Source of the DNA: Prevotella sp. E2-28
Lineage (GTDB): Bacteria > Bacteroidota > Bacteroidia > Bacteroidales > Bacteroidaceae
Assembly: GCF_022024055.1 (NCBI RefSeq)
Contig: NZ_CP091788.1
Location: 1,240,001-1,304,000, forward strand
Reading direction: 5' to 3'
DNA length: 64,000 bases
Shown here: piece by piece, positions 1 to 64,000 of the stretch
Layout of the letters: every line of letters starts with the position of its first letter
How positions within the stretch are numbered: the stretch's first letter is position 1
Position numbers and translations under genes: made by a program
Notes under the pieces: generated by a model
Told to the model about the DNA's origin: nothing
What the model saw: the letters and a program-made list of their open reading frames with translations, nothing else
The model's database searches: none

Positions 1-1113
1 GGATGCCGTTTTACGGATGATTCTGTGATGACGCTGGCTGTGGCGAAATGGTTAATTGAGGACAAAGGCCATAGTGCGGCCCAACTTATAAAATGTATGC
101 AGGAGTTGGGAAGAAAACATCCTGATGCTGGCTATGGGGGACATTTCTATTCATGGCTATTTGCCAAGAATCCCCAGCCCTATAATAGTTGGGGCAATGG
201 GGCAGGAATGCGTGTGAGTCCTGTGGGATTGTATGCTAAAACGTTGGAAGATGCTTTGGAATTAGCAGAGATTACGGCATCTGTAAGCCATAACCATCCT
301 GAAGGGGTAAAAGGTGCACAGGCAATTGCCACGAGTGTATTCCTCTGTAAACAGGGTAAGTCAAAGCAGGAAATAAAGGAGTATGTTGAGCAAACGTTTG
401 GCTATAATCTACATCGTACTATTGCTGAGATTCGCCCAAGATATGGATTCGATGTTTCGTGTCAGGGCAGTGTTCCTGAGGCTATCATTGCGTTTTTGGA
501 GGGAAATTCGTTTGAGGAAGTCATTCGTCTGGCGATTTCTCTTGGCGGCGACTCTGACACCATTGGCTGTATGGCAGGAGCTATTGCTGCTTGTCGATAT
601 CCAATTCCTGAGGAGATTACAGAACGATGCGACAGCCTTTTGACTGAAGACTTACGAGATGTTAAGGATAAGTTTTGTGACTTCATCGACAAAAGGAGTC
701 CTTATGTTAAAAAGTTGACAAGGGAAAATTATAAAGAATGTATAGGTTTGGACATTATTGCTTTCTCATCTGCTGCTCCTGGTGCAATGGGGGATGCTGG
801 TGCAGTTGAAGTGGTAACGTCTAAGGGAGAGGTGTACTATGCTAATCCTTTTTATGAAGACATAGAAATGGAACAGGTATTTGAGGTTTGTCCACCATTA
901 TCCGAATGTCGATTTGGAGTCTTTGGCGGAGGCGTTATACCAGAAGGATGGAAAACTATATATCTTGGATTTGGCAATCATCTTGTCCTACATGAGTCTA
1001 TCAGTGAAGATTTTCGTAAAGAAGCAGAGCTGTCGGAAATCAAAGAATTAGGTGACCTCTATAACAAATGGATGGATGTCGTAAGGAGAATATTAGCTAA
1101 CAGAAATGCTTAA
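1..1113 (+). CDS. ADP-ribosylglycohydrolase (DraG/ARH family), 5' truncated by window
   Basis: Predicted to remove ADP-ribose from a modified protein, nucleic acid or small molecule, using two divalent metals. The frame is open from base 1 and the first residues GCRFTDDSVMTLAVAKW already contain the family FTDD(T/S) metal motif, so the true start lies upstream. The second metal motif GGDSDTIGCMAGAIA follows at about residue 180. Roughly the last 120 residues, after base 740, lie beyond the hydrolase fold and look like an added beta-rich domain that I do not recognise. The stop overlaps the next start by 8 bp, so the two genes are probably co-transcribed. Family assignment is firm; the substrate is unknown. 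Confidence 0.88.
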   Translation, partial: GCRFTDDSVMTLAVAKWLIEDKGHSAAQLIKCMQELGRKHPDAGYGGHFYSWLFAKNPQPYNSWGNGAGMRVSPVGLYAKTLEDALELAEITASVSHNHPEGVKGAQAIATSVFLCKQGKSKQEIKEYVEQTFGYNLHRTIAEIRPRYGFDVSCQGSVPEAIIAFLEGNSFEEVIRLAISLGGDSDTIGCMAGAIAACRYPIPEEITERCDSLLTEDLRDVKDKFCDFIDKRSPYVKKLTRENYKECIGLDIIAFSSAAPGAMGDAGAVEVVTSKGEVYYANPFYEDIEMEQVFEVCPPLSECRFGVFGGGVIPEGWKTIYLGFGNHLVLHESISEDFRKEAELSEIKELGDLYNKWMDVVRRILANRNA

Positions 1114-2281
1114 AGCTAAAACGATAAAGAGAATGGTAATCATATGTCTGATAGTTGCAATCCTTATAACAGTTAAGGTTATTTGGGTGGTAAGTGCGAC
1201 TATCGGACATGGCTCTTTAGAAGGAGAACGAAAAGAGATTGTCCATCGGGCGAACTATCTCACCTCAATGGTCTGCACTACTCCACAGGATTTACTCAAC
1301 GAAATGCCAAGTGGTATTGGTGAGCAGTTCCAAGGTGAGTGGGCTTTATACACATGCTCCATGACATCGGCAGCATTGGCAAATATTGCCATTCTTTATC
1401 CTCAGAATAAGGAACTATCCATCAAGTTCATTGGACAGATAATAGATATTGCAATGTCCGAAGAAATACGGGAATACGACAGGCTACGCTGGAGAGAAGA
1501 CCCGATGGATGGCATCTATGGTAATCTGAGCCACATCTCATATTATAGCCATTTAGCATGGATGATTAGCAGATACAAGCAAATTGGTGGTGATAATAAA
1601 TATGACGGACAATACCATACACTCTGTAGGTCAATGAATAGAAGAATTCTCGAAAGTCCCATAATGAATCTGCCAACATATCCAGGAGAATCCATCTACA
1701 TACCCGATATGTTGGTGGCTATAGTGGCATTGAATAATTATGCCAGCCAATATAATGGTGAGTATTCCTCAACTGTGAAGCTTTGGGTTGAAAGGGCAAA
1801 GAAAGATTGGATTGACAAAGAAACTGGACTGTTGGCATCGTTTCTTGTGCATAATGGGAATAGCGCAGAGATTGAGCCACCAGTGAAAGGCTCTTATTCT
1901 GCATTGAATTGTTACTATCTGTCATTGGTTGATCCAGATTTTGCTAAGGAACAATATGAATGCCTTAAAAAGAACTTTAGGCAGAGTTTTCCATTTGCAG
2001 GATTGAAAGAATACCATGACCATACATGCTTGTTCGGTATGGATATTGATGCAGGTCCGATTATTTTCAATATCAGCCCGTCTGGAACCGGGTTCGTCAT
2101 CGGGGCTGCAACAAGTCTTGAAGATATGGAGTTTAGGAACAAACTGTTGAAAACAGCAGAGATTTGCGGAAGTACAGTTACGTGTTTTGGCAAGAGCCAT
2201 TACTTATTAGCGAATGTTGCCTTAGTGGGTGAAGCTATAATCCTTGCCATGAGGACTTCTGCGCCACAAACTCGAATGTAA
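1106..2281 (+). CDS. Membrane-anchored predicted alpha/alpha-toroid protein, function unknown
   Basis: A 391-residue protein with one N-terminal membrane segment (about residues 9-30, IIC-LIVAILITV-like), no lipobox, and a long exported body of regularly spaced helices. Aromatic-rich stretches such as GEWALYTCSMTSAALANIA and IYGNLSHISYYSHLAW, and a late block around FGMDIDAGPIIF, resemble the six-hairpin/linalool dehydratase-isomerase-like toroid proteins. That resemblance is by pattern only, and I do not assign an activity. It overlaps the ADP-ribosylglycohydrolase upstream by 8 bp, implying translational coupling, and ends at a strong hairpin shared with the convergent mobile-element gene. 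Confidence 0.7.
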   Translation: MLKAKTIKRMVIICLIVAILITVKVIWVVSATIGHGSLEGERKEIVHRANYLTSMVCTTPQDLLNEMPSGIGEQFQGEWALYTCSMTSAALANIAILYPQNKELSIKFIGQIIDIAMSEEIREYDRLRWREDPMDGIYGNLSHISYYSHLAWMISRYKQIGGDNKYDGQYHTLCRSMNRRILESPIMNLPTYPGESIYIPDMLVAIVALNNYASQYNGEYSSTVKLWVERAKKDWIDKETGLLASFLVHNGNSAEIEPPVKGSYSALNCYYLSLVDPDFAKEQYECLKKNFRQSFPFAGLKEYHDHTCLFGMDIDAGPIIFNISPSGTGFVIGAATSLEDMEFRNKLLKTAEICGSTVTCFGKSHYLLANVALVGEAIILAMRTSAPQTRM

Positions 2282-2286
2282 TCTAA

Positions 2287-2317
2287 ACCCCAGCTCGTCG
2301 TTGTAACGAACTGGGGT
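2287..2317. terminator. Hairpin between convergent genes
   Basis: ACCCCAGCTCGT at 2287-2298 pairs with ACGAACTGGGGT at 2306-2317 with one C/A mismatch and a 7-nt loop. It lies between the stop of the 1106-2281 gene and the stop of the convergent gene at 2329, so it can serve as a bidirectional terminator. It may also mark the left edge of the mobile element. Confidence 0.6.
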
Positions 2318-2328
2318 AAAAGTACATT

Positions 2329-2964
2329 TTAGTAGACCTTGAATTGTAGATTGCCAGCAATCAGCAAGGCTATCGTCATGAATGTGACAAACAAGCAGAA
2401 TCCGAAGATGCCAAGAAGCCATACAAAAACTTTGGACGTACACCAGAAACCGCTATGAGACAAGACTCTGGACAAATCTTCGTTGAAATTTGTGAGCTGC
2501 TTCTGTGTTTCTGTGGCAAAGTTGCCTGCGGTTTCTTTCTCCCTATCCAGGAAATCATCAATCCTGAAGCGTAGTTCCTCAGACAACTCCTTACGGAAAT
2601 CCAACAAGAGCTTGTAATGATCATCAAAGATTGTGCCCACCTCTTTCATGGATTCCTCGGAGATATTGCTTGTAATCCCTATCCGAGTTACGTCATCAAC
2701 GAACTGCTTCGATTCCTTGATGATGTTCTCGTACTTGTTCAAGACATTACCAAAATCCTCGTTCGCTTTTTTGAAGCGGTGGTTGCCCTCGTCTATCAGA
2801 CTGACAGCATTCTTCATTACCAGCAGGTCTGCGGACAGCTCTTCAAGAAACTTGTCAAGGTTCGCTGTCCTATCCTGCAAATCTTTCTCCTTCTCGGCCT
2901 TCTGGTCGAGCTCGTTCATTTTGGCCTCCAGATCGAGGCAGGATTTTACAAATCTATTCTTCAT
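2329..2964 (-). CDS. Coiled-coil protein with C-terminal membrane segment, mobilization region
   Basis: A 211-residue protein made mostly of charged helices (heptad-like from about residue 5 to 165) followed by one hydrophobic segment near residues 178-203 (VWLLGIFGFCLFVTFMTIAL) and a very short tail. It would be a tail-anchored cytoplasmic coiled coil. It lies 18 bp downstream of the relaxase in the same direction and is probably translated from the mob transcript. Proteins of this kind are common after relaxases in Bacteroidales elements, perhaps bringing the relaxosome to the membrane, but the function is not established. Confidence 0.75.
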   Translation of the reverse strand: MKNRFVKSCLDLEAKMNELDQKAEKEKDLQDRTANLDKFLEELSADLLVMKNAVSLIDEGNHRFKKANEDFGNVLNKYENIIKESKQFVDDVTRIGITSNISEESMKEVGTIFDDHYKLLLDFRKELSEELRFRIDDFLDREKETAGNFATETQKQLTNFNEDLSRVLSHSGFWCTSKVFVWLLGIFGFCLFVTFMTIALLIAGNLQFKVY

Positions 2965-2982
2965 ATTTTTAACTTTATATAT

Positions 2983-4263
2983 TTACCAGTGAATACCACG
3001 CGAACGACGTATGTGCATGCCGAAGGCCTTCTGCGCACAGCGGTGAGCCCATGCAATATCGTCCTCGTCTTCTTTTCTTCCCCAGCTAGATTCGGGCGCA
3101 TTTCCTCCACCACCACAAGACTCCGAAATCTCCGTAGCTACATCTACATAGTTCGCAAACAGCAGCAGAGCCGTATGCTGGACATCGGTGAGGGTTGACC
3201 AGAGCACATCATCGGGCAGCGTCGTTTCTTTCATCAGTACATCGTCAGCCTTTTCAGGGATGTCAACAGCATAGTTCCTGCCGTTCCATTCTATGTCGTG
3301 GTGAACCATGACAGGTTGCTGCTTCAATGGCTCAGACATTGTGGGACGCAACGGCATCTGCTTGGGCGATGACTGTTGCTTCAGCTGCGTAACTTTTGCT
3401 GTAACAGGTGCGGCAGGACGGGTTATAGGTTGTGGCTTCTTCGGAACCATTGTCTGAGCATGAATGCTCTTGTCCTGATGCAGTTTCTCCCAAGTCGCTC
3501 TTAGCCTCGATGGAGTGAGACTTCGTTTGTGGCCCAATAGGGTGGACTTGTATGTGGAGTTTCCTTTTTTGAGGGAGTATCCACGAACCTTGCCGATACT
3601 GTCACGTATGACGTTGACCCCATAGCCCTTTGCTTTCAGCTTCGCCTCGTAGGTATTGAAGTCGAAAGAGTCCATTTCCTTCAATGCCTCGATACAGGCA
3701 TTGGTTATCTCGTCGAGGTTCCACTCTCGCTTGGCCATCGACTGAACCCACCCACGCTGCTCATTGATTTTGTTCGCAGCCATCGTGGCACGTTTGCCAA
3801 TCATGTATTCGTTGTTTACGTTGCCTTCCATATCAATACGGTTGGCATTGATGTGAAGGTGGAGTATTTGGCTCTTGCTGTCGTGGTGGAGTGACACGAC
3901 ATACTGGCTGTTGGCAAGGTGAGTATGCGGGTCATCGTCCTCCCTGTCCGGGCGTTTAAGACTAACGGCATCGAACTCGCGGATGAAGTCATCGGCGAGT
4001 TTCTGCCAGTTTGCCATCGTCCACCCTTCCGTCTCTTCCTTGGCTGGGGACAATTCAATTCGTATCGAGGTGTTCTTGATGCGGCGATGTCCCTGAAGCT
4101 TCTCCTTGAACTGAGCCTGATGCAGCATCATCCTCGACCAGATTGACGAGGTGGTGAGACCTTCAGGCAGGTGACCAACCTTCACAATCTCAGCCAGCTC
4201 CTTGTCGGCTGAGTATCTGACGGCATTACTGCCGTGTGTGATATTATTTGCTTTAGCTATCAT
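2983..4263 (-). CDS. mobB: Relaxase/mobilization nuclease (MobB type)
   Basis: Nicks oriT and carries the transferred strand during conjugative mobilization. The 426-residue protein has the relaxase N-terminal domain (residues about 1-250): an early tyrosine context AVRYSAD near residue 17 and the three-histidine type metal motif QILHLHINANRID near residue 138. The C-terminal third is Pro/Gln/Lys-rich and probably disordered. Its start lies 13 bp after the stop of the MobC-like gene, so the two form an operon. It matches the relaxase family (Pfam 03432) of Bacteroides mobilizable elements. Confidence 0.9.
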   Translation of the reverse strand: MIAKANNITHGSNAVRYSADKELAEIVKVGHLPEGLTTSSIWSRMMLHQAQFKEKLQGHRRIKNTSIRIELSPAKEETEGWTMANWQKLADDFIREFDAVSLKRPDREDDDPHTHLANSQYVVSLHHDSKSQILHLHINANRIDMEGNVNNEYMIGKRATMAANKINEQRGWVQSMAKREWNLDEITNACIEALKEMDSFDFNTYEAKLKAKGYGVNVIRDSIGKVRGYSLKKGNSTYKSTLLGHKRSLTPSRLRATWEKLHQDKSIHAQTMVPKKPQPITRPAAPVTAKVTQLKQQSSPKQMPLRPTMSEPLKQQPVMVHHDIEWNGRNYAVDIPEKADDVLMKETTLPDDVLWSTLTDVQHTALLLFANYVDVATEISESCGGGGNAPESSWGRKEDEDDIAWAHRCAQKAFGMHIRRSRGIHW

Positions 4264-4276
4264 GGCTGTGTAAGTT

Positions 4277-4648
4277 TTAGTCCTTCATCTGCTCAAGAAT
4301 GGTGTCCCATTGCACAATGATGTTGTTGATGGCCAGAATCCACTCGCGCATGAAATCAGGGTCGTTGAAGTAGTTCCTGATCTGCTCCTGCGTCTTACCT
4401 TTCAAGGCACTGCGGATATGGACCAAGTCACCACGAGCATCAGAGAGGCTCTTATAAGCCTCAATCTCACGTTCTGTCAGGTGCAGCTTCGGCTCATTAC
4501 CGATAAAGCGCTTACGGCTATACTCACTTACAGACAAGCCACAGGCTTCTGCATTCTTCAGCCCGATGGCGTATTCTTCATCGTTGACTCGGAAGTCAAC
4601 GTGGCGGTCGCGATTGGCGACCTTTTCAATCTTGTTATTCTGTTTCAT
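4277..4648 (-). CDS. MobC-like relaxosome accessory protein
   Basis: A 123-residue protein with a ribbon-helix-helix-like N-terminus (VDFRVNDEEYAIGLKNAEACGLSVSEYSR pattern at about residues 17-45) and a helical C-terminal half, as in plasmid mobilization proteins that bind oriT beside the relaxase. It directly precedes the relaxase and follows the repeat-rich 4649-4857 stretch, as expected for an oriT-binding protein. The family call rests on pattern and position. Confidence 0.78.
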   Translation of the reverse strand: MKQNNKIEKVANRDRHVDFRVNDEEYAIGLKNAEACGLSVSEYSRKRFIGNEPKLHLTEREIEAYKSLSDARGDLVHIRSALKGKTQEQIRNYFNDPDFMREWILAINNIIVQWDTILEQMKD

Positions 4649-4731
4649 ATTTCAACATTTACGTTCAATCATCTTTTCAATCAGTGGTCAGCCCAATGCG
4701 AGCTTGCGAGCGTTCAAGAATCCAAACGGAA

Positions 4732-4806
4732 GTACAAAAGGGTGCGCCCTTTTTGTACGACATTGGAACTTCTTGCAATATGGAACGTTTCGTTGTGTAC
4801 GACATT
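4732..4806. other. Candidate oriT: inverted repeat plus direct repeats
   Basis: The 209-bp gap upstream of the mob genes holds an inverted repeat, GTACAAAAGGG (4732-4742) against CCCTTTTTGTAC (4747-4758) with loop TGCG. It also holds a direct repeat TGTACGACATT at 4754-4764 and 4796-4806, one of which overlaps the right arm. A hairpin with iterated sites just upstream of MobC and relaxase genes is the usual oriT layout. The nic site cannot be read from sequence alone. Confidence 0.5.
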
Positions 4807-4857
4807 CCACAATACTTCCGGCACTGTGCCTGCTACGCATAAACTGACGGTTTCGTC

Positions 4858-5574
4858 TTACTTGGGGGTCTCGTTTAGTTCGTCTATCACCTTGTCACTA
4901 ATAGTGTGGTATTGCGGAACAGGAGGCAGTCGGTCATCAGACTGGTCAGTTCCGTTGCTTGTTGGCTCTTGCGTCTTCATGGACGTTTGCCCTTGATGTG
5001 AAGGCTGCTGGGACATAGAGTGCGGAGTCACAGGTTGCTGTTGGTTGGGGATATTCCCATCTTGCACATCAGTGTGCAACAGTCCTGACGGTGTGGGTTT
5101 CTCTGCCGTATTGTCTGCATTGCCATTAGTATTAGCATGTGCATTGATTGGTGAGGAATTTCCCTCTTGGAAACGATCCTTCATCGGAACATAGTAGGGA
5201 TTGACAATCGTCTGCCCGTTGATATACCAGGCAGAGACGCACAGCAGTGTATGAATACTGGTGCGGTTGTTCTGCGTAGTTGAGATAATCCCCAACTCGT
5301 TCATTGTGTCGAGAACTCTGGAAACGGTCTTGCGGTCACACTTCCACAGACGGGATAGTTCAACCTCAGACATGACAAGTTGGCCAACATTGAGGTTAGC
5401 GGAAAAGCCCTTCTTCTCATAGGTGCGGTTCTCAGTTGATGCCAATTCAACGAGTGACATCAGGGCTTTCATGCGGTCGATGCCGTACTTGCTTGTTGCA
5501 AGGAATCTCGCCTGACTCTCAGACAGGACGAGACAATAGAAAGTTTCTGTTTTCATGTTTATGTTATTTTCCAT
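4858..5574 (-). CDS. Winged-helix DNA-binding protein of the mobilizable element
   Basis: A 238-residue protein with a winged-helix region at about residues 20-105 (MSEVELSRLWKCDRKTVSRVLDTMNELGI, cited by position 69-97, is a typical helix-turn-helix), followed by a 110-residue low-complexity Pro/Gln/Ser/Asn tail. It lies 4 bp after the excisionase-like gene, in the same direction. Such proteins in Bacteroidales elements act in replication initiation or control of excision and mobilization; which applies here is unknown. Confidence 0.75.
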   Translation of the reverse strand: MENNINMKTETFYCLVLSESQARFLATSKYGIDRMKALMSLVELASTENRTYEKKGFSANLNVGQLVMSEVELSRLWKCDRKTVSRVLDTMNELGIISTTQNNRTSIHTLLCVSAWYINGQTIVNPYYVPMKDRFQEGNSSPINAHANTNGNADNTAEKPTPSGLLHTDVQDGNIPNQQQPVTPHSMSQQPSHQGQTSMKTQEPTSNGTDQSDDRLPPVPQYHTISDKVIDELNETPK

Positions 5575-5578
5575 TTAC

Positions 5579-5932
5579 TCAGCTATGTTTTGAATACTTA
5601 CTCTGCTGTTCACCTGAACAGGATACTGGTTCCTGTACTTTGTCCTCATCGTACATGACAGACATTACGCGGTTCTTCCTTATCCATTCCAAAATGTCAG
5701 CTTTCTCGAAGTAGATCATCTTGCCGTTTGGCCGATAGAAAGGGATGCTCCTGTCGGATGTCATTTTGTAGAGTGAACTGCGGGCTATGTCCATGAAGTT
5801 GGCTGCCTCTTCCACTGATAATACTTCCTTGGCATTGTCAAGGATATCCTCCACAGCGTCTATGCGTTTCTGGAGTTCTTCAATCTGCCTTTGAAGGCGG
5901 TTGTCCTTTCGGACCTTTTTTTGTTGTACCAT
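5579..5932 (-). CDS. Excisionase-like HTH_17 protein
   Basis: A 117-residue protein with an N-terminal coiled coil (residues 8-40) and a MerR/excisionase-type helix-turn-helix at about residues 42-90: LSVEEAANFMDIARSSLYK, then the beta wing containing IPFYRPNGKMIYF. Proteins of this shape (HTH_17, xis/rteC-region type) bind element DNA and control excision in Bacteroides CTns and NBU-like elements. It is the first gene of the leftward mobilization operon. Confidence 0.8.
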   Translation of the reverse strand: MVQQKKVRKDNRLQRQIEELQKRIDAVEDILDNAKEVLSVEEAANFMDIARSSLYKMTSDRSIPFYRPNGKMIYFEKADILEWIRKNRVMSVMYDEDKVQEPVSCSGEQQSKYSKHS

Positions 5933-6415
5933 AATATGTCTAATTTAGTTTATAATTTCTTTTGTGGCTGTCGGATGGCTACAGCCAACCTTATTTCGAT
6001 TTGTTACAAATCGGAAAACCGGGCACAAAGGTATATCAAAGCTTTTAGATAGGGGGGCTGTGATAATTTTAATTTGTTTTTTAACATTATCCAAAACGTT
6101 ACGAGGACAAAATGAACTTGTGGGCATTGGCAGTGGTGTCTTCATCCAAAGAATCCACTTTCCATTACCATCAATCATAGTTATCATCTGACTATTCCAT
6201 GCTTCAAAATCAAAGACCATATGTAAAATAGTACCAACCACATTATTATATATAAGGACACCTGCTGACATCAGGTTGAGGATGCAGTCTTTAATCTTGT
6301 CGGAGGCTCCACAAACGTTAAATTTTAAAATATAATTTTCTCATACGGCCAGTCTCGTCCAGATGTGTTACCTTTGCCGCCAAATTAATAAATCAATACA
6401 AAAATTATACAGACA
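5933..6415. promoter_or_regulatory. Intergenic control region between divergent HTH genes
   Basis: This 483-bp stretch separates the leftward and rightward element genes. It holds two hairpins: GGATGGCT/AGCCAACC (5973-5990, one mismatch) and a perfect 8-bp palindrome CGATTTGT-T-ACAAATCG (5997-6013). A TACCTTTG -7 box sits at 6369-6376, about 40 nt before the 6416 gene. A 108-codon leftward frame across 5945-6271 has no recognisable features and I do not count it as a gene. Confidence 0.5.
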
Positions 6416-6754
6416 ATGGAAGTTATATCAATTGAACGCAGCACCTACGAGGAGCTGCTGACAAGCTTCAACAGCTTCGTCGCACAGATGAAGGGGATGG
6501 CCAGCAGAGGCAACGACAAAAAGTTGGACGATTGGCTTGACAATCAGGACGTGTGCCAGATACTGAACATCAGTCCGAGAACATTACAGACGCTCCGTGA
6601 CAACGGGACCTTGGCCTTCTCCCAAATCAACCACAAGGTTTACTACAAGCCGGAGGACGTGAAGAAGATTCTCACCGTAGTAGAGGACAGGAAGAAATCT
6701 CAGTGTATGAACTTAAAGCGCAGTGCCTATGAACGAACTGATCATGCCGCATAA
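6416..6754 (+). CDS. HTH_17 DNA-binding protein
   Basis: A 112-residue protein with an N-terminal helix and a MerR/excisionase-type HTH at about residues 44-85 (NQDVCQILNISPRTLQTLRD, then a wing with KVYYKPEDVKKIL). Paired small proteins of this kind lie beside the integrase genes in many Bacteroidales islands and are thought to act as recombination directionality or regulatory factors. It is the first gene of the rightward unit and overlaps the next gene by about 26 bp. Confidence 0.8.
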   Translation: MEVISIERSTYEELLTSFNSFVAQMKGMASRGNDKKLDDWLDNQDVCQILNISPRTLQTLRDNGTLAFSQINHKVYYKPEDVKKILTVVEDRKKSQCMNLKRSAYERTDHAA

Positions 6755-7034
6755 TGTGGGAGTGAAGAATGTGATGGAAAGCATGAAAGAGTTGCTTGCA
6801 CTTTACAAGAACGTTACTGGCAATTGTCGTCCAATGCTTGACGGAGAGCGTTACCTCACAGACAAGGAGGTGTCTGAAATCCTGAAGGTCAGCCGACGGA
6901 CACTACAAGAGTATCGTAATGAGGGAATTTTGCCATACATCCCTCTTGGCGGAAAAATCCTCTACCGCGAGAGCGACCTGGAAGAACTTTTGGAGAGGCA
7001 CTATCACCCTGCTTATCGCACGATGGATAAGTAG
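6729..7034 (+). CDS. HTH_17 DNA-binding protein, second copy
   Basis: About 101 residues from the ATG at 6729; a GTG at 6723 is also in frame. It has the same architecture as its neighbour: a helix, then HTH (LTDKEVSEILKVSRRTLQEY, about residues 44-63) and a wing with GGKILYRESDLEELL. It overlaps the previous gene in another frame, so translation is probably coupled. The pair looks like an old duplication. A strong terminator follows at 7062-7113. Confidence 0.78.
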   Translation: MNELIMPHNVGVKNVMESMKELLALYKNVTGNCRPMLDGERYLTDKEVSEILKVSRRTLQEYRNEGILPYIPLGGKILYRESDLEELLERHYHPAYRTMDK

Positions 7035-7061
7035 TGATTTCTTTCCAAGGTTGAATTAATG

Positions 7062-7113
7062 CAGAAAGACGGGAGCCTGAGACCATTTAGTACTTCCGTC
7101 TTTCTGTTTTATT
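7062..7113 (+). terminator. Rho-independent terminator after HTH pair
   Basis: CAGAAAGACGG (7062-7072) and CCGTCTTTCTG (7096-7106) form a perfect 11-bp stem around a 23-nt loop, followed by TTTTATT. It separates the rightward HTH genes from the convergent integrase gene ending at 7133. Confidence 0.75.
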
Positions 7114-7132
7114 GGAATGACACTGGCCGTAA

Positions 7133-8431
7133 TCAAGATTTATCTGCAATATTATAAGGTGTTTCTATGAATCTCTTTTCGGAGTCTTCAAAACATTCGT
7201 CAAGACTGTCTGCTAACTTCTGCATATCCTCACGCTGTTTTTGCATGGTGATTTCTGCGTATATCTGAGTTGTCTCAATATGGGTATGTCCCAACATCTT
7301 GCTAATGCTCTCTATAGGAACATTATTGCTCAGACAAACTTGGGTAGCAAAAGTATGGCGGGCATCGTAGTATCGCAAATGCTGGTTGAAGTTACCTTGT
7401 TTCTCAATCATCTTGAGTGTCTTACAAATGCAGGTTGTCGTCGGAACAAAGAACACGTGCCCGTCCTTGCCTTCGCCCTTGTATTTCTCAATGATACGCC
7501 GTGGAATGTCAAGCAGAGGAATGACACAATCCGTATCAGTCTTTTGACGGGCGATGTGAATCCATTGGCTTCCGTCTTTGTTCGTCTTGATGTCACTCTC
7601 TTTGAGATTGGCGAGGTCAGCCCTGCCAATGCCGGTGAAGCAGCTGAACACAAAAAGGTCTCTTGTATGGCAGAGACGGTAGGTGTTCAGTTCAAGTGCC
7701 ATCATCTTATGAAGGTTCTCCATCGTCAGATAGTGGTGGTTGGATTTCACTTTGTGGTATTTGAATCCTGCAAACGGGTCTCTGCGAATAATCTTTTTCT
7801 TGATTGCCTGACGTACTATCAGATGCAGCCTTGCAATAAAACCATTGACTGTACTTGGCACCATGCGCAGTGTCGTTGACAGATAGAAATCGAAATCTAC
7901 CATGAACTGATAATCCAGTTCTTTGACGGAGATGTCATCCCTATCGTATTTGATGACAATAAAGTCGCGGAGGATGGGGAGTGTACGTTTAAACTTCTGA
8001 AATGAGGCAGTACATCGGTCTATCCCTATGCGTTTCTTATATTCGTCATTGTAGTCTGCCAAGAGTTCGAGCAGACCGTCTTTCTGTGAGTCCGTATCAA
8101 GGATGGCATTCTTTATGACTTCAGCAGAAACATAACCAATACCCGCAAGATTCCGCTTATATGCCTCTTCCCCCTTTGCCATTAGGTCGTCGAGTTGCGT
8201 ATTCAAACGCTTGATGTCCATCTTCTCCTCTGGTGTTAGGACTTCCAGTATTTTCCCAGAAGCGAAAGCTCTGCCTGTAGAGGGATTCCAAAGACATGGG
8301 TCAATCTCATAGCTCGTTGAATACTGGCACGCCTTTCCGTCGATGGTGATTCTGCCCATAATCGGACAATTGCCGTTCTTTTTCATCTTCTGACGGTTGA
8401 TGTAAAAAAGTTGCTTGAATGTACTACGCAT
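7133..8431 (-). CDS. Tyrosine recombinase/integrase (second of tandem pair)
   Basis: Site-specific recombinase for integration or excision. It has 432 residues: an N-terminal arm-binding domain (about 1-100, with the Bacteroidetes MGRITIDGK start), a SAM-like core-binding domain (about 110-215) and a catalytic domain. Visible catalytic parts are RYYDARHTFAT (His-x-x-Arg), LGHTHIETTQIYA (His and the Tyr nucleophile) near residues 350-395, and the beta-strand Lys in ARQKTDTD. The Arg I box reads TGIGRADL, so the Arg is shifted by one residue from the classical TGxR position. It starts 11 bp downstream of the other recombinase, implying one transcript. Confidence 0.92.
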   Translation of the reverse strand: MRSTFKQLFYINRQKMKKNGNCPIMGRITIDGKACQYSTSYEIDPCLWNPSTGRAFASGKILEVLTPEEKMDIKRLNTQLDDLMAKGEEAYKRNLAGIGYVSAEVIKNAILDTDSQKDGLLELLADYNDEYKKRIGIDRCTASFQKFKRTLPILRDFIVIKYDRDDISVKELDYQFMVDFDFYLSTTLRMVPSTVNGFIARLHLIVRQAIKKKIIRRDPFAGFKYHKVKSNHHYLTMENLHKMMALELNTYRLCHTRDLFVFSCFTGIGRADLANLKESDIKTNKDGSQWIHIARQKTDTDCVIPLLDIPRRIIEKYKGEGKDGHVFFVPTTTCICKTLKMIEKQGNFNQHLRYYDARHTFATQVCLSNNVPIESISKMLGHTHIETTQIYAEITMQKQREDMQKLADSLDECFEDSEKRFIETPYNIADKS

Positions 8432-8442
8432 ATTCTATCCTC

Positions 8443-9777
8443 CTATAGTTCAATGACAGACTTCTTTTTCTTTCCCAATCTTGGCTTCTGATGGCGCTGG
8501 CTGTAGTCACGCAATATCCGCGATGGTGGAAGCTCGATTCCCGCAAGAGAGAAATTCTTGTCGATACAACTGCCCAACGATCGTACATCATCAGCAATCT
8601 TTCTTTCTGTTACCTTTGCATAGTGCTGGGTAATGTTTATACTGCAATGTCCCATGATTTTGCTGACAGTCTCGATAGGGATGCCATTCCCTAAGCAGAT
8701 TGTTGTACCGAATGTATGCCGGGCCTGATGATACGAGAAGTAATGACCAAGTTTGCATTTATCTGCAATGGTCTTCAGATGTAAACGTATGGTTGTGTAG
8801 GACGGCATAGGGAAAATGTGTCCGTCTTTGTCAATACCCTTATATTTGTCGATAAGAGTTATGGGAATATCCGTTAGCCTCACATTCTCGGGAGTACCAG
8901 TCTTATGGCGTTTTAACTGAAGCCAGATAGTTTCATCTGCTTGTTTTACGATGTTGGAGTCTGTAAGCATACGCATGTCGCAATAGCATACACCTGTAAG
9001 GGCAGAGAATACGAACAAATCTCTAGCAAGAATATCACTGGGATGGTCAAGTTCCACCGTCATCACTTTCTTCAACTCATCCATCTCCAGATAGCGCTTC
9101 GTCTGCTTGGGACGTTCTGATTTGAAGCCCTTGAATGGATTTGACGGGACAAGTCCACGGCAAGTAGCCATATTCATCAGTTTCTTCAGCACTTTCAGAT
9201 AGGCTATTCTTGTTGCTGGCTTGTACTTGCACTCAATTTTCAGATAAAGGTCATACTTTTCTATGAACATCATATCCAACTGCTTGAGAGGTACGTCTGA
9301 AACTTTCTTCTTGCTGTGAATGTACTTTTCAAGCCCCCGATAGACTTTGTCGTAGATGAGGTAGGTGTTTTGGGTACGGTTCACACCGACACATAGAGCC
9401 AGTTCCTCATTATGCGATTTGAAAAGTTTGAGCAGTGTCATCTGTACAGCCGCTATTCCCTGAAAGGCATTCTTCAGGTCTTCGGCTGAGAACTTCTGCC
9501 CATCTTCCAGAAATTCATTAAACCGATAACGGAGCAATAACAGTAGCTTTTCTATTTCCCTGTTGGTTGATGTTGCTACCTTGCTCTTACCCGTACAACG
9601 TTGAGAAGTGGCATTCCAGATTTTGGAATCCACTTTCATCTTGCACGAGAACTGTGCCGTTGAGTTGTAACGTCCCTTGATGGAAATCCTTCCCATCAGC
9701 GGACACATGTCCTTTTCGCTTTGCTCGTTTCTTTTGAGGTAGAGCAGCACCTTCATTTCTGTTTTCATACTCGTCAA
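8443..9777 (-). CDS. Tyrosine recombinase/integrase (first of tandem pair)
   Basis: A 444-residue recombinase with the same three domains as its neighbour. The catalytic motifs YHQARHTFGT and MGHCSINITQHYA are present, with a KTGTPE beta-hairpin Lys. The Arg I box is TGVCYCDM, with no Arg at the canonical place. IntDOT-type Bacteroides recombinases also lack this residue and remain active, so this does not mean the gene is dead. A Lys/Arg-rich C-terminal tail follows. It is the outermost element gene on the right and its upstream region carries several inverted repeats. Confidence 0.92.
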   Translation of the reverse strand: MTSMKTEMKVLLYLKRNEQSEKDMCPLMGRISIKGRYNSTAQFSCKMKVDSKIWNATSQRCTGKSKVATSTNREIEKLLLLLRYRFNEFLEDGQKFSAEDLKNAFQGIAAVQMTLLKLFKSHNEELALCVGVNRTQNTYLIYDKVYRGLEKYIHSKKKVSDVPLKQLDMMFIEKYDLYLKIECKYKPATRIAYLKVLKKLMNMATCRGLVPSNPFKGFKSERPKQTKRYLEMDELKKVMTVELDHPSDILARDLFVFSALTGVCYCDMRMLTDSNIVKQADETIWLQLKRHKTGTPENVRLTDIPITLIDKYKGIDKDGHIFPMPSYTTIRLHLKTIADKCKLGHYFSYHQARHTFGTTICLGNGIPIETVSKIMGHCSINITQHYAKVTERKIADDVRSLGSCIDKNFSLAGIELPPSRILRDYSQRHQKPRLGKKKKSVIEL

Positions 9778-10103
9778 TTTTGAGGTTGCAAAATTACTTT
9801 ATCTCACTCATATTGACAAATTGAAAACATTGCAGAACGGTGAAGAAGAAACCGCGATAGTTAAACTTTCATAACGCCCGTTTCAGATGTGCCATTCTTC
9901 GCAGAATTGCTTGTTTTTGGGTATGTCAGAACACACTTTAATTACCTGCAAAATAGGTAATGACTTGGTAGCGGATTGCTCTCAATGGTCATCAGAGCAT
10001 TGCTTTTTGCTCTTCTGCGCAAATCGAGGAAGAATGCTGATTTTCAGCGACTTCCGGTTTTTATTTCCTCATTCTTCCAAAATCTGAAACCATCCTTGAA
10101 AGT
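9778..10103. other. Gap right of integrase pair with inverted repeats (possible att/arm-site region)
   Basis: This 326-bp stretch has no convincing gene. It contains a perfect 7-bp inverted repeat ATTACCT-GCAAAAT-AGGTAAT at 9941-9961 and smaller ones (GCTCT/AGAGC and AGAGCA/TGCTCT around 9977-10015, GCTGA/TCAGC near 10035). Its position just upstream of the outer integrase fits an integrase promoter and arm-binding sites, but no direct-repeat att core was identified. Confidence 0.35.
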
Positions 10104-10742
10104 TCATTTATATCCGTGTTCCTTGCAGTAGTCGATGGCGGGTTGATAGCCTTGGAACGTGGCTTTGTGAATCCATTTCAGACCTTTCTTCTCATCGACG
10201 GGAACACCGTTGCCCGTCATGTGAAACCAGCCAATGGCAAACTGTGCCTGGGCATCACCACCGTTGGCTGCCAACTCATACCAGAAAGCACACTCCGACA
10301 AGTCTTTCTCTACACCATCACCGTTCCAATAGGCCGCTCCGCAGTTCTTCTGACTCTGTACATGTCCTTGGAAGGCTGCCTCGCGATACCAGAGGAAAGC
10401 CTTGTGGTGATCTGACTCTACACCATCCCCTAAATAATAGGCATTGGCCACATTGACCTGTGACTGCATATCCCCTTTGTCGGCAGCTTTCATGTACCAC
10501 TCAAAGGCTTGCTCTGTATTTTGCTCCACACCCTTGCCGTGATAGTAGCACTCGCCGACGTTGAAGCAGCCATAGACATCGCCCTGCTCAGCGGCTTTCA
10601 TATACCATTCGAAAGCCAGTTCAAGGCTGACTTTTACGCCTGTGCCACGCTCATAGCAGACCCCAAGGTTGTTCATTGCCTTGGTGTCACCCTCGTAAGC
10701 CTTTTCACGATAGCCATCTGCCTTGTTTCGTTCCTTGGGCAT
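10104..10742 (-). CDS. Sel1-repeat (SLR) protein
   Basis: About 212 residues, almost all Sel1-like 36-residue repeats: successive A-x-x-x-LG-x-x-Y/F-x-x-G-x-GV units such as NNLGVCYERGTGVKV, FNVGECYYHGKGVEQ and ANAYYLGDGVES, five to six in total. These form a helical solenoid for protein-protein contact. There is no signal peptide, so it is cytoplasmic. I chose the ATG at 10742 because AGGAG at 10755-10751 lies 8 nt upstream; an ATG two codons earlier lies too close to it. The partner and function are unknown. Confidence 0.85.
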   Translation of the reverse strand: MPKERNKADGYREKAYEGDTKAMNNLGVCYERGTGVKVSLELAFEWYMKAAEQGDVYGCFNVGECYYHGKGVEQNTEQAFEWYMKAADKGDMQSQVNVANAYYLGDGVESDHHKAFLWYREAAFQGHVQSQKNCGAAYWNGDGVEKDLSECAFWYELAANGGDAQAQFAIGWFHMTGNGVPVDEKKGLKWIHKATFQGYQPAIDYCKEHGYK

Positions 10743-10846
10743 GGTCATTTCTCCTAAAAGATGTTGCAAAAATAGTCAATTTTGATAAAATACGGAGAAT
10801 AATACGTAACTATGTGCCAAGTTTTGAGAATAATTAGGATTTAGAG

Positions 10847-11030
10847 ATGGGCAACATCAAGATAGTGAGAGGTGTGTTCGACACCAAGTTGGAATTGGAA
10901 CATGCGGGTGTAGCAGCAGGATTCCCCAGTCCGGCTGACGAGTACAGGCACGAGACATTAGATTTCAACCGTGACTATATCCGTCACCCTGAAGCATCGT
11001 TCTATGGCGATGTGGATGGTGACTCGATGA
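10847..11030 (+). pseudogene. umuD: 5' fragment of a umuD-like gene
   Basis: The first ~60 codons encode a clear UmuD start: AAGFPSPADEYRHETLDFN, then IRHPEASFYGDVDGDSM, which includes the cleavage-site region (AGF/AG-type) and the Ser of the S24 peptidase (DSM). After DSM the match stops. The frame then runs on to 11251 only as antisense of the sirtuin gene, whose stop is at 11048. The catalytic Lys half and any umuC are missing. This looks like a deletion or insertion junction near base 11030. Confidence 0.7.
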
Positions 11031-11047
11031 GGCTAGGAAGATGGGCA

Positions 11048-11950
11048 TCAAGGAAGGTACACCGTATTTTCATACAGGATTTGCTCCACGCCTTCGGAGA
11101 AAGCCACGTATCGGCTGATGCCTTGTGTAGTCAGCTGGGGATAATCGCGGTTGAAGCGGACAAGCGTGGTGTCAGGGAATCGTGCAGCCATCTGTTCGAA
11201 TGGGAAACGGATGATGACGGGCGTGTTGAAACCTACACCAAACTCCAGTAATAGCATCCGCTTGTCGTGAGCCATGCTGACGAAATCGCTGTAACGCTGT
11301 GCCTGCTCATGCCAGTGGGCGTCCTCCACGAAAGTATCGTCACAGCGGAGATTCATGCTGACGGGCTGGCCGTCGGGGGTATGGGGAATCAGTTCCGTGG
11401 GAATGCGGCAGTCTTTGATGGCTGGCAAAGCCCGTTCCACCCATTCGCGGTTGTGATACAGTTCCTTGGGCGCACCTGATGCTGGCTGGAAATAGCAATA
11501 GTCGCCCTGCGTAGCAAAGATGCGATGTGTATCAAATCCAGCCATTTCGAACTGACCGTCAACATTGGTGGTGATAACGAAATAATCTTTACCGTCCACC
11601 ATCTTCAGTAGTTTCTTGTATAGCGGCAATGCCCCTGTCCGATAGCGGCTGAACCAGATGTGCTTCGCCCACATAGCCCAGCGTTCTTCTTCTGTTTCAA
11701 AAGGAAAGAATGACGAAGAATAGAGGTCGGCTATGCCATAGCGGTCAATCCACTCGCGGAACTCCCTGCGGAAGTCCTCACCAGCATAGTCAAGTCCGGC
11801 AGCGGCAGACAAGCCGGAGCCTGCCCCAATCAGGATATAGTCAGCATTGGCAATCTGCTCTTTAAGCCATTGGGCACGTTCAGAGAAGCCGCTGGTAGAT
11901 GTCGCGGTCTTTGTCGAGGAAAACATTGAATACAATCGTTTTAAGTGCAT
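11048..11950 (-). CDS. SirTM-class sirtuin (macrodomain-linked ADP-ribosyltransferase)
   Basis: Predicted NAD-dependent protein ADP-ribosyltransferase rather than deacetylase. The NAD site IGAGSGLSAAAG is at residues 41-52 and TTNVDGQF at 127-134. The usual catalytic His is replaced by Gln in ATQGD (residue 148), the pattern of SirTM (class M) sirtuins described from staphylococci and streptococci. The zinc-ribbon cysteines of ordinary sirtuins are absent. It overlaps the macrodomain gene by up to 71 bp (an internal ATG at 11926 is an alternative start), matching the known SirTM-macrodomain pairing. The target is unknown; no GcvH-like or lipoate ligase gene is nearby. Confidence 0.85.
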   Translation of the reverse strand: MHLKRLYSMFSSTKTATSTSGFSERAQWLKEQIANADYILIGAGSGLSAAAGLDYAGEDFRREFREWIDRYGIADLYSSSFFPFETEEERWAMWAKHIWFSRYRTGALPLYKKLLKMVDGKDYFVITTNVDGQFEMAGFDTHRIFATQGDYCYFQPASGAPKELYHNREWVERALPAIKDCRIPTELIPHTPDGQPVSMNLRCDDTFVEDAHWHEQAQRYSDFVSMAHDKRMLLLEFGVGFNTPVIIRFPFEQMAARFPDTTLVRFNRDYPQLTTQGISRYVAFSEGVEQILYENTVYLP

Positions 11951-12635
11951 GTCGTGGATATGATTTGACGGTCTCTATGGCAATTTCTGCTGCTCGCTGG
12001 TTGGGGAAGTGGAATACGCCTGTGGAGATGCAGCAGAAGGCAATGCTCTCCAGTCCATTTTTCTCTGCAAGGTCAAGACAGCTGCGATAGCAAGCTGCCA
12101 ACTGCTCTTCCTGTTCCTTGGTGGGAATGCCGTCGGGAATAATCGGGCCGACAGTGTGGGTGACATAACGGGCAGGCAGGTTGTAGCCTTGTGTGATGAA
12201 GGCATCGCCAGTAGCCAGCAGCCGTCCCTGCATCTTGTCGGCACACTCCTTGCGAAGTTGGATGCCGGCGGCGGAGTGGATGCAGTTGTCTATGCAGTTG
12301 TGGAGCGGTGCCCAGCAGCCCAGTGCCTGAGCGTTGGCAGCATTGACGATGGCTTCCACCTTCAGACGGGTGATGTCGCCTTGCCAGAGGCGGATGTCTG
12401 AAGTCTGAGGTGTGATGTCTGAGATTTCCACAATGCCTTTTTCCTCGCGCTGTATCTGCAACTCGGCATCCTGCATCTTTAGAAAGTCTTCGCTGATAGG
12501 TCTTGGCTCCCACACGTTCATCAATGCCCGCATCATCCGCTGCCGCTCTTCGAGTGTAGAAGGAATCCGATGGCTGACATGCTCGTCAGCCATCAGATAC
12601 ATGATGATGTTCTTCAGATTCTCCAGTCTGTCCAT
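11880..12635 (-). CDS. Macrodomain ADP-ribosyl hydrolase (zinc-type, SirTM partner)
   Basis: A 251-residue protein with an N-terminal helical extension (1-70) and a macrodomain (about 82-251): the core motif IVNAANAQALG at 97-107, the Cys/His-rich GCWAPLHNCIDNCIHSAAG stretch that holds the metal ligands in SirTM-linked macrodomains, and the phosphate loop CISTGVFHFP. It should reverse the mark made by the sirtuin downstream. Residues 70-82 are encoded by a 7-bp tandem repeat (12393-12427) and look like an inserted linker. It starts 5 bp after the lipoprotein gene. Confidence 0.88.
   Translation of the reverse strand: MDRLENLKNIIMYLMADEHVSHRIPSTLEERQRMMRALMNVWEPRPISEDFLKMQDAELQIQREEKGIVEISDITPQTSDIRLWQGDITRLKVEAIVNAANAQALGCWAPLHNCIDNCIHSAAGIQLRKECADKMQGRLLATGDAFITQGYNLPARYVTHTVGPIIPDGIPTKEQEEQLAACYRSCLDLAEKNGLESIAFCCISTGVFHFPNQRAAEIAIETVKSYPRHALKTIVFNVFLDKDRDIYQRLL
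12393..12427. repeat. 7-bp tandem array inside macrodomain gene
   Basis: Five 7-bp units, GATGTCT, GAAGTCT, GAGGTGT, GATGTCT and GAGATTT, lie in coding sequence at the junction of the N-terminal extension and the macrodomain. It belongs to a set of period-7 arrays in this window. Confidence 0.75.
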
Positions 12636-12640
12636 TGTCC

Positions 12641-13522
12641 TTACTTCTTATAGAGTGCCTGAGACAGTGCATCGGCATCGCCGGGCAGTTCGGGATATGC
12701 AGCCTTCAGCGCCTCGGTGAATGCAGCGGCATCCTTGTTGGCAGCAAGCAGTTCCTTCACCTTCTCCAGATAGGAAATCTTGAACTCCACCTGAGCCTTC
12801 TCTGCCAGACCACCGTGACCGCCGATGAAGTACTTGGCTCCAGAGGCGAGAGCTTTCTTAGCCTCGGCCAGTTCTGCGTCAACAGCAGCAGCGTTGCCAA
12901 TCTGCAGCGGACTTACGTGTGCCTCGGCCGGAGTCCAGTGAGTGTAATACACCTGCTTGCCGATGATGATAGATGCAGCGGGGAAGTCGCTTGTTGCACC
13001 ATGTTGGAAATCAAAGTCAACACCGTTCCACTTCTGCGTCTGTCCAAATGGAACCTCAGCGGCTTTCTGCGTGGGCAACTCTACCATCGTGTCGCCAAAC
13101 TGCGAGGCAAACTGCTTCATCATGCCACCATAGATGGGACCTTCGATAAAGGCGGGCATACCCTCGGGCATCGTCAAAGGAAGCTTGTCGCTGCCACCAA
13201 GATGATAGTCGGTCACGTCAATCTCCACGGGCTTGCCCAGTTTCTCGATGTAGTCGGCAAACTCCTTGGCATTCACCTTGAAGAGCGGATATTCCATGAC
13301 GATGAGCGAATCCTGGCCCTCGATGATGTAGCTGGCATCGCCCATCACGTCGTTAGTGTTATACACATGCAGCTTAAAGCCGTCCAAATCATAGGCGGTG
13401 AATGCGCCAGTCAGAGAGTCTGCCCCCTGCGCGAGGCCGTCCCCCGTTTGACGGGGGGCTCCCGTGTTACCGCAGCCTACCATCATGGCTGCTGCCATCA
13501 TTACGAATAATACCTTTTTCAT
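12641..13522 (-). CDS. Lipoprotein with degenerate metallo-beta-lactamase-like fold
   Basis: A 293-residue lipoprotein from the ATG at 13522: MKKVLFVMMAAAMMVGCG is a signal peptide with lipobox ending at Cys17. The body follows the MBL order: YNTNDVMGDASYII, a central YHLGGSDKLP where HxHxDH is expected, and a later FIGGHGG. The first metal motif is largely lost, so hydrolase activity is doubtful. It is the first gene of the lipoprotein-macrodomain-sirtuin operon and is divergent from an HxlR regulator, so it may be part of the same stress response. It has its own good promoter at 13572-13602. Confidence 0.72.
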   Translation of the reverse strand: MKKVLFVMMAAAMMVGCGNTGAPRQTGDGLAQGADSLTGAFTAYDLDGFKLHVYNTNDVMGDASYIIEGQDSLIVMEYPLFKVNAKEFADYIEKLGKPVEIDVTDYHLGGSDKLPLTMPEGMPAFIEGPIYGGMMKQFASQFGDTMVELPTQKAAEVPFGQTQKWNGVDFDFQHGATSDFPAASIIIGKQVYYTHWTPAEAHVSPLQIGNAAAVDAELAEAKKALASGAKYFIGGHGGLAEKAQVEFKISYLEKVKELLAANKDAAAFTEALKAAYPELPGDADALSQALYKK

Positions 13523-13571
13523 TGTTCTTACCTTTTTATTATTAATACTCGTTTCTTCTTGATTGCGAGTG

Positions 13572-13602
13572 CAAAGGTACGGCAAGAATTTCATTCCCAC
13601 AA
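13572..13602 (-). promoter_or_regulatory. Promoter of lipoprotein-macrodomain-SirTM operon
   Basis: On the minus strand TACCTTTG (13579-13572) is a perfect -7 box, with TTG (13602-13600) 20 nt upstream, giving a leader of about 40 nt before the ATG at 13522. Confidence 0.6.
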
Positions 13603-13703
13603 GAAGGCACTTTTTGGTGGGATAGTTACCAGAAAGTAGGAATTGTGATGTTATGGGACTTCTGCGAAAACTGCTTTAACTTAGATTAACTAAGTGTAAT
13701 GCT

Positions 13704-13731
13704 GTTACTTGGTAACTATTTGTTACCTTTG
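13704..13731 (+). promoter_or_regulatory. Palindromic operator and -7 box upstream of HxlR gene
   Basis: GTTAC-TTG-GTAAC (13704-13716) overlaps GGTAAC-TATTT-GTTACC (13711-13727), and the last half-site runs into a TACCTTTG -7 box (13724-13731). Iterated half-sites overlapping the promoter suggest autoregulation by a dimeric winged-helix protein such as the HxlR product. A clear -33 TTTG is not visible. Confidence 0.5.
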
Positions 13732-13826
13732 CTGAGTAAACTCAGCGAGAACAGGCTGCACCTCAGCAATTCGAGCGAGCTCGATTGCATTCGGTTTGCA
13801 CTATCCTTGCGTAAAAATCTATAGTT

Positions 13827-14171
13827 ATGGCAGATGTAAAAGCGGAGTATTTAGCCTGTCCCATCAGGCAAGTAGTGAGTCGTTTTGGCGACAAGTGGTC
13901 TATGCTGGTGCTCTATATGCTCCACACCAGCGAGACAGGGGTATTGCGGTTTAATGAGATCCGTCGTCTGATGACGGACTGCTCCCAGAAGATGCTCTCG
14001 GCTACGCTGAAAAACCTGGAGCAGAGCCATCTGGTACACCGCGAGGTCTATCCAGAGGTACCACCACGTGTAGAATACTCTCTGACGGGAACAGGCCGTT
14101 CACTGATGCCCGCCATCATAGCCCTCATCGACTGGGGCAAGGAGCATTTCGATGAAGTGGTAACCGATTGA
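13827..14171 (+). CDS. HxlR-family transcriptional regulator
   Basis: A 114-residue winged-helix protein matching HxlR throughout: the conserved N-terminal Cys in YLACPIRQVVSRFGDKW, recognition helix region around QKMLSATLKNLEQSHLV, wing VPPRVEYSLTGTGRSL, and a final dimer helix IALIDWGKEHFDE. HxlR proteins often sense electrophiles or oxidants through that Cys. It is divergent from the lipoprotein-macrodomain-sirtuin operon, which it probably controls, with a palindromic site in between. Confidence 0.9.
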   Translation: MADVKAEYLACPIRQVVSRFGDKWSMLVLYMLHTSETGVLRFNEIRRLMTDCSQKMLSATLKNLEQSHLVHREVYPEVPPRVEYSLTGTGRSLMPAIIALIDWGKEHFDEVVTD

Positions 14172-14175
14172 AGGT

Positions 14176-14484
14176 ATGGCACTCCCCAAGTTCATCATCA
14201 CAATGGATGGCGTGTTTCGCCTCGGCATGGTCAATCAGCATAAAGACCTGCTGAAGCCTGGAGATCAATGCATCGGTGGCGGCTATTACCATTTCGACTA
14301 TACCACCAACCGCATTCTGCTCGACAGGGAATCCTACGACTTTGGCCGTCCCAAGTGGCATCTGCTCGATACGCTGAAAGTGCCGTCAGTCTATCGTGGA
14401 TTGCGGCTTGTCTATACCTACGATGATAATTTCCACGACAACATTGACATCAGCGAGGAATTGAAGATTGAGTATTATGACTGA
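14176..14484 (+). CDS. Small hypothetical protein
   Basis: A 102-residue protein starting 4 bp after the HxlR stop, so probably co-transcribed. It has no signal peptide or membrane segment. It is rich in Asp, Tyr and Gly with alternating beta-like pattern (for example IGGGYYHFDYTTNRILLD). I recognise no family. The tight spacing on both sides supports it as a real gene. Confidence 0.6.
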   Translation: MALPKFIITMDGVFRLGMVNQHKDLLKPGDQCIGGGYYHFDYTTNRILLDRESYDFGRPKWHLLDTLKVPSVYRGLRLVYTYDDNFHDNIDISEELKIEYYD

Positions 14485-14713
14485 CTTTGATTCCATCTGG
14501 CGCACTCAGGATGAAATCAGAACGGTAGTGAATGCCGTTCTGGGCGAATGTATCTGGAATCTCAGTTACAGCGAGCGACGCATGGCAATCGAACTGGAAT
14601 TGACTGTCACCCTCGATGATGATGCCATCGGCAATCTCTGCTGCCAATTCTCAATTACTGCCGACTACGAGGGCGTCGGCGCAAAAGGATCGAAATTCGC
14701 ATTCTATCTTTGA
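14477..14713 (+). CDS. Small hypothetical protein
   Basis: About 78 residues from the ATG at 14477, overlapping the previous stop by 8 bp (ATGACTGA context), which suggests coupling. It is an acidic protein with a possible alpha-beta pattern (helix at residues 10-25, strands in the second half). No family is recognised, and at this length an incidental frame cannot be fully excluded. Confidence 0.45.
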   Translation: MTDFDSIWRTQDEIRTVVNAVLGECIWNLSYSERRMAIELELTVTLDDDAIGNLCCQFSITADYEGVGAKGSKFAFYL

Positions 14714-14731
14714 ATGCCTAAATAATCGAAG

Positions 14732-14968
14732 TCATTGACCTTTGTCGCTTAGCAAGGCTAAGAACTTATCTGGCCAACAATTCATAATCAGCTTGTTTGG
14801 GAATTCCGTTTCTGCCAGCAGCGGATAGAGTCGTTCATAATCGGCTATCTGGAAAGAAATGTCGTATGAGCCTGAAATATTTGTATCAATAAACTTACGG
14901 AGTGTCTGAGTGTCGCAACATTCAGAATACACGTCTGAATGTCGTGTCTTCACAATTTTCGTTTCCAT
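14732..14968 (-). CDS. Small hypothetical protein
   Basis: A 78-residue frame, METKIVKTRHSDVYSECCDT onward, convergent with the 14477 gene. Its composition is protein-like, with balanced charges and few rare codons. It has no recognised family, signal peptide or membrane segment, and no clear promoter box upstream. Confidence 0.4.
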   Translation of the reverse strand: METKIVKTRHSDVYSECCDTQTLRKFIDTNISGSYDISFQIADYERLYPLLAETEFPNKLIMNCWPDKFLALLSDKGQ

Positions 14969-15044
14969 TTTTGGTTATGAGATTCATTTTTGAAAATAAA
15001 ATAGGCATAAAAATGTCTTAGGAATGGATAAAAATAGGGTAATG

Positions 15045-15077
15045 GATTTTTGCGGCGATTTTGCGGCGATTTTGCGC
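15045..15077. repeat. 11-bp tandem repeat, three copies
   Basis: GATTTTTGCGGC, GATTTTGCGGC and GATTTTGCG follow one another in the non-coding gap between the small gene at 14968 and the tRNA-His terminator. Function unknown. Confidence 0.6.
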
Positions 15078-15154
15078 CCAAAGTACAAAATTTAACGGTA
15101 ATTTAGCAGAAATTGAGTTAAATTTAACTTAAAACCATGTTCTAAAAAGGAAAC

Positions 15155-15185
15155 AAAAAAGCTTGTAAGTATTTGACCTACAAGC
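15155..15185 (-). terminator. Terminator of tRNA-His
   Basis: On the minus strand GCTTGTA (15185-15179) pairs with TACAAGC (15167-15161), followed by TTTTTT (15160-15155). It lies 11 bp after the tRNA 3' end. Confidence 0.75.
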
Positions 15186-15195
15186 CTTTATCTTG

Positions 15196-15270
15196 GGTGC
15201 CCGGACGGACTCGAACCGTCGACATTCAGAACCACAATCTGACGCTCTAACCAACTGAACTACGGGCACC
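15196..15270 (-). tRNA. tRNA-His (GTG)
   Basis: The minus strand reads a complete cloverleaf. The acceptor stem is GTGCCCG/CGGGCAC (15269-15263 with 15203-15197), with the extra G-1 opposite C73 typical of tRNA-His. The anticodon stem is TCAGA/TCTGA around loop TTGTGGT, giving anticodon GTG. The T loop GGTTCGAGTCC is standard. CCA is not encoded. Confidence 0.95.
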
Positions 15271-15298
15271 ATGTTGGTTGCTTCCTTGAAAGCGAGTG

Positions 15299-15319
15299 CA
15301 AAGGTACGCAATTTATTTG
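15299..15319 (-). promoter_or_regulatory. Promoter of tRNA-His embedded in an inverted repeat
   Basis: On the minus strand the -7 box TACCTTTG occupies 15306-15299, with TTTG 20 nt upstream inside the left-hand arm sequence (around 15330-15327). A perfect 16-bp inverted repeat, GTACGCAATTTATTTG (15304-15319) and CAAATAAATTGCGTAC (15327-15342), covers the -33 box and spacer. Transcription would begin near 15292, about 22 nt before the tRNA. Confidence 0.6.
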
Positions 15320-15350
15320 AATTGACCAAATAAATTGCGTACTTTTTTTA

Positions 15351-15725
15351 TTATTCCTCACCAGCAGGTGCCTCAGTTGCCTCAGGAGCAGCAGCAGGTG
15401 CTTCCTCTACGGGGCTGGCTTCCAGTCCATTAGCATTAACGGGGCTAGTAGCAACGTTATTCTCAACCTGATCAAGGATATTGCTTTTACCTTGACCCTT
15501 TGGAGCTACATATGCACATGCAACGCTAGCTACAACCATAAGGGCTGCGAGAGTCCAAGTTGCTTTTTCAATGAAGTCGGTGGTCTTACGCACGCCACCA
15601 ATCTGGTTGTAAGAGGCGAAGTTTGAAGCCAAACCACCACCTTTAGATTCCTGAATCAGTACGATGCCTACCATGAGGATGGCGGCAATGACGATGAGGA
15701 CAATTAAAAGAAAATAAAGTGTCAT
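15351..15725 (-). CDS. secG: Preprotein translocase subunit SecG
   Basis: A small inner-membrane subunit of the SecYEG channel. It has 124 residues: TM1 at about 4-24, the conserved cytoplasmic loop ESKGGGLASNFASYNQIGG at 27-45, TM2 near 57-75, and then an Ala/Glu/Pro-rich tail of about 40 residues longer than in E. coli SecG but usual in Bacteroidetes. The start overlaps the previous stop by 4 bp. It is the last gene of the rlmN-pdxA-lptE-secG block. Confidence 0.93.
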   Translation of the reverse strand: MTLYFLLIVLIVIAAILMVGIVLIQESKGGGLASNFASYNQIGGVRKTTDFIEKATWTLAALMVVASVACAYVAPKGQGKSNILDQVENNVATSPVNANGLEASPVEEAPAAAPEATEAPAGEE

Positions 15726-16504
15726 TTTTGTAAGTTATTTTTATTATTATTTATTATTAATTTCTGCAAGAAGCGAATTTGGTCTGCAAAGTAAACATTT
15801 TTTTTCGGATTTTCCAAACTTAATTGCTGAATAATTTCTAAAGCTTTGGAATAATTGCCCTGTTTGATGTAAATTCTGGCAAAAGTTTCGGTAAAATACC
15901 CTTCTTTCACTCCATTTTGTGTTTCAGGGATGTTATCTTCAAGATCAGGCTTGAGGGTAGGGGTCTCGCAGAGAACTATCTTACCGTTGTCATTATTTAT
16001 GAATGAATCAATAAGGCTGTGGCCAATGAGTTGTGGCACTTCGGCAGCCTGTTGGCGTTCCTCTTCGCTTTCACTCTCAAGAAGGTAAGCCACATAGTCC
16101 ACAGCGGCATCGGCAGGTGTTGGTTTGCGCTTGCCTTTCTTTTCTGTAGGCTCCTCTTCCTTGGGTAATGAGTCAAGAAAATCATCAATCAATGAGATTG
16201 TACGACTATCACGTTCTGCAGATGAAGGCTTTTTAGCATTTCCTGCAGCTTCGGCTTTGGGTGTTGCTTTCAGTCGATAGTGCGCTGCTTCAATCATCTG
16301 GAAGAGCACTTTGCGGTCAGTGATATAGATAGACGCACGGCGCAGTTCCTGGTCGAACGAGGGGTCATGAAGCAGATAGAGGTTCTGCAGCATGAGCAGT
16401 CGTGCAGTCTGGAAATAGGGATATAGTGCCAACATAGAACGCAACTCGTAAAGCGTGTCGCGGTCAAGGCGTTCCGGATGGTTGATAAGTTCTACTATAT
16501 CCAT
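15722..16504 (-). CDS. Bacteroidetes-conserved protein of the lptE-secG block
   Basis: About 260 residues from the ATG at 16504 (MDIVELINHPERLDRDTLYE). Helical N-terminal half with aromatic TPR-like spacing (LRSMLALYPYFQTARLLMLQN), an acidic Lys/Glu linker at about 85-150, and a C-terminal TPR-like unit (AFRIYIKQGNYSKALEIIQQL type, near 215-235). It has no signal peptide. This protein sits between lptE and secG in many Bacteroidales, but I know of no function; a scaffold role is a guess. Confidence 0.8.
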   Translation of the reverse strand: MDIVELINHPERLDRDTLYELRSMLALYPYFQTARLLMLQNLYLLHDPSFDQELRRASIYITDRKVLFQMIEAAHYRLKATPKAEAAGNAKKPSSAERDSRTISLIDDFLDSLPKEEEPTEKKGKRKPTPADAAVDYVAYLLESESEEERQQAAEVPQLIGHSLIDSFINNDNGKIVLCETPTLKPDLEDNIPETQNGVKEGYFTETFARIYIKQGNYSKALEIIQQLSLENPKKNVYFADQIRFLQKLIINNNKNNLQK

Positions 16505-16537
16505 ATTTTTCTTTCTTCTATTATTAGAGGACAAAGG

Positions 16538-18226
16538 TTACCAGTTTGCCACTGTGGCATTGAAAATCTGGTCGGTAATGTCTTTTACCATCTGTGTGAC
16601 TAGTTCTTCCTGTACGGAATTAAGTGACTGTGTGGTTTCGTATGTTGACGTTGCCGTAAACTGACGCTCAAAATCTTCGTCGTGTTTGGCATTGTTGGTG
16701 AAACGTACATTGACAGTCATTGAGAGTTCTGTCTGAGCGGAATATCCTTCGGCAGATACAGATTTGTTACGCTGCTCGTAGCGAGTGATTTCGCCTTCCA
16801 CTTTCAAGTCGCCATTACGCTTCACTTGAATGAGCTTGGTGTGATTGGCGTACTGATCTTTCAACTGGTTGTTGAAGATACTGGCCATGGGTCCCCACAC
16901 GTAATTAGAACGGATTGGGAAGTCGGCAATCTGAATGGTCTTCGTCTTTGTATAGTCAATGCTGGCGCCATTGAAGGTGTAGCAGGATGACATAAAGAAC
17001 GAAGCGATAAAGATTACAAGTACAAGACCGTATTGCTTCAGTCGGCGATAGAGGGTACGGTCACTAATACCCAATTCCTGAGCAGCTTTCTTTCGGTTAC
17101 CGTTATTGCGCTCTAATGCCTTTTCCAACATTTGTCGGCTGAGGTCGTTGAGGTTCAGGTTTTCCTGCTCAGGTGTTGGCTCAATGTATTCCTCAGCCTC
17201 GGCTTCTTCAAGCATAGGACTGATAGGTTGGATGGAGTTGATGGGCTGGATAGGCTGAATAGACGAAGTGTGAGTTGTCTTAACATCTTCCATCTGTTTC
17301 TTCAACTGACTCATCTCGCGACGTATATCGTTGACATTGCCACGCAGTTCGAAGAGAATCTTATAAAGAATCTCGCGCTCGTTTTCGAAAGAGTGGTCAC
17401 TGCCGTTGTTGATAATTGCCAACTGGGTGGTCTCCTGATCCTGCGGAATGAACTTCGACAGAATCTGGGGCGTGATGATACGCTCCTGACTGAGCACGGA
17501 AATCTGTTCTGTGATATTTTTTAGTTGGCGCACGTTGCCTGGCCACTTATAGCGCATCAGCATCTGTTTGGCCTCGTCGGTTAACGTGACGCGTTCCATG
17601 TGGTATTTCTCAGCCATCTGCATGGCAAAGAGACGGAACAGGAGAACGATGTCCTCGCCGCGTTCACGCAAGGCGGGCATCTGAATGGGAATGCTATTCA
17701 AACGATAGTAGAGATCCTCGCGGAATCGGCCTTCGCTGATAGCCTGTCGGATGTTTACGTTTGTGGCTGCCACAATGCGTACATCGGTCTTTTTTACCTC
17801 AGTGCCACCCACAGGGATATATTCACCTGTCTCCAATACACGAAGTAGTCGGGCTTGCGTAGCCAAAGGCAGTTCACCTACCTCGTCGAGAAACAGCGTT
17901 CCTTTATTTGCTACCCCGAAATAACCTGGTGAGTCATTGATAGCTCCTGTATAAGAGCCTTTTACATGACCAAAAAGCTCTGAGTCGATAGTGCCTTCAG
18001 GGATAGAACCGCAGTTGATGGCGAAATATTTCTCGCGGCGGCGAGGTGAGTTATCGTGAATAACACGTGGGATAATCTCCTTACCAACACCGCTTTCGCC
18101 AATGATGAGCACGCTCAAGTCGGTAGGCGCCACCTGTAAGGCGACGTCCAGGATATGGTTCAGAGCCTCGCAGTTTCCCACGATGTTATACCTCTGTTTG
18201 ATGCGTTGTAACTCAGCGTTGTTCAT
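16538..18226 (-). CDS. lptE: Sigma54-type regulator fused in frame to LptE lipoprotein
   Basis: One 562-codon frame. Residues 1-250 are an AAA+ sigma54-activator domain: Walker A GESGVGKE, the loop GSYTGA where GAFTGA is usual, Walker B GTLFLDEVGELP. There is no receiver domain. A Fis-type HTH ends near residue 401 (RKKAAQELGISDRTLYRRLK). Without a stop it continues as VLVIFIASFFMSSC, a lipoprotein signal core, and LptE (LPS-transport lipoprotein) to the end. In relatives these are two genes. A separate LptE could start at the CTG at 17041 (fMet-KQYGLVLV..., Cys20), about 167 residues. Otherwise the fusion would span the inner membrane. Confidence 0.85.
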   Translation of the reverse strand: MNNAELQRIKQRYNIVGNCEALNHILDVALQVAPTDLSVLIIGESGVGKEIIPRVIHDNSPRRREKYFAINCGSIPEGTIDSELFGHVKGSYTGAINDSPGYFGVANKGTLFLDEVGELPLATQARLLRVLETGEYIPVGGTEVKKTDVRIVAATNVNIRQAISEGRFREDLYYRLNSIPIQMPALRERGEDIVLLFRLFAMQMAEKYHMERVTLTDEAKQMLMRYKWPGNVRQLKNITEQISVLSQERIITPQILSKFIPQDQETTQLAIINNGSDHSFENEREILYKILFELRGNVNDIRREMSQLKKQMEDVKTTHTSSIQPIQPINSIQPISPMLEEAEAEEYIEPTPEQENLNLNDLSRQMLEKALERNNGNRKKAAQELGISDRTLYRRLKQYGLVLVIFIASFFMSSCYTFNGASIDYTKTKTIQIADFPIRSNYVWGPMASIFNNQLKDQYANHTKLIQVKRNGDLKVEGEITRYEQRNKSVSAEGYSAQTELSMTVNVRFTNNAKHDEDFERQFTATSTYETTQSLNSVQEELVTQMVKDITDQIFNATVANW

Positions 18227-18303
18227 AAATGGCTGACAAAATTACATATTTTTTTTGGAACTGCTGCAAAAATGGCATAATTTTTTTGAGTTCAGACGTA
18301 AGT

Positions 18304-19401
18304 CTATTCCTCCTGCTTGCCTTCGAACTTCTTGTGGAAACGCACTTTTTCACTCTCATCACGCTTCTCGTGATAGAGCTTTGGCAGTGGGTTTTCTAAA
18401 GGTTCGTCGTAGTTCTGACGGTTGCGCCATACGTCGATAGCCACGTAGATAGCGTTACGCAGTGACTGCTCGTCGGTGATATTTTTACCTGCAGCGGCGA
18501 AATTGACACCATGAGCAGGAGCTGTACGAATCAGTTGTAGGCCAGTGGTGAAACGTACACCATTTTCATAAGCCACAGCTTTGAAAGGTGTCTGTCCCTG
18601 GTCGTGGTACATAGCCAGCACACCATCGAAACGATAATAGGCACTACGTCCGAAGAAATCATCAGCAGCATAGGGACCGAATACCTGTATGCCTTGTTCG
18701 GCCAGTTCCTTGATAGCAGGATTGATAACGGTCTGTTCCTCATCGCCCAATACACCATCCTCACCGCAGCGGGGATTTAATGCTAGAACGGCAATTCGGG
18801 GACTGCTTACGCGGAGGTCACGACGCAGAGCCTGATAGAAGATGGTGGCTTTCTCCATAATCTTCTGCTTAGTGATTGACTCTGCGATATCCTTAATGGC
18901 AACATTGTTGGTCACCAGTGCCACGCGCAGGTCGTCGTTGGTCAGAATGGTGAGACCTTTCTTGCCGTCGTTGAGTGCGTTCTCAATATAATTAGTATGG
19001 CCGTTGAAGCCTTTGATGCTGTTTTTGCTGACGGGAGCCGTAACGAGAACATCGAAACAGCCCTCCTTATAATCTGCTAAGGCCTTGTCGATAGCCTGTT
19101 TAGCAGCCTCACCTGATTCTGGCGTAGCAATGCCAAGGTCTATCTTCGTCTCGTCGTCAATCACTGAAAGCATGTTCAGCCTACCGTCTTGAGCCTCCTT
19201 CGCATTCTTGATGATAGTGAAAGGCGTCTCGATGCCCAGTGTCTTGCCGTGATAGGCGGCTACCTTGGGTGAACCATAGACAATTGGTGTGCAGAGCTCC
19301 AGCATAGTGGGGTCTGAAAAGGTTTTTAGTATGACCTCATAGCCTACGCCGTTAGTGTCGCCGTGCGTAATGGCTACGCGTATTTTTCTTTCTTGTTCCA
19401 T
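18304..19401 (-). CDS. pdxA: 4-hydroxythreonine-4-phosphate dehydrogenase
   Basis: Oxidises 4-phosphohydroxy-L-threonine in pyridoxal phosphate synthesis. The 365-residue protein matches PdxA along its length: ITHGDTNGVGYEVILK at the N-terminus, the substrate/metal segments NGHTNYIE (near 135), ALNPRCGEDG (near 208) and MYHDQGQTPFK with the metal His (near 265), and the APAHG motif (near 292). It starts 23 bp after rlmN, in the same direction, and precedes the sigma54 regulator/lptE gene. This order is common in Bacteroidales. Confidence 0.95.
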   Translation of the reverse strand: MEQERKIRVAITHGDTNGVGYEVILKTFSDPTMLELCTPIVYGSPKVAAYHGKTLGIETPFTIIKNAKEAQDGRLNMLSVIDDETKIDLGIATPESGEAAKQAIDKALADYKEGCFDVLVTAPVSKNSIKGFNGHTNYIENALNDGKKGLTILTNDDLRVALVTNNVAIKDIAESITKQKIMEKATIFYQALRRDLRVSSPRIAVLALNPRCGEDGVLGDEEQTVINPAIKELAEQGIQVFGPYAADDFFGRSAYYRFDGVLAMYHDQGQTPFKAVAYENGVRFTTGLQLIRTAPAHGVNFAAAGKNITDEQSLRNAIYVAIDVWRNRQNYDEPLENPLPKLYHEKRDESEKVRFHKKFEGKQEE

Positions 19402-19424
19402 ATTTATATCGTTATTTTATGGGT

Positions 19425-20507
19425 CTAATGGGTATTTTGGGTTTTCTTTTTCTCGGTGCTGAGGAGGCCGCATGCTGCGAAGATGTCTTGTCCTCTGCTG
19501 GCACGGATGGTAGTAAACACACCATTGGCTGTGAGGTAGTCGCGCAATTGCTCCATACGATTCAGATCAGCTCCAGGCAGATTTACATCAGGAATCTGAT
19601 GGAAGCGAATCAGGTTGACGCGACATTCCAGACCTTTCACTAGTCGTACAATCTCCCTGCCGTGCTCTAACGTGTCGTTGAGTCCGCTGAAACAGATGTA
19701 TTCGAACGAACAGCGGCGCTGATGGGTGAAGTCGTACTGCTTTAGCAATTCTACCACATCACTGATATTCATCGCTTTCTCGGCAGGCATCAGTGACAAG
19801 CGCTGGTCGTGCAGAGGTGAGTGCATAGAGATGGCTACATGACACTGGCTCTCATCAAGGAATCGCTTGAGCTTATTCTTCACGCCCACGCTACTCACCG
19901 TGATACGCTTAGGACTCCAGGCATAACCATCGGCAGCCGTAAGAATCTCCGTGGCTTTCAGAACATTGTCCAGATTATCCATAGGCTCGCCTTGCCCCAT
20001 GAATACCACGTTGGTCAACAAATCACGCTCGGGTAGGGCGTAGATTTGGTTCTGGATATCGGCTGCTGTGAGGTTACCTTCAAATCCCTGCTTGCCCGTT
20101 TGACAGAACAGACAGTTCATCTTACAGCCCACCTGACTAGATACGCAGAGCGTAGCACGGTCGCCATCAGGAATAAAGACGGTCTCAACGAATAGCCCGG
20201 AATTTCCGGATTGTCCGGTCGTTATTACGGGGAAAAGGTACTTAATAGTACCATCTACGCTTTTCTGGCAGTCGATAGGGGGCATGGCACCTACACAATA
20301 CTCCGCAGCAAGGCGTTCGCGATTAGCTTTTGAGAGATTGGTCATTTCGTCAATGCTCATCACGCCTTTCTCGTAAAGCCACTTGGCTATTTGTCCGCCA
20401 GTAAAGGCGGGCATCCCCAACTCCTGCGCAACCTGTTTTAGTTCCGCAGTAGTCAGACCCAGTAGTCTCTTCTTGCTTATCTTGTTATTGTTGGCCGATG
20501 TTTCCAT
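19425..20507 (-). CDS. rlmN: 23S rRNA (adenine2503-C2)/tRNA (A37) methyltransferase
   Basis: A radical-SAM enzyme that methylates C2 of A2503 in 23S rRNA. About 360 residues from the ATG at 20507. The radical SAM CxxxCxxC motif is in QVGCKMNCLFCQTGKQG, the cofactor site in NVVFMGQGEPMDN, and the C-terminal methyl-carrier Cys region in RASRGQDIFAACGLL. The longer frame to 20618 runs through the promoter, so I reject that start. It opens the leftward pdxA-lptE-secG block. Confidence 0.95.
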   Translation of the reverse strand: METSANNNKISKKRLLGLTTAELKQVAQELGMPAFTGGQIAKWLYEKGVMSIDEMTNLSKANRERLAAEYCVGAMPPIDCQKSVDGTIKYLFPVITTGQSGNSGLFVETVFIPDGDRATLCVSSQVGCKMNCLFCQTGKQGFEGNLTAADIQNQIYALPERDLLTNVVFMGQGEPMDNLDNVLKATEILTAADGYAWSPKRITVSSVGVKNKLKRFLDESQCHVAISMHSPLHDQRLSLMPAEKAMNISDVVELLKQYDFTHQRRCSFEYICFSGLNDTLEHGREIVRLVKGLECRVNLIRFHQIPDVNLPGADLNRMEQLRDYLTANGVFTTIRASRGQDIFAACGLLSTEKKKTQNTH

Positions 20508-20515
20508 GTAAGGTG

Positions 20516-20546
20516 CAAAAGTACGAAAAAATGTTGAATTGACAAA
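20516..20546 (-). promoter_or_regulatory. Promoter of rlmN block
   Basis: The minus strand has TACTTTTG (20523-20516) as -7 box and TTTG (20546-20543) 19 nt upstream. It lies immediately upstream of the rlmN ATG at 20507, so the transcript would be almost leaderless. Confidence 0.6.
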
Positions 20547-20604
20547 GTGTTTAATCTTTTTTATTACTGTGTGAAGGCGATTCGTAAAATAATAAGCATA
20601 AGTT

Positions 20605-20635
20605 TTTGTGAAATACAAAGATTTTATTATCTTTG
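20605..20635 (+). promoter_or_regulatory. Promoter of GT2-DUF4922-SpoIID fusion operon
   Basis: TTTG (20605-20608), a 19-nt spacer and TATCTTTG (20628-20635) form a textbook Bacteroidales promoter 25 nt before the ATG at 20660. Confidence 0.7.
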
Positions 20636-20659
20636 CACGAAAATACCCATTAATAGAAA

Positions 20660-23600
20660 ATGAAAGAACACATAGATATTTTTCTGCCTCGGATAGAAGA
20701 ACGTCAGGCAGAAAGCCTCAAGGTTAACTTGATGACTAGCACGCTGGTGCAAAACGTGTGGTTTGTTGATGGTTTGCGCTCAAGTGAGTCGCTATTAGCC
20801 ATTGCCTCTCAGTCAGTATCGCCGTATGTGGCATTGGTCGTGAAAGATGCTTCGCTGGAATTAGGCCAAGGGGCTCTGGAACGTATGGTGCAGGTTGCCA
20901 GTGATAGTGGTGCCTCGATGGTCTATGCCGACCATTATGAGAAGAAGGAAGTGAACGGCGAATGGAGTGTGGAGCGTCATCCGGCTATTGATTATCAGTT
21001 GGGCTCTGTGCGTGATGATTTCGATTTCGGTTCGCTTTGGCTGGTACGTGGCGATATGTTGCGTCAATGGGCACATGAATTAACGGCGAAATATCAATAT
21101 GGCGGACTCTATGACTTACGCCTTTATCTGAGTCGTCAGGGACAGTTGCTTCATCTGAATGAATTGCTCTATACAGAGGTGGAACGCGACACCCGTGCAT
21201 CAGGCGAAAAGCAGTTTGATTATGTGAACCCAGCTAACCGTGAGGTGCAGATTGAGATGGAACAGGTGGCTACACGTCATTTGGAGACTATCGGTGCATT
21301 GGTTGATACAACGGCTTTGGTTGATGTGGATTTCGACGAGCAGCCTTTTGAACTGGAGGCTTCTGTCATCATTCCTGTCTATAATCGCGCCAAGACGATT
21401 GCCGATGCCGTGAAGAGTGCCTTGCAGCAGGAAACAAAGTTCAAGTATAATGTCATCGTAGTAGATAATCATTCTACTGACGGCACCTCGGATATTCTGT
21501 CAGAGATGTTGTTGAACTATGAGAACAAACTTCACGTCATCACTCCTGAACGTACAGATCTGGGCATTGGCGGTTGCTGGAATATGGCTATCAACGATAC
21601 CCACTGCGGACGTTTTGCTGTGCAGCTGGATAGTGACGATCTGTATTCTTCTCCTAAGACACTTCAGACCATTGTTGATGCTTTCTATAAACAGAAGGCA
21701 GCGATGATTGTAGGCTCTTATCGTATGTGTGATTTCGACCTGAATACCTTGCCGCCAGGACTCATTGCCCATAAGGAATGGACTGATGAGAACGGGCCTA
21801 ATAACGCATTGCGTATCAACGGACTTGGCGCACCGAGAGCTTTCTTTACACCTTTACTCCGTCAGGTACAGTTGCCAAACACTAGTTATGGTGAGGATTA
21901 TGCAATGGGACTTTGGTTCTCGCGTAATTATCGCATTGGTCGTATCTATGATGAACTCTACCTTTGTCGCCGATGGGGTGGTAATAGTGATGCTGCCCTC
22001 TCTGTGGAAAAGGTGAATGCCAATAACTTGTATAAAGATCGTCTGCGCACATTGGAAATCAAGGCGCGTCAGGCAAAGAACGCTCATCGTTCGTCGCTGA
22101 TTATTCCTGAGCCAAGCTCATCTACCCGTAACTTTTTCCACCTTTCTCCCCTGGATCGCTTTTTCGATCGCCAGTTGACATTGTGGGGGGAGACGCGTGA
22201 ACGTTATCGCGAGTTGAGTCATGTGGAGACACGTGAGTTGAACGTGGGTACTTCAACCTTTGAGGTGCAGTTCAATCCTGCCCGCATTCGTTCAACGGGA
22301 GCTACGATAAGCAAGGAGGCTGTTGCAGCCCGTCCCTGTTTCCTGTGTAAGAAGAACCGTCCGCAGGAGCAGTTGACAAAGATTCAGGATGTGGATTATG
22401 AGTTGCTGGTCAACCCATATCCAATCTTACCGATGCATTTCACCATTCCGGCCCGTCGTCATCATCCGCAGCAGATTCGCGGTATGTATGGCGAGATGAT
22501 TCAGTTGTTGAGTCATTATCCGGAGTTGATGGTATTCTATAATGGTCCGCTCTGTGGCGCTTCGGCTCCTGATCATGCTCATTTGCAGGCAGGAACCTCA
22601 GGCATTCTTCCTCTTCAGAAAGAGTGGCAACGCCTGTCGCGTAACCTCACAGAGGTGGCTCGTCGTGGTGATGATGCCACACTGTGCGTTGTTGAGGATT
22701 ATCCTTGTCCTGCTTTGGTCATCAGAGCTCGCAACCGTCGTAGCAGTGAGCGTATGTTTGCTTCACTCTATCATGCATTGCCCAAGATGGCAGACCAGTT
22801 GGAACCTATGATGAATATTGTAGCATGGCGTGGGGATGATGAGTTTATCTCTGTGGTGTTCCCCAGAAAGAAGCATCGTCCTGACCGTTATTACAAGACT
22901 GGCGAGGAACAGTTGCTGATAAGTCCGGGTGCCTTGGATATGGCAGGCTATCTGATAACACCACGTCGTGAGGATTTTGAGCATATTACCCCAGAAGCAG
23001 CAGAAGCAATACTGAAAGAGTGCGCCTTGTCTGCTGATGAGTTTGAAACGCTGAAAGAGCGTCTTTCAAAAACGGTGGTTAATGTGAAGCGTATTTCGTC
23101 TATGGGCGAAGAACCCCAAGTTACTGTGGGTATTGTAAGTGCACAGAAAATCGTGTTCTGCCTGAATGGTGATTATACGGCTAAGGGTGAGACGATCACA
23201 GGAGAGCAGACCGTAGAACTGGCTGAGGGCGGATTGCTCTGGCGCGGACAGAACTATCGCGAACTGCGTTTCCTGCCTCAAGATGCTGATGTGTCGTTCA
23301 CACTTCGTGATGTTACGATTGGTGTGGGCTTCCACTGGGAACGTCAGGAGGAACAGACCTTCCGTGGTACGCTTCGTTTGGTCGTTGAGGCTGATAAGGT
23401 GCTGGCTATCAATGAATTGCCTGTAGAGCAGTATCTGGAAAGCGTTATCTCTAGTGAGATGAGTGCCACCTCTTCGCCAGAACTATTAAAGGCACATGCA
23501 GTTATCTCGCGTTCATGGGTACTCTATCAGATAAAGAAACGTACGGAAGTTGGCGATCGTAAGGACAATAATTTCTTCTCGTTTGTGAAGAAGGAGGACG

Positions 23601-24325
23601 AACTGCTGCGCTGGTACGACCGTGAAGACCATACGCTGTTTGATGTCTGTGCCGACGACCATTGCCAGCGTTATCAGGGTATCACCCGTGCCTCGTCGCC
23701 TGCTGTGGCTGAGGCTATCAAGGCTACACGCGGTCAGGTGCTGACGTATGAAAATGAGCTCTGTGATGCCCGCTTCTCAAAATGCTGTGGTGGTCAGACT
23801 GAGGAGTTCCAGTATTGCTGGGAGAATATCAAGAAACCTTATCTGGTGTCGGTCAGCGACCCGTTCTGTCATACGAGCGACAAGCGTATCCTGTCTCAGG
23901 TACTTAACGACTATGATCAGGAGACGCCTGACTTCTACGAGTGGCGTGTGGAATATACGCAGGAGGAACTCTCGGAACTTGTTAATCGTAAGACAAAGCT
24001 CGACCTGGGTGATATTGTGGACCTTGTGCCACTGGATCGTGGTATGAGTGGACGTATTTGGCGTTTGCAACTCGTAGGTACCAAGCGTTCGTTCACCATT
24101 GGTAAGGAACTGGAGATTCGTCGCGCGCTGAGTGAGACCCATCTTTACAGTAGTGCCTTTAAGGTAGAGAAACGTGACGGACGCTTCATTATCAAGGGTC
24201 GCGGATGGGGTCACGGTGTGGGCCTCTGTCAGATTGGTGCTGCCGTGATGGGTGAAAAAGGTTATGATTACGATGATATCCTCCTATATTATTATAGAGG
24301 TGCAGAAATAAAACAAGAATACTAA
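20660..24325 (+). CDS. Three-part fusion: GT2 glycosyltransferase, DUF4922 (HIT/GalT-like), SpoIID/LytB
   Basis: A 1221-residue protein with no signal peptide or membrane segment. Residues 1-230 look like a degenerate GT half. 233-440 is a GT2 domain (VIIPVYNRAKTI, then VQLDSDDLYSS as the DxD). 515-810 is DUF4922, with a CFLC metal pair at 559 and a GalT/Ap4A-phosphorylase-type DHAHLQ at 637. 890-1221 is a SpoIID domain, with the catalytic-Glu motif ISSEM at 931 and GWGHGVGLCQIGA near 1180. SpoIID cleaves glycan strands, normally outside the cytoplasm. Two AmpG-like permeases follow directly, so a role in cytoplasmic muropeptide or sugar-nucleotide recycling is a reasonable inference. Confidence 0.88.
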   Translation: MKEHIDIFLPRIEERQAESLKVNLMTSTLVQNVWFVDGLRSSESLLAIASQSVSPYVALVVKDASLELGQGALERMVQVASDSGASMVYADHYEKKEVNGEWSVERHPAIDYQLGSVRDDFDFGSLWLVRGDMLRQWAHELTAKYQYGGLYDLRLYLSRQGQLLHLNELLYTEVERDTRASGEKQFDYVNPANREVQIEMEQVATRHLETIGALVDTTALVDVDFDEQPFELEASVIIPVYNRAKTIADAVKSALQQETKFKYNVIVVDNHSTDGTSDILSEMLLNYENKLHVITPERTDLGIGGCWNMAINDTHCGRFAVQLDSDDLYSSPKTLQTIVDAFYKQKAAMIVGSYRMCDFDLNTLPPGLIAHKEWTDENGPNNALRINGLGAPRAFFTPLLRQVQLPNTSYGEDYAMGLWFSRNYRIGRIYDELYLCRRWGGNSDAALSVEKVNANNLYKDRLRTLEIKARQAKNAHRSSLIIPEPSSSTRNFFHLSPLDRFFDRQLTLWGETRERYRELSHVETRELNVGTSTFEVQFNPARIRSTGATISKEAVAARPCFLCKKNRPQEQLTKIQDVDYELLVNPYPILPMHFTIPARRHHPQQIRGMYGEMIQLLSHYPELMVFYNGPLCGASAPDHAHLQAGTSGILPLQKEWQRLSRNLTEVARRGDDATLCVVEDYPCPALVIRARNRRSSERMFASLYHALPKMADQLEPMMNIVAWRGDDEFISVVFPRKKHRPDRYYKTGEEQLLISPGALDMAGYLITPRREDFEHITPEAAEAILKECALSADEFETLKERLSKTVVNVKRISSMGEEPQVTVGIVSAQKIVFCLNGDYTAKGETITGEQTVELAEGGLLWRGQNYRELRFLPQDADVSFTLRDVTIGVGFHWERQEEQTFRGTLRLVVEADKVLAINELPVEQYLESVISSEMSATSSPELLKAHAVISRSWVLYQIKKRTEVGDRKDNNFFSFVKKEDELLRWYDREDHTLFDVCADDHCQRYQGITRASSPAVAEAIKATRGQVLTYENELCDARFSKCCGGQTEEFQYCWENIKKPYLVSVSDPFCHTSDKRILSQVLNDYDQETPDFYEWRVEYTQEELSELVNRKTKLDLGDIVDLVPLDRGMSGRIWRLQLVGTKRSFTIGKELEIRRALSETHLYSSAFKVEKRDGRFIIKGRGWGHGVGLCQIGAAVMGEKGYDYDDILLYYYRGAEIKQEY

Positions 24326-24326
24326 C

Positions 24327-25598
24327 ATGATGAATAAACGTAATCCCTGGGCGTGGATACCAACGCTCTATATGGCAGAGGCGTTGCCATATGTGGCAGT
24401 GATGACTATTTCTACTATAATGTATAAGCGACTGGGTATCTCGAACACAGATATCGCGCTTTATACTGGCTGGTTGTATTTACCTTGGGTTATCAAACCG
24501 TTCTGGAGTCCTTTCGTGGATCTGATGAAAACCAAGCGCTGGTGGACGATAGCTATGCAGTTTATCATTGCTATTGGTTTTGCCTGTATTGCGTTTTCAC
24601 TCCCCACATCGTTTTTCTTCCAACTGTCGTTAGCTGCTTTCTGGCTCGTTGCCTTTACGTCTGCCACTCATGATATTGCTGCCGATGGCTTCTATATGCA
24701 TGCTCTTGATGATCATGAGCAGTCGCTTTATGTGGGTATTCGTAGCACCTTTTACCGTATTGCTACTGTAGCAGGACAGGGACTGTTGGTTATCCTGGCG
24801 GGTTTCATGGAAGATTCAACAGGAAATATACCATTGTCATGGACTGTTACTTTTGGCATCATGTCTGTGATGTTCTTGTTATTGTCACTCTATCATGGCT
24901 TTATCTTGGACAAACCTGTTTCGGATAAGCCTATTCAGGGCGTAACGGTTCTGACGGTTGCTCGTGAGTTCTTTGAAACTTTCCGCACGTTCTTTACGAA
25001 GAAGAATGCATTGGTGGCTATTCTCTTTATGCTGCTTTATCGCTTACCAGAGGCCCAGTTAGTAAAACTTATCAATCCCTTTATGCTTGACCCTGTGGAT
25101 AAGGGTGGATTGGGACTGACCACAGGCGAAGTTGGCTTTGTATATGGCACCGTAGGTATTGTGGGCTTGACTATTGGTGGTATCCTTGGAGGTATTGCTG
25201 CAGCGCATGGCGGATTGAAACGCTGGCTATGGCCAATGGTGTGTGCTATCACGTTGCCCGACTTGGTGTATGTCTATATGGCTTATGTTCAGCCAGAGAG
25301 TCTTGGCATCGTGAATGTTTGCATCTTCATAGAACAGTTTGGCTATGGCTTTGGTTTCACGGCCTATATGCTTTATCTGATTTACTTCTCAGAGGGTGAG
25401 CATAAAACGGCTCATTATGCGATGTGTACAGGTTTTATGGCATTGGGTATGATGCTGCCTGGTATGATGGCAGGTTGGTTGCAAGAGACCATAGGCTATC
25501 GTCATTTCTTTGTGTGGACGATTGTTTGCTGTCTGGCAACATTTGCAATCTGTGCTTTCCTAAAGATAGACCCTGAGTTCGGAAAGAAAAAGAAATGA
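24327..25598 (+). CDS. MFS transporter, AmpG-like muropeptide permease
   Basis: A 423-residue polytopic protein with about 12 membrane segments. The N-terminus has the AmpG-type pattern YMAEALPYVAVMTISTIMYK and LYLPWVIKPFWSPFVD, followed by ATHDIAADGF, all typical of the AmpG/SLC33-like branch. It starts 1 bp after the fusion gene stop and overlaps the next permease by 4 bp, forming a three-gene operon. Likely cargo is an anhydro-muropeptide or related cell-wall sugar, by family and context; it is not proven by sequence. Confidence 0.88.
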   Translation: MMNKRNPWAWIPTLYMAEALPYVAVMTISTIMYKRLGISNTDIALYTGWLYLPWVIKPFWSPFVDLMKTKRWWTIAMQFIIAIGFACIAFSLPTSFFFQLSLAAFWLVAFTSATHDIAADGFYMHALDDHEQSLYVGIRSTFYRIATVAGQGLLVILAGFMEDSTGNIPLSWTVTFGIMSVMFLLLSLYHGFILDKPVSDKPIQGVTVLTVAREFFETFRTFFTKKNALVAILFMLLYRLPEAQLVKLINPFMLDPVDKGGLGLTTGEVGFVYGTVGIVGLTIGGILGGIAAAHGGLKRWLWPMVCAITLPDLVYVYMAYVQPESLGIVNVCIFIEQFGYGFGFTAYMLYLIYFSEGEHKTAHYAMCTGFMALGMMLPGMMAGWLQETIGYRHFFVWTIVCCLATFAICAFLKIDPEFGKKKK

Positions 25599-26785
25599 TG
25601 ACTAACGGGCAGGGAAGTACTACCATTTGGCTATCCTCTTTGTATTTTGCAAAGGGTATGCCACGTGTTGTCATCTTTGTCATTGCCCTACTGATGTTCC
25701 GCCAAATGGGATTCACGATAACGGAGAGCCTGTGCTGGACTTCTTCGTTCTATCTTCCATGGGTATTGAAAGTTTGGTGGAAGCCTTTTGTTGAAAGAAC
25801 GCGGCACTACCGACTCTGGATTCTTACGACGCAGTTCTTTCTGGCTGTATTCTTTGCGCTGCTGGCTTTCTCGTTGTCGAAAGCATGGCAGGTGGTTAGT
25901 CTTTTGATTGTTGTCTCTTGGCTCACGGCTTTTCATAATGTTGTAGCAGATGAGTTTGCACGTTTGCGGCCTTTGGCTTATCGCCATTCCGTTGTTCAGG
26001 AACTGTTTCGTAAGTTTGCCCTAATAGTAGGGCAGGGAGTACTCTTAGTGTTGGCAGGAAATCTGCAGGTGTTTTATCGTCATGATATGCTTTATGCCTG
26101 GCGCGTGCTGTTTTATTTCCTGTCGGGCATCTTCATGCTGCTGTTCTTTTGGCATGTTTGGATGTTGCCGCGTTCCCGATACGAGGAATATGATACAGTT
26201 GCTTCACAACTCAGTGAGAGTAGGGGGTGGGGAAAGGGAATCCTGTTCCTGCTGTTTTATGCTTTTGCGCAGGCCATGGCGGGCAAGGCGGGCATCCTTT
26301 TCCTGATAGACACTTTCCGCAATGGTGGTGTGGGCTTGTCGCCACAGGAGTTCGGTTTCGTGGTGGGTATCGTGGGCATCGTGGCATTGACTGTAGGTGG
26401 TTTCCTTGGCAGGAAGGCCATCCGTCGTTTCGGTCTCAACCGCTGTCTGATGCCAATGACGCTTTGTATGCTCATTCCCTGCGTTGTCTATGTAGCCCTT
26501 AGCTATTGGCAGCCCCATTCCCTTTTAGTTGTAGGACTGTGTATATTGGCGGAACAGCTGACCTACGGTTTTGGCTTCTCCGTCTATCTGTCGTATCTGA
26601 AACGAATTGAGAATCGTGAGGCGGGAAAATCGCTCATGGCATTTTCCATGTTGTCCGGCTGCCTTGTTTCAGGTCTGTTGCTTCAGTCCCTTGGCTATAA
26701 TGCCTTCTTCGTCTTGTCGCTGTCACTCTCGCTTCTTTCGATATTTTCATCATTAATACTAAAAAAAGAGATAAGAATTTCTTAA
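25595..26785 (+). CDS. MFS transporter, second AmpG-like permease
   Basis: A 396-residue polytopic protein related to its upstream neighbour: YFAKGMPRVVIFVIALLMFR, FYLPWVLKVWWKPFVE and a later VVGIVGIVALTVGGFLGRKA loop shared with it. It lacks the DIAADG segment (NVVADEF instead), so its substrate may differ. It overlaps the first permease by 4 bp. Its stop codon lies in a 7-bp tandem array (26781-26843). Confidence 0.85.
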   Translation: MMTNGQGSTTIWLSSLYFAKGMPRVVIFVIALLMFRQMGFTITESLCWTSSFYLPWVLKVWWKPFVERTRHYRLWILTTQFFLAVFFALLAFSLSKAWQVVSLLIVVSWLTAFHNVVADEFARLRPLAYRHSVVQELFRKFALIVGQGVLLVLAGNLQVFYRHDMLYAWRVLFYFLSGIFMLLFFWHVWMLPRSRYEEYDTVASQLSESRGWGKGILFLLFYAFAQAMAGKAGILFLIDTFRNGGVGLSPQEFGFVVGIVGIVALTVGGFLGRKAIRRFGLNRCLMPMTLCMLIPCVVYVALSYWQPHSLLVVGLCILAEQLTYGFGFSVYLSYLKRIENREAGKSLMAFSMLSGCLVSGLLLQSLGYNAFFVLSLSLSLLSIFSSLILKKEIRIS

Positions 26786-26843
26786 CTCTTAATTCTTACC
26801 TCTTACCTCTCAACTCTCAACTCTTAAGTCTTAACTCTCTAAA
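26781..26843. repeat. 7-bp tandem array between convergent genes
   Basis: Units read CTTAACT, CTTAATT, CTTACCT, CTTACCT, CTCAACT, CTCAACT, CTTAAGT, CTTAACT and CTCTAAA, nine in total. The stop codons of both convergent genes (26783-26785 on plus, 26841-26839 on minus) fall in it. Confidence 0.85.
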
Positions 26844-27753
26844 TTCCCAGTCCTCCTTGAAACGATAAATCCACGGCTTTGCTTTGCTGTATGCGAGAGT
26901 AGGGCGGTACGTCGTTTGTCACCCAGATGTTACCACCGATGATAGAGTGGTGACCAATAGTGATACGTCCCAGGATAGAAGCATTTGAATAAACGGTGAC
27001 ATGATCCTCGATGATGGGGTGACGAGGAATGTTCAGCATGTTGCCGTTCTCGTCATAGCGGAAGCTCTTGGCACCCAGTGTCACACCCTGATACAGCGTC
27101 ACGTGATTGCCGATGATAGCAGTCTCACCAATCACCACACCCGTGCCGTGGTCAATAGCGAAGTATTCGCCAATCTTTGCACCTGGGTGGATATCAATAC
27201 CAGTTCTTGAGTGAGCCAGCTCCGTGATGATACGGGGGATGACGGGTACCTGCATCAGGTGCAGCACATGCGCAATACGATAGTGGGTCATCGTGTTCAT
27301 CACAGGATAACAGTATATTACCTCACCATAGTTGGTGGCTGCGGGGTCACTCTGGAACATCGCCTCCACATCAGTATAGAGCAGACGCTTCACCTCGGGC
27401 AACTGGTCAATGAACTGCAAAGCCAGCTTTTCTGCAGAACTAAGAATCTGCTCCTCGGAACAGTCACAATCCTCACAAAACTGCATACCACGTGCTATCT
27501 GGCGCTTCAGCAGGTTGTAGAGCTCATCCATGCTCACGCCGATATGGTAAGAGCGCATCTTCTCGTCACTCTGACGCTTGTGGAAATAGTCGGTGAAGAT
27601 GATGTCCTTACACAGACTCACAATACGTCTTACCTCTTCTACACTTGGCATCGGCGCTGTTCCTGCGGGCATCATGTCACGCTCGCGCTCCGATAGCTTC
27701 GACAGTTTGGCTACGTTTCTCTGTAGCACCTCGTTCAGTTTGTCCTGTTCCAT
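26839..27753 (-). CDS. epsC: Serine O-acetyltransferase (EpsC/CysE type)
   Basis: Transfers acetyl from acetyl-CoA to serine, the first step to cysteine. It has 304 residues: an N-terminal helical domain (1-180) and a left-handed beta-helix (about 190-290) with hexapeptide repeats and the catalytic region SRTGIDIHPGAKIG, IDHGTGVVIGETA and LGAKSF. It starts 25 bp downstream of the glutamine synthetase stop in the same direction. The long helical N-terminus is typical of the EpsC-like Bacteroidetes form. Confidence 0.92.
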   Translation of the reverse strand: MEQDKLNEVLQRNVAKLSKLSERERDMMPAGTAPMPSVEEVRRIVSLCKDIIFTDYFHKRQSDEKMRSYHIGVSMDELYNLLKRQIARGMQFCEDCDCSEEQILSSAEKLALQFIDQLPEVKRLLYTDVEAMFQSDPAATNYGEVIYCYPVMNTMTHYRIAHVLHLMQVPVIPRIITELAHSRTGIDIHPGAKIGEYFAIDHGTGVVIGETAIIGNHVTLYQGVTLGAKSFRYDENGNMLNIPRHPIIEDHVTVYSNASILGRITIGHHSIIGGNIWVTNDVPPYSRIQQSKAVDLSFQGGLGI

Positions 27754-27778
27754 CTGTGTCAGTTTTGTTGGGGTTGTC

Positions 27779-29971
27779 TTATCTGATAAACAGCAGTTCG
27801 CGGTATTTTGGCAGTGTCCAGAGTCCGTCCTCTACAATCAGCTCCAGCTTGTCAATCTCCTTGCGAATAGCCTCCATGTGAGGACATACGGTGTCGTGAT
27901 ACTGAATGGCACGCTGGTGGATATCCTCAATGCGGTTAGCCACACGACGAGCCTCGGTCAGGTCTTCTACAAACTGCTCAATCTTCTCTGTGCGCTCTGC
28001 AATCTCCTCAATGAGTTTCATGTTACGGCTCGACAGGCGCTCGGCACGCTCAGCAGAGAATACTTCCTTCATGCCCTGTACGTTCTTGATGAGCTTACTC
28101 TGATAGTGGGTAGCCACGGGGATGATGTGATTCATGGCGAGGTCGCCCAGTACGCGGGCTTCAATCTGTACGGTCTTCACGTACATCTCCCATTTCACTT
28201 CATTGCGGGCTTCCAACTCCTTCTTGTTCATTACCTTGGTGCTCTCAAACATCTTGATGCTTGACTCGTCAAGGTAATGCTCGAAGATAACGGGGCACGA
28301 CTTCTCTACGTCGAGTCCGCGCTTGGCAGCCTCTTTCACCCATTCCTCTGAGTAACCATTACCATCGAAGCGGATAGGCTTACAGGTCTTTACGTCGTCT
28401 TTCAGAACCTCGAGGATAGCCTGAATCTTATCTGTTCCTTTCGCAATCTTAGCATCTACGCGCTCCTTGAATGAAGCCAGTGCTTCTGCCATAGCGGCGT
28501 TCAGAGCTATCATGGCGCTGGCGCAGTTCACGCTGGAACCAGGTGCACGGAACTCGAAGCGGTTACCTGTGAAGGCAAAGGGTGACGTGCGGTTGCGGTC
28601 TGTGTTATCCACCACGAGGTCAGGAATCTGGGGAATGTCAATCTCCATGCCCTGCTTACCCTTCAGGTTGAAGAGCTCGTTGGTCTCTGATGTCTCAATA
28701 TGGTTCAGCACCTCAGTGAGCTGAGTGCCCAGGAATGAACTGATGATGGCAGGAGGTGCCTCGTTGCCACCCAGACGGTGGGCATTGGTGGCACTCATAA
28801 TACTAGCCTTCAGCAATCCGTTATGATGATATACGGCCATCAGCGTCTCCACGATGAAGGTGATGAAACGCAGGTTCTCTTCAGGTGTGGTACCAGGTGC
28901 GTGGAGCAGCACACCATTGTCGGCGCTGAGACTCCAGTTGCAGTGCTTACCACTACCATTGATGCCGTCGAAGGGCTTTTCGTGGAGCAACACACGGAAA
29001 CCATGCTTGCGAGCCACCTTCTTCATCAGACTCATCAGGAGCATGTTATGGTCAACAGCCAAGTTACACTCCTCGAAGATAGGAGCCAACTCAAACTGGT
29101 TGGGTGCCACCTCGTTATGGCGGGTCTTCACAGGGATAGCCAATTCCAGTGACTGTATCTCAAGGTCTTTCATGAAGGCCTGTACACGATCGGGGATGGT
29201 ACCAAAATAGTGGTCGTCCATCTGCTGGTTCTTCGCACTCTCATGTCCCATCAGCGTGCGACCCGTCATCAGCAGGTCAGGGCGAGCAGAGTAAAGACCC
29301 TCGTCCACGAGGAAGTACTCCTGTTCCCAACCTAGGTTCACCTGCACCTTGGTCACGTCGTCATAGAACAACTGGCAAACATCCTTTGCGGCTTTGCTCA
29401 CAGCGTGGAGGGCTCTCAACAGCGGAGCCTTGTAGTCCAGAGCTTCACCCGTATAGGCGATGAAGATGGTGGGGATACACAGCGTGTCGTCAATGATAAA
29501 CACGGGCGATGTGGGGTCCCAAGCGCTATAGCCGCGAGCCTCGAACGTGTTACGGATACCACCGTTGGGGAATGAGCTGGCATCGGGCTCCTGCTGTACC
29601 AGCAGCTTGCCAGAGAATTTCTCTATCATGCCGCCCTTGCCGTCGTGCTCTACGAAGGCATCGTGCTTCTCGGCAGTACCCTCTGTCAAGGGTTGGAACC
29701 AGTGTGTATAGTGTGTCACACCCATTTCCAGTGCCCATTTCTTCATGCCGTCAGCCACTGCATCAGCGATTGAGCGGTCCAGACTGGCACCATTATCCAT
29801 CACATCAATCATCTTGTCGTAGATGTCCTTTGGCAGGTATTTGTACATCTTCTGACGATTAAAAACATACTTGCCAAAATACTCAGAAGGGCGCTCTGCG
29901 GGCGCCTTCACATCGAGAGCGTGCTTCTTGAACGCCTCTTCTACTACCTGAAATCTTAAGTTGTTTGCCAT
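27779..29971 (-). CDS. glnN: Glutamine synthetase type III
   Basis: ATP-dependent glutamine synthesis from glutamate and ammonia. About 730 residues from the ATG at 29971 (MANNLRFQVVEEAF), the large GSIII size. Typical segments are GGIRNTFEARGYSAWDPTSP, GWEQEYFLVD (metal Glu), KTRHNEVAPNQFELAPIFEE, GINGSGKHCNWSLS (ammonia/glutamate site) and NRFEFRAPGSSVNCA. The first ATG at 30034 would add 21 residues, but RBS-like AGAAGG before 29971 favours the inner start. GSIII is the main enzyme in Bacteroides and Prevotella. Confidence 0.95.
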   Translation of the reverse strand: MANNLRFQVVEEAFKKHALDVKAPAERPSEYFGKYVFNRQKMYKYLPKDIYDKMIDVMDNGASLDRSIADAVADGMKKWALEMGVTHYTHWFQPLTEGTAEKHDAFVEHDGKGGMIEKFSGKLLVQQEPDASSFPNGGIRNTFEARGYSAWDPTSPVFIIDDTLCIPTIFIAYTGEALDYKAPLLRALHAVSKAAKDVCQLFYDDVTKVQVNLGWEQEYFLVDEGLYSARPDLLMTGRTLMGHESAKNQQMDDHYFGTIPDRVQAFMKDLEIQSLELAIPVKTRHNEVAPNQFELAPIFEECNLAVDHNMLLMSLMKKVARKHGFRVLLHEKPFDGINGSGKHCNWSLSADNGVLLHAPGTTPEENLRFITFIVETLMAVYHHNGLLKASIMSATNAHRLGGNEAPPAIISSFLGTQLTEVLNHIETSETNELFNLKGKQGMEIDIPQIPDLVVDNTDRNRTSPFAFTGNRFEFRAPGSSVNCASAMIALNAAMAEALASFKERVDAKIAKGTDKIQAILEVLKDDVKTCKPIRFDGNGYSEEWVKEAAKRGLDVEKSCPVIFEHYLDESSIKMFESTKVMNKKELEARNEVKWEMYVKTVQIEARVLGDLAMNHIIPVATHYQSKLIKNVQGMKEVFSAERAERLSSRNMKLIEEIAERTEKIEQFVEDLTEARRVANRIEDIHQRAIQYHDTVCPHMEAIRKEIDKLELIVEDGLWTLPKYRELLFIR

Positions 29972-30052
29972 TGCCTTCTCTAATTTTGGCTGCGAAGGTA
30001 CGAATATTTTCGCAAACAACAAAGACTTTGGCATTTTTTCGTTAAAACAGGG

Positions 30053-33000
30053 CTATTTCTTAAGCAGTTTCACAGTCTTACTGCCGTTGCTGATGATGTT
30101 GACACCCGACGTCATCTGGTTACGTCGGGTGCCATTGATGTTATAGTTCGTTAGATTCTTGTGCTGAATGGTGGTAACAGGTGTAATGCCTACGGCAACG
30201 TTCAACTCCTGTTGGAGCTTCTTCAGGTCGGACGTAAAGCCCACGTAGCTGATGACGGAGCGTCCCTGCGCATTGGTGGAGGTCATGCCGAAGATGGTCT
30301 CTCCCGTCAGCTGGTATCCTGTGTTCTCGTCGATGCTCCAGGCAATCATGATGCGACCGTCCTTCAAGGTGCGCACATCAGCAGGATTGACGATGTTCAC
30401 CCAGTTGCCGTTGATGTACCAGAGTTGCGAGTCATTTTTGTTTTTCGATATATCAGTAGCCACCACGACGAGGTATTTCATGCCCGGCTCCATAAATTTC
30501 TTCTCCGAATACTTCAGGGCGATATTCTGCGCTCCGGTCTTGGTTATCGTGATGGTGTTGTCCTTGCTGCTATAGGTGATGTCAGAGGCGCCGAGACGGT
30601 CGGCCACACGGTTCTTGTACCAGTCGTAGGCTTTCCAGTTGTAGAGATTCGTGGGGACGGAGGCATCCACGCCGATGGTGGTCTGATGACTGGTGCCAAG
30701 CCCGTCGGTATAGGTCACGTTGATATCGGCGTGACCTTCTTTCTGACCAGCATAAATAATACCGTCGCGTACGGTTGCCACCTCTGGGTCGCTACTCTCG
30801 CAAACAGCATCGAGGGTGACAAACTGTGATGTGCCGTCGGCCAGCTTTGCCTTGATGGCAAAGGTCTGGCTCTGGCCCAAATAGAGGTTGACAGTAGAGG
30901 GTGTGGCCTGGATACTCTGAATGGCGGTCACATCCTCGGTTGTAGGATTCTCGTTGTCAATCTTCACGCTGACTTCTGTTCCCGTATATCTCACTTCCTT
31001 ACTGAAGCACTGCGACTGCTGTATGCCCAGACCCATGCGCTTCTCGGCATCGACCAACACGATGCGGAAGGTGCGACTCTGCAGCATACCGTCGAATGCA
31101 CCGCTGCGTGCACCGATGGTGAGGGTCTGCGTCTCGTCGTTCCATGAGAAGGGAATCTCCGTGAAGCGTCCCTGTTCGTAGTTATAGTTGTCGCGCTCGT
31201 CCTCGTAGAGGGTGAATGTGCCGTCAGCACCAGGATAGATGCGTATCTCCAGGTTGTCCCAGTTGCTCTGTTCGCTATACTGCACCTTCGGTCCCCATGG
31301 CATGATGGTGCCCTGACGTACATAGAGGGGCAGCAGCGCCAGGTTGACGTCGCGCTTCACGGTCTTTCCTCCGTCGTATTGCTGTCCGTTCCAAATATCT
31401 GTCCAGCCCTCGCCCTTCGGCAGATAGACGTTGCGTTGCGTAGCCTGCGACTTCACCACGGGAGCCACCAGCAGATTGCTTCCAAACATAAACTGATCCT
31501 TCAGGTTGTGGGTGGCAGCATCCGCAGGGTAGGCGATACCCATTGCACGCATAAACGAATAACCTTCGTTGTAAACACGTCGGTCTGTGCTGTAGATATA
31601 AGGTAGCAGGGCATAGCGCAGGTTGATATAGCGATTGATGATGTCATAGTAGCTCTCGCCCTCCTTGCCAAACTGGTAGATGGCGCGGTCGGTGCTCGAA
31701 CCGTGACTACGCATGATGGTGCAGAATGTGCCGAACTGAATCCATCGGCAGTAGAGCTCGTCGTAGATATCCTGTCCTGGGCCACGGAAAGAACCATTGA
31801 AGAAACCACCGATGTCGCTGTTCCAACTGGGAATACCACAGGCTGAATAGTTCAAGGCAGCAGGAATCTGATTCCCTAATGTCTCCCACGAAGCGGTGAT
31901 GTCACCACTCCAAGTGCCTGCACCATAGCGCTGCATACCGATGAAACCCGAACGAGTCATAATCATCACACGACGGGCCTCGGTCTCAGGGGCTTTCTGT
32001 CCACGGTGACCGTCATACACACCGCTGGCATGCATCAGTGGGAACACATTTCGCATCGCACGCCATGTATGGGTCGTTTCGAGCGAATACGGGTTCAGGG
32101 TGGCATTGTCCTCATCATCTTTGTTCAACACGATGAAGTCGCTAGTCTTCTCCCAGTCCTCACCACTTTGGTAGTGATCGGGTTCTGATGAATCCACCCA
32201 GTAAGCATCTACACCTTTGTTTACCAGTCCTTCGTAGAGACACTGCCAATAGTACTTGCGAGCTGACAGCTGATAAGGGCAGTAGATGCCCACGCCCTCG
32301 TTGTTGGGCCATGTGGACGACATGATGTCGTTGCCCATTTTCATCAGTTGGTTCTTCTCCTTGAAGTGTGCAAACTGTTTGGTGTCGCGTCCAAAGTTTG
32401 CCCAAATAGAAATCAGCAGGTGGGCACCGTCATTGTGCATGCCGTTAATCATCTGCGGATAGGTGGTATTGAACTCCGGATTAAGGAATTCCATAGCGTT
32501 CCACTGGTTGTTGCCGCCCCAGTACTGCCAGTCCTGCACTACACAGTCGATGGGCACCTTCTGTGAACGGTATTTCTGCAGCACGCCCAAGGTCTCCGTA
32601 GCACTCTTATAGCGCTCCTTGCTCTGGAAGTAGCCGAAAGTCCACAGTGGCACCATCGTGGCCTGTCCCGAGAGCTGTCGCACCAGTCGCTGCACATCAT
32701 CACCATCAGTCTGCGAACCTACCAACACGTAGTAATCCACGGCATGTGCTGCCTCGGTCTTAAAGGTGGTACCGTTGGATGTGTCGTCGCTGAAGTCGCA
32801 TGGGCCGTAGAGGTCCCAGTAGAGACCGTAGCCACGGGTAGAGTGGATGAACGGAATCCATACCGACATATTGTTCTGCACCATGTGGCTGTAGCTCTTG
32901 TTGCGATGGTTCAGTGTGCCGTCCTGCACCTGTCCCAGTCCGTAGATGGCCTCGCCTGTTGAGAGGCGGAACGACTGTGACACATTGTAGGGGTCGATGG

Positions 33001-33382
33001 TGTGTGCCGTACGTTTGGTGAACGTGGCTTTCGTGCGCTCCTTAATGAGTACGGTGCCGTCTGGACGGAAGAATCCGAGCACGCCCGTCAGTTTGTTGCA
33101 GGTCACCATCACCTTGTCCGTCAGCAGCGTGTCAACTGAGTTTCCTTCTTTTTTCGTAGGGTTCACCTCCTGTGGCGTCATCGTCACCACCACCTTCGGG
33201 TCGGTCTTGCTCAGGGCATCCGCTTTTTGATACTTCGTTACTCGCACGATGTCGGGTGAGTAGAACTTCACTTCCGTCACAATACCGTTATTAGTAATCG
33301 TGTAGTCCTGCGCTTTTGTTGGCATCAGGGAGGTGGCCATCAAAGCCACAAAGATCATTCGTTTCATTTCACTTTTTTTCAT
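30053..33382 (-). CDS. GH31 family glycoside hydrolase, exported, with Ig-like and sorting-like C-terminus
   Basis: A 1109-residue exported enzyme, probably alpha-glucosidase or alpha-xylosidase. Signal peptide at 1-24 (MKRMIFVALMATSLMPTKA). The GH31 barrel holds the nucleophile Asp in DAYWVDSSEPDHY (about 395) and the acid/base Asp in TWSGDITASW (about 495). DUF5110-like beta domains follow, then a bacterial Ig-like domain (about 840-915). The last 35 residues (YNINGTRR... ending in KTVKLLKK) resemble a T9SS-type C-terminal signal. It lies downstream of the AraC-type sensor in the same direction, which probably controls it. Confidence 0.92.
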   Translation of the reverse strand: MKKSEMKRMIFVALMATSLMPTKAQDYTITNNGIVTEVKFYSPDIVRVTKYQKADALSKTDPKVVVTMTPQEVNPTKKEGNSVDTLLTDKVMVTCNKLTGVLGFFRPDGTVLIKERTKATFTKRTAHTIDPYNVSQSFRLSTGEAIYGLGQVQDGTLNHRNKSYSHMVQNNMSVWIPFIHSTRGYGLYWDLYGPCDFSDDTSNGTTFKTEAAHAVDYYVLVGSQTDGDDVQRLVRQLSGQATMVPLWTFGYFQSKERYKSATETLGVLQKYRSQKVPIDCVVQDWQYWGGNNQWNAMEFLNPEFNTTYPQMINGMHNDGAHLLISIWANFGRDTKQFAHFKEKNQLMKMGNDIMSSTWPNNEGVGIYCPYQLSARKYYWQCLYEGLVNKGVDAYWVDSSEPDHYQSGEDWEKTSDFIVLNKDDEDNATLNPYSLETTHTWRAMRNVFPLMHASGVYDGHRGQKAPETEARRVMIMTRSGFIGMQRYGAGTWSGDITASWETLGNQIPAALNYSACGIPSWNSDIGGFFNGSFRGPGQDIYDELYCRWIQFGTFCTIMRSHGSSTDRAIYQFGKEGESYYDIINRYINLRYALLPYIYSTDRRVYNEGYSFMRAMGIAYPADAATHNLKDQFMFGSNLLVAPVVKSQATQRNVYLPKGEGWTDIWNGQQYDGGKTVKRDVNLALLPLYVRQGTIMPWGPKVQYSEQSNWDNLEIRIYPGADGTFTLYEDERDNYNYEQGRFTEIPFSWNDETQTLTIGARSGAFDGMLQSRTFRIVLVDAEKRMGLGIQQSQCFSKEVRYTGTEVSVKIDNENPTTEDVTAIQSIQATPSTVNLYLGQSQTFAIKAKLADGTSQFVTLDAVCESSDPEVATVRDGIIYAGQKEGHADINVTYTDGLGTSHQTTIGVDASVPTNLYNWKAYDWYKNRVADRLGASDITYSSKDNTITITKTGAQNIALKYSEKKFMEPGMKYLVVVATDISKNKNDSQLWYINGNWVNIVNPADVRTLKDGRIMIAWSIDENTGYQLTGETIFGMTSTNAQGRSVISYVGFTSDLKKLQQELNVAVGITPVTTIQHKNLTNYNINGTRRNQMTSGVNIISNGSKTVKLLKK

Positions 33383-33483
33383 TATGGGTTAAGATTGTTT
33401 TCTCGGCTGCAAAGTTACTGCTAATCCGCAGAAAAAGCATAACAACCATGTTGAAACAAATGGTAATCATGTTGAAAAACGCC

Positions 33484-35772
33484 CTATTGGCGGGCATATT
33501 CAGAGGTTTTGCACCCATATTCCTCTTGGAAACACCGACTCAGGTAACTGGCCGACGAGAAGCCTGTCATCACGGCAATCTCCGTCAAAGAATGGTTGCC
33601 TTCGCGTATCAGACGGGCCGCATGACTCAGTCGTATGCTTCGCATGAAGAGGCTTGGCGACTTATCCACAATGGCAGAGAGTTTTTTATATAGTCCGGTT
33701 CTCTCCATACACAGATCGCTGCTTAGCTGTTCTACCGTATATTGCTTGCCAAGGTTCTTCTCAACAAGTGCGATGGCTTTTTTCAGGAATTCAGAGTCCT
33801 GGGCATCCATTTCGTTCTCCTCCTTATCCTCCTTCTCCTGCATCGGCTTCACGTTTTGTTGCTCATCTTCATAGCGGGCACATTGTTCCATCAAGCCCTC
33901 TATACGGGCCATCAGCCTTTCTTCTTTCATCTGTCGCATCATCCGCTTGCGCTGGTTGTAAGAGTAGAGGGCCATGCCGCCTACCACAATGCCGATGGTC
34001 AGGAGCGTATATGCCAGATATGCCCATGTGGTCTGCCACCATGGAGGCAATATTTCGAAAGTTACTACTCTGGCCTTTCCCGTCCATCGGTCAGCCTCGA
34101 GTGATGCCTCTACCTTCAGTTGGTATTTACCAGGTTTCAGTTTCAGCAGCGTCAGATGCAGGGCGCCATGGTCATCAATACTGCTCCCGTCAATACCTGG
34201 TCTCAGTATCGTAACGGTAGAGTCATGATCTTGCGTAAGCGTGTATTTATAATAGGTATGTTGGGGAAAGGCATAGTTCAGTGCCGAGAAATCAAGCGAT
34301 ATCTCATGATCCTTCATCGTCATTCTTCTGAGTATCGGATTCAATTGGATGTTTCGCATCTTCATCACCTCGTTAGGATGGAATACCGTGCAGCCGTCTT
34401 TTCCCTCCATAGCGATGCTGCCGTCGTCGAGCAGCTTTGCCCTGCCTGTGGCGTAGTCGCCTCGCTGCACACCATCAGCCTGACGGTAGGCGTTGATCTT
34501 CAGCCCTCCGTCATTCTTAACCTCGATGCATGAAATGCCGTTGGCCGTCGAAACCCACATACGGTGCTCCTTATCTTCAACGATAGCGCAGACGAAGTCG
34601 CTCGACAGCCCATCCTCAGAATACACCATATTCATCTTCCCGTTCTTTGTCAGTCTGAGCCCGTCGGTAGTACACTCCCACGTATAGCCGCGACTGTCCA
34701 CCACGCTGGTAGCCTGCGTGTCAAAACTGATGGAGGGAGATTCTATGTTGCGGAAGGGGAACCTGTCGGGATGAGCATACAGCAGTCCGTCGTGATACGT
34801 GCCTACCCATACACCTCCCTGACGGTCGAAGCAGATGGTATTGGCCGAGGCACTCATCTTGTTGCCATCATTGAGCGTGTGGTTCTCTATTTCTTCTCTT
34901 GTCTTGTTCTTCGCATCATAGCGCCACAACCCCATGGAGCTTGTGAAGTAGATATTCGTATCATCCTTTACTGCCAGCGTATGGAGCGTGAAATGGGCTG
35001 TGAACAACTGGCTCCATGTCCTGCTCTTGGTGTCGAAGCAGAGAAACACGCCCTCGTGACCATTGCGTATCTGGTAGAAATGACCATCGGCAGTCCTCAC
35101 CACCATGGATGTCCAACTGTATTTCTCTGCCTCTTGCGAAGAGTAGGCAGCCTTGGCATAGACTACAGATGAGGTCTTCAGGTCCAGGCAGACAACATTG
35201 CCGGTACTGAAGAACACATAGCCGTATGGCCCGTACACATCCACATCCTGTACATCTCCCCATGCAGGGTCCAGCTTGACAGATTTGCATGAGTAGTCGT
35301 TCCATAATTCCCTGCCCGACAATAGCCAGAGGTGGTAGTCTGTGTCAACAAATACATCTGTAATCGTCTTCTTTTCTGGCCACATCTTCTGTATAAGTCC
35401 AGGAATGTCAGTCAGGTAGCAGTTCTGCTGCAGGTCGAAGCACATGAGCGACTGCCTGTTCTTGATCCACACCGTCTGACTCATATCCACATACACATGG
35501 TAGAATCCGTGGTAGTCTTTCAGGTAGAATGGCTCGATGTCGGCATGGTGTATATGACTGAAGTTCACACCATCATAGATGTTGATATTCCCTTGCGTCG
35601 TAAACAACATCCGTTCATCGGGCAACTGCATGACGTGCAACACCTGATTGTCGCACAGACCGTCCTCTGCCGTAATGCGCGAGAACAGCAGTTTCGAAAC
35701 GTCCGCCGCCATGTTTGCAGGGACAGACAGGAATATCAATAAGGTAACTATTACAGTGCGTATCATTGTCAA
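33484..35772 (-). CDS. HTCS-like membrane regulator without kinase: propeller, Y_Y_Y, TM, AraC HTH
   Basis: 762 residues. Signal peptide 1-22, a periplasmic beta-propeller of Reg_prop-like repeats (30-430; for example MWVSTANGISCIEV), a Y_Y_Y domain (about 450-565), one TM (577-600), a short cytoplasmic coiled coil and an AraC HTH pair (655-762; YTVEQLSSDLCMERTGLYKKL and SLTEIAVMTGFSSASYLSRCF). The histidine kinase and receiver domains of a normal hybrid two-component regulator are absent, and the gap is too short for them to have been missed. It would act as a direct membrane-to-DNA sensor, probably for the GH31 gene downstream. Confidence 0.88.
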   Translation of the reverse strand: MTMIRTVIVTLLIFLSVPANMAADVSKLLFSRITAEDGLCDNQVLHVMQLPDERMLFTTQGNINIYDGVNFSHIHHADIEPFYLKDYHGFYHVYVDMSQTVWIKNRQSLMCFDLQQNCYLTDIPGLIQKMWPEKKTITDVFVDTDYHLWLLSGRELWNDYSCKSVKLDPAWGDVQDVDVYGPYGYVFFSTGNVVCLDLKTSSVVYAKAAYSSQEAEKYSWTSMVVRTADGHFYQIRNGHEGVFLCFDTKSRTWSQLFTAHFTLHTLAVKDDTNIYFTSSMGLWRYDAKNKTREEIENHTLNDGNKMSASANTICFDRQGGVWVGTYHDGLLYAHPDRFPFRNIESPSISFDTQATSVVDSRGYTWECTTDGLRLTKNGKMNMVYSEDGLSSDFVCAIVEDKEHRMWVSTANGISCIEVKNDGGLKINAYRQADGVQRGDYATGRAKLLDDGSIAMEGKDGCTVFHPNEVMKMRNIQLNPILRRMTMKDHEISLDFSALNYAFPQHTYYKYTLTQDHDSTVTILRPGIDGSSIDDHGALHLTLLKLKPGKYQLKVEASLEADRWTGKARVVTFEILPPWWQTTWAYLAYTLLTIGIVVGGMALYSYNQRKRMMRQMKEERLMARIEGLMEQCARYEDEQQNVKPMQEKEDKEENEMDAQDSEFLKKAIALVEKNLGKQYTVEQLSSDLCMERTGLYKKLSAIVDKSPSLFMRSIRLSHAARLIREGNHSLTEIAVMTGFSSASYLSRCFQEEYGCKTSEYARQ

Positions 35773-36157
35773 TGTCGTAAGTTTTTTAAAGGTTTTTGGT
35801 AAAACACGACAAAGGTAATGCTTTTGTATTTGTTATCCAAAAAAATCTTTCAAAAAATACGCCCCTCACCGGCTGATGGCAAAGCCGATGGAGGGACGTG
35901 GTTTGGGAACTTCTATCTGACAGATATCCTCTGGGGTGAGCATACGCAACTGACATTTATCCGCAGGATGCTCTCTGACTTTCGAGCGTGAGTACCTTCG
36001 ACGATAACATGGATTTTAAAAAATATTAATTTATGAGGCATATTTGGTCAAAATATGAAATCTTTTTATATATTTGTAAACGAATTATTTGTGTAACCTA
36101 TGTCTGAAGAATAAAGATAATAACTAGACCTATTAACAATTTAAATCGCTGATTATT
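35773..36157. other. Long gap with no clear gene; possible coding scrap
   Basis: No start-to-stop gene is supported. Minus-strand bases 35993-35868 read as CQLRMLTPEDICQIEVPKP and then PSIGFAISR before a stop, which looks protein-like and could be the 3' scrap of a lost gene, but I cannot name a family. The right part (36000-36157) is AT-rich and holds the promoter region of the 36158 gene. Confidence 0.25.
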
Positions 36158-37024
36158 ATGAAGAAAGTAGCTCTGTTATTCATATTCCTCTTATGCATTC
36201 TGATGGGAGGGTATGCACAAAAGGTAAGTAAGTGTGGATTGATGTCTGTGTCAGTCCCCAATGGTTGGCAGGTTCAGAATTCTGATATCGGAGCATTGGG
36301 AAAAATGCTCATGTTGATGGATGCTGATCGTCCAAGTTATATTTATGTCCTGACAGAATATCATGCAGAAGTTGAAGATTTAGACTATGCGATGATGAGT
36401 CTCGTACGTAGTAACCAGGCGGCTTTTTATAAAGGTGCTGTATGGGGTAAAACAGAGAAAACGAAATTGGCAGGCTATGATGCCTTGAAAATGGACTATA
36501 GCAATATCATATTTGGAGAAAAGCATCTGTGTACGGTGTATTGCGTCATCAATGGCTCTACAACAGATGTCCTTCTCTTTATGCGCAAGGAGGGCAAGCC
36601 AAATATCTTTGCTACCACACTGAAAACCATCAAGATAGCCGAGGATGCTTTGCCAAAGAAAAAAGTTTCCGCCAGACAGGAACTGAGAAACTTTCATGAC
36701 GAGATGGCGAAGAATGCTGTGTTTGGCAGAGATCTTGGCGATGGCGTCAAATTAAATAATTTGGATGTCAGCGATACGGAAGATGTCGTCATTTACGAGT
36801 TTGGTATTCAGGGCATAGAAGACGGCAACCTCATCTCCAGCGAGGAGAAAGAGGCTTATGCCCAGCGCTTACGACCAGGAATCTTGAATGTCCTGAAGAA
36901 TTTAAGACGTAATTTCAAGATTGTTGGAAGATGTATCGATGAAGGATATGACGTAAAGGTAATTATTCAAGATAAGAAAAAGAAGGAAGTTTGCGTGTTG
37001 AGGTATAAGAATGCGGAACTGTAA
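36158..37024 (+). CDS. Exported hypothetical protein
   Basis: A 288-residue protein with a signal peptide (MKKVALLFIFLLCILMGGYA, cleavage near 20). The N-terminal domain (22-165) alternates strands and helices with VSVPNGWQVQNSD and resembles PsbP/DUF1795-type folds by pattern. The second half (175-288) is charged and helical, ending in strands. I recognise no precise family. A gap of 23 bp to the PrsW gene suggests one transcript. Confidence 0.78.
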   Translation: MKKVALLFIFLLCILMGGYAQKVSKCGLMSVSVPNGWQVQNSDIGALGKMLMLMDADRPSYIYVLTEYHAEVEDLDYAMMSLVRSNQAAFYKGAVWGKTEKTKLAGYDALKMDYSNIIFGEKHLCTVYCVINGSTTDVLLFMRKEGKPNIFATTLKTIKIAEDALPKKKVSARQELRNFHDEMAKNAVFGRDLGDGVKLNNLDVSDTEDVVIYEFGIQGIEDGNLISSEEKEAYAQRLRPGILNVLKNLRRNFKIVGRCIDEGYDVKVIIQDKKKKEVCVLRYKNAEL

Positions 37025-37047
37025 CCAGTAATTAGTACTTATCATCT

Positions 37048-37758
37048 ATGTTCAATTTGTTCTCTATAGAATTAGCTGCAGCACTTTTGCCACCCGCATT
37101 GCTGTGGCTGTATATCTGGAAGAAAGACCCACTGAAAGAGCCAACCAATCAGTTGGTAAAGGCAACCCTGTGGGGTGTGGGAATATGTATTCCTGTGGCC
37201 ATCGTGGAATTAGTCATTCAATCAATCCTGTTTGGTGGTGATGCGGAACCCACGAACCTCTTCCAATCCACGGCTACGGCTTTCTTCGTGGCTGCCATAC
37301 CCGAGGAGGCTGCCAAACTGCTGGCCCTCTGGATAGTGCTGCGCAAGAATCCCTATTTCGATGAACATTTCGACGGCATCGTTTATGCCGTTTGTGTGGG
37401 ACTGGGCTTTGCGGCCTTAGAGAATGTGGCTTATGTACTTGGTAGTGATGAGTGGTTCACGGTTGCCGTGCTCCGTTCTTTGCTGGCTGTTCCAGGACAT
37501 TATATTGACGCCGTTTTGATGGGTTATTTCTATGCCGTGTATTATTTCGTGGACCGTTCCACCAAGAATGCCGTGCTGATTTTCCTGGCTCCCATGCTGG
37601 CCCACGGCATCTATGACGCCCTTGCCATGAGCGCCTCTATCAATCCCTATATCGGTGTCGTGTGCTTCCTCTTACTCATCATTGTCTGCATCCTGATGCA
37701 TAAGGAGGCGTTTAAGCGAATCAAAACGCAGATAGCCAGAGATAAAAGGGGGTATTAA
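37048..37758 (+). CDS. prsW: PrsW-family intramembrane metalloprotease
   Basis: A 236-residue protein with about eight membrane segments. The PrsW catalytic motifs are all visible: EEAAKLLALW (about 91-100), GFAALENVAY (128-137), VPGHYIDA (about 151) and LAHGIYDALA (about 188), which provide Glu and His ligands for zinc. PrsW proteases cleave anti-sigma or other membrane proteins. Its target here is unknown; the exported protein just upstream is a candidate only by position. Confidence 0.92.
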   Translation: MFNLFSIELAAALLPPALLWLYIWKKDPLKEPTNQLVKATLWGVGICIPVAIVELVIQSILFGGDAEPTNLFQSTATAFFVAAIPEEAAKLLALWIVLRKNPYFDEHFDGIVYAVCVGLGFAALENVAYVLGSDEWFTVAVLRSLLAVPGHYIDAVLMGYFYAVYYFVDRSTKNAVLIFLAPMLAHGIYDALAMSASINPYIGVVCFLLLIIVCILMHKEAFKRIKTQIARDKRGY

Positions 37759-37862
37759 TTTACTGTTCTCTTGAGTTAAAAAACACTAAATCATCATAGG
37801 CTAAAATTGACATAAGGGGTCCAAACCTTGTCTGATAGATAGACTAAAAATTGTTTTTCTAA

Positions 37863-39305
37863 ATGACGAGACTATTCTTAACCATGTTATTAGTGTTCTG
37901 TGCCGGTGTGGTGCAGGGCAAGATTGATGTTGAGATGATTACCATCAATGTTGATACTCCACTCAACGCCCAGCGCAAGGTAAAGGCCCACATGAAGGCT
38001 GGCAACTACGACGGCCCCATTGGCATCAAGTTGCGCGGCAACAGTTCTCTATCGTTTAATCAGAAGAAATACACCATTGAACTGCGCGACAACGACGGCA
38101 ATGAGGTGGATGCACCCCTGATGGGTATGCCGGCTCACAGCGACTGGGTGTTGCTGGCCCCCTACAACGATGTGTCGGCAGTTCGCGACCCGCTGGCTTT
38201 TCAGCTGTGGCGCGACATGGGACATTGGGGGCCACGCACACGCATGGTGGAGCTGACGCTTAATGGTGAGTATTGTGGCATCTATATCCTCTCGGAGGCC
38301 ATCAAAAGAGGTGAGCAGCGTGTGAAAATCGAAAAACTGAAAAAGAGTGACACCCAAGGGCGCGATGTCACAGGTGGCTATCTGCTGCGCATCGATACGT
38401 TCAACGAGGACGATGCCACCTTCACGTCGAAGGTGCCGGGTATTGGCGACGGCATCATGACAAGTCAAATAACCTGGTCGTGTATCTATCCCAAGAAAAA
38501 GAACCTGCAGCCTGAGCAGATGGCCTATATCCAGAGCTTTGTCGATACGGTGGAGCAGGTCATCCAGTCGGACTACTTCGCCGACCCCAAGCGAGGTTAT
38601 GCGCGGTATATCGATGTGCCGTCGTTCGTCGATTATTTCATCCACACCGAACTGAGTCTGAATGCCGATGGCTATAAGCGGAGCGCCTATTTCTATAAGG
38701 AGAAGATGCACGCCGATGGTTCTGGCGGCAAGTTGGTGGCAGGCCCCGTGTGGGACTACAACCTGGCTTATGGCAACTGTAATTTCTGCAACGCCAACAA
38801 CATCGAGGCCTGGTGCTTCGAGGGTGGGAACACCAACCCGACTCCTGCATTCTGGCAGCGACTGCTCCAGGATCCTGCCTTCCGAAAGGCTGTCAAGATG
38901 CGCTATCAGGCGCTCAGAAAGTCAGTGTTGAGCAATAAGGCCATCAACAGTTATATTGACCAGCACGCCAAGTTACTGGCTCCCTGCATCGATCGTCACT
39001 TCAAGGCATACCCCGAACTTTTCGGTACTAAAAATCAAACTGCTCCCTTAGGCTTCGCTGGTTTTGGTGGATTCCCACAGATGGGGCAGATGCCCGGCTT
39101 TGGTAGCGGCAATATGATTAGCTGGTTTGCGGCCTATCGTGTGCAGTCCTATGATGAGGAGATAAAAGTCCTGAAGCAATGGCTGGCCGACCGCCTGTCG
39201 TTCCTCGACCGCAATATCGCCCGTTTCGACAAAGACTGGCAGCCCCGCATTCAGGAACTCAAAGAAATCAAAGCCCCGCAGTTCGGTGGCTTCGGAGGCT
39301 TCTAA
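37863..39305 (+). CDS. CotH-family protein, exported
   Basis: A 480-residue protein with a short signal peptide (residues 1-19). The CotH kinase-like core spans about 25-395: IKLRGNSSLSFNQKKYTIEL, APYNDVSAVRDPLAFQLW, NGEYCGIYILSE, then GPVWDYNLAYGN, which supplies the kinase-like Asp. A Gly/Phe-rich low-complexity tail (FAGFGGFPQMGQMPGFGSG, and FGGFGGF at the very end) resembles CotH proteins of cellulosome- or T9SS-linked systems. CotH of spores phosphorylates coat proteins; the role in Bacteroidetes is not known. Confidence 0.88.
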   Translation: MTRLFLTMLLVFCAGVVQGKIDVEMITINVDTPLNAQRKVKAHMKAGNYDGPIGIKLRGNSSLSFNQKKYTIELRDNDGNEVDAPLMGMPAHSDWVLLAPYNDVSAVRDPLAFQLWRDMGHWGPRTRMVELTLNGEYCGIYILSEAIKRGEQRVKIEKLKKSDTQGRDVTGGYLLRIDTFNEDDATFTSKVPGIGDGIMTSQITWSCIYPKKKNLQPEQMAYIQSFVDTVEQVIQSDYFADPKRGYARYIDVPSFVDYFIHTELSLNADGYKRSAYFYKEKMHADGSGGKLVAGPVWDYNLAYGNCNFCNANNIEAWCFEGGNTNPTPAFWQRLLQDPAFRKAVKMRYQALRKSVLSNKAINSYIDQHAKLLAPCIDRHFKAYPELFGTKNQTAPLGFAGFGGFPQMGQMPGFGSGNMISWFAAYRVQSYDEEIKVLKQWLADRLSFLDRNIARFDKDWQPRIQELKEIKAPQFGGFGGF

Positions 39306-39427
39306 ATATTATTATATTATGATTATTATAGTATGATAATTGTCTTTTGAAGATTTTCTGTAAAAATTGTATTAGTTTGGTTCTATTTTGCTACCTTTGC
39401 GCCCGATTATAAGAAAATAATGGTGGG

Positions 39428-40360
39428 ATGAAGAAACTCTGTCATTACATATCGGAATATATGGGGGTGCTGGTGCTGGGTGCCGCTGTGCTGGCACTGC
39501 TGTTTCCTGCGGCACTTCAACAGGTGCCTACAAAGGTTATTAATTATCTGCTGGGTGTGGTGATGTTCGGCATGGGACTCACGCTCCGCCTGCAGGACTT
39601 TAAGGTGGTGTTCAGCCATCCAAAGGATGTCGTCATTGGCTGCTTGGCACAGTTCACCGTCATGCCCCTGCTGGCATGGGCACTTACTCGCATCCTCTCC
39701 CTTGATGAGGCCCTGGCGCTGGGAGTTATACTGGTGGGCTGTTGTCCTGGTGGTACAGCTTCCAATGTCATTACCTATCTGGCGAAAGGCGATTTGGCAC
39801 TCTCCGTAGGTATGACGGGCGTCTCCACGTTGCTGGCACCGTTCCTCACCCCATTGCTCACGTGGGCATTGGCAGGAAAAAGCGTCGATGTCGATGTGCT
39901 CAGCATGTTTCTGAGCATCCTCTGGGTAGTGATCCTGCCTATTGTCGTAGGCCTTGTTATCAAGACCCTCTGTCCTAAATTCACAGAGAAGGCCGTTGAT
40001 TATCTCCCTGCATTCTCCTCGATAGCAATTGCGTTCATCGTTGCCATCATCATTGCGGCAAACGCCGATAAACTGTGGGTTGGCGGACTCATCATCGTCT
40101 TGGTAGTGATGCTCCACAATGTCTTCGGACTCGCCATCGGTTATCTGATAGGACGCCTGCTTGGATTGTCAGAGCCAAAGAAGCGCGCCATCTCTATTGA
40201 GGTGGGTATGCAGAACTCTGGATTAGCCAGCAGTTTGGCAACGCTCCATTTCGCTGCCTATCCTCTGGCCACCATTCCAGGCGCCATCTTCAGCGTGTGG
40301 CATAACATCTCAGGTGCGGTCGTCGCCTATCTGTATCGAAAAGTGAAGCCGCTTTCATGA
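39428..40360 (+). CDS. Bile acid:sodium symporter (BASS) family transporter
   Basis: A 310-residue protein with ten predicted membrane segments. Family motifs are NYLLGVVMFGMGLTLRLQDF, GCCPGGTASNVITYLAKGD (sodium-site region), and GMQNSGLASSLATLHF in the second repeat. Bacterial members carry organic anions such as pantoate or keto acids rather than only bile acids, so the substrate is open. It is a single gene, with a TACCTTTG -7 box at 39392-39399. A large hairpin (40378-40449) follows its stop. Confidence 0.92.
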   Translation: MKKLCHYISEYMGVLVLGAAVLALLFPAALQQVPTKVINYLLGVVMFGMGLTLRLQDFKVVFSHPKDVVIGCLAQFTVMPLLAWALTRILSLDEALALGVILVGCCPGGTASNVITYLAKGDLALSVGMTGVSTLLAPFLTPLLTWALAGKSVDVDVLSMFLSILWVVILPIVVGLVIKTLCPKFTEKAVDYLPAFSSIAIAFIVAIIIAANADKLWVGGLIIVLVVMLHNVFGLAIGYLIGRLLGLSEPKKRAISIEVGMQNSGLASSLATLHFAAYPLATIPGAIFSVWHNISGAVVAYLYRKVKPLS

Positions 40361-40377
40361 AGAATTATTTTTTTTCT

Positions 40378-40449
40378 ACCATTATCTATCACTAACGATG
40401 TAACGTGTTGTGAGTAAACGTGTTGCGTAGTGATAGATAGGGTGATGGT
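40378..40449. repeat. Large imperfect hairpin downstream of BASS gene, left side of VirE unit
   Basis: TATCTATCACTA (40383-40394) pairs perfectly with TAGTGATAGATA (40428-40439). Outer arms ACCAT (40378-40382) and ATGGT (40445-40449) extend it with a 5-nt bulge. The loop contains AACGTGTTG twice (40402-40410 and 40417-40425, period 15). The T-tract on the plus side is only upstream, so a terminator role is uncertain. Confidence 0.6.
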
Positions 40450-40463
40450 ATGAGGGATTTTTA

Positions 40464-42533
40464 CTATTTTTCTTTTACAAGGTACTCTACGCCGAGGGAT
40501 GAGCGACGACGCTGCATGCCCTCGATGTTGGTGAGCATGCGACCGAAGGCAATGATGTTCACCTGATTCAAGGCACTGCCTGCCGCCTTTTTCATGCAGT
40601 ACAGGATACCTGCTGCCGTGAGCCAGCGACCTTCGGTGGGTTTTGACGCCACCTCGAAGAGTTCATGGAAATACTGTTCGGCAGGCGTTTTCAGTTGGAA
40701 CTGACGGTTATGACGCATGATGAGCTTCGTCTCATGATCATCAAACCAATAAGGCTCGCCGCGCTCTATCAATGCCTGAGCCTGTGCATAGATCTGTTCA
40801 TGATTAGGACGCACGCTCACATTGATAGGTCCCGTCAGTTCTACGCCGATGAAACGACGATTGCCCGAGGGGTCGGCCAGTACGTCGGCCATATTGGTGG
40901 TGGCGATAAACGAAGCCAGACGTGGGAAGTCCTCGATGTGCTTGCCGTAGGGACGTTTCGCCTTCACGCGTGCCAACTGGATGACATTCTTCAAAAAGCC
41001 TTCCTGCGTGCGAGCTGAGATTTGGTTGAACTCGTCCAGGTTAATGAGCAACATCTGACTCATAGCCTGCAGGACGGGACGTTTCTCGTCGAGCGATAGA
41101 TTGTCGGTATAGCCCCACTGCAATTCATCGGGCAGCAATGAGCGACAGAACGTGGACTTGCAGTAGCCCTGACTAGAGATAAGCAGAGGTGCCACTGAGT
41201 TTCCGTAACGACGATTATAGCCCTTCCACTGTGCCACCATCGCTAGCAGCCACGTCCGAAACCAGCGGGGCCAGTGGGGATTATCCGTAGGCACGGTTGC
41301 TGCCAGTTTGCCGATGTGGTCTTTCCCGTCCCATATTCCCTGCACCTCATAGAGGTAGGCCTCAACGGGGTTGTACAATCTGATCTTATCAGACATCACA
41401 TAACGCTTCACGTCCTTATCCCACACGTGAAGGCCCGCCAGACGAGCATCCGTTGTAAAACCGTTTATCACACGCTCGTCCACAGGTTGCCAATCCTGAA
41501 ACCATGTACTGTTGGGCCTATACTCCGTGTAACCCATGATGGTGTTATAGCGGAACACAAAGCGATGTTGCAGATAATCAATGAGTTGGCGCATCTCATA
41601 CCCCACGCTTCCCGCCTTGTCTCCTTGACGACACCGAGGCTTTGTCTCGGCATAGACGGCACCAGTAACAGCGCGGATGCGCTCTTCGGTATACACCTGA
41701 GGCGTCTTGTATTTATAGTGTGCCCAGATATGGGTGACAGCCTCCTCTTCAGGAAAGCCTACCAGACAGAGTTGTCGCACCAGTTCGGCCAGTATCCCTT
41801 CTGCATCAGCCCCCTCAGGCAGGTTACTCCACACCTGTTCCAGAGCCCGTTTGTACAGGTTCTCATACTGTGTATAGAGGTCGTAATCAGCGTGTTGCTG
41901 TTCGCCAGCAACAGGTTGTGCCGAGGGTATAACCATCTGCGTAGTCACGTTAAACGGCACAGCCTTCTGGTTATAAAGAGGTTGAGGGTCGCATGTCATG
42001 CGGAAGCCAGTCTTCACCGTCGGTTCACCATCAGCTACAGCCATTCCCAGCAGAGCCTGATAGGGCAACTTAACCAGCCCGAAGGCCGTGCGGAGGAAGG
42101 TGTTTGCTTCGTCCTCTGTCTGTGGCAGCGTACCGTCGGGTCTGCTGACGCGTACTAATATTTTCACGCTTGCCCCACTACTGCCCACGAAGGCAGCCAG
42201 CGTGGCAGGCATACTCATCGCTAATTGCTTGATATGTTCCTGCGCCTCCTGTCCACGCACGTTGCTGATGCTCAGTAGCACCACGCCGTTCATACTGCGC
42301 ATCACCAGGTTGTCATTCGCATCGCGTGCCAGTTCGGCCAGGGGATATACCACTGGCAACTTATGCATCTGACTATATCCCACAATGCGATTGCTCATCA
42401 GGAGCGACTGGCGCAGTCCTTCCACATCGCCACTCTTTGTGTCTGTCTTGATGCGCTCAATGAAATTATCCATTGTCTTTGTTGACAGGTGCATCTGGTT
42501 CTTTTGATCTTTTCTTATCAGTGTCAGTTTCAT
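40464..42533 (-). CDS. VirE/BT4734-type primase-helicase protein (DUF3874 C-terminus)
   Basis: A 689-residue Bacteroidetes protein: an N-terminal BT4734-like primase-type domain (about 55-180), a middle region (200-330), and the virulence-associated-E helicase-like ATPase (350-600) with Walker-type SSQGYCKSTF (Lys-Ser) and INLDEFNQISART as Walker B, then a DUF3874 C-terminus (RRRSSLGVEYLV). Such genes occur many times in Bacteroides and Prevotella genomes, often beside DUF6078 genes, and are thought to derive from mobile elements. The start is the ATG at 42533. Confidence 0.9.
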   Translation of the reverse strand: MKLTLIRKDQKNQMHLSTKTMDNFIERIKTDTKSGDVEGLRQSLLMSNRIVGYSQMHKLPVVYPLAELARDANDNLVMRSMNGVVLLSISNVRGQEAQEHIKQLAMSMPATLAAFVGSSGASVKILVRVSRPDGTLPQTEDEANTFLRTAFGLVKLPYQALLGMAVADGEPTVKTGFRMTCDPQPLYNQKAVPFNVTTQMVIPSAQPVAGEQQHADYDLYTQYENLYKRALEQVWSNLPEGADAEGILAELVRQLCLVGFPEEEAVTHIWAHYKYKTPQVYTEERIRAVTGAVYAETKPRCRQGDKAGSVGYEMRQLIDYLQHRFVFRYNTIMGYTEYRPNSTWFQDWQPVDERVINGFTTDARLAGLHVWDKDVKRYVMSDKIRLYNPVEAYLYEVQGIWDGKDHIGKLAATVPTDNPHWPRWFRTWLLAMVAQWKGYNRRYGNSVAPLLISSQGYCKSTFCRSLLPDELQWGYTDNLSLDEKRPVLQAMSQMLLINLDEFNQISARTQEGFLKNVIQLARVKAKRPYGKHIEDFPRLASFIATTNMADVLADPSGNRRFIGVELTGPINVSVRPNHEQIYAQAQALIERGEPYWFDDHETKLIMRHNRQFQLKTPAEQYFHELFEVASKPTEGRWLTAAGILYCMKKAAGSALNQVNIIAFGRMLTNIEGMQRRRSSLGVEYLVKEK

Positions 42534-42577
42534 GTTCTCTACTTCTTTAAAGTTTCAATAATGCTCGGAAAGTGCGG

Positions 42578-42636
42578 TTTCTTCAGCGGAAACCACTGGT
42601 TTCTCCTAAGGAAACCGATGGTTTCCGCTGAGGAAA
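42578..42636. repeat. Nested palindromes with GGTTTCC/GGAAACC core
   Basis: TTTCTTCAGCGGAAACCA (42578-42595) pairs with TGGTTTCCGCTGAGGAAA (42619-42636) with one mismatch. Its loop has its own hairpin, GGTTTC (42598-42603) with GAAACC (42611-42616). The GGTTTC or GAAACC core thus occurs at least five times in 60 bp between the DUF6078 and VirE genes. Confidence 0.75.
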
Positions 42637-42646
42637 CTCCTTGTAA

Positions 42647-43081
42647 CTACGCTTTTTGGAATACAAAATCCTCCTCGTATTTGTCGAATTTCACGCAGTC
42701 CGCATAGCCCCATTCCACAAATAGTTGGCAGATATATTCCTGTTGCTCTGGTGATAACCTACGCTCGCCCCTCATGTATTCGTAATAGTAGCGCTTGCCC
42801 GACAGCATGGCCGTCATCTTTTTACGCATTGGCGTATAGTCGCTCTTCTTTACATTGTCATAGATTGTAGAGAAACCACGCGCATAGCGCACCCTCTCTG
42901 CAGAGGCGAATTGCGCGCACACTTCACCCTTCCACGCCATTGATGTTACACAGTGCGCCACTGTCATATTTTCAGGTGCCGACTGTGCAGCCTGCCAACG
43001 CAGGCACGTGTCCTTCAATTTACAATCCGAGTTAAAACACAGTGCCCATTTTTCTGGTACTGTTTCCCATTTTATGTCCAT
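42647..43081 (-). CDS. DUF6078-family protein
   Basis: About 144 residues from the ATG at 43081 (MDIKWETVPEKWALCFN). It has a Cys-rich N-terminal stretch (CFNSDCKLKDTCLRW and, later, AHCVTSMAW) that could bind metal, and a C-terminal helix-turn-helix-like half (MRGERRLSPEQQEYICQLF). It is found next to VirE-type genes in Bacteroidales. It could be a DNA-binding partner acting on the palindromes between the two genes; that is a guess from position. Confidence 0.75.
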   Translation of the reverse strand: MDIKWETVPEKWALCFNSDCKLKDTCLRWQAAQSAPENMTVAHCVTSMAWKGEVCAQFASAERVRYARGFSTIYDNVKKSDYTPMRKKMTAMLSGKRYYYEYMRGERRLSPEQQEYICQLFVEWGYADCVKFDKYEEDFVFQKA

Positions 43082-43411
43082 TTTTATCAAAGATTTTTAA
43101 TAGTTTTTCAACTGCAAATTTACGAAATTTTTCGCACTTTTGCAAGCCTTTCTCAAAAAATCTATCATTCTATCACTGTATCTATCACAGTGTAAATACT
43201 TGTTTTTTAAATGGTTAGTTGTTAAGTGATGGATTTCTTAGATTTTTAAAAATAATTTTTGTATAGCAGATAAAACTCTCAGATACTTGTATTGAGTTAT
43301 AATTCCGTTGCAACGTGTTGCAATTGCCAAAATAATATTTCGATCAGTGCACGTTCACAAGATATTTCGCAAGTATTGTGAAATGTCTTTTTTGAAAAAT
43401 TCCAACAAAAG
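43082..43411. other. AT-rich gap between VirE unit and channel operon, with repeats shared with 40378-40450
   Basis: There is no gene. TATCTATCAC (43179-43188) and AACGTGTTG (43312-43320) both recur in the hairpin at 40378-40449 on the other side of the VirE/DUF6078 pair. The second copy is in a palindrome TTGCAAC-GT-GTTGCAA (43308-43323). Confidence 0.5.
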
Positions 43412-43443
43412 TTTGGAATGTTCATGATTTTGTATTATCTTTG
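43412..43443 (+). promoter_or_regulatory. Promoter of channel/RyR/TIR operon
   Basis: TTTG (43412-43415), a 20-nt spacer and TATCTTTG (43436-43443) form a consensus Bacteroidales promoter; transcription would begin near 43450. No other equally good promoter is seen before the RyR genes, supporting one transcript through at least 46066. Confidence 0.7.
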
Positions 43444-43507
43444 CAGCGTCTGCTAACCTCAAAAACAGGTGCCAGACCCTAAGTCTCCAATAACAGAACC
43501 TAAGAAC

Positions 43508-44596
43508 ATGATTATCAGATTAAGCAAGAAGCTTCTCGCTTCAGATTTTTTGTTTTTTCAGATTATTGGCGCATCGTTAAAACGGTGGTGGCTCATGCTG
43601 ATACTTGCTATAGTAGCTTTTTCGCCTTTATACAGTTGCTATATAAGTCCGAGGAATTATATTTGTGCAGAAAATCAGTGGTATCAGTTCTTTGTATTGC
43701 TTCTGGTCGTTTGGCTATCTATATCTGTATGTAATACTCTGACTGATGTATTCAGTCTTCGAAAGAAAGAAGCTGGCATCACTTGGTGCCAAATAGCTAT
43801 TCTACTCGCTATTGGATGTCTTATTGTAGGCTTCCTGTTTATATTTGACATTACTGATAAGAGCGTTAATACGGCTGCATTTGGTATCGTTGCTTCACTG
43901 GTTGCTTGGATATTCCAAGATGCTATCAGAGGAGTAGTGTCTTTTATTCATCTTCGTATGAATCATTTGCTGCAGATTGACGATATGATTAAAGTGCCCA
44001 AATATGATGTTTATGGAAAAGTGACACGCGTGACGCTTACCACAGTCACCATATACAATTTGGATACGACAACCTCTGCCATACCAACCAGTGTGTTACT
44101 CTCAGAGCATTTCACGAATATGCAGAAGATGATAGAAGGCAAGACTTTCGGTCGGAAAATGAGCCTATCGTTTATCATGGAAACAGGAAGTTTTTATGCT
44201 TTGTCGAAAAAAGATGTTATTAAGTTTAGGGCAAATGAACGCATCACGCAGTATATCCCCCAGGAGAATATTCATGACGATATCCCTAACGCTCAGTTAT
44301 ATCGGAAATATTTGTTCCATTGGTTAATGAACAACCAGCATGTTTCCCAGCATCCACTTCTAGTTGTGAGCTGGCAGAAGCATACTGAGGCTGGCATGAT
44401 TCTGCAGATAACAGGTTTTATCATTGACAATAATATAAGTGCCTTCGAATATCAGAAGTCGCTGATTATAGAACATGTCATTCAATCTGTATCATGGTTT
44501 GGCCTGCGTCTGTATCAAACCCCGTCAAGTTTCGATTCAAGCAGCAGTACAGTCTATTTGTCAGATAAACCACTAAATGATAAACTGGAGGATTAA
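43508..44596 (+). CDS. MscS-family mechanosensitive-type ion channel
   Basis: About 362 residues from the ATG at 43508; an in-frame GTG at 43469, 18 nt after the predicted transcript start, would add 13. There are four membrane segments, the last being the MscS pore helix (AAFGIVASLVAWIFQDAIRG). The MscS beta-domain follows: DDMIKVPKYDVYGKVTRVTL and TSAIPTSVLL. The C-terminal part is longer than E. coli MscS and closer to YbdG-type channels. It ends 3 bp before the first RyR gene, so the two are translated together and the channel is a likely effector of this cluster. Confidence 0.88.
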   Translation: MIIRLSKKLLASDFLFFQIIGASLKRWWLMLILAIVAFSPLYSCYISPRNYICAENQWYQFFVLLLVVWLSISVCNTLTDVFSLRKKEAGITWCQIAILLAIGCLIVGFLFIFDITDKSVNTAAFGIVASLVAWIFQDAIRGVVSFIHLRMNHLLQIDDMIKVPKYDVYGKVTRVTLTTVTIYNLDTTTSAIPTSVLLSEHFTNMQKMIEGKTFGRKMSLSFIMETGSFYALSKKDVIKFRANERITQYIPQENIHDDIPNAQLYRKYLFHWLMNNQHVSQHPLLVVSWQKHTEAGMILQITGFIIDNNISAFEYQKSLIIEHVIQSVSWFGLRLYQTPSSFDSSSSTVYLSDKPLNDKLED

Positions 44597-44599
44597 TAT

Positions 44600-45751
44600 A
44601 TGAAAGCACAAATGGAAAAGCCCTTTGAATACCTGAGAAGGAAAGAAAACAATGCCAATTATGAAAAAGACATTGTTGATAATTGGTATAAAGCACGTGC
44701 TTTCGTTCTGGAGAAACTCAAGGATGTTGCTTTTAAACCGACGGATAATAATCATCTGCATGTTGTCGTGGATGTTGATTGTGATAAGACACATTTCAGT
44801 CCATTGATGCTGGCAGTTGTCAGGCAGATAGCCTTGTCGGCACATTATATGAACTTCTTTGAAGGTAACGATCAGGAAGCACCACGCAATCGTACGGTTA
44901 TCACCATAGTAAGCAGGAATCCTCATGTCAAAGAGAAATTGGAAAAGGAGGAATATCTCTGTAACCTGTTGCAGTATTGCTTCTATAAGGAAGGTGACTC
45001 GAAGCCAGAGAATCCAAACTCATATGTCGATTTGGAATTCCATGTAGTGCCCGAATGGACCAATGAGGAAAAATTCCGCTTTTCCGAGAAGGATGTCGAG
45101 GACTTCTGCGAGACGAAGTACAATCAGGGTGAGGATATATTCTCTATAGACACCCGTATGGCTGACTATGCTAGCAGAATGTATGGACTTGGTGCTGCTT
45201 TCGATAATTTGCCTGCGGAAGATATCCATTGCACCAAGCGTTATTCTTCGGCAATCAATATCTTCCAATACAAGAAGTTAAGTAATGCTCCCCAGCTAAT
45301 CGTCAATGGAAAAAAACAGAGTTGGAAGGACTTAAGCCTATGTAAAATCAAAGAAGAGATATCTAACATTATGTGTGCCGATTGTTTCACTATACGAGAA
45401 AGAAGCATTGAAATATGTAGGGAAAGCAAGTCCCAGAGCCTCCAGGAACTTTGGGCAACATATAATGAACCTTTGTCACGAAGTGAACATGCCAGATGGG
45501 TGGCAGAGAAACTGATTCTTGGCTATCGTCCCCTAAATGCAAAAGAGCGTTATTACGATGAAATGCTGCAAATGCAGGGTGCTAACAGGCAAGCAAGAGC
45601 AAGTTTTCGCAATATGCTGAAGCGAAATGATTGTGATCCCGCCCATATTGACCTTTGCTCCTATCGCGATTTGCGCCGTATCAATCCCAGCGATTTGAAA
45701 TATGATAGTTTCTTGATGTTAGCCATTCCTATTATTCTTAGGAAGATATAA
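44600..45751 (+). CDS. Rossmann-like plus RyR-domain protein
   Basis: A 383-residue cytoplasmic protein. Residues about 50-160 form an alpha/beta unit (HLHVVVDVDCDKTHFSP, then RTVITIVSRNP) that resembles the TrkA-type half of bacterial TrkA-RyR proteins but without a GxGxxG loop. The C-terminus (about 285-383) is a divergent RyR domain: LSRSEHARWVAEKLILGYRP, then HIDLCSYRDLRRINPSDLKYD, matching the family pattern H-x-x-W...GW/GY...HP-x-LVPY...YD. RyR domains are predicted nucleotide-ligand sensors in bacterial conflict systems. It sits between the channel and a second RyR gene. Confidence 0.75.
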   Translation: MKAQMEKPFEYLRRKENNANYEKDIVDNWYKARAFVLEKLKDVAFKPTDNNHLHVVVDVDCDKTHFSPLMLAVVRQIALSAHYMNFFEGNDQEAPRNRTVITIVSRNPHVKEKLEKEEYLCNLLQYCFYKEGDSKPENPNSYVDLEFHVVPEWTNEEKFRFSEKDVEDFCETKYNQGEDIFSIDTRMADYASRMYGLGAAFDNLPAEDIHCTKRYSSAINIFQYKKLSNAPQLIVNGKKQSWKDLSLCKIKEEISNIMCADCFTIRERSIEICRESKSQSLQELWATYNEPLSRSEHARWVAEKLILGYRPLNAKERYYDEMLQMQGANRQARASFRNMLKRNDCDPAHIDLCSYRDLRRINPSDLKYDSFLMLAIPIILRKI

Positions 45752-45784
45752 TAAGCAATTCTAAATTAAGCAAAAAGAAGAAGT

Positions 45785-46066
45785 ATGTACACCCCACAGC
45801 CCCTTGATACAAGTGATATCAGCTTACCAAAAGAGTTAGAACTTCTTGTTGAACAAATGTCAAAGAATGTCCATGAAGTATGGGCACAGACCCGCATTTC
45901 CCAAGGTTGGAAGTATGGAGCAGAGCGTAATGATGCCTTGAAACTCCATCCCTGTCTTGTACCCTACGAGGAACTCCCTGAAAGCGAAAAGGAATACGAC
46001 CGCAATACCTCTGTTGAAACCCTGAAATTGATACTAAAGCTTGGGTTTAAGATAGATAGAAAGTAA
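45785..46066 (+). CDS. Stand-alone RyR-domain protein
   Basis: A 93-residue protein that is one canonical RyR domain: PLDTSDISLPKELELLVEQM, NVHEVWAQTRISQGWKYG, HPCLVPYEELPESEKEYD and a final helix LKLILKLGFKI. These are the same conserved positions as the RyR domains of animal ryanodine receptors and of many Bacteroides proteins. It has no membrane or catalytic part, so it is likely a ligand-binding module working with a partner, here the channel or the TIR protein. Gaps of 33 and 72 bp to the neighbours fit one operon. Confidence 0.9.
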   Translation: MYTPQPLDTSDISLPKELELLVEQMSKNVHEVWAQTRISQGWKYGAERNDALKLHPCLVPYEELPESEKEYDRNTSVETLKLILKLGFKIDRK

Positions 46067-46138
46067 GAGACGATAATTTCTTGTATATAGAATAATGCCT
46101 AAGCATTTAGAGATCAAATTATTAGAAGATTGTATCTT

Positions 46139-48778
46139 ATGGAACAGCCAAAAGAATATTTCGCATTTATAAGTTATAAACGAGAAGATGAAGAATGGGC
46201 AAAATGGTTAGCACACGAGTTAGAGCACTATCACCTGCCAGTTACATTAAATGGGCGTGATGACTTGCCTCGAGAACTACGTCCTATTTTTAGGGATGCG
46301 GATGAACTGAGTGCTGGAAATTTACCAGACCAAATACATACAGCATTGATGAATTCCAAACACCTTGTCGTTATCTGTTCCCCTCGTGCTGCAAAGTCTG
46401 AGTGGGTGAATAAAGAGATAGAAGAGTTCATCAATTTTGGAAAAACAGGTAAAATATATCCATTTATTGTTGATGGTGTAGCGATGTCAAACAATATTGA
46501 CGAAGAATGTTTCCCGCCAGCATTGAAGAATATCCCAAAAGAAGAAGAAAGGTTGGGAGGAAATGTTAACGAGAAAGGACGCGATGCAGCTGTTATTAAA
46601 ATCGTTGCAGGAATGTTGAATCTTGGCTTTGATACGCTTTGGAATCGATACGAAAGAGAAAAAGCTGAAGAGGAGCAAAGAAAACGTGAAGAGCGAGATA
46701 ATTTACTAAGGCTTCAGAGCAGATATATAGCAGAAAAGGTTGAAAAACTACTAGAAAATGGGGACTCTTATTTAGCAAGGCTATTTGCATTAGAGGCATT
46801 GCCTAAAGAGTTAGAGAATCCTAACAGACCCTACGTGCCAGAAGCAGAAGCTGCACTAAGAAAGTGTGTTTGCAAAAAAGATGCTATCTTAAAAGGCCAT
46901 ACTGATAGTGTAAATTCCGTTGCTTTTAGTCCTGATGGTAAATACGTTGCATCTGCCTCATGGGATAGTCATGTAATTATTTGGGAAGTTAAAAGCGGCG
47001 CTCTGTTACATCTGCTGAGTACTAATTATGATCCAAAATATTCTTGGTTGTCATTTAGTAATGACGGAAGTCGTGTGTACGCAAGGCCAGCATCGCTAAA
47101 CATAGTTGATTGTTGGGATGTTGAAACAGGGGAGAAATTAGAGGTATATAGTGTTTGTGATGGAGATTATTTGTGTCATTATCCTAATGGTGAGCTTCTT
47201 AATATTGATTCTAATGACAAAGTATATCACGAATCATTAAAAAACATCAAAGACATTTCAGTTACATATGACGGTCGACTTCTTGCAGCATTATTTGATG
47301 AATCGGTATTGGTATGGGATACGGAAAAGAATGTGTTATTATATAGTCTTGGCAGAAGACCATCTTGTTATGCTTTCAGTTATGATGGTCAATTGATAGC
47401 CACCAGTGATTTCTATGAAATTGCTCTTTGGGATACGACAAGTGGCATATCAGTCAATTGCCGCACAAATATAGGTGAGGATAATTTCTATTTTATGTCG
47501 TTTAGTGCAAATGGAAAATATATTTTAGCAACTTCGCCAGAAGGCGTTGTCAAAATGTTTTCTGTACCTGAATTACAATTAATCAAAACATTTAAAGGCC
47601 ATACAGGTTGGTGTCATTGTGCAATTTATAGTCCAAATGAAGAGCTGATAGCCTCTGCTTCAGGTGACTGCAATATTAGGCTTTGGGGACCACAATCTTA
47701 TGAACCTGTTCACACTATTAAAACAGATTGTATGGACACTCCGTTGCTTTTATACTGCCCAGATGGAGAGCATATTCTTTATGGAGGGTCTAATTGCGAA
47801 ATCTGTATGTGTAATATCAAATCGGATTTGATAACACATTCATATAAAGGTTTGGATTCCTCTGCTCTATCTGTAGTCTTTAGTCCTGAAGGAAATAAAC
47901 TGATGGCATGCAATTCTAATAGAGTGATAATATGGGATGTGGAAACAGAGCAAGTCATTCACATATACGAAACAAAATGCCATATGGCCTGCTTCAGTCC
48001 AAATGGAAGTCAAATATTGATAGTCGGTTACAGAGATTTTCGTATTATTGATATTGCTTCTTGGCAAGTAGTAAGAACAAAAGTAAGAAACAATAAGATT
48101 AAATCAGCATTTTTTTTGCCAGATAATCAAAGTCTCGTAATAGCAACTGAACACAAATTGGAGATTTGGAGAGAATACAATGATGTTCATCGTGATATAA
48201 ATGACTCTAGTTATTGGCTATCCGCTGATAATCAACGTGTTGCTTGGGTTATCGATGATGACATTAGAGAATGGCTAAGGTGTAATAAAGTGTTTCTTCA
48301 TCAAGAATTGAACGGACATACTGATTGGATAAACTCCGTTACTTGTTCTTCAGATGGAAAAAAAATAGCATCTGCTTCAAATGATGCAACCATTAGAATT
48401 TGGGACGTTCAAGAAATGAAAGAATTAAAGGTCCTCAAGGGGCATACTGACGAAGTCCTTACTGTTGATTTTAGTAATGATGGTAAACTTCTTCTTTCGG
48501 CATCAAAAGACCGAACTGTAATAGTATGGGATGTTGAGAGTGGTATTGAATTATATCATTTGTTGATTGAAAAAGAGCAATATGATGAATTATTCAAAGC
48601 ATCATTTAGTCCGGACAATAAGTGGATAGCAACTCTTTCAAATTCAATTGGCCAACATACTTCCGTAATAAAAATCTGGCCATATTCTCCCCTCCAAGAA
48701 CTCATTGACCAGACTCGTGAGCGATTCAAGGACCGGCAATTGACTCCTGAAGAACGAAAAAAATATTATTTAAATTAA
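46139..48778 (+). CDS. TIR-domain protein with C-terminal WD40 propellers
   Basis: About 879 residues from the ATG at 46139 (MEQPKEYFAFISYKREDEEW); an upstream TTG would add 3. The TIR domain (5-130) has the strand/box FISYKREDEEWAKWL and SEWVNKEIEEF with the Glu at the NADase position. A charged coiled coil (160-210) links to about 14 WD40 blades (250-850), such as GHTDSVNSVAFSPDGKYVAS and GHTDEVLTVDFSNDGKLLLS. The propellers would sense or bind a trigger and the TIR would then consume NAD or make a signal. A copy of one blade region reappears at 50900-51040. Confidence 0.92.
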   Translation: MEQPKEYFAFISYKREDEEWAKWLAHELEHYHLPVTLNGRDDLPRELRPIFRDADELSAGNLPDQIHTALMNSKHLVVICSPRAAKSEWVNKEIEEFINFGKTGKIYPFIVDGVAMSNNIDEECFPPALKNIPKEEERLGGNVNEKGRDAAVIKIVAGMLNLGFDTLWNRYEREKAEEEQRKREERDNLLRLQSRYIAEKVEKLLENGDSYLARLFALEALPKELENPNRPYVPEAEAALRKCVCKKDAILKGHTDSVNSVAFSPDGKYVASASWDSHVIIWEVKSGALLHLLSTNYDPKYSWLSFSNDGSRVYARPASLNIVDCWDVETGEKLEVYSVCDGDYLCHYPNGELLNIDSNDKVYHESLKNIKDISVTYDGRLLAALFDESVLVWDTEKNVLLYSLGRRPSCYAFSYDGQLIATSDFYEIALWDTTSGISVNCRTNIGEDNFYFMSFSANGKYILATSPEGVVKMFSVPELQLIKTFKGHTGWCHCAIYSPNEELIASASGDCNIRLWGPQSYEPVHTIKTDCMDTPLLLYCPDGEHILYGGSNCEICMCNIKSDLITHSYKGLDSSALSVVFSPEGNKLMACNSNRVIIWDVETEQVIHIYETKCHMACFSPNGSQILIVGYRDFRIIDIASWQVVRTKVRNNKIKSAFFLPDNQSLVIATEHKLEIWREYNDVHRDINDSSYWLSADNQRVAWVIDDDIREWLRCNKVFLHQELNGHTDWINSVTCSSDGKKIASASNDATIRIWDVQEMKELKVLKGHTDEVLTVDFSNDGKLLLSASKDRTVIVWDVESGIELYHLLIEKEQYDELFKASFSPDNKWIATLSNSIGQHTSVIKIWPYSPLQELIDQTRERFKDRQLTPEERKKYYLN

Positions 48779-48941
48779 TAAATAACAGACTTAAGTTAGA
48801 TGCCGTATATATGCGAATCTGTCAATTTCTAATAAGATTATTATCGAAAAAATTAGTCGCTTGGTGTTCCATAATTAGACTTTTTTTCGTTTTAGGTATT
48901 GCAAAGATAAGAAATTCCTGCGTATATAATATGAGTTTTTA

Positions 48942-48949
48942 TACCTTTG
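48942..48949 (+). promoter_or_regulatory. -7 box before the DUF4062 gene
   Basis: TACCTTTG lies 36 nt before the ATG at 48986, without a clear TTTG 20 nt upstream. The 207-bp gap after the TIR gene may therefore hold a separate promoter. A CAAAGATA motif at 48902-48909 gives a possible opposite-facing -7 box. Confidence 0.4.
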
Positions 48950-48985
48950 TGGCGAAATAATAACTAACCGATAAAAACTATAATA

Positions 48986-50887
48986 ATGAGTGGCATAAAA
49001 GAAAAACTATTAGCTGCGTTTGATAATATGTGGCTTGTAATTAAAAAAAATGCAGAAATAAAGGGGATGAATCCAATCTTTTTCATCATCTTTCATGTTT
49101 TGAAATCATTAGCGTATACGATACCGGGGTTCCTTGTCGTACTGCTATTCCCTATAAAGTCTGATGTGAGTTATGGATGGTTTAGTGGTATATGGCAGGG
49201 ATGGTTCGGACTATGTAATATAGTGATTCGATATTTTTCCCCAGAAACTTTGTATATAGCTCCTAATTCTTCTTTAGCCTATGATATATTGTGGTGGATA
49301 TGTTTCGTTTATGCAATCCTTCTTCTTCTTTCAATCATCATCATGCCTCTTTATCATGTCCATAGTAAAAGGGATTACCAGTTTGTTGATACTACATATA
49401 AATCAGATGATAATGTACTATTACAGACACTTCAATATGGTGTGGAGACAAGTTTTGAGAAACGCGTACTCAAAATATTCATCTCATCCACATTCCAGGA
49501 TATGCAGGAGGAACGTGACTACTTGATGAGGCACACTTTTCCTGAGCTACAACGATTGGCTGCTCAACGAGGAGTGAAAATTATTCCGGTAGATCTTCGT
49601 TGGGGTATTACTGAGGAAGATTCAAAGTCGGGTAAGGTCTTGGAGTTATGTCTGCAAGAGATTGATAATGCCATACCTTTTTTCATAGGTATTATAGGAA
49701 AACGCTATGGTTGGTGTCCTTCGCACGAAGAATTTGAAAAAAGTACTTTGCTCAAAGAAAAGTATCCTTGGATAGAAAAAGATTTCAAAGACCAGTTAAG
49801 TGTGACGGAGATTGAGATGCAGTATGGCGTGTTGCGTCGTAAAGAGCGTGTCAATGCAGCATTCTTTACCACGGGTGGCAACTTTATAACATCCCAATCA
49901 GATGATAGTGAAAAAGGGAAGGTTGATCGTCTTAAGAAGGCTATTCTGGAGGATGGACGTTATTCATTGGTTGAGGTGACAGGTGGTAGCAATATGTTGG
50001 GTAATGAGGTGTACAAAATGTATACGGCGTTCTTGGATCAATATTTTCCTGTTAAGAACTCTTCTAACGACACATCTGGACATGAGACCATGGATACCTC
50101 AAAACCAACGAGATCGTATATTGAAGACTATTTGGCGCAATATAGTAAAAAACTCTCTGATGCTCAGACAGATACTATATTGCGACATCCATTAAGTGAA
50201 AATCGTGTCGTTTTGAAATCACTTCTTGATGAACTTGTTTTATTTGGTAAGTATGAGGAATTAGATGAACATATAGCTTATTTGCTTCAGGCTCAGACAC
50301 CAAGCCAGTTCTATCAAATTCTTTTACAGAGTTATGAAGAACAATATGGCGAAGAATCTGTTAGAAATTTTTTCTCAATTATGTTGTTGACGGGCTATGG
50401 ATTAAAAGTGAGAGATGCACTTCTAGCTGCTAATGTCGGGGTAAAGGCTCCTGATATTGACCCTATGGATATGATTCTGTCACCTATTAAATTTATGAGG
50501 GATTTCTTTTATGGTATTACTAATGTGCAATATTTACCCTTTGACCAGTATTTCCATACCTATTTGGAGCGACACGGTGATGTTATCAGATTGAATCATA
50601 AGTGGATGGAGCAGGCCGTTGATGAACGATATTTGACTGACGCAGGTGTGGTTAGCAAATATCGTGAGGAAATATTGGATGAAGTGGATTTGCATGCAGA
50701 TACCAGAAATCCAAGTCCTAATAACTTGGATCGTATAGAAGAGGTCGTCTATCAAATGTTGGAGCTTGGCAAAGTCTCTGATTTGCAAACATATGTTGAC
50801 TCGCCTAACGATTATGTAGTTTGTTCTTACCTTAAAAAGCGTCGGCCAGAACTGTATAAGCGAATGCTGACGTATCTGGGGTACTAA
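48986..50887 (+). CDS. Membrane protein with DUF4062 domain
   Basis: 633 residues. Three membrane segments lie in the first 125 residues (around 30-56, 66-86 and 98-124). A DUF4062 domain follows at about 160-340: LKIFISSTFQDMQEERDYL, then IPVDLRWGITEEDS and IGIIGKRYGWCPS. This is the same N-terminal module found before NACHT-WD40 in TEP1/nephrocystin-like proteins and has a TIR/SLOG-like fold in predictions. Here no NACHT P-loop follows; the C-terminal 250 residues are helical. It belongs to the TIR-RyR island by position and direction. Confidence 0.85.
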   Translation: MSGIKEKLLAAFDNMWLVIKKNAEIKGMNPIFFIIFHVLKSLAYTIPGFLVVLLFPIKSDVSYGWFSGIWQGWFGLCNIVIRYFSPETLYIAPNSSLAYDILWWICFVYAILLLLSIIIMPLYHVHSKRDYQFVDTTYKSDDNVLLQTLQYGVETSFEKRVLKIFISSTFQDMQEERDYLMRHTFPELQRLAAQRGVKIIPVDLRWGITEEDSKSGKVLELCLQEIDNAIPFFIGIIGKRYGWCPSHEEFEKSTLLKEKYPWIEKDFKDQLSVTEIEMQYGVLRRKERVNAAFFTTGGNFITSQSDDSEKGKVDRLKKAILEDGRYSLVEVTGGSNMLGNEVYKMYTAFLDQYFPVKNSSNDTSGHETMDTSKPTRSYIEDYLAQYSKKLSDAQTDTILRHPLSENRVVLKSLLDELVLFGKYEELDEHIAYLLQAQTPSQFYQILLQSYEEQYGEESVRNFFSIMLLTGYGLKVRDALLAANVGVKAPDIDPMDMILSPIKFMRDFFYGITNVQYLPFDQYFHTYLERHGDVIRLNHKWMEQAVDERYLTDAGVVSKYREEILDEVDLHADTRNPSPNNLDRIEEVVYQMLELGKVSDLQTYVDSPNDYVVCSYLKKRRPELYKRMLTYLGY

Positions 50888-50899
50888 TAGTAGAGACAC

Positions 50900-51040
50900 T
50901 TATCCTAATGGTGAACTTCTTAATATCGATTCTAATGGCAAAGTATATCACGAATCATTAAAAAACATCAAAGACATTTCAGTTACATATAACGGTCGAC
51001 TTCTTGCAGCATTATTTGATGAATCGGTAGTGGTCTGGCA
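50900..51040 (+). pseudogene. WD40 fragment, diverged copy of 47179-47319
   Basis: About 139 bp match the TIR-WD40 gene with six substitutions by my count. The reading YPNGELLNIDSNGKVYHESL is conserved in frame, and three of the six changes are silent. It starts abruptly after the DUF4062 stop and ends abruptly at the antitoxin gene. It is best read as the remnant of a second TIR-WD40-like gene. Confidence 0.75.
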
Positions 51041-51232
51041 ATGCAGGAACCTACAGCCGATGTAGCATATGCCTATGAAGAAGCCGTTTTGCCTGATGAT
51101 ATGGCATACGCTCGCATCGTGGATGGCGTTCTTCAGGTAACTCCAGACCTTGAGGAGGAGATTGCCGAAGTGGAACGTGGCGAGACAGTATCGATGACTG
51201 AATTTAAAACAATGTTTACCAAATGGCTTTGA
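51041..51232 (+). CDS. Antitoxin-like small protein of a decayed type II TA pair
   Basis: A 63-residue acidic protein (MQEPTADVAYAYEEAVLPDD, ending TEFKTMFTKWL). The C-terminal Glu-rich helix and the 'GETVSMTEF' pattern resemble Bacteroidetes RelB/prevent-host-death-type antitoxins. It overlaps the start of a ParE-like toxin frame (ATG at 51223), the usual TA arrangement. No DNA-binding half is clear, and the 5' end abuts the WD40 fragment, so the gene may have lost its own start. Confidence 0.5.
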   Translation: MQEPTADVAYAYEEAVLPDDMAYARIVDGVLQVTPDLEEEIAEVERGETVSMTEFKTMFTKWL

Positions 51233-51342
51233 CGATAGAATTCAGTCGTCGCAGCACAAGTCAACTGCAGAGAATCCTCACTTTCTATGACGAGCGTAAT
51301 ATAAGAAACAATAATTTTTACCCCATTTTCTGTGCCATTTGA
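51223..51342 (+). pseudogene. Truncated ParE/RelE-type toxin
   Basis: The frame from ATG 51223 reads MALTIEFSRRSTSQLQRILT, then FYDERN, a typical ParE/RelE N-terminus. After about 26 residues it turns into unrelated sequence and stops at 51342. Full-length toxins have about 95 residues with a C-terminal catalytic/gyrase-binding part, which is missing. The toxin is therefore dead. Confidence 0.6.
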
Positions 51343-52197
51343 TTAATCTCTGAAGCGGCGGGTGAGGTCGCCGTAATTCTCGATGCGACGGTCGCGGAGG
51401 AAAGGCCACCAGCGGCGAACCTGTTCAGAGCGCTTCATGTCGATGTCAATGATGATACTCTCTTCTTCATCGGTTGAGGCTTCGTAATAGATTTCACCCT
51501 GTGGGCCACACACGAAACTGGTGCCCCAGAAAGGCACACCGTCTTCATCGCCTACACGGTTTACTGCAACAACGGGGAGACCGTTGGCTACGGCATGACC
51601 ACGCATCACGGTTTGCCAAGCCATGCGCTGACGCTCTTGTTCTTCTTTTGTGTCGTTGGGGTCGAAGCCAATGGCGGTGGGGTAGATGAGTATCTCGGCG
51701 CCAGCAAGGGCCATCAGGCGTGCTGCTTCAGGATACCACTGGTCCCAGCAGACGAGTACTCCGAGTTTGCCGAGTGAGGTCTGGATAGGCTCAAAACCGA
51801 GGTCGCCAGGGGTGAAATAGAATTTCTCATAATAGCCTGGGTCATCGGGGATGTGCATCTTGCGGTACTTGCCAGCAATGGTGCCGTCTTTTTCGAAAAC
51901 CACAGCGGTGTTGTGATAGAGGCCGGGGGCTCGACGCTCGAAGAGGGAGGTGACAAGCACGATGCCGCATTCCTTGGCTACACGGCCGTAGATATCAGTA
52001 GAGGGGCCAGGGATGGGTTCTGCGAGGTCGAAGAGATTGACATCCTCTACTTGACAGAAATAGAGGGAGTTGTGAAGCTCCTGCAGGACTACGAGTTCTG
52101 CACCGCGCTTAGCAAGGTCGCGAATACCGTCGCAGAGGCGTTCAATATTGTTTACAACATCAGGGGTGTTGTGTTGTTGAAGAAATCCTATTTTCAT
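51343..52197 (-). CDS. aguB: N-carbamoylputrescine amidase
   Basis: Hydrolyses N-carbamoylputrescine to putrescine, CO2 and ammonia. It is a 284-residue nitrilase-superfamily protein with the catalytic triad at Glu40 (VLQELH), Lys113 (YRKMHIPDD) and Cys150 (VLVCWDQWYPE), the normal length for the family. It starts 6 bp downstream of the agmatine deiminase stop, giving an aguA-aguB operon that makes putrescine from agmatine. Confidence 0.95.
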   Translation of the reverse strand: MKIGFLQQHNTPDVVNNIERLCDGIRDLAKRGAELVVLQELHNSLYFCQVEDVNLFDLAEPIPGPSTDIYGRVAKECGIVLVTSLFERRAPGLYHNTAVVFEKDGTIAGKYRKMHIPDDPGYYEKFYFTPGDLGFEPIQTSLGKLGVLVCWDQWYPEAARLMALAGAEILIYPTAIGFDPNDTKEEQERQRMAWQTVMRGHAVANGLPVVAVNRVGDEDGVPFWGTSFVCGPQGEIYYEASTDEEESIIIDIDMKRSEQVRRWWPFLRDRRIENYGDLTRRFRD

Positions 52198-52203
52198 ATT
52201 CTT

Positions 52204-53205
52204 TTATCTTTTGGGGCTTAAGTAATACTGCATGGTGCAGCAATGGAGGGAGCCGTGCTGCTTGACGACGGCACGACAGTCGATGCCCACGATTTCACGG
52301 CCAGGGAAGGCCTCGCCAATGACGCGCATGGCCTCGGCATCAAGGTCGGGCTGTGCATAGGTAGGCACGAGGACGGCACCATTGATGATGAGGTAGTTGG
52401 CGTAAGTAGCGGGCAGACGGTCACCATCATCGTAGATGGGACGTGGCAGGGGGAGCTTCAAGAGACGATAGGGTTTACCTTCGAGGGTTCGCAAGGCTTT
52501 CAACTCTTCCTCCATGAGCGCAAGGTCGGGATGGTCAGCATCGCCACCTGTATAGACGATAGTGTCGTCAGGACAGATACGCACGAGGGTATCGATGTGG
52601 CCGTCGGTATCATCGCCAATGAGGGAGCCATGATTAAGCCATACGATGCGCTCAGCACCCAGATACTCCTTGAGACGAGCCTCAATCTCGGCTTGCGTGA
52701 GGGGCTGATTACGATGAGGCGCCATGAGGCAACAGGTGGTGGTGAACACCGTTCCCTTGCCGTCGCTCTCTATAGAACCTCCTTCGAGCACAAAATCCAG
52801 ATGGTTTTCGTAAGTGCCTTTCACCAAGCCTTCATCAAATAGATGACGGTTAATCTGATTATCCAGATTGGCCTCGAACTTTTCACCCCAGCCGTTGAAT
52901 TTGAAATCTAAGAGAACCACGGATTTTTCGGATTCAACGGATATGAAACCATGATCACGTGCCCAAGTGTCATTAGATGTTAGATGTAAGATGTTTGATG
53001 TAAGATGTTTGATGTCTGATGTGAGGCTCTCAGGAGCCACGATGAGCAGGGCTTCACGCTTGCTGATTTCGCGTGCCATCTCCTCGTAAACCGCAGTGAT
53101 TTCAGGTAGGATAGGAGCCCAGTCGGTATCTTTATGGGGCCACGTGAGTTGAACCATGCTTTGTGGCTCCCATTCAGCTATCATTCGTCTTTTTTTTGCG
53201 TTCAT
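52204..53205 (-). CDS. aguA: Agmatine deiminase
   Basis: Converts agmatine to N-carbamoylputrescine. It is a 333-residue guanidino-group hydrolase with NDTWARDHGF (substrate Asp), VLEGGSIESDG (Glu), HGSLIGDDTDGHIDT (His) and the nucleophile Cys in HGSLHCCTMQ near residue 322. A loop at about residues 61-77, just before NDTWARD, is encoded by a 49-bp array of 7-bp repeats and is longer than the family norm. The start at 53205 lies directly below a TACCTTTG box (minus strand 53218-53211), so the mRNA has almost no leader. Confidence 0.95.
   Translation of the reverse strand: MNAKKRRMIAEWEPQSMVQLTWPHKDTDWAPILPEITAVYEEMAREISKREALLIVAPESLTSDIKHLTSNILHLTSNDTWARDHGFISVESEKSVVLLDFKFNGWGEKFEANLDNQINRHLFDEGLVKGTYENHLDFVLEGGSIESDGKGTVFTTTCCLMAPHRNQPLTQAEIEARLKEYLGAERIVWLNHGSLIGDDTDGHIDTLVRICPDDTIVYTGGDADHPDLALMEEELKALRTLEGKPYRLLKLPLPRPIYDDGDRLPATYANYLIINGAVLVPTYAQPDLDAEAMRVIGEAFPGREIVGIDCRAVVKQHGSLHCCTMQYYLSPKR
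52974..53022. repeat. 7-bp tandem array inside aguA
   Basis: Seven units: TAGATGT, TAGATGT, AAGATGT, TTGATGT, AAGATGT, TTGATGT and CTGATGT. It is in coding sequence and gives the peptide LTSDIKHLTSNILHLTSN, in which repeated LTSN-like units show the 21-bp (3 x 7) register. Confidence 0.9.
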
Positions 53206-53210
53206 GGGTG

Positions 53211-53218
53211 CAAAGGTA
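53211..53218 (-). promoter_or_regulatory. -7 box of aguA-aguB
   Basis: Minus-strand TACCTTTG ends 5 nt upstream of the aguA ATG. A matching -33 TTTG is not evident, because that position falls in the 7-bp repeat array. Confidence 0.45.
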
Positions 53219-53224
53219 CAAAAT

Positions 53225-53260
53225 AATTCTTAATTCTTAATTCTTAATTCTTAATTAATT
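53225..53260. repeat. 7-bp tandem array in the aguA/ABC divergent promoter
   Basis: Four exact AATTCTT units (53225-53252) followed by AATTAATT lie between the two divergent -7 boxes (53218-53211 and 53263-53270). The array therefore replaces the region where both -33 boxes should be. Confidence 0.9.
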
Positions 53261-53262
53261 TG

Positions 53263-53270
53263 TACCTTTG
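53263..53270 (+). promoter_or_regulatory. -7 box of the FetAB-like pair
   Basis: TACCTTTG lies 22 nt before the ATG at 53293, at the right edge of the AATTCTT array. Confidence 0.5.
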
Positions 53271-53292
53271 TACCGTCTAATGATGAAACACT

Positions 53293-53844
53293 ATGTTGGA
53301 ACTGAATGAAGTACTGGTTGAAGGAGCCGCAAACACGGTGTCGATGATGGCCCGTGAGAAGCAGATGACGTGCCTTACAGGAGGTACGGCACAGGTACGT
53401 ACGCATTTGCTCCTTGCAATGTTAGGACTGTCAACTGTGAGAAGTGGCTTCGTAAGTATTGACGGTGAGCCGCTTAACAAGTCAACGGTGAAGGTGTTTC
53501 GGAAACAGATGGCCTATGTGCCAAGTGAACTGGTGCCTGATGGTGAGGTGACGGTATATGAGCCGCCTACGGTTCAGGATGTCTTTGAATGGAAGGATAA
53601 TCGCGATGCAGCCATTTCCAATGGGTTGCTAGACGAGGAAATGAAACGTACGATGGCACCGTATGCGAAAGCGCAGTTGCTGGCAGTCGCTGTGTTAAGA
53701 CAGCGTCCTATCTTGCTGGTTGACCAGCCGCATCCCCTCTCGGCTGACTATCTGCATCATTTAGCGCAAGAAGGGCGTATAGTGATAGTAAGTAGTCAGG
53801 ATGAAGATATTCTGCGTGTGAGTGATGAAGTCATAGAAATATAA
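53293..53844 (+). CDS. Degenerate ABC ATPase-like protein (FetA-like)
   Basis: A 183-residue protein with the layout of an ABC nucleotide-binding subunit but every key motif altered. Walker A reads TGGTAQVRTHLL (Lys replaced by Arg). The ABC signature LSGGQ is replaced by PYAKAQLLAVAVLRQRP. Walker B ends ILLVDQP with Gln for the catalytic Glu. The H-loop region reads IVIVSSQDED. It is about 30 residues shorter than FetA. It lies 10 bp before a FetB-like permease. Activity as an ATPase is unlikely; it may be structural or regulatory. Confidence 0.7.
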   Translation: MLELNEVLVEGAANTVSMMAREKQMTCLTGGTAQVRTHLLLAMLGLSTVRSGFVSIDGEPLNKSTVKVFRKQMAYVPSELVPDGEVTVYEPPTVQDVFEWKDNRDAAISNGLLDEEMKRTMAPYAKAQLLAVAVLRQRPILLVDQPHPLSADYLHHLAQEGRIVIVSSQDEDILRVSDEVIEI

Positions 53845-53854
53845 GGCAAAGACG

Positions 53855-54574
53855 ATGATGAAATCTGATATTTCCTTTTGGGGCGTGGCCCTGCTATTTG
53901 TCCTGTTCGTGTTGTCAGTGATGATTTATAAGGTTATAGACCGTCGTGAAATGGTTCGCGTGCTGAAGACTTTTGGTCTGATGGCAGGACAAACGGTTTT
54001 AATAGGTGCCGGTATATGGGTAGCCTATAAGTTGGACTCGTGGTGGGCAAACCTGCTGTGGCTGTTGGTCATGGTGGCTTTGGCTACAGGCTGGTGTCTG
54101 TACACGATGCGCTCACAAAGGAAACAGCTATTGCTACCCGTCATTGTGGCTTTGACTGTAGGTTTGATAGTAGGCGGGGGCACAATGATAGTTTGTCTGT
54201 CAGGCTGGTATGTGATTCCTGTGTTGGGTGTGCTCATTGCCAGTCTGGTAACGTCAGTATTGGAAACGCTGCAGACCTATCAGCGCAGTTTGATGCATAC
54301 AGAGGCTCACAGACAGTATATGCTGGCTAATGGTGCCTCTTTGCTGGAGTCTTTAATGCCCAGTGTGCGCAGAGCCCTGAGAGCAGCCGTTCAACCACAA
54401 TTACGAACAATGGCACAGCCCCTGTTGGTGACTATGCCATTACTCTTTGTCGGTATGTTGCTGGGCGGCGCTTCGCCCGTCACAGCAGTTATCGTGATGA
54501 TCTTATTGATGATGGCTGCTTTCGTGTCAACAGTCGTTGCCGCCATCGTAGCCCTTTACTGCTTTAAGAGGTAA
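53855..54574 (+). CDS. FetB/UPF0014-like ABC permease
   Basis: A 239-residue membrane protein with about seven segments in the FetB (YbbM, UPF0014) pattern, including the coupling region LQTYQRSLMHTEAHRQYMLANGAS and the motif PLLVTMPLLFVGMLLGGASPVTAV. FetAB exports iron in E. coli. It pairs with the degenerate ATPase upstream. Its 3' end overlaps the convergent threonine synthase gene by 19 bp. Confidence 0.8.
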   Translation: MMKSDISFWGVALLFVLFVLSVMIYKVIDRREMVRVLKTFGLMAGQTVLIGAGIWVAYKLDSWWANLLWLLVMVALATGWCLYTMRSQRKQLLLPVIVALTVGLIVGGGTMIVCLSGWYVIPVLGVLIASLVTSVLETLQTYQRSLMHTEAHRQYMLANGASLLESLMPSVRRALRAAVQPQLRTMAQPLLVTMPLLFVGMLLGGASPVTAVIVMILLMMAAFVSTVVAAIVALYCFKR

Positions 54575-55926
54575 GCCTTAAAGTCCTCGAAGTTCTTGGT
54601 CATCGGAACACTCTGCTTCTCGCCCTTCATGAAGGCAGCGAGGCGCTCTGGAATCTCTACGTCGATGCCAAGGATGTCGTCCACCTTCTCTTTGAACTTA
54701 GCTGGATGGGCAGTCTCGCAGAAGATGCCAATCTCGCCAGGCTTCAGACTGTCCTCAAGGGCTTGGTAGCCACATGCTCCGTGAGGGTCGAGGATATAGC
54801 CTGTCTCCTTGTAGCACTTGCGCATGGTCTCCTTGATTTGCTCGTCGCTGTAGGTGGCACCGCTGATGAGGCTGGTGATACGCTGATGCGTCTCTTCGGG
54901 TGAGAGCTTTCCGTTCTCAGAGTAAAGGTTAATGATGCGGGCGAAGTTAGAGGGATCGCCCACGTCCATAGCATTTGCCAACGTCTGCTTAGAGGGCTTG
55001 GGATTATACTGGCCCGTCTGCAGATAGTTATAGAAGATATCGTTGGCATTATTAGCTGCGATGAAGCGCTTCACGGGCATACCCATCTGATGACCAAACA
55101 GGGCAGCACAGATATTGCCGAAGTTGCCTGAGGGCACGCAGATTACGATGTCTGATGGCTGATGGCCGAGAGCGATGAGTTGAGCCACGGCATTGAAATA
55201 ATAGAATGCCTGAGGCAAGAAGCGCGCCACATTGATGGAATTGGCTGATGTCAACATCATGTGCTGATTAAGCTCTGCATCCATGAAGGCCGACTTTACC
55301 AGAGCCTGACAGTCATCGAAGACGCCGTCAACCTCAATAGCCGTGATGTTCTTGCCCAGCGTGGTGAACTGGCATTCCTGGATGGGACTTACCTTTCCTT
55401 TTGGATAGAGTACATAGACGTGAATGCCCTCAACGCCAAGGAAACCATTAGCTACGGCAGAGCCTGTGTCGCCAGAGGTAGCAACGAGTACGTTGACTTC
55501 CTTCTGACCATTTGCAGACTTCTCACTTTTAAGGAAGTACTGCAGCAGGCGTGCCATAAAACGGGCACCTACATCTTTGAAAGCCAGTGTGGGACCATGA
55601 AATAGTTCCAATGAATAGATATTCTTGCCTTGCAAGCGTCCTTCGGTCGAGCGATCCTTGACCTTAACGATAGGACAATCAAACTGCAGGGTGTCGTAAA
55701 CTAAGTCCTGCAGACCGTCGAGGTCCACATCATCGCCAAAGAAGGCACAGGCCACATTGAAGGCGATGTCCTGGAACTTCATCTTCGACATGTCGTCGAA
55801 GAATGCCTTTGGCAATGGATTGATTTTTTCGGGCATATAGAGTCCGCGATCCTCAGCCAGTCCTTTAACGACGGCCTTTTTCAAGTCGGCCACAGGGGCC
55901 TTTCCGTTAGTACTGTAATATTTCAT
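54556..55926 (-). CDS. thrC: Threonine synthase
   Basis: A PLP enzyme converting O-phosphohomoserine to threonine. It has 456 residues, with the N-terminal MKYYSTNGKAPVADLKKAVVKGLAEDRGLYMPE pattern of the long ThrC class (cited by start only), the PLP Lys in GPTLAFKDVGARF (about 116), and the phosphate loop SGDTGSAVANGF. It starts 3 bp after the ApgM-like kinase stop, as the last gene of the thr operon. Confidence 0.96.
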   Translation of the reverse strand: MKYYSTNGKAPVADLKKAVVKGLAEDRGLYMPEKINPLPKAFFDDMSKMKFQDIAFNVACAFFGDDVDLDGLQDLVYDTLQFDCPIVKVKDRSTEGRLQGKNIYSLELFHGPTLAFKDVGARFMARLLQYFLKSEKSANGQKEVNVLVATSGDTGSAVANGFLGVEGIHVYVLYPKGKVSPIQECQFTTLGKNITAIEVDGVFDDCQALVKSAFMDAELNQHMMLTSANSINVARFLPQAFYYFNAVAQLIALGHQPSDIVICVPSGNFGNICAALFGHQMGMPVKRFIAANNANDIFYNYLQTGQYNPKPSKQTLANAMDVGDPSNFARIINLYSENGKLSPEETHQRITSLISGATYSDEQIKETMRKCYKETGYILDPHGACGYQALEDSLKPGEIGIFCETAHPAKFKEKVDDILGIDVEIPERLAAFMKGEKQSVPMTKNFEDFKAYLLKQ

Positions 55927-55929
55927 ATC

Positions 55930-57189
55930 CTAACTGATTTTCATAAATTCTTGCATAAACTCATTCAGACGCAGCAGTCCGTAACCGCCAGTGACGCACG
56001 ACTCCTCGTCATAGTGCTCCACGTCATCGGGTTCTATACCTTTATAATATATAATGAAAGGTACGGGCTCATTAACATGGATACGCTGCTCAACGGGGGT
56101 GGGGTGATCAGGGAGGATGGCGATGCATACGGGCTCGTCCATCTGTTCCGTAGCCTCGAAGATAGGCTTGATAAGACGCTGATCTAAGTAGTCGATAGCT
56201 TTGAGCTTTAAGTCGAGATCGCCATCATGACCAGCCTCGTCAGTAGCTTCTACGTGTACAAAGACGAAGTCATCTTTCTGTAATGCTTCGATGGCAGCCT
56301 GTGCCTTTCCCTCATAGTTCGTGTCGGCCAGTCCTGTAGCTCCAGGCACTTTGATGATACGCAAGCCTGCGTATTTGCCGATACCCTGAATCAGGTCAAC
56401 AGCTGAGATGACCGCTCCTGTCTTTACCTGTGGGTACTGCTGCATAAGTGTCTGCATGGAAGGACGATAGCCTCCGCTCCAAGGCCAGATGCTATTAGCT
56501 TGGCGCTCACCGCGGTTTGCTTTCTCGATGTTATAAGGATGCTTGGCTAGCAATTCCTGAGAACGCAGAATCAAGTCGTTGATGAGAGAGGCGGTGGACT
56601 GAGCAGCGACGATGTCGCTGCCTACGAGACCATCCTCAGGTTTTACCAACAACGGGCGCCAGGGCTCGTTGGGGTGATCATGGGGTGGGGCACAGACGAT
56701 GTGCTTGTTGCCGCCTTTGATGACCAACAGATGACGGTACTGGATACCACAGATGAACTTGACACGTTCGCAACCCTCTTTTTCATTGATGGGTTTTGCG
56801 AGCTGCTCGTTGAGATAATCGATGAGTACACGGGCGTCCTCTGTCTGTAGGTTACCACCATTATGGGTGATAATCTTTCCATCCTCCAATGTGATGATGT
56901 TGCAGCGGATAGCGAAATCATCAGGCTGCATCTCGTAGCCAATAGAAGCTGCTTCCAGAGGACCGCGACCCTCATAGACCTTGTTGAGGTCATAACCTAA
57001 GATGGCGGTGTTGGCTACCTCACTACCAGGAGGAAAACCTTCAGGTACAGTTACGAGACGACCAGTGCGACCAGCCTTTGCCAATCGGTTCATATATTCA
57101 GGACGGGCATACTGTAAGAGTGTCTTGCCACCTAGGCGTTCCACCTTGTGATCTGCCATGCCGTCGCCCAAAATGATAATGTGCTTCAT
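55930..57189 (-). CDS. ApgM-like phosphoglycerate mutase homologue; probable homoserine kinase
   Basis: About 419 residues from the ATG at 57189 (MKHIIILGDGMADH). It is an alkaline-phosphatase-superfamily protein: metal ligands in LGDGMAD, the Ser/Thr site NTAILGYDLNKVYEGRGPLEA, HVEATDEAGHDGD and AILPDHPTP near the C-terminus. By sequence it is archaeal-type phosphoglycerate mutase. Between thrA and thrC, with no thrB nearby, it is more likely the homoserine kinase of Bacteroidetes (thrB2-type); both possibilities remain. The frame to 57228 is rejected as start because it enters the 57203-57223 hairpin. Confidence 0.88.
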   Translation of the reverse strand: MKHIIILGDGMADHKVERLGGKTLLQYARPEYMNRLAKAGRTGRLVTVPEGFPPGSEVANTAILGYDLNKVYEGRGPLEAASIGYEMQPDDFAIRCNIITLEDGKIITHNGGNLQTEDARVLIDYLNEQLAKPINEKEGCERVKFICGIQYRHLLVIKGGNKHIVCAPPHDHPNEPWRPLLVKPEDGLVGSDIVAAQSTASLINDLILRSQELLAKHPYNIEKANRGERQANSIWPWSGGYRPSMQTLMQQYPQVKTGAVISAVDLIQGIGKYAGLRIIKVPGATGLADTNYEGKAQAAIEALQKDDFVFVHVEATDEAGHDGDLDLKLKAIDYLDQRLIKPIFEATEQMDEPVCIAILPDHPTPVEQRIHVNEPVPFIIYYKGIEPDDVEHYDEESCVTGGYGLLRLNEFMQEFMKIS

Positions 57190-57202
57190 AATGAACTGAA
57201 AA

Positions 57203-57223
57203 CCGGGCGGCAAGACCGCCCGG
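57203..57223. promoter_or_regulatory. Perfect GC hairpin in thrA - kinase gap
   Basis: CCGGGCGG (57203-57210) and CCGCCCGG (57216-57223) with a 5-nt loop lie in the 41-bp space between the thrA stop and the kinase ATG. There is no U-tract. It may stabilise the upstream mRNA or tune translation of the downstream gene. Confidence 0.7.
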
Positions 57224-57230
57224 CACACTA

Positions 57231-59693
57231 TTAGATGTTAGCAATAGACATGATATTCGCAAAGACACCTGCTGCAGTAACGGCAGCACCAGCTCCGTAT
57301 CCCTGAATGAGCATAGGATACTCCTTATAGCGTTCAGTGGTGAGCAGTACGATGTTGTTAGAGCCTTCCAAACCATAGAACGGATGTCCGTAAGGCACTT
57401 CCTTCAAGGCTACGCTGGTCTTGAAAGATGATGGGTTATTCTCATCGGCTTCCATCGTAGCCACGAAGCGCCAACGCTTATTCTCAGACTCCAGAACCTT
57501 TCGGCGAGCCTCGAAGTCAGCATCAAGCTCAGGCAGTTTTGCCCAGAAGTCATCAATGCTACCTTCGAAGTAACTATCGGGCACGAAGAGATGCTTTTCT
57601 ACATCTTCCTGTTCTACCTTATAACCAGCCTCACGGGTCAGGATGACAAGCTTGCGGATTACGTCCGTACCACTGAGGTCGATACGTGGGTCGGGCTCGC
57701 TATAACGCTGCTCTTTAGCACGGCGTACGGTCTCAGAGAAAGGCACATCGGCAGCAATCTCGTTGAAGATGAAGTTCAGCGTACCAGAGAGGATAGCCTC
57801 AATCTTCAGAATCTTATCACCTGAGTTGCACAGGTCATTGATAGTGCCGATGATAGGAAGGCCAGCACCCACGTTAGTCTCATAACGGAACCAAACACCA
57901 CGATCGCGAGCTGTCTGCTTCAGTTTCAAGTAACTGTCATAATCACTTGAAGCAGCAATCTTATTAGCAGCGACTACCGATATGTTGTGCTCAAGGAAGG
58001 TCTGATAAAGCTGTGCAATCTGTCGGCTTGCAGTACAGTCAACGAAGACGCTGTTGAAGATATTCATCTTCACAATCTCGTCGCGCATGTGCTCCGTATT
58101 AGCAGGATAGCCGGCACGCAGAATCTTCTCGTAGTTATCGAGGTCGATACCATCGCGATCCAAAACGAAGTTGGCTACATCAGAGATACCAACCACATTC
58201 AGTTTCAGACGACGCGACTGCATCAGGAACTGTTGCTGGGTGCGAATCTGCTCCAACAGCATACCACCTACGGTTCCAATACCGCAGATGAAGATATTGA
58301 GTACCTTATATTCAGACAAGAAGAATGAATCGTGAAGTACGTTGAGCGACTTGCGAAGGAACTTGCCATCAACGACGAAAGAGATATTCGTCTCAGAAGC
58401 ACCCTGAGCACAAGCAATCACACTGATACCTGAGCGTCCCAATGTACCAAACAACTTACCAGCGATACCTGGTGTCTGCTTCATGTTCTCACCCACGATA
58501 GCGATGGTAGCAAGTCCGCTCTCCACCTGCATGGGGAACATAGCACCTGTTTCAATCTCCTTGGCAAACTCAGCGTTCAGTGCCTCGACAGCTGCCTCGG
58601 CATCCTCATCGCGCACACCAATAGAGGTAGAGTTCTCAGAAGAAGCCTGTGACACCATGAATACAGAGATACCCTTGTTGGCCAGAGTGGTGAAGATACG
58701 ACGGTTGACACCGATGACACCCACCATAGACAGACCTGTGACGGTGATCAGAGAGGTGCCCTTGATGCTTGAGATACCCTTGATGGGTTTCTGGTCGTTC
58801 TCAATCTTAGCCTTGATAAGTGTTCCTGGGTGTTCAGGGTTAAAGGTGTTCTTAACCTTGATAGGTATATTCTTAACACAGACGGGATAGATGGTAGGCG
58901 GATAGATAACCTTTGCACCAAAGTTGCAAAGCTCCATAGCCTCTACATAAGAAAGTTCATTAATCGTGTAGGCGCTCTTGATGACCTTAGGATCGGCCGT
59001 CATGAAACCATCTACGTCTGTCCAGATTTCCAAAACTTCAGCATTCAGTACTGCAGCAAGTATAGAAGCAGTGTAGTCAGAACCACCACGACCCAAATTG
59101 GTCGTCTCGTGACTGTCACGGTCGCGTGCAATGAAGCCAGGCACAACGTAGATATTCTTGTCGTTGAGATCCTTGAAAGCTTCTTTCACCAGTTCTGTTG
59201 TCAGGTCGGCATCAATCACGTGCTTGCCCTGCTTCTTCTCTGTACGGATAAAATCGCGGCTGTTCATGCGAACACCGTTCTTTACCATTGCAGCAACAAT
59301 GTGTGACGACAGACGCTCACCATAAGATACGATAGTGTCTTCTGTCTTCTCCGACAGGTCGTGAATCAGGTACACACCATAATAGATACTCTTCAACTGA
59401 TCGAAGAGCTGATCTACATTATTGATTAAATCTACGCGCTTGTTGATGTCTGGGATGATAGATTCTATCATCGAGTGGTGACGTCTAACTATCGCATCAA
59501 ATTCCTCGCGATAATGCTCGTCGCCTTGTTTGGCCATCTGCGACATGGCAATCAGTTTGTCTGTGATGCCATTAAGTGCGCTTACTACTACGATGACAGG
59601 TTGCGTCCGAGCCTCTGCCTCCACAATTTCTTTTAAGCTCAAAATGCTTTTTACGGAACCTACGGACGTTCCGCCGAATTTCAATACTTTCAT
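57231..59693 (-). CDS. thrA: Bifunctional aspartokinase / homoserine dehydrogenase
   Basis: Catalyses the first and third steps of the aspartate pathway. About 820 residues from the ATG at 59693 (MKVLKFGGTSVGS). The aspartokinase domain (1-300; GRGGSDYTASILAA), ACT domains (about 310-450) and homoserine dehydrogenase (465-820; NIFICGIGTVGGMLLEQI, then GLPIIGTINDL) are all present. It heads the operon with the ApgM-like kinase and thrC. The promoter is at 59760-59767. A small C/G hairpin in the 67-nt leader (59725-59741) is seen, but no obvious leader peptide rich in Thr/Ile. Confidence 0.96.
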   Translation of the reverse strand: MKVLKFGGTSVGSVKSILSLKEIVEAEARTQPVIVVVSALNGITDKLIAMSQMAKQGDEHYREEFDAIVRRHHSMIESIIPDINKRVDLINNVDQLFDQLKSIYYGVYLIHDLSEKTEDTIVSYGERLSSHIVAAMVKNGVRMNSRDFIRTEKKQGKHVIDADLTTELVKEAFKDLNDKNIYVVPGFIARDRDSHETTNLGRGGSDYTASILAAVLNAEVLEIWTDVDGFMTADPKVIKSAYTINELSYVEAMELCNFGAKVIYPPTIYPVCVKNIPIKVKNTFNPEHPGTLIKAKIENDQKPIKGISSIKGTSLITVTGLSMVGVIGVNRRIFTTLANKGISVFMVSQASSENSTSIGVRDEDAEAAVEALNAEFAKEIETGAMFPMQVESGLATIAIVGENMKQTPGIAGKLFGTLGRSGISVIACAQGASETNISFVVDGKFLRKSLNVLHDSFFLSEYKVLNIFICGIGTVGGMLLEQIRTQQQFLMQSRRLKLNVVGISDVANFVLDRDGIDLDNYEKILRAGYPANTEHMRDEIVKMNIFNSVFVDCTASRQIAQLYQTFLEHNISVVAANKIAASSDYDSYLKLKQTARDRGVWFRYETNVGAGLPIIGTINDLCNSGDKILKIEAILSGTLNFIFNEIAADVPFSETVRRAKEQRYSEPDPRIDLSGTDVIRKLVILTREAGYKVEQEDVEKHLFVPDSYFEGSIDDFWAKLPELDADFEARRKVLESENKRWRFVATMEADENNPSSFKTSVALKEVPYGHPFYGLEGSNNIVLLTTERYKEYPMLIQGYGAGAAVTAAGVFANIMSIANI

Positions 59694-59759
59694 ATTCCTA
59701 TGCAATTTATCTTTCCAAATGGTACCCCTCAACAAGCGGGGCTTACTCCATTGGCGCTG

Positions 59760-59767
59760 CAAAGATA
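59760..59767 (-). promoter_or_regulatory. -7 box of threonine operon
   Basis: Minus-strand TATCTTTG (59767-59760) is followed by a leader of roughly 60 nt with a small hairpin CCCCTC/GCGGGG (59725-59741, one mismatch). Confidence 0.55.
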
Positions 59768-59820
59768 ATGCAAAATTTTTATTCGACCATCTTTTTGGTC
59801 AATATTTTTAGAGGATTGTC

Positions 59821-60195
59821 TTAAAAACCTGAGTTGATTGTGTTAATAATCGTATAAATATTCCCTGTAATATTGAATATTGCTGCTATGGCAATGACAA
59901 TGAATGCCACAATTTTCATCCATGTAATTCGTATGCCTAATGGCAGAACGAATGTGAGTAAAGAAGAGATGATACCGAAAACGGAATATACGATACTCGT
60001 TGTTTGCCATGGCAAATCTAACCAATTAAAGATGAAGGGTAGAATGCCATAAGTAATAGCCCAAAAGAGAATGGAGCAGCAATAGGCAAGGATAAGGATA
60101 CTATTCCAATCTTGCTTTTTCTCAAACTTTATACCACATTTGCTACAATACAAAGCACCATCTTCATTGAGATGTGAACAATTCGGACATTTCAT
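59821..60195 (-). CDS. Zinc-ribbon membrane protein
   Basis: A 124-residue protein with an N-terminal zinc ribbon (MKCPNCSHLNEDGALYCSKCG: two CxxC pairs) and three membrane segments (about 33-55, 62-84 and 92-118). Such zinc_ribbon_2 membrane proteins are common, and their function is generally unknown. A TACCTTTG box lies at 60233-60226 on the minus strand, 31 nt before the start. Confidence 0.82.
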   Translation of the reverse strand: MKCPNCSHLNEDGALYCSKCGIKFEKKQDWNSILILAYCCSILFWAITYGILPFIFNWLDLPWQTTSIVYSVFGIISSLLTFVLPLGIRITWMKIVAFIVIAIAAIFNITGNIYTIINTINSGF

Positions 60196-60240
60196 AATCT
60201 TTAGGTTTTTATATTAATTATGTCGCAAAGGTACAAAAAA

Positions 60241-60268
60241 AAGTGAAGAGTGGAGAGCGAAGAGTGAA
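60241..60268. repeat. 7-bp tandem array upstream of FAD oxidoreductase gene
   Basis: Four units AAGTGAA, GAGTGGA, GAGCGAA and GAGTGAA lie in the divergent gap between the zinc-ribbon gene and the FAD oxidoreductase gene. Confidence 0.8.
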
Positions 60269-60321
60269 AAATTTGCTACTGCTTATGTTTTTTCCGTTTT
60301 TTATTTGTACTTTTGCAACCA

Positions 60322-61884
60322 ATGATAAACGAATACCAACTACGCGTTTTGCCGCAGGTAGCGGCCAGCGCAGAGAATGTAAGGAAATATATTGCAGAGG
60401 AACAGGGATTGGCTCTGGGCGCATTGAAGGCTGTGCGAATCCTGAAACGTTCTATCGATGCCCGTCAGCGCACCATTTTCGTAAACCTGAAAGTGCGTGC
60501 CTATGTGAATGAACTGCCTACAGAGGATGAATATGAACATGTGGACTATCAAGATGTGAGTCAGCGTCCTCAGGTCATCGTGGTAGGTGCAGGTCCTGGT
60601 GGACTCTTTGCTGCCTTGCGACTCATAGAATTAGGGTTCAAACCTGTAGTCCTAGAGCGAGGTAAGGATGTGCATGAGCGCAAGAAGGATTTAGCGAATA
60701 TTTCTCGTACCCAAATGGTAGATGGTGAGAGTAACTACTGTTTTGGTGAAGGTGGTGCAGGGGCCTATTCGGACGGAAAGCTCTATACTCGTTCAAAGAA
60801 GCGTGGTAACACGGAGAAAATACTTCGCGTATTTTGTCAACATGGTGCTTCTACAAATATTCTTGCCGATGCTCATCCCCATATAGGCACAGACCGACTG
60901 CCGCAGGTTATCGAGGCTATGCGTAACACCATTATAAAATGTGGTGGCGAGGTGCATTTCCAGACCAAAATGACGCAACTAGTAATAAAGAATCAAAAGG
61001 TTGTTGGTTGTGTGGCAGGAGGTAAAGAGTATCAGGGGCCGGTTATCTTGGCTACTGGTCACTCTGCTCGTGACGTGTATCGCTATTTGGCTGATGCCCA
61101 AATTCATATAGAGGCAAAAGGCATTGCTGTTGGTGTACGCTTGGAACATCCCTCACAGTTGATAGACCAGATACAGTATCATCGCAAGGAGGGTAGGGGA
61201 CAATGGTTGCCAGCAGCTGAATATTCCTTTGTGGCTCAGGTGGATGGCCGTGGTGTGTACTCGTTTTGTATGTGTCCTGGTGGCTTCGTGATTCCTGCAG
61301 CCACAGGTCCTGAACAGATTGTGGTGAATGGTATGAGTCCTGCCAGTCGTGGTACGCAGTGGAGTAATTCTGGAATGGTTGTTGAAATACGTCCAGAGGA
61401 TATTGCAAGCGAAAAGAACACTGATCCGCTGGCCATGATGCACTATCAGGAAGAACTTGAACGGATGTGCTGGCAGCAGGGCAATATGAAACAGACGGCT
61501 CCTGCCCAGCGAATGGGCGACTTCGTGAACGGTAAACTGAGCTATGACCTGCCTCGCAGTTCCTATGCCCCAGGACTGGTATCGTCGCCTTTGCACTTCT
61601 GGATGCCGAAGCCTATAGCCACGCGTTTACAACAAGGTTTTAGAACATTTGGTAAGCAGGCTCACGGCTTCCTAACGAATGAGGCTGTGATGATTGCAGT
61701 AGAGACCAGGACCTCGAGTCCCGTCCGTATTGTTCGCGATAATGAAACCTTGATGCATGTACAGGTTGAGGGCCTCTTCCCCTGTGGCGAGGGTGCCGGT
61801 TATGCTGGAGGTATTGTCTCGGCAGGCGTAGATGGTGAGCGTTGCGCAGAAATGTGTGCGTTGTATATGGAAAAAAATGGATGA
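60322..61884 (+). CDS. FAD-dependent oxidoreductase (NAD(P)/FAD, uncharacterised dehydrogenase type)
   Basis: About 520 residues from the ATG at 60322 (MINEYQLRVLPQVAAS); a TTG 9 nt upstream is in frame. An N-terminal ferredoxin-like domain (1-85) precedes the dinucleotide fold VVGAGPGGLFAALRLIELG (near 93-112) and an FAD-binding ERGKDVHERKKD. A second motif, FPCGEGAGYAGGIVSAGVDG, lies at the C-terminus. This matches the large FAD-dependent dehydrogenase family found in most Bacteroides, whose substrate is not known. Three motifs argue against a pseudogene. Confidence 0.9.
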   Translation: MINEYQLRVLPQVAASAENVRKYIAEEQGLALGALKAVRILKRSIDARQRTIFVNLKVRAYVNELPTEDEYEHVDYQDVSQRPQVIVVGAGPGGLFAALRLIELGFKPVVLERGKDVHERKKDLANISRTQMVDGESNYCFGEGGAGAYSDGKLYTRSKKRGNTEKILRVFCQHGASTNILADAHPHIGTDRLPQVIEAMRNTIIKCGGEVHFQTKMTQLVIKNQKVVGCVAGGKEYQGPVILATGHSARDVYRYLADAQIHIEAKGIAVGVRLEHPSQLIDQIQYHRKEGRGQWLPAAEYSFVAQVDGRGVYSFCMCPGGFVIPAATGPEQIVVNGMSPASRGTQWSNSGMVVEIRPEDIASEKNTDPLAMMHYQEELERMCWQQGNMKQTAPAQRMGDFVNGKLSYDLPRSSYAPGLVSSPLHFWMPKPIATRLQQGFRTFGKQAHGFLTNEAVMIAVETRTSSPVRIVRDNETLMHVQVEGLFPCGEGAGYAGGIVSAGVDGERCAEMCALYMEKNG

Positions 61885-61887
61885 ATG

Positions 61888-61919
61888 CTTGCGGGATTCA
61901 TTTTTTCTTCGTATCTTTG
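61888..61919 (+). promoter_or_regulatory. Promoter of cytidylate-kinase-like gene
   Basis: CTTG (61888-61891), a 20-nt spacer and TATCTTTG (61912-61919), 47 nt before the ATG at 61967. Confidence 0.65.
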
Positions 61920-61966
61920 CCACAAAACATAACACTTTACGCAAAACCTAATAAATCTATACGCTT

Positions 61967-62587
61967 ATGAATAAGGAAGAGAAATTTGTCATTACCATTA
62001 GCCGACAGTTCGGCACAGGTGGACACGAGATTGGAGCCGAGTTGGCTCGCAGGCTGAAGGTGAAGCTGCTAGATAAGCAGATCCTGAATGAAATGGCCCG
62101 CAAATATAATATTGTAGAAGAGGCGGTAGAGAAGATTGAGGCTCGTAACCCGTTGTGGCGCGATGACTTCACACAGTTCTATCGCTCCTATATGGCTCAG
62201 GCAGAATACAATGGTCAGGAGCATGATCAGACTTCCAGACAATTGTTCGATGCTCAGGCCGAGGTGATAAGAAAGATTGCGGCAGAGGAATCGTGCGTGA
62301 TCATTGGCCGTTGTGGCTTCTATGTCTTCCGCAATCACCCTAATGCCCTGAAGATATTCCTTCATGCCGATGATGACTGCAGGAAGAAGCGTATAGGGCG
62401 CAAGTACGATATTTCAGAGAGCGATGCGGCTGCGATGATTGTTGATAATGACTACAGTCGTGAACTCTACACGAAAACGTTTACAGGTAGTGAATGGCAG
62501 GATGCTCGTAACTACGACGTCTCGCTGAATGTAAAACAGTTTGGCGTAAATGGAGCCGTTGACTTCCTGATGAATGTAATAGGATAA
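61967..62587 (+). CDS. Cytidylate kinase-like family protein
   Basis: A 206-residue P-loop protein: ITISRQFGTGGHEIGAELARR (residues about 9-29) is the nucleotide-binding loop of the cytidylate-kinase-like family, followed by LLDKQILNEMA, CVIIGRCGFYVF and HADDDCRKKRIGRKYDIS (lid). Related to Cmk in fold, but a separate, poorly characterised family; phosphoryl acceptor uncertain. Confidence 0.88.
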   Translation: MNKEEKFVITISRQFGTGGHEIGAELARRLKVKLLDKQILNEMARKYNIVEEAVEKIEARNPLWRDDFTQFYRSYMAQAEYNGQEHDQTSRQLFDAQAEVIRKIAAEESCVIIGRCGFYVFRNHPNALKIFLHADDDCRKKRIGRKYDISESDAAAMIVDNDYSRELYTKTFTGSEWQDARNYDVSLNVKQFGVNGAVDFLMNVIG

Positions 62588-62593
62588 CCCCTG

Positions 62594-62614
62594 AGCCCCC
62601 TCGGCTTGGGGGCT
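62594..62614 (+). repeat. GC-rich intergenic hairpin
   Basis: AGCCCCC (62594-62600) pairs with GGGGGCT (62608-62614) around TCGGCTT, 7 bp after the kinase-like stop. It has no U-tract. It could be a weak terminator or mRNA-stabilising stem before the TerB-DnaJ gene. Confidence 0.6.
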
Positions 62615-62629
62615 TAGTTAGAATAGATT

Positions 62630-63397
62630 ATGGCTTTTGGAAAATGGATAGGCGGCTATCTCGGATGGAGCGCCTTTGGACCCCTCGGGGGAATTCTTGG
62701 ATTTGTAGTCGGAGCCCTATTTGATGTGGCTACCAATGGCAATGGCGAAGGTGAGACATTACGTCTTACTGATGAGCAGTCGCAACAGGGAGACCGCAAT
62801 AGCTTCTTTATTTCAATGCTAGTGCTCTCGGCTTATATTGTTAAGGCCGATGGTAAGGTGATGCACTCTGAGATGGAACTGGTGCGCGGTATGCTTCGTC
62901 AGAATTTTGGTGAGGATGCTGCTCAGCAAGGTGATCAGATTATGCGTCGATTATTTGAAGAGCAAGATCGTATAGGTATAAGTACCTATCGTCAGAATAT
63001 CCAACAGGCTTGTCAGCAGATTGTATATCATGTAGATTATTCTGGTCGTTTGCAGTTGCTTAATTTCCTTGTGTTGATTGCGCAGGCTGATGGCCGTGTG
63101 GATCAGGTTGAGATTGAAGCACTGAAAGAGGTCTCCATGTGGATGCAGATGTCGCCTCAGGAGGTTGATGCGATGCTTCATCTGGAGGGTAAATCACTCG
63201 AGGATGCCTATAAGGTGCTGGGGGTAAGTGCAGATGCTTCTGATGAGGAACTAAAGAAAGCTTATCGTAAACTGGCTTTGGAACATCATCCCGACCGTGT
63301 GGCAAAACTGGGTGATGATGTACGTCGGGCAGCAGAAAAGAAATTCCAAGAGATTAATGCTGCGAAAGATCGTATTTGGAAAGCGAGAGGACTTTGA
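62630..63397 (+). CDS. TerB-like plus DnaJ-domain protein (DjlA-like)
   Basis: A 255-residue protein. Gly-rich membrane-like N-terminus (1-32), a TerB-like helical domain (about 55-180; [22 protein letters not shown] and a second [18 protein letters not shown]), and a J-domain at about 188-252 ([26 protein letters not shown] with the HPD tripeptide). It resembles DjlA, a co-chaperone that stimulates DnaK at the membrane. It lies 42 bp after the kinase-like gene. Confidence 0.9.
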
Positions 63398-63407
63398 GGA
63401 TTGAGAT

Positions 63408-64000
63408 TTGAAACAGCCAGCTATTTTGATTCCTGAAGGTTGTACAGAGGTGCTGTTGCATGCATGTTGTGCTCCTTGTTCATCGGCCATTGTTGAGTGG
63501 TTGCTGAATAATGGCATTCGTCCCACCATATTTTATTTTAATCCTAATATTTGGCCTCGCGAGGAGTATGAGATTCGCAAGAACGAGAGCAAACGTCATG
63601 CTGAGCGCTTGGGAATAGAATGGATTGATGGTGATTATGACCATCATGCGTGGCGTACGGACGTTTGTGGGTTGGAAAATCAACCCGAACGAGGACTACG
63701 CTGTGAACAGTGCTTCACGCTGCGATTGACAGAGACTGCTAAAAAAGCTCAAGAATTAGGCTTTAAATTTTTTGCTACCACTTTGGCTTCTAGTCGTTGG
63801 AAAAGTCTAGAACAGATAGAGCGGGCTGGACGGATTGCTCAAGAATCAGTAAAGTCAAAGGGTAATCTCTCACCTCTCACTTCTCACCCTTCACCTCTAT
63901 TCTGGGCTCAGAACTGGCGTAAGGGTGGTTTGCAGGAACGCCGTAATCAGTTGCTTAAGGAGAATCAGTTCTATAATCAGCAGTATTGCGGATGCGAATT
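63408..64000 (+). CDS. queH: Epoxyqueuosine reductase QueH-type, 3' cut by window
   Basis: Makes queuosine from epoxyqueuosine in tRNA. The frame opens after a stop at 63402; the first codon is TTG at 63408 (MKQPAILIPEGCTEVLLHACCAPC, cited by start only), with no ATG before the core, so TTG is the likely start. Cys residues for the metal/Fe-S centre are in HACCAPCSSAI, RTDVCGLENQ, LRCEQCF and the terminal QQYCGCEF. The end of the window falls in that last motif, so only a few residues are missing. A 7-bp repeat (63867-63901) codes for an extra SPLTSHPSPL-like loop. Confidence 0.85.
   Translation, partial: MKQPAILIPEGCTEVLLHACCAPCSSAIVEWLLNNGIRPTIFYFNPNIWPREEYEIRKNESKRHAERLGIEWIDGDYDHHAWRTDVCGLENQPERGLRCEQCFTLRLTETAKKAQELGFKFFATTLASSRWKSLEQIERAGRIAQESVKSKGNLSPLTSHPSPLFWAQNWRKGGLQERRNQLLKENQFYNQQYCGCE
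63867..63901. repeat. 7-bp tandem array inside queH
   Basis: CTCTCAC, CTCTCAC, TTCTCAC, CCTTCAC and CTCTATT, in frame within queH just before the FWAQNWRKGG motif. Confidence 0.85.

Follow-up and report, generated by a model that had tools for sequence, protein, structure and literature searches.

A candidate TIR-signalled, RyR-gated split channel in Prevotella sp. E2-28

A row of five same-strand genes (g1–g5) in Prevotella sp. E2-28 includes four whose products are best explained as a split membrane channel that is gated by RyR domains and signalled by a TIR enzyme, a reading to which we assign a probability of about 0.55. According to this explanation, the WD40 part of g4 would detect a trigger and gather its TIR domains, which would use NAD+ to make a signal of ADP-ribose type, the likeliest form being a cyclic isomer of ADPR. 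This signal would be bound by the RyR domains that g2 and g3 carry, probably acting together so as to restore the clamshell of two repeats known from animal receptors. Through its Rossmann (RCK-like) part, g2 would then act on g1, the MscS-type pore; once open, this pore would arrest or kill the cell, most likely as abortive defence. The explanation is built on the domains, the conserved residues, the g1–g2 dyad, the g2–g3 fusions and the co-occurrence of TIR, RyR and g2-family genes; the trigger, the product, its binding, the pairing, the gating and the antiviral purpose are what we infer.

The window, i.e. the whole stretch of DNA analysed, covers 64,000 nucleotides (NZ_CP091788.1, positions 1,240,001–1,304,000, plus strand), and all coordinates count from its start. 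Five plus-strand open reading frames are found, and their coordinates bear out the arrangement described in the initial annotation, namely five genes on one strand with gaps of 3, 33, 72 and 207 bp, the 72-bp gap between g3 and g4 being counted from the g4 ATG at 46139. The features are as follows.

43413..43443, plus strand: predicted promoter of Bacteroidales type, pattern TTG-N20-TATCTTTG, upstream of g1 (pattern scan)
43469..44596, plus strand: g1, MscS-type channel and proposed pore (GTG start, or ATG at 43508; PF00924)
44600..45751, plus strand: g2, soluble Rossmann-like protein with a RyR-like domain at the C-terminus, candidate receptor and subunit that gates the pore
45488..45706, plus strand: proposed ligand codons H297, W300, H349 and D369 of g2 (conserved in the alignment; RyDEP mapping by motif)
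45785..46066, plus strand: g3, lone RyR domain with H30, W33, H55 and D72 (PF02026, 127.6 bits)
46130..48778, plus strand: g4, TIR protein with WD40 repeats, proposed sensor of the trigger and maker of the signal (start codon TTG, alternatively ATG at 46139; WD40, TIR_2, ThsB_TIR)
46415..46417, plus strand: codon of E93 of g4 (ATG numbering), presumed catalytic Glu of the TIR domain (invariant in 7/7 TIRs)
48942..48949, plus strand: -7-like box TACCTTTG upstream of g5 (pattern scan)
48986..50887, plus strand: g5, protein with DUF4062 and a pair of hydrophobic segments in its N-terminal part (PF13271, 52.9 bits)
50900..51038, plus strand: 139-bp copy of g4 sequence 47179–47317, a putative recombination scar (blastn, 95.7% identity)

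The pore candidate g1 carries the MscS beta domain (Pfam MS_channel_2nd, 34.7 bits against a cut-off of 20.2) and hydrophobic segments according to a hydrophobicity scan, and its nearest sequence in the PDB is an MscS/YnaI chimera (E 0.0017). It lies immediately 5′ of g2 on the same strand in all 15 g2 loci of other genomes, 14 of them established by open reading frames and one (L024), missed by the ORF picker, by tblastn; the pairs L008/L017 and L009/L018 each denote a single place and enter this number once. When 389 genomes of the family are searched with a g1 profile, the five top scores (E 7.5e-196 to 3.6e-70) come from just those five genomes that have a short g2; the sixth-best match has an E-value of 5.7e-49, and matches from there on are taken for housekeeping MscS channels. 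Genes g1 and g2 are thus a pair.

The partner g2 matches no Pfam family and has no hydrophobic segment. Its best match among PDB sequences is an unrelated protein (E 0.089), Foldseek returns nothing for the whole model at E ≤ 0.001, and the model of the isolated tail (pLDDT 77.7, pTM 0.59) has no RyR among its Foldseek and VIA rows; a thin first profile comparison of the tail with g3 gave 2%. The description of g2 as a Rossmann-like/RyR protein stands in part: bridging relatives give it a RyR-like C-terminus, but Pfam gives no RyR, and the tail, being recognized through bridging profiles alone, is called ‘RyR-like’ and is not treated as a Pfam member. Residues H297, W300, H349 and D369 are present in 121, 121, 114 and 121 of the 121 aligned rows. 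The homologue family comprises 732 profile matches, with a function named for none of the 120 matches listed, and g2 has no match in plasmids or in viral contigs. There are also 27 long relatives of g2. Hydrophobic N-terminal segments occur in six of the eight checked (L061, L014 twice, L097, L090 and L060) and are absent from two (L063 and L071); in one long relative an RCK domain of Slo-like kind is matched weakly, under the cut-off, and g2 has no such match. The pore seems to be interchangeable within a family whose members would carry it in their own chain or, as here, obtain it from g1.

The RyR assignment of g3 is direct, with a Pfam score for PF02026 of 127.6 bits against a cut-off of 27.4 and sequence matches to RyR1–3 in the PDB. 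Residues H30, W33 and D72 are found in 35/35 RyR rows and H55 in 20/35; L097 is left out of the alignment of tails, and L067 does not end in the domain. A biochemical precedent comes from phages: RyDEP, a phage protein of the PF02026 family, hydrolyses 2′/3′cADPR and contacts its ligand through H75, W78, H100 and D117, said there to be conserved in animal RyR repeats (PMC13232231). Mapped by motif and spacing rather than by structure, these H/W/H/D ligand residues of phage RyR proteins appear to be kept in both the g2 tail and g3. The resemblance to the phage proteins covers the Pfam family in the case of g3 and the four residues in both cases; unlike them, g2 and g3 are bacterial and stand beside a TIR and a channel gene, not in a phage counter-defence operon. 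With animal ryanodine receptors, whose Repeat12 is reported to bind adenine nucleotides in a clamshell (PMC12627627), the set would share RyR domains acting on a membrane channel, and paired RyR domains occur in L097 and in g2–g3 fusions; it differs in that the pore is of MscS type and encoded by a separate gene, with a Rossmann part between, and none of the other receptor domains is seen.

Fusions of g2 with g3 occur in two of the 120 homologues among the matches listed (linkers of 27 and 34 residues), and L097, encoded beside a TIR-like gene, combines hydrophobic segments with a C-terminal tandem of RyR domains in a single chain. Because of these fusions and this tandem, the data suggest that g3 completes a RyR pair with g2. 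Another role for g3 in the same signalling chain would be that of an off-switch, removing the TIR signal by hydrolysis or sequestration in the manner of phage RyDEP proteins, with g2 as the only receptor acting on the channel. H30 and D72 of g3 match the catalytic H and D of RyDEP, phage RyR proteins are reported to include one 2′/3′cADPR glycosidase and others that are sponges (PMC13232231), and six of the 15 g1–g2 loci have no RyR match in their span. However, the fusions and the tandem of L097 place the second RyR domain on the side of the channel, and eight of the phage RyDEP homologues tested did not hydrolyse the ligand despite their conserved residues, six of eight binding 2′/3′cADPR all the same (PMC13232231). 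We regard the off-switch as unlikely and retain g3 as the probable half of a receptor pair.

Concerning the enzyme, residues 1–185 of g4 match TIR_2 (61.6 bits, over the cut-off) and ThsB_TIR (PF08937, 38.3 bits against a cut-off of 21.2), and Pfam also recognizes WD40 repeats. W89, V90 and E93 are invariant in the seven TIRs aligned, and E93 is the presumed catalytic Glu, by a role that we assume from SARM1. The enzyme g4 probably makes an NAD-derived alarm molecule. PADLOC matches on g4 concern its TIR or repeat parts only, the best of TIR kind being SAVED_TIR (E 1.5e-8). The genome of the window has a single PF02026 gene and a single g4-type TIR, both at the g1–g5 locus.

The association of these parts was assessed by profile searches for the g2 family, the g4-type TIR and PF02026 in the family to which the window belongs, over 399 genomes. 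Matches occur in 41 (five with a short g2), 36 and 51 genomes, respectively, and the pairs share 24 (g2–TIR), 30 (g2–RyR) and 26 (TIR–RyR) genomes. The corresponding odds ratios are 41, 44 and 35, with Fisher p-values of 7.1e-19 or lower that are inflated by related species; over 30 genera the same pairings give 5.3e-6, 7.3e-5 and 2.4e-4, and all 12 genera that bear the TIR also have g2-family genes. Physical proximity is likewise above expectation. A RyR or g2-family gene lies within 5 kb of 10 of the 55 TIRs (0.36 expected) and within 10 kb of 16 (0.64 expected), at least two of these 16 (those of the window and of G625) being TIRs with which the profile was seeded; nine of the 61 g2-family rows were dropped from these counts as second pieces of genes already counted. 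As a partial control based on 21 positions among the matches listed, none of the 29 TIRs from genomes with a listed housekeeping MscS gene lies within 10 kb of that gene. Together with the constant g1–g2 adjacency, this answers the question of conserved co-occurrence, one of those that the initial annotation had raised as a check, in the affirmative.

At the level of individual loci the picture is looser. A TIR lies within the examined span of six of the 15 g2 loci, of g4 type in four (L009, L015, L019 and L023) and of another type in two (L016 and L057), and a RyR domain within that of nine, in two of them only as a fusion to another protein; several of these spans are short, and four bare g1–g2 loci (L020, L021, L022 and L025) are near-identical. 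In G003, a transketolase match, sought for a C50–C1 join between g2 and a TIR, was absent from 9 kb of C1. A TIR is found within the span of only these six loci, and one of g4 type in four, so that the row of five genes is one local combination of modular parts. Comparison with relatives reduces its core to four genes (g1–g4), not five.

The fifth gene encodes a protein with DUF4062 (PF13271, 52.9 bits), two N-terminal hydrophobic segments and a TEIE motif at 275/277, and PADLOC gives only a weak Csm2 match on it. It is probably a separate unit, a neighbour outside the core, because it is preceded by its own -7-like box TACCTTTG and followed, 12 bp past its stop codon, by the 139-bp partial copy of g4. 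The suggestion that the DUF4062 gene belongs to the unit finds no support: no DUF4062 is found in the 15 other g2 loci with one single-sequence HMM and one pattern, tools that are unreliable for divergent copies, the HMM having missed L101. At L101, however, RyR genes have a DUF4062 gene in their vicinity. A single five-gene operon was likewise considered and rejected, in view of the promoter-like box of g5, the g4-copy scar on its 3′ side and the lack of DUF4062 in those 15 loci. Of the consensus promoter placed before the whole row, what remains is a Bacteroidales-type pattern at 43413–43443, but g5 has its own box. The promoter upstream of g1 is thus predicted from a pattern, the consensus behind it being what we take to be that of Bacteroidales, and the loose form of this pattern occurs a second time at 43636, inside g1. 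DUF4062 proteins are described as NADases that resemble TIR, with the Swarozyc defence as one of their groups (PMC13174449), and g5, probably a neighbouring NADase by its domain, fits a defence neighbourhood accordingly. It resembles Swarozyc in DUF4062 and the TEIE motif; it differs by its two N-terminal hydrophobic segments, and DUF4062 is not seen to travel with g1–g4.

Among the closest known systems is Thoeris, in which the TIR enzyme ThsB is joined by a separate effector that its signal gates. The likeness resides in a ThsB-like TIR with its presumed catalytic Glu, encoded beside genes with a domain for which binding of cADPR isomers is known; here, unlike in Thoeris, the receptor would be RyR, the effector an MscS-type channel, and the TIR is fused to WD40. 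The effectors described for Thoeris are SIR2-SLOG ThsA, Macro-TM and caspase-like proteins, and newer types V and VI exist. No SLOG, SIR2 or Macro domain is found in g1–g5 by Pfam (for g4, in the 25 of 58 families listed and in the TIR part alone), and no domain of the effector types preceding V and VI is found in g1, g2, g3, g5 or the TIR part of g4; the gene set is therefore not filed under Thoeris, even if by analogy it would work like Thoeris in its logic. CBASS finds no counterpart either, with no CD-NTase family among the nine window proteins scanned with Pfam, and the defence databases name no g1–g5 system (PADLOC; NCBIfam matches far below cut-off). As to the literature, the part of the RyDEP paper covered here names no bacterial TIR–RyR operon (PMC13232231), titles and abstracts on RyR and Thoeris yield only that preprint as treating RyR domains in phages or bacteria, and mechanosensitive channels are absent from the matches listed for TIR, cADPR, anti-phage and CBASS in the records covered; the phrase ‘RyR domain’ occurs in other settings (PMC13288928, PMC9025141). 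Genes g1–g4 may be an unnamed anti-virus defence, a variant of TIR signalling, and a named TIR type could already cover the set.

In related genomes, PrsW proteases also bear RyR domains, as do anti-sigma-like proteins whose genes adjoin sigma-like ones (L073, L057, L015, L016 and L074). These proteins lend themselves to another interpretation, in which the genes would form a cellular stress circuit and not a phage defence, with an NAD-derived signal acting through RyR domains on channels, anti-sigma-like proteins and PrsW to tune ions and transcription; the defence libraries, which give no match beyond TIR-type ones, are compatible with it. We find such a circuit improbable, given the patchy occurrence of the g2 family (41/399 genomes, with a short g2 in five). 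Moreover, g1–g5 are absent from the 20 kb examined at the same nitrilase/PAD pair in four of four same-genus genomes, in which the left flank is not conserved and hence no clean empty site is defined. TIR–sensor fusions are, besides, typical of defence. Equally improbable is a chance island of independent parts, with g1–g2(–g3) as one system and g4 and g5 as separate NADase defences, which could explain why nine of the 15 g2 loci (short spans and near-identical loci included) have no TIR in their span, why L094 shows a TIR-WD40 gene and a single RyR domain and, over 19 kb, no match for g1 or g2, and why g5 looks separate, but which is countered by genome-wide co-occurrence even of non-adjacent genes, by the presence of g2-family genes in every TIR-bearing genus and by the TIR products reported among PF02026 ligands (PMC13232231).

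The TIR-signalled, RyR-gated channel remains the preferred reading. The core idea of the initial annotation, a nucleotide made by TIR, bound by RyR and acting on a channel, gains from the co-occurrence and from the precedent of cADPR binding reported for PF02026 (PMC13232231), but a TIR accompanies g2, within the spans examined, in no more than the six loci mentioned. A broader proposal, which we advance tentatively and at somewhat less than even odds, is that of a bacterial ryanodine-receptor-like pathway in which a cADPR signal made by TIR would be received by paired RyR domains (g2 and g3) that open a pore, of MscS type here and part of the same chain in relatives; possibly it would also act on transcription, by way of the anti-sigma-like and PrsW proteins that bear RyR domains.

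If the preferred reading is true, RyR domains would serve as the receptors of TIR signalling in Bacteroidales and ion channels would be its effectors, and a role would be given to a g2 homologue family of 732 profile matches. The existence of phage-borne RyR sponges and hydrolases would become easier to explain. The set would also offer a small model in which to ask whether RyR domains react to signals of cADPR type, a long-standing question about calcium signalling in animals. On the broader proposal, bacteria would moreover have a cADPR-to-RyR-channel axis that either runs parallel to the debated one of animals or is its ancestor.

Beyond the cassette, RyR domains also occur on regulatory proteins. 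Four loci from other genomes encode an RyR domain fused to an anti-sigma-like part, each next to a sigma-like gene:

L073:10087-12291, RyR/anti-sigma-like fusion
L057:10445-12633, RyR/anti-sigma-like fusion
L015:15883-17443, RyR/anti-sigma-like fusion
L016:5131-6862, RyR/anti-sigma-like fusion

Here, ‘anti-sigma-like’ denotes weak zf-HC2 or C39-like matches and, among the ‘sigma-like’ neighbors, a weak Sigma70 match is found in L016 only. Genes for PrsW-type proteases adjoin some of these fusions, and in L074:7904-8974 the RyR domain lies at the C-terminal end of a PrsW intramembrane protease, with both domains above the Pfam cut-off.

In three relatives of the cassette, a secreted-looking protein has g2/g3 (RyR-like and lone RyR proteins) on one side and TIR on the other:

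L009:13370-17231
L019:4689-8550
L023:4579-6888

TPR repeats run throughout the L009 protein, the one scanned, and these proteins perhaps replace WD40 as sensors. Elsewhere, a single chain (L097:5273-7726) combines hydrophobic segments in its N-terminal part with a pair of RyR domains at the C-terminal end; the large protein encoded beside it is TIR-like and matches RHS repeats weakly. g2-like proteins of ~480 residues are encoded at:

L063:7460-8902
L068:9467-10945
L071:8491-9939

Hydrophobic segments were not found in the two of these that were checked. Their conserved neighboring genes appear, by eye, FHA-like and kinase-like.

The flanks of the cassette in the window comprise:

40464-43090, minus strand, VapE/BT4734-like gene and DUF6078 gene, ahead of the cassette
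50900-51232, 139-bp copy of part of g4 (TIR-WD40), then a 63-residue ORF

A DUF6078-like gene (43% identical) is also close to the cassette in L015. The 63-residue ORF, without Pfam match, resembles an antitoxin by eye.

A g3-like RyR is encoded by 110 of the 50,697 phage records of the phages collection, which fits RyDEP, the counter-defence family of phage PF02026 proteins acting on 2′/3′cADPR. The RyR/anti-sigma-like fusions and their sigma-like neighbors may represent a transcriptional output of the same signal as the cassette's, the proposed TIR-made cADPR-type nucleotide.
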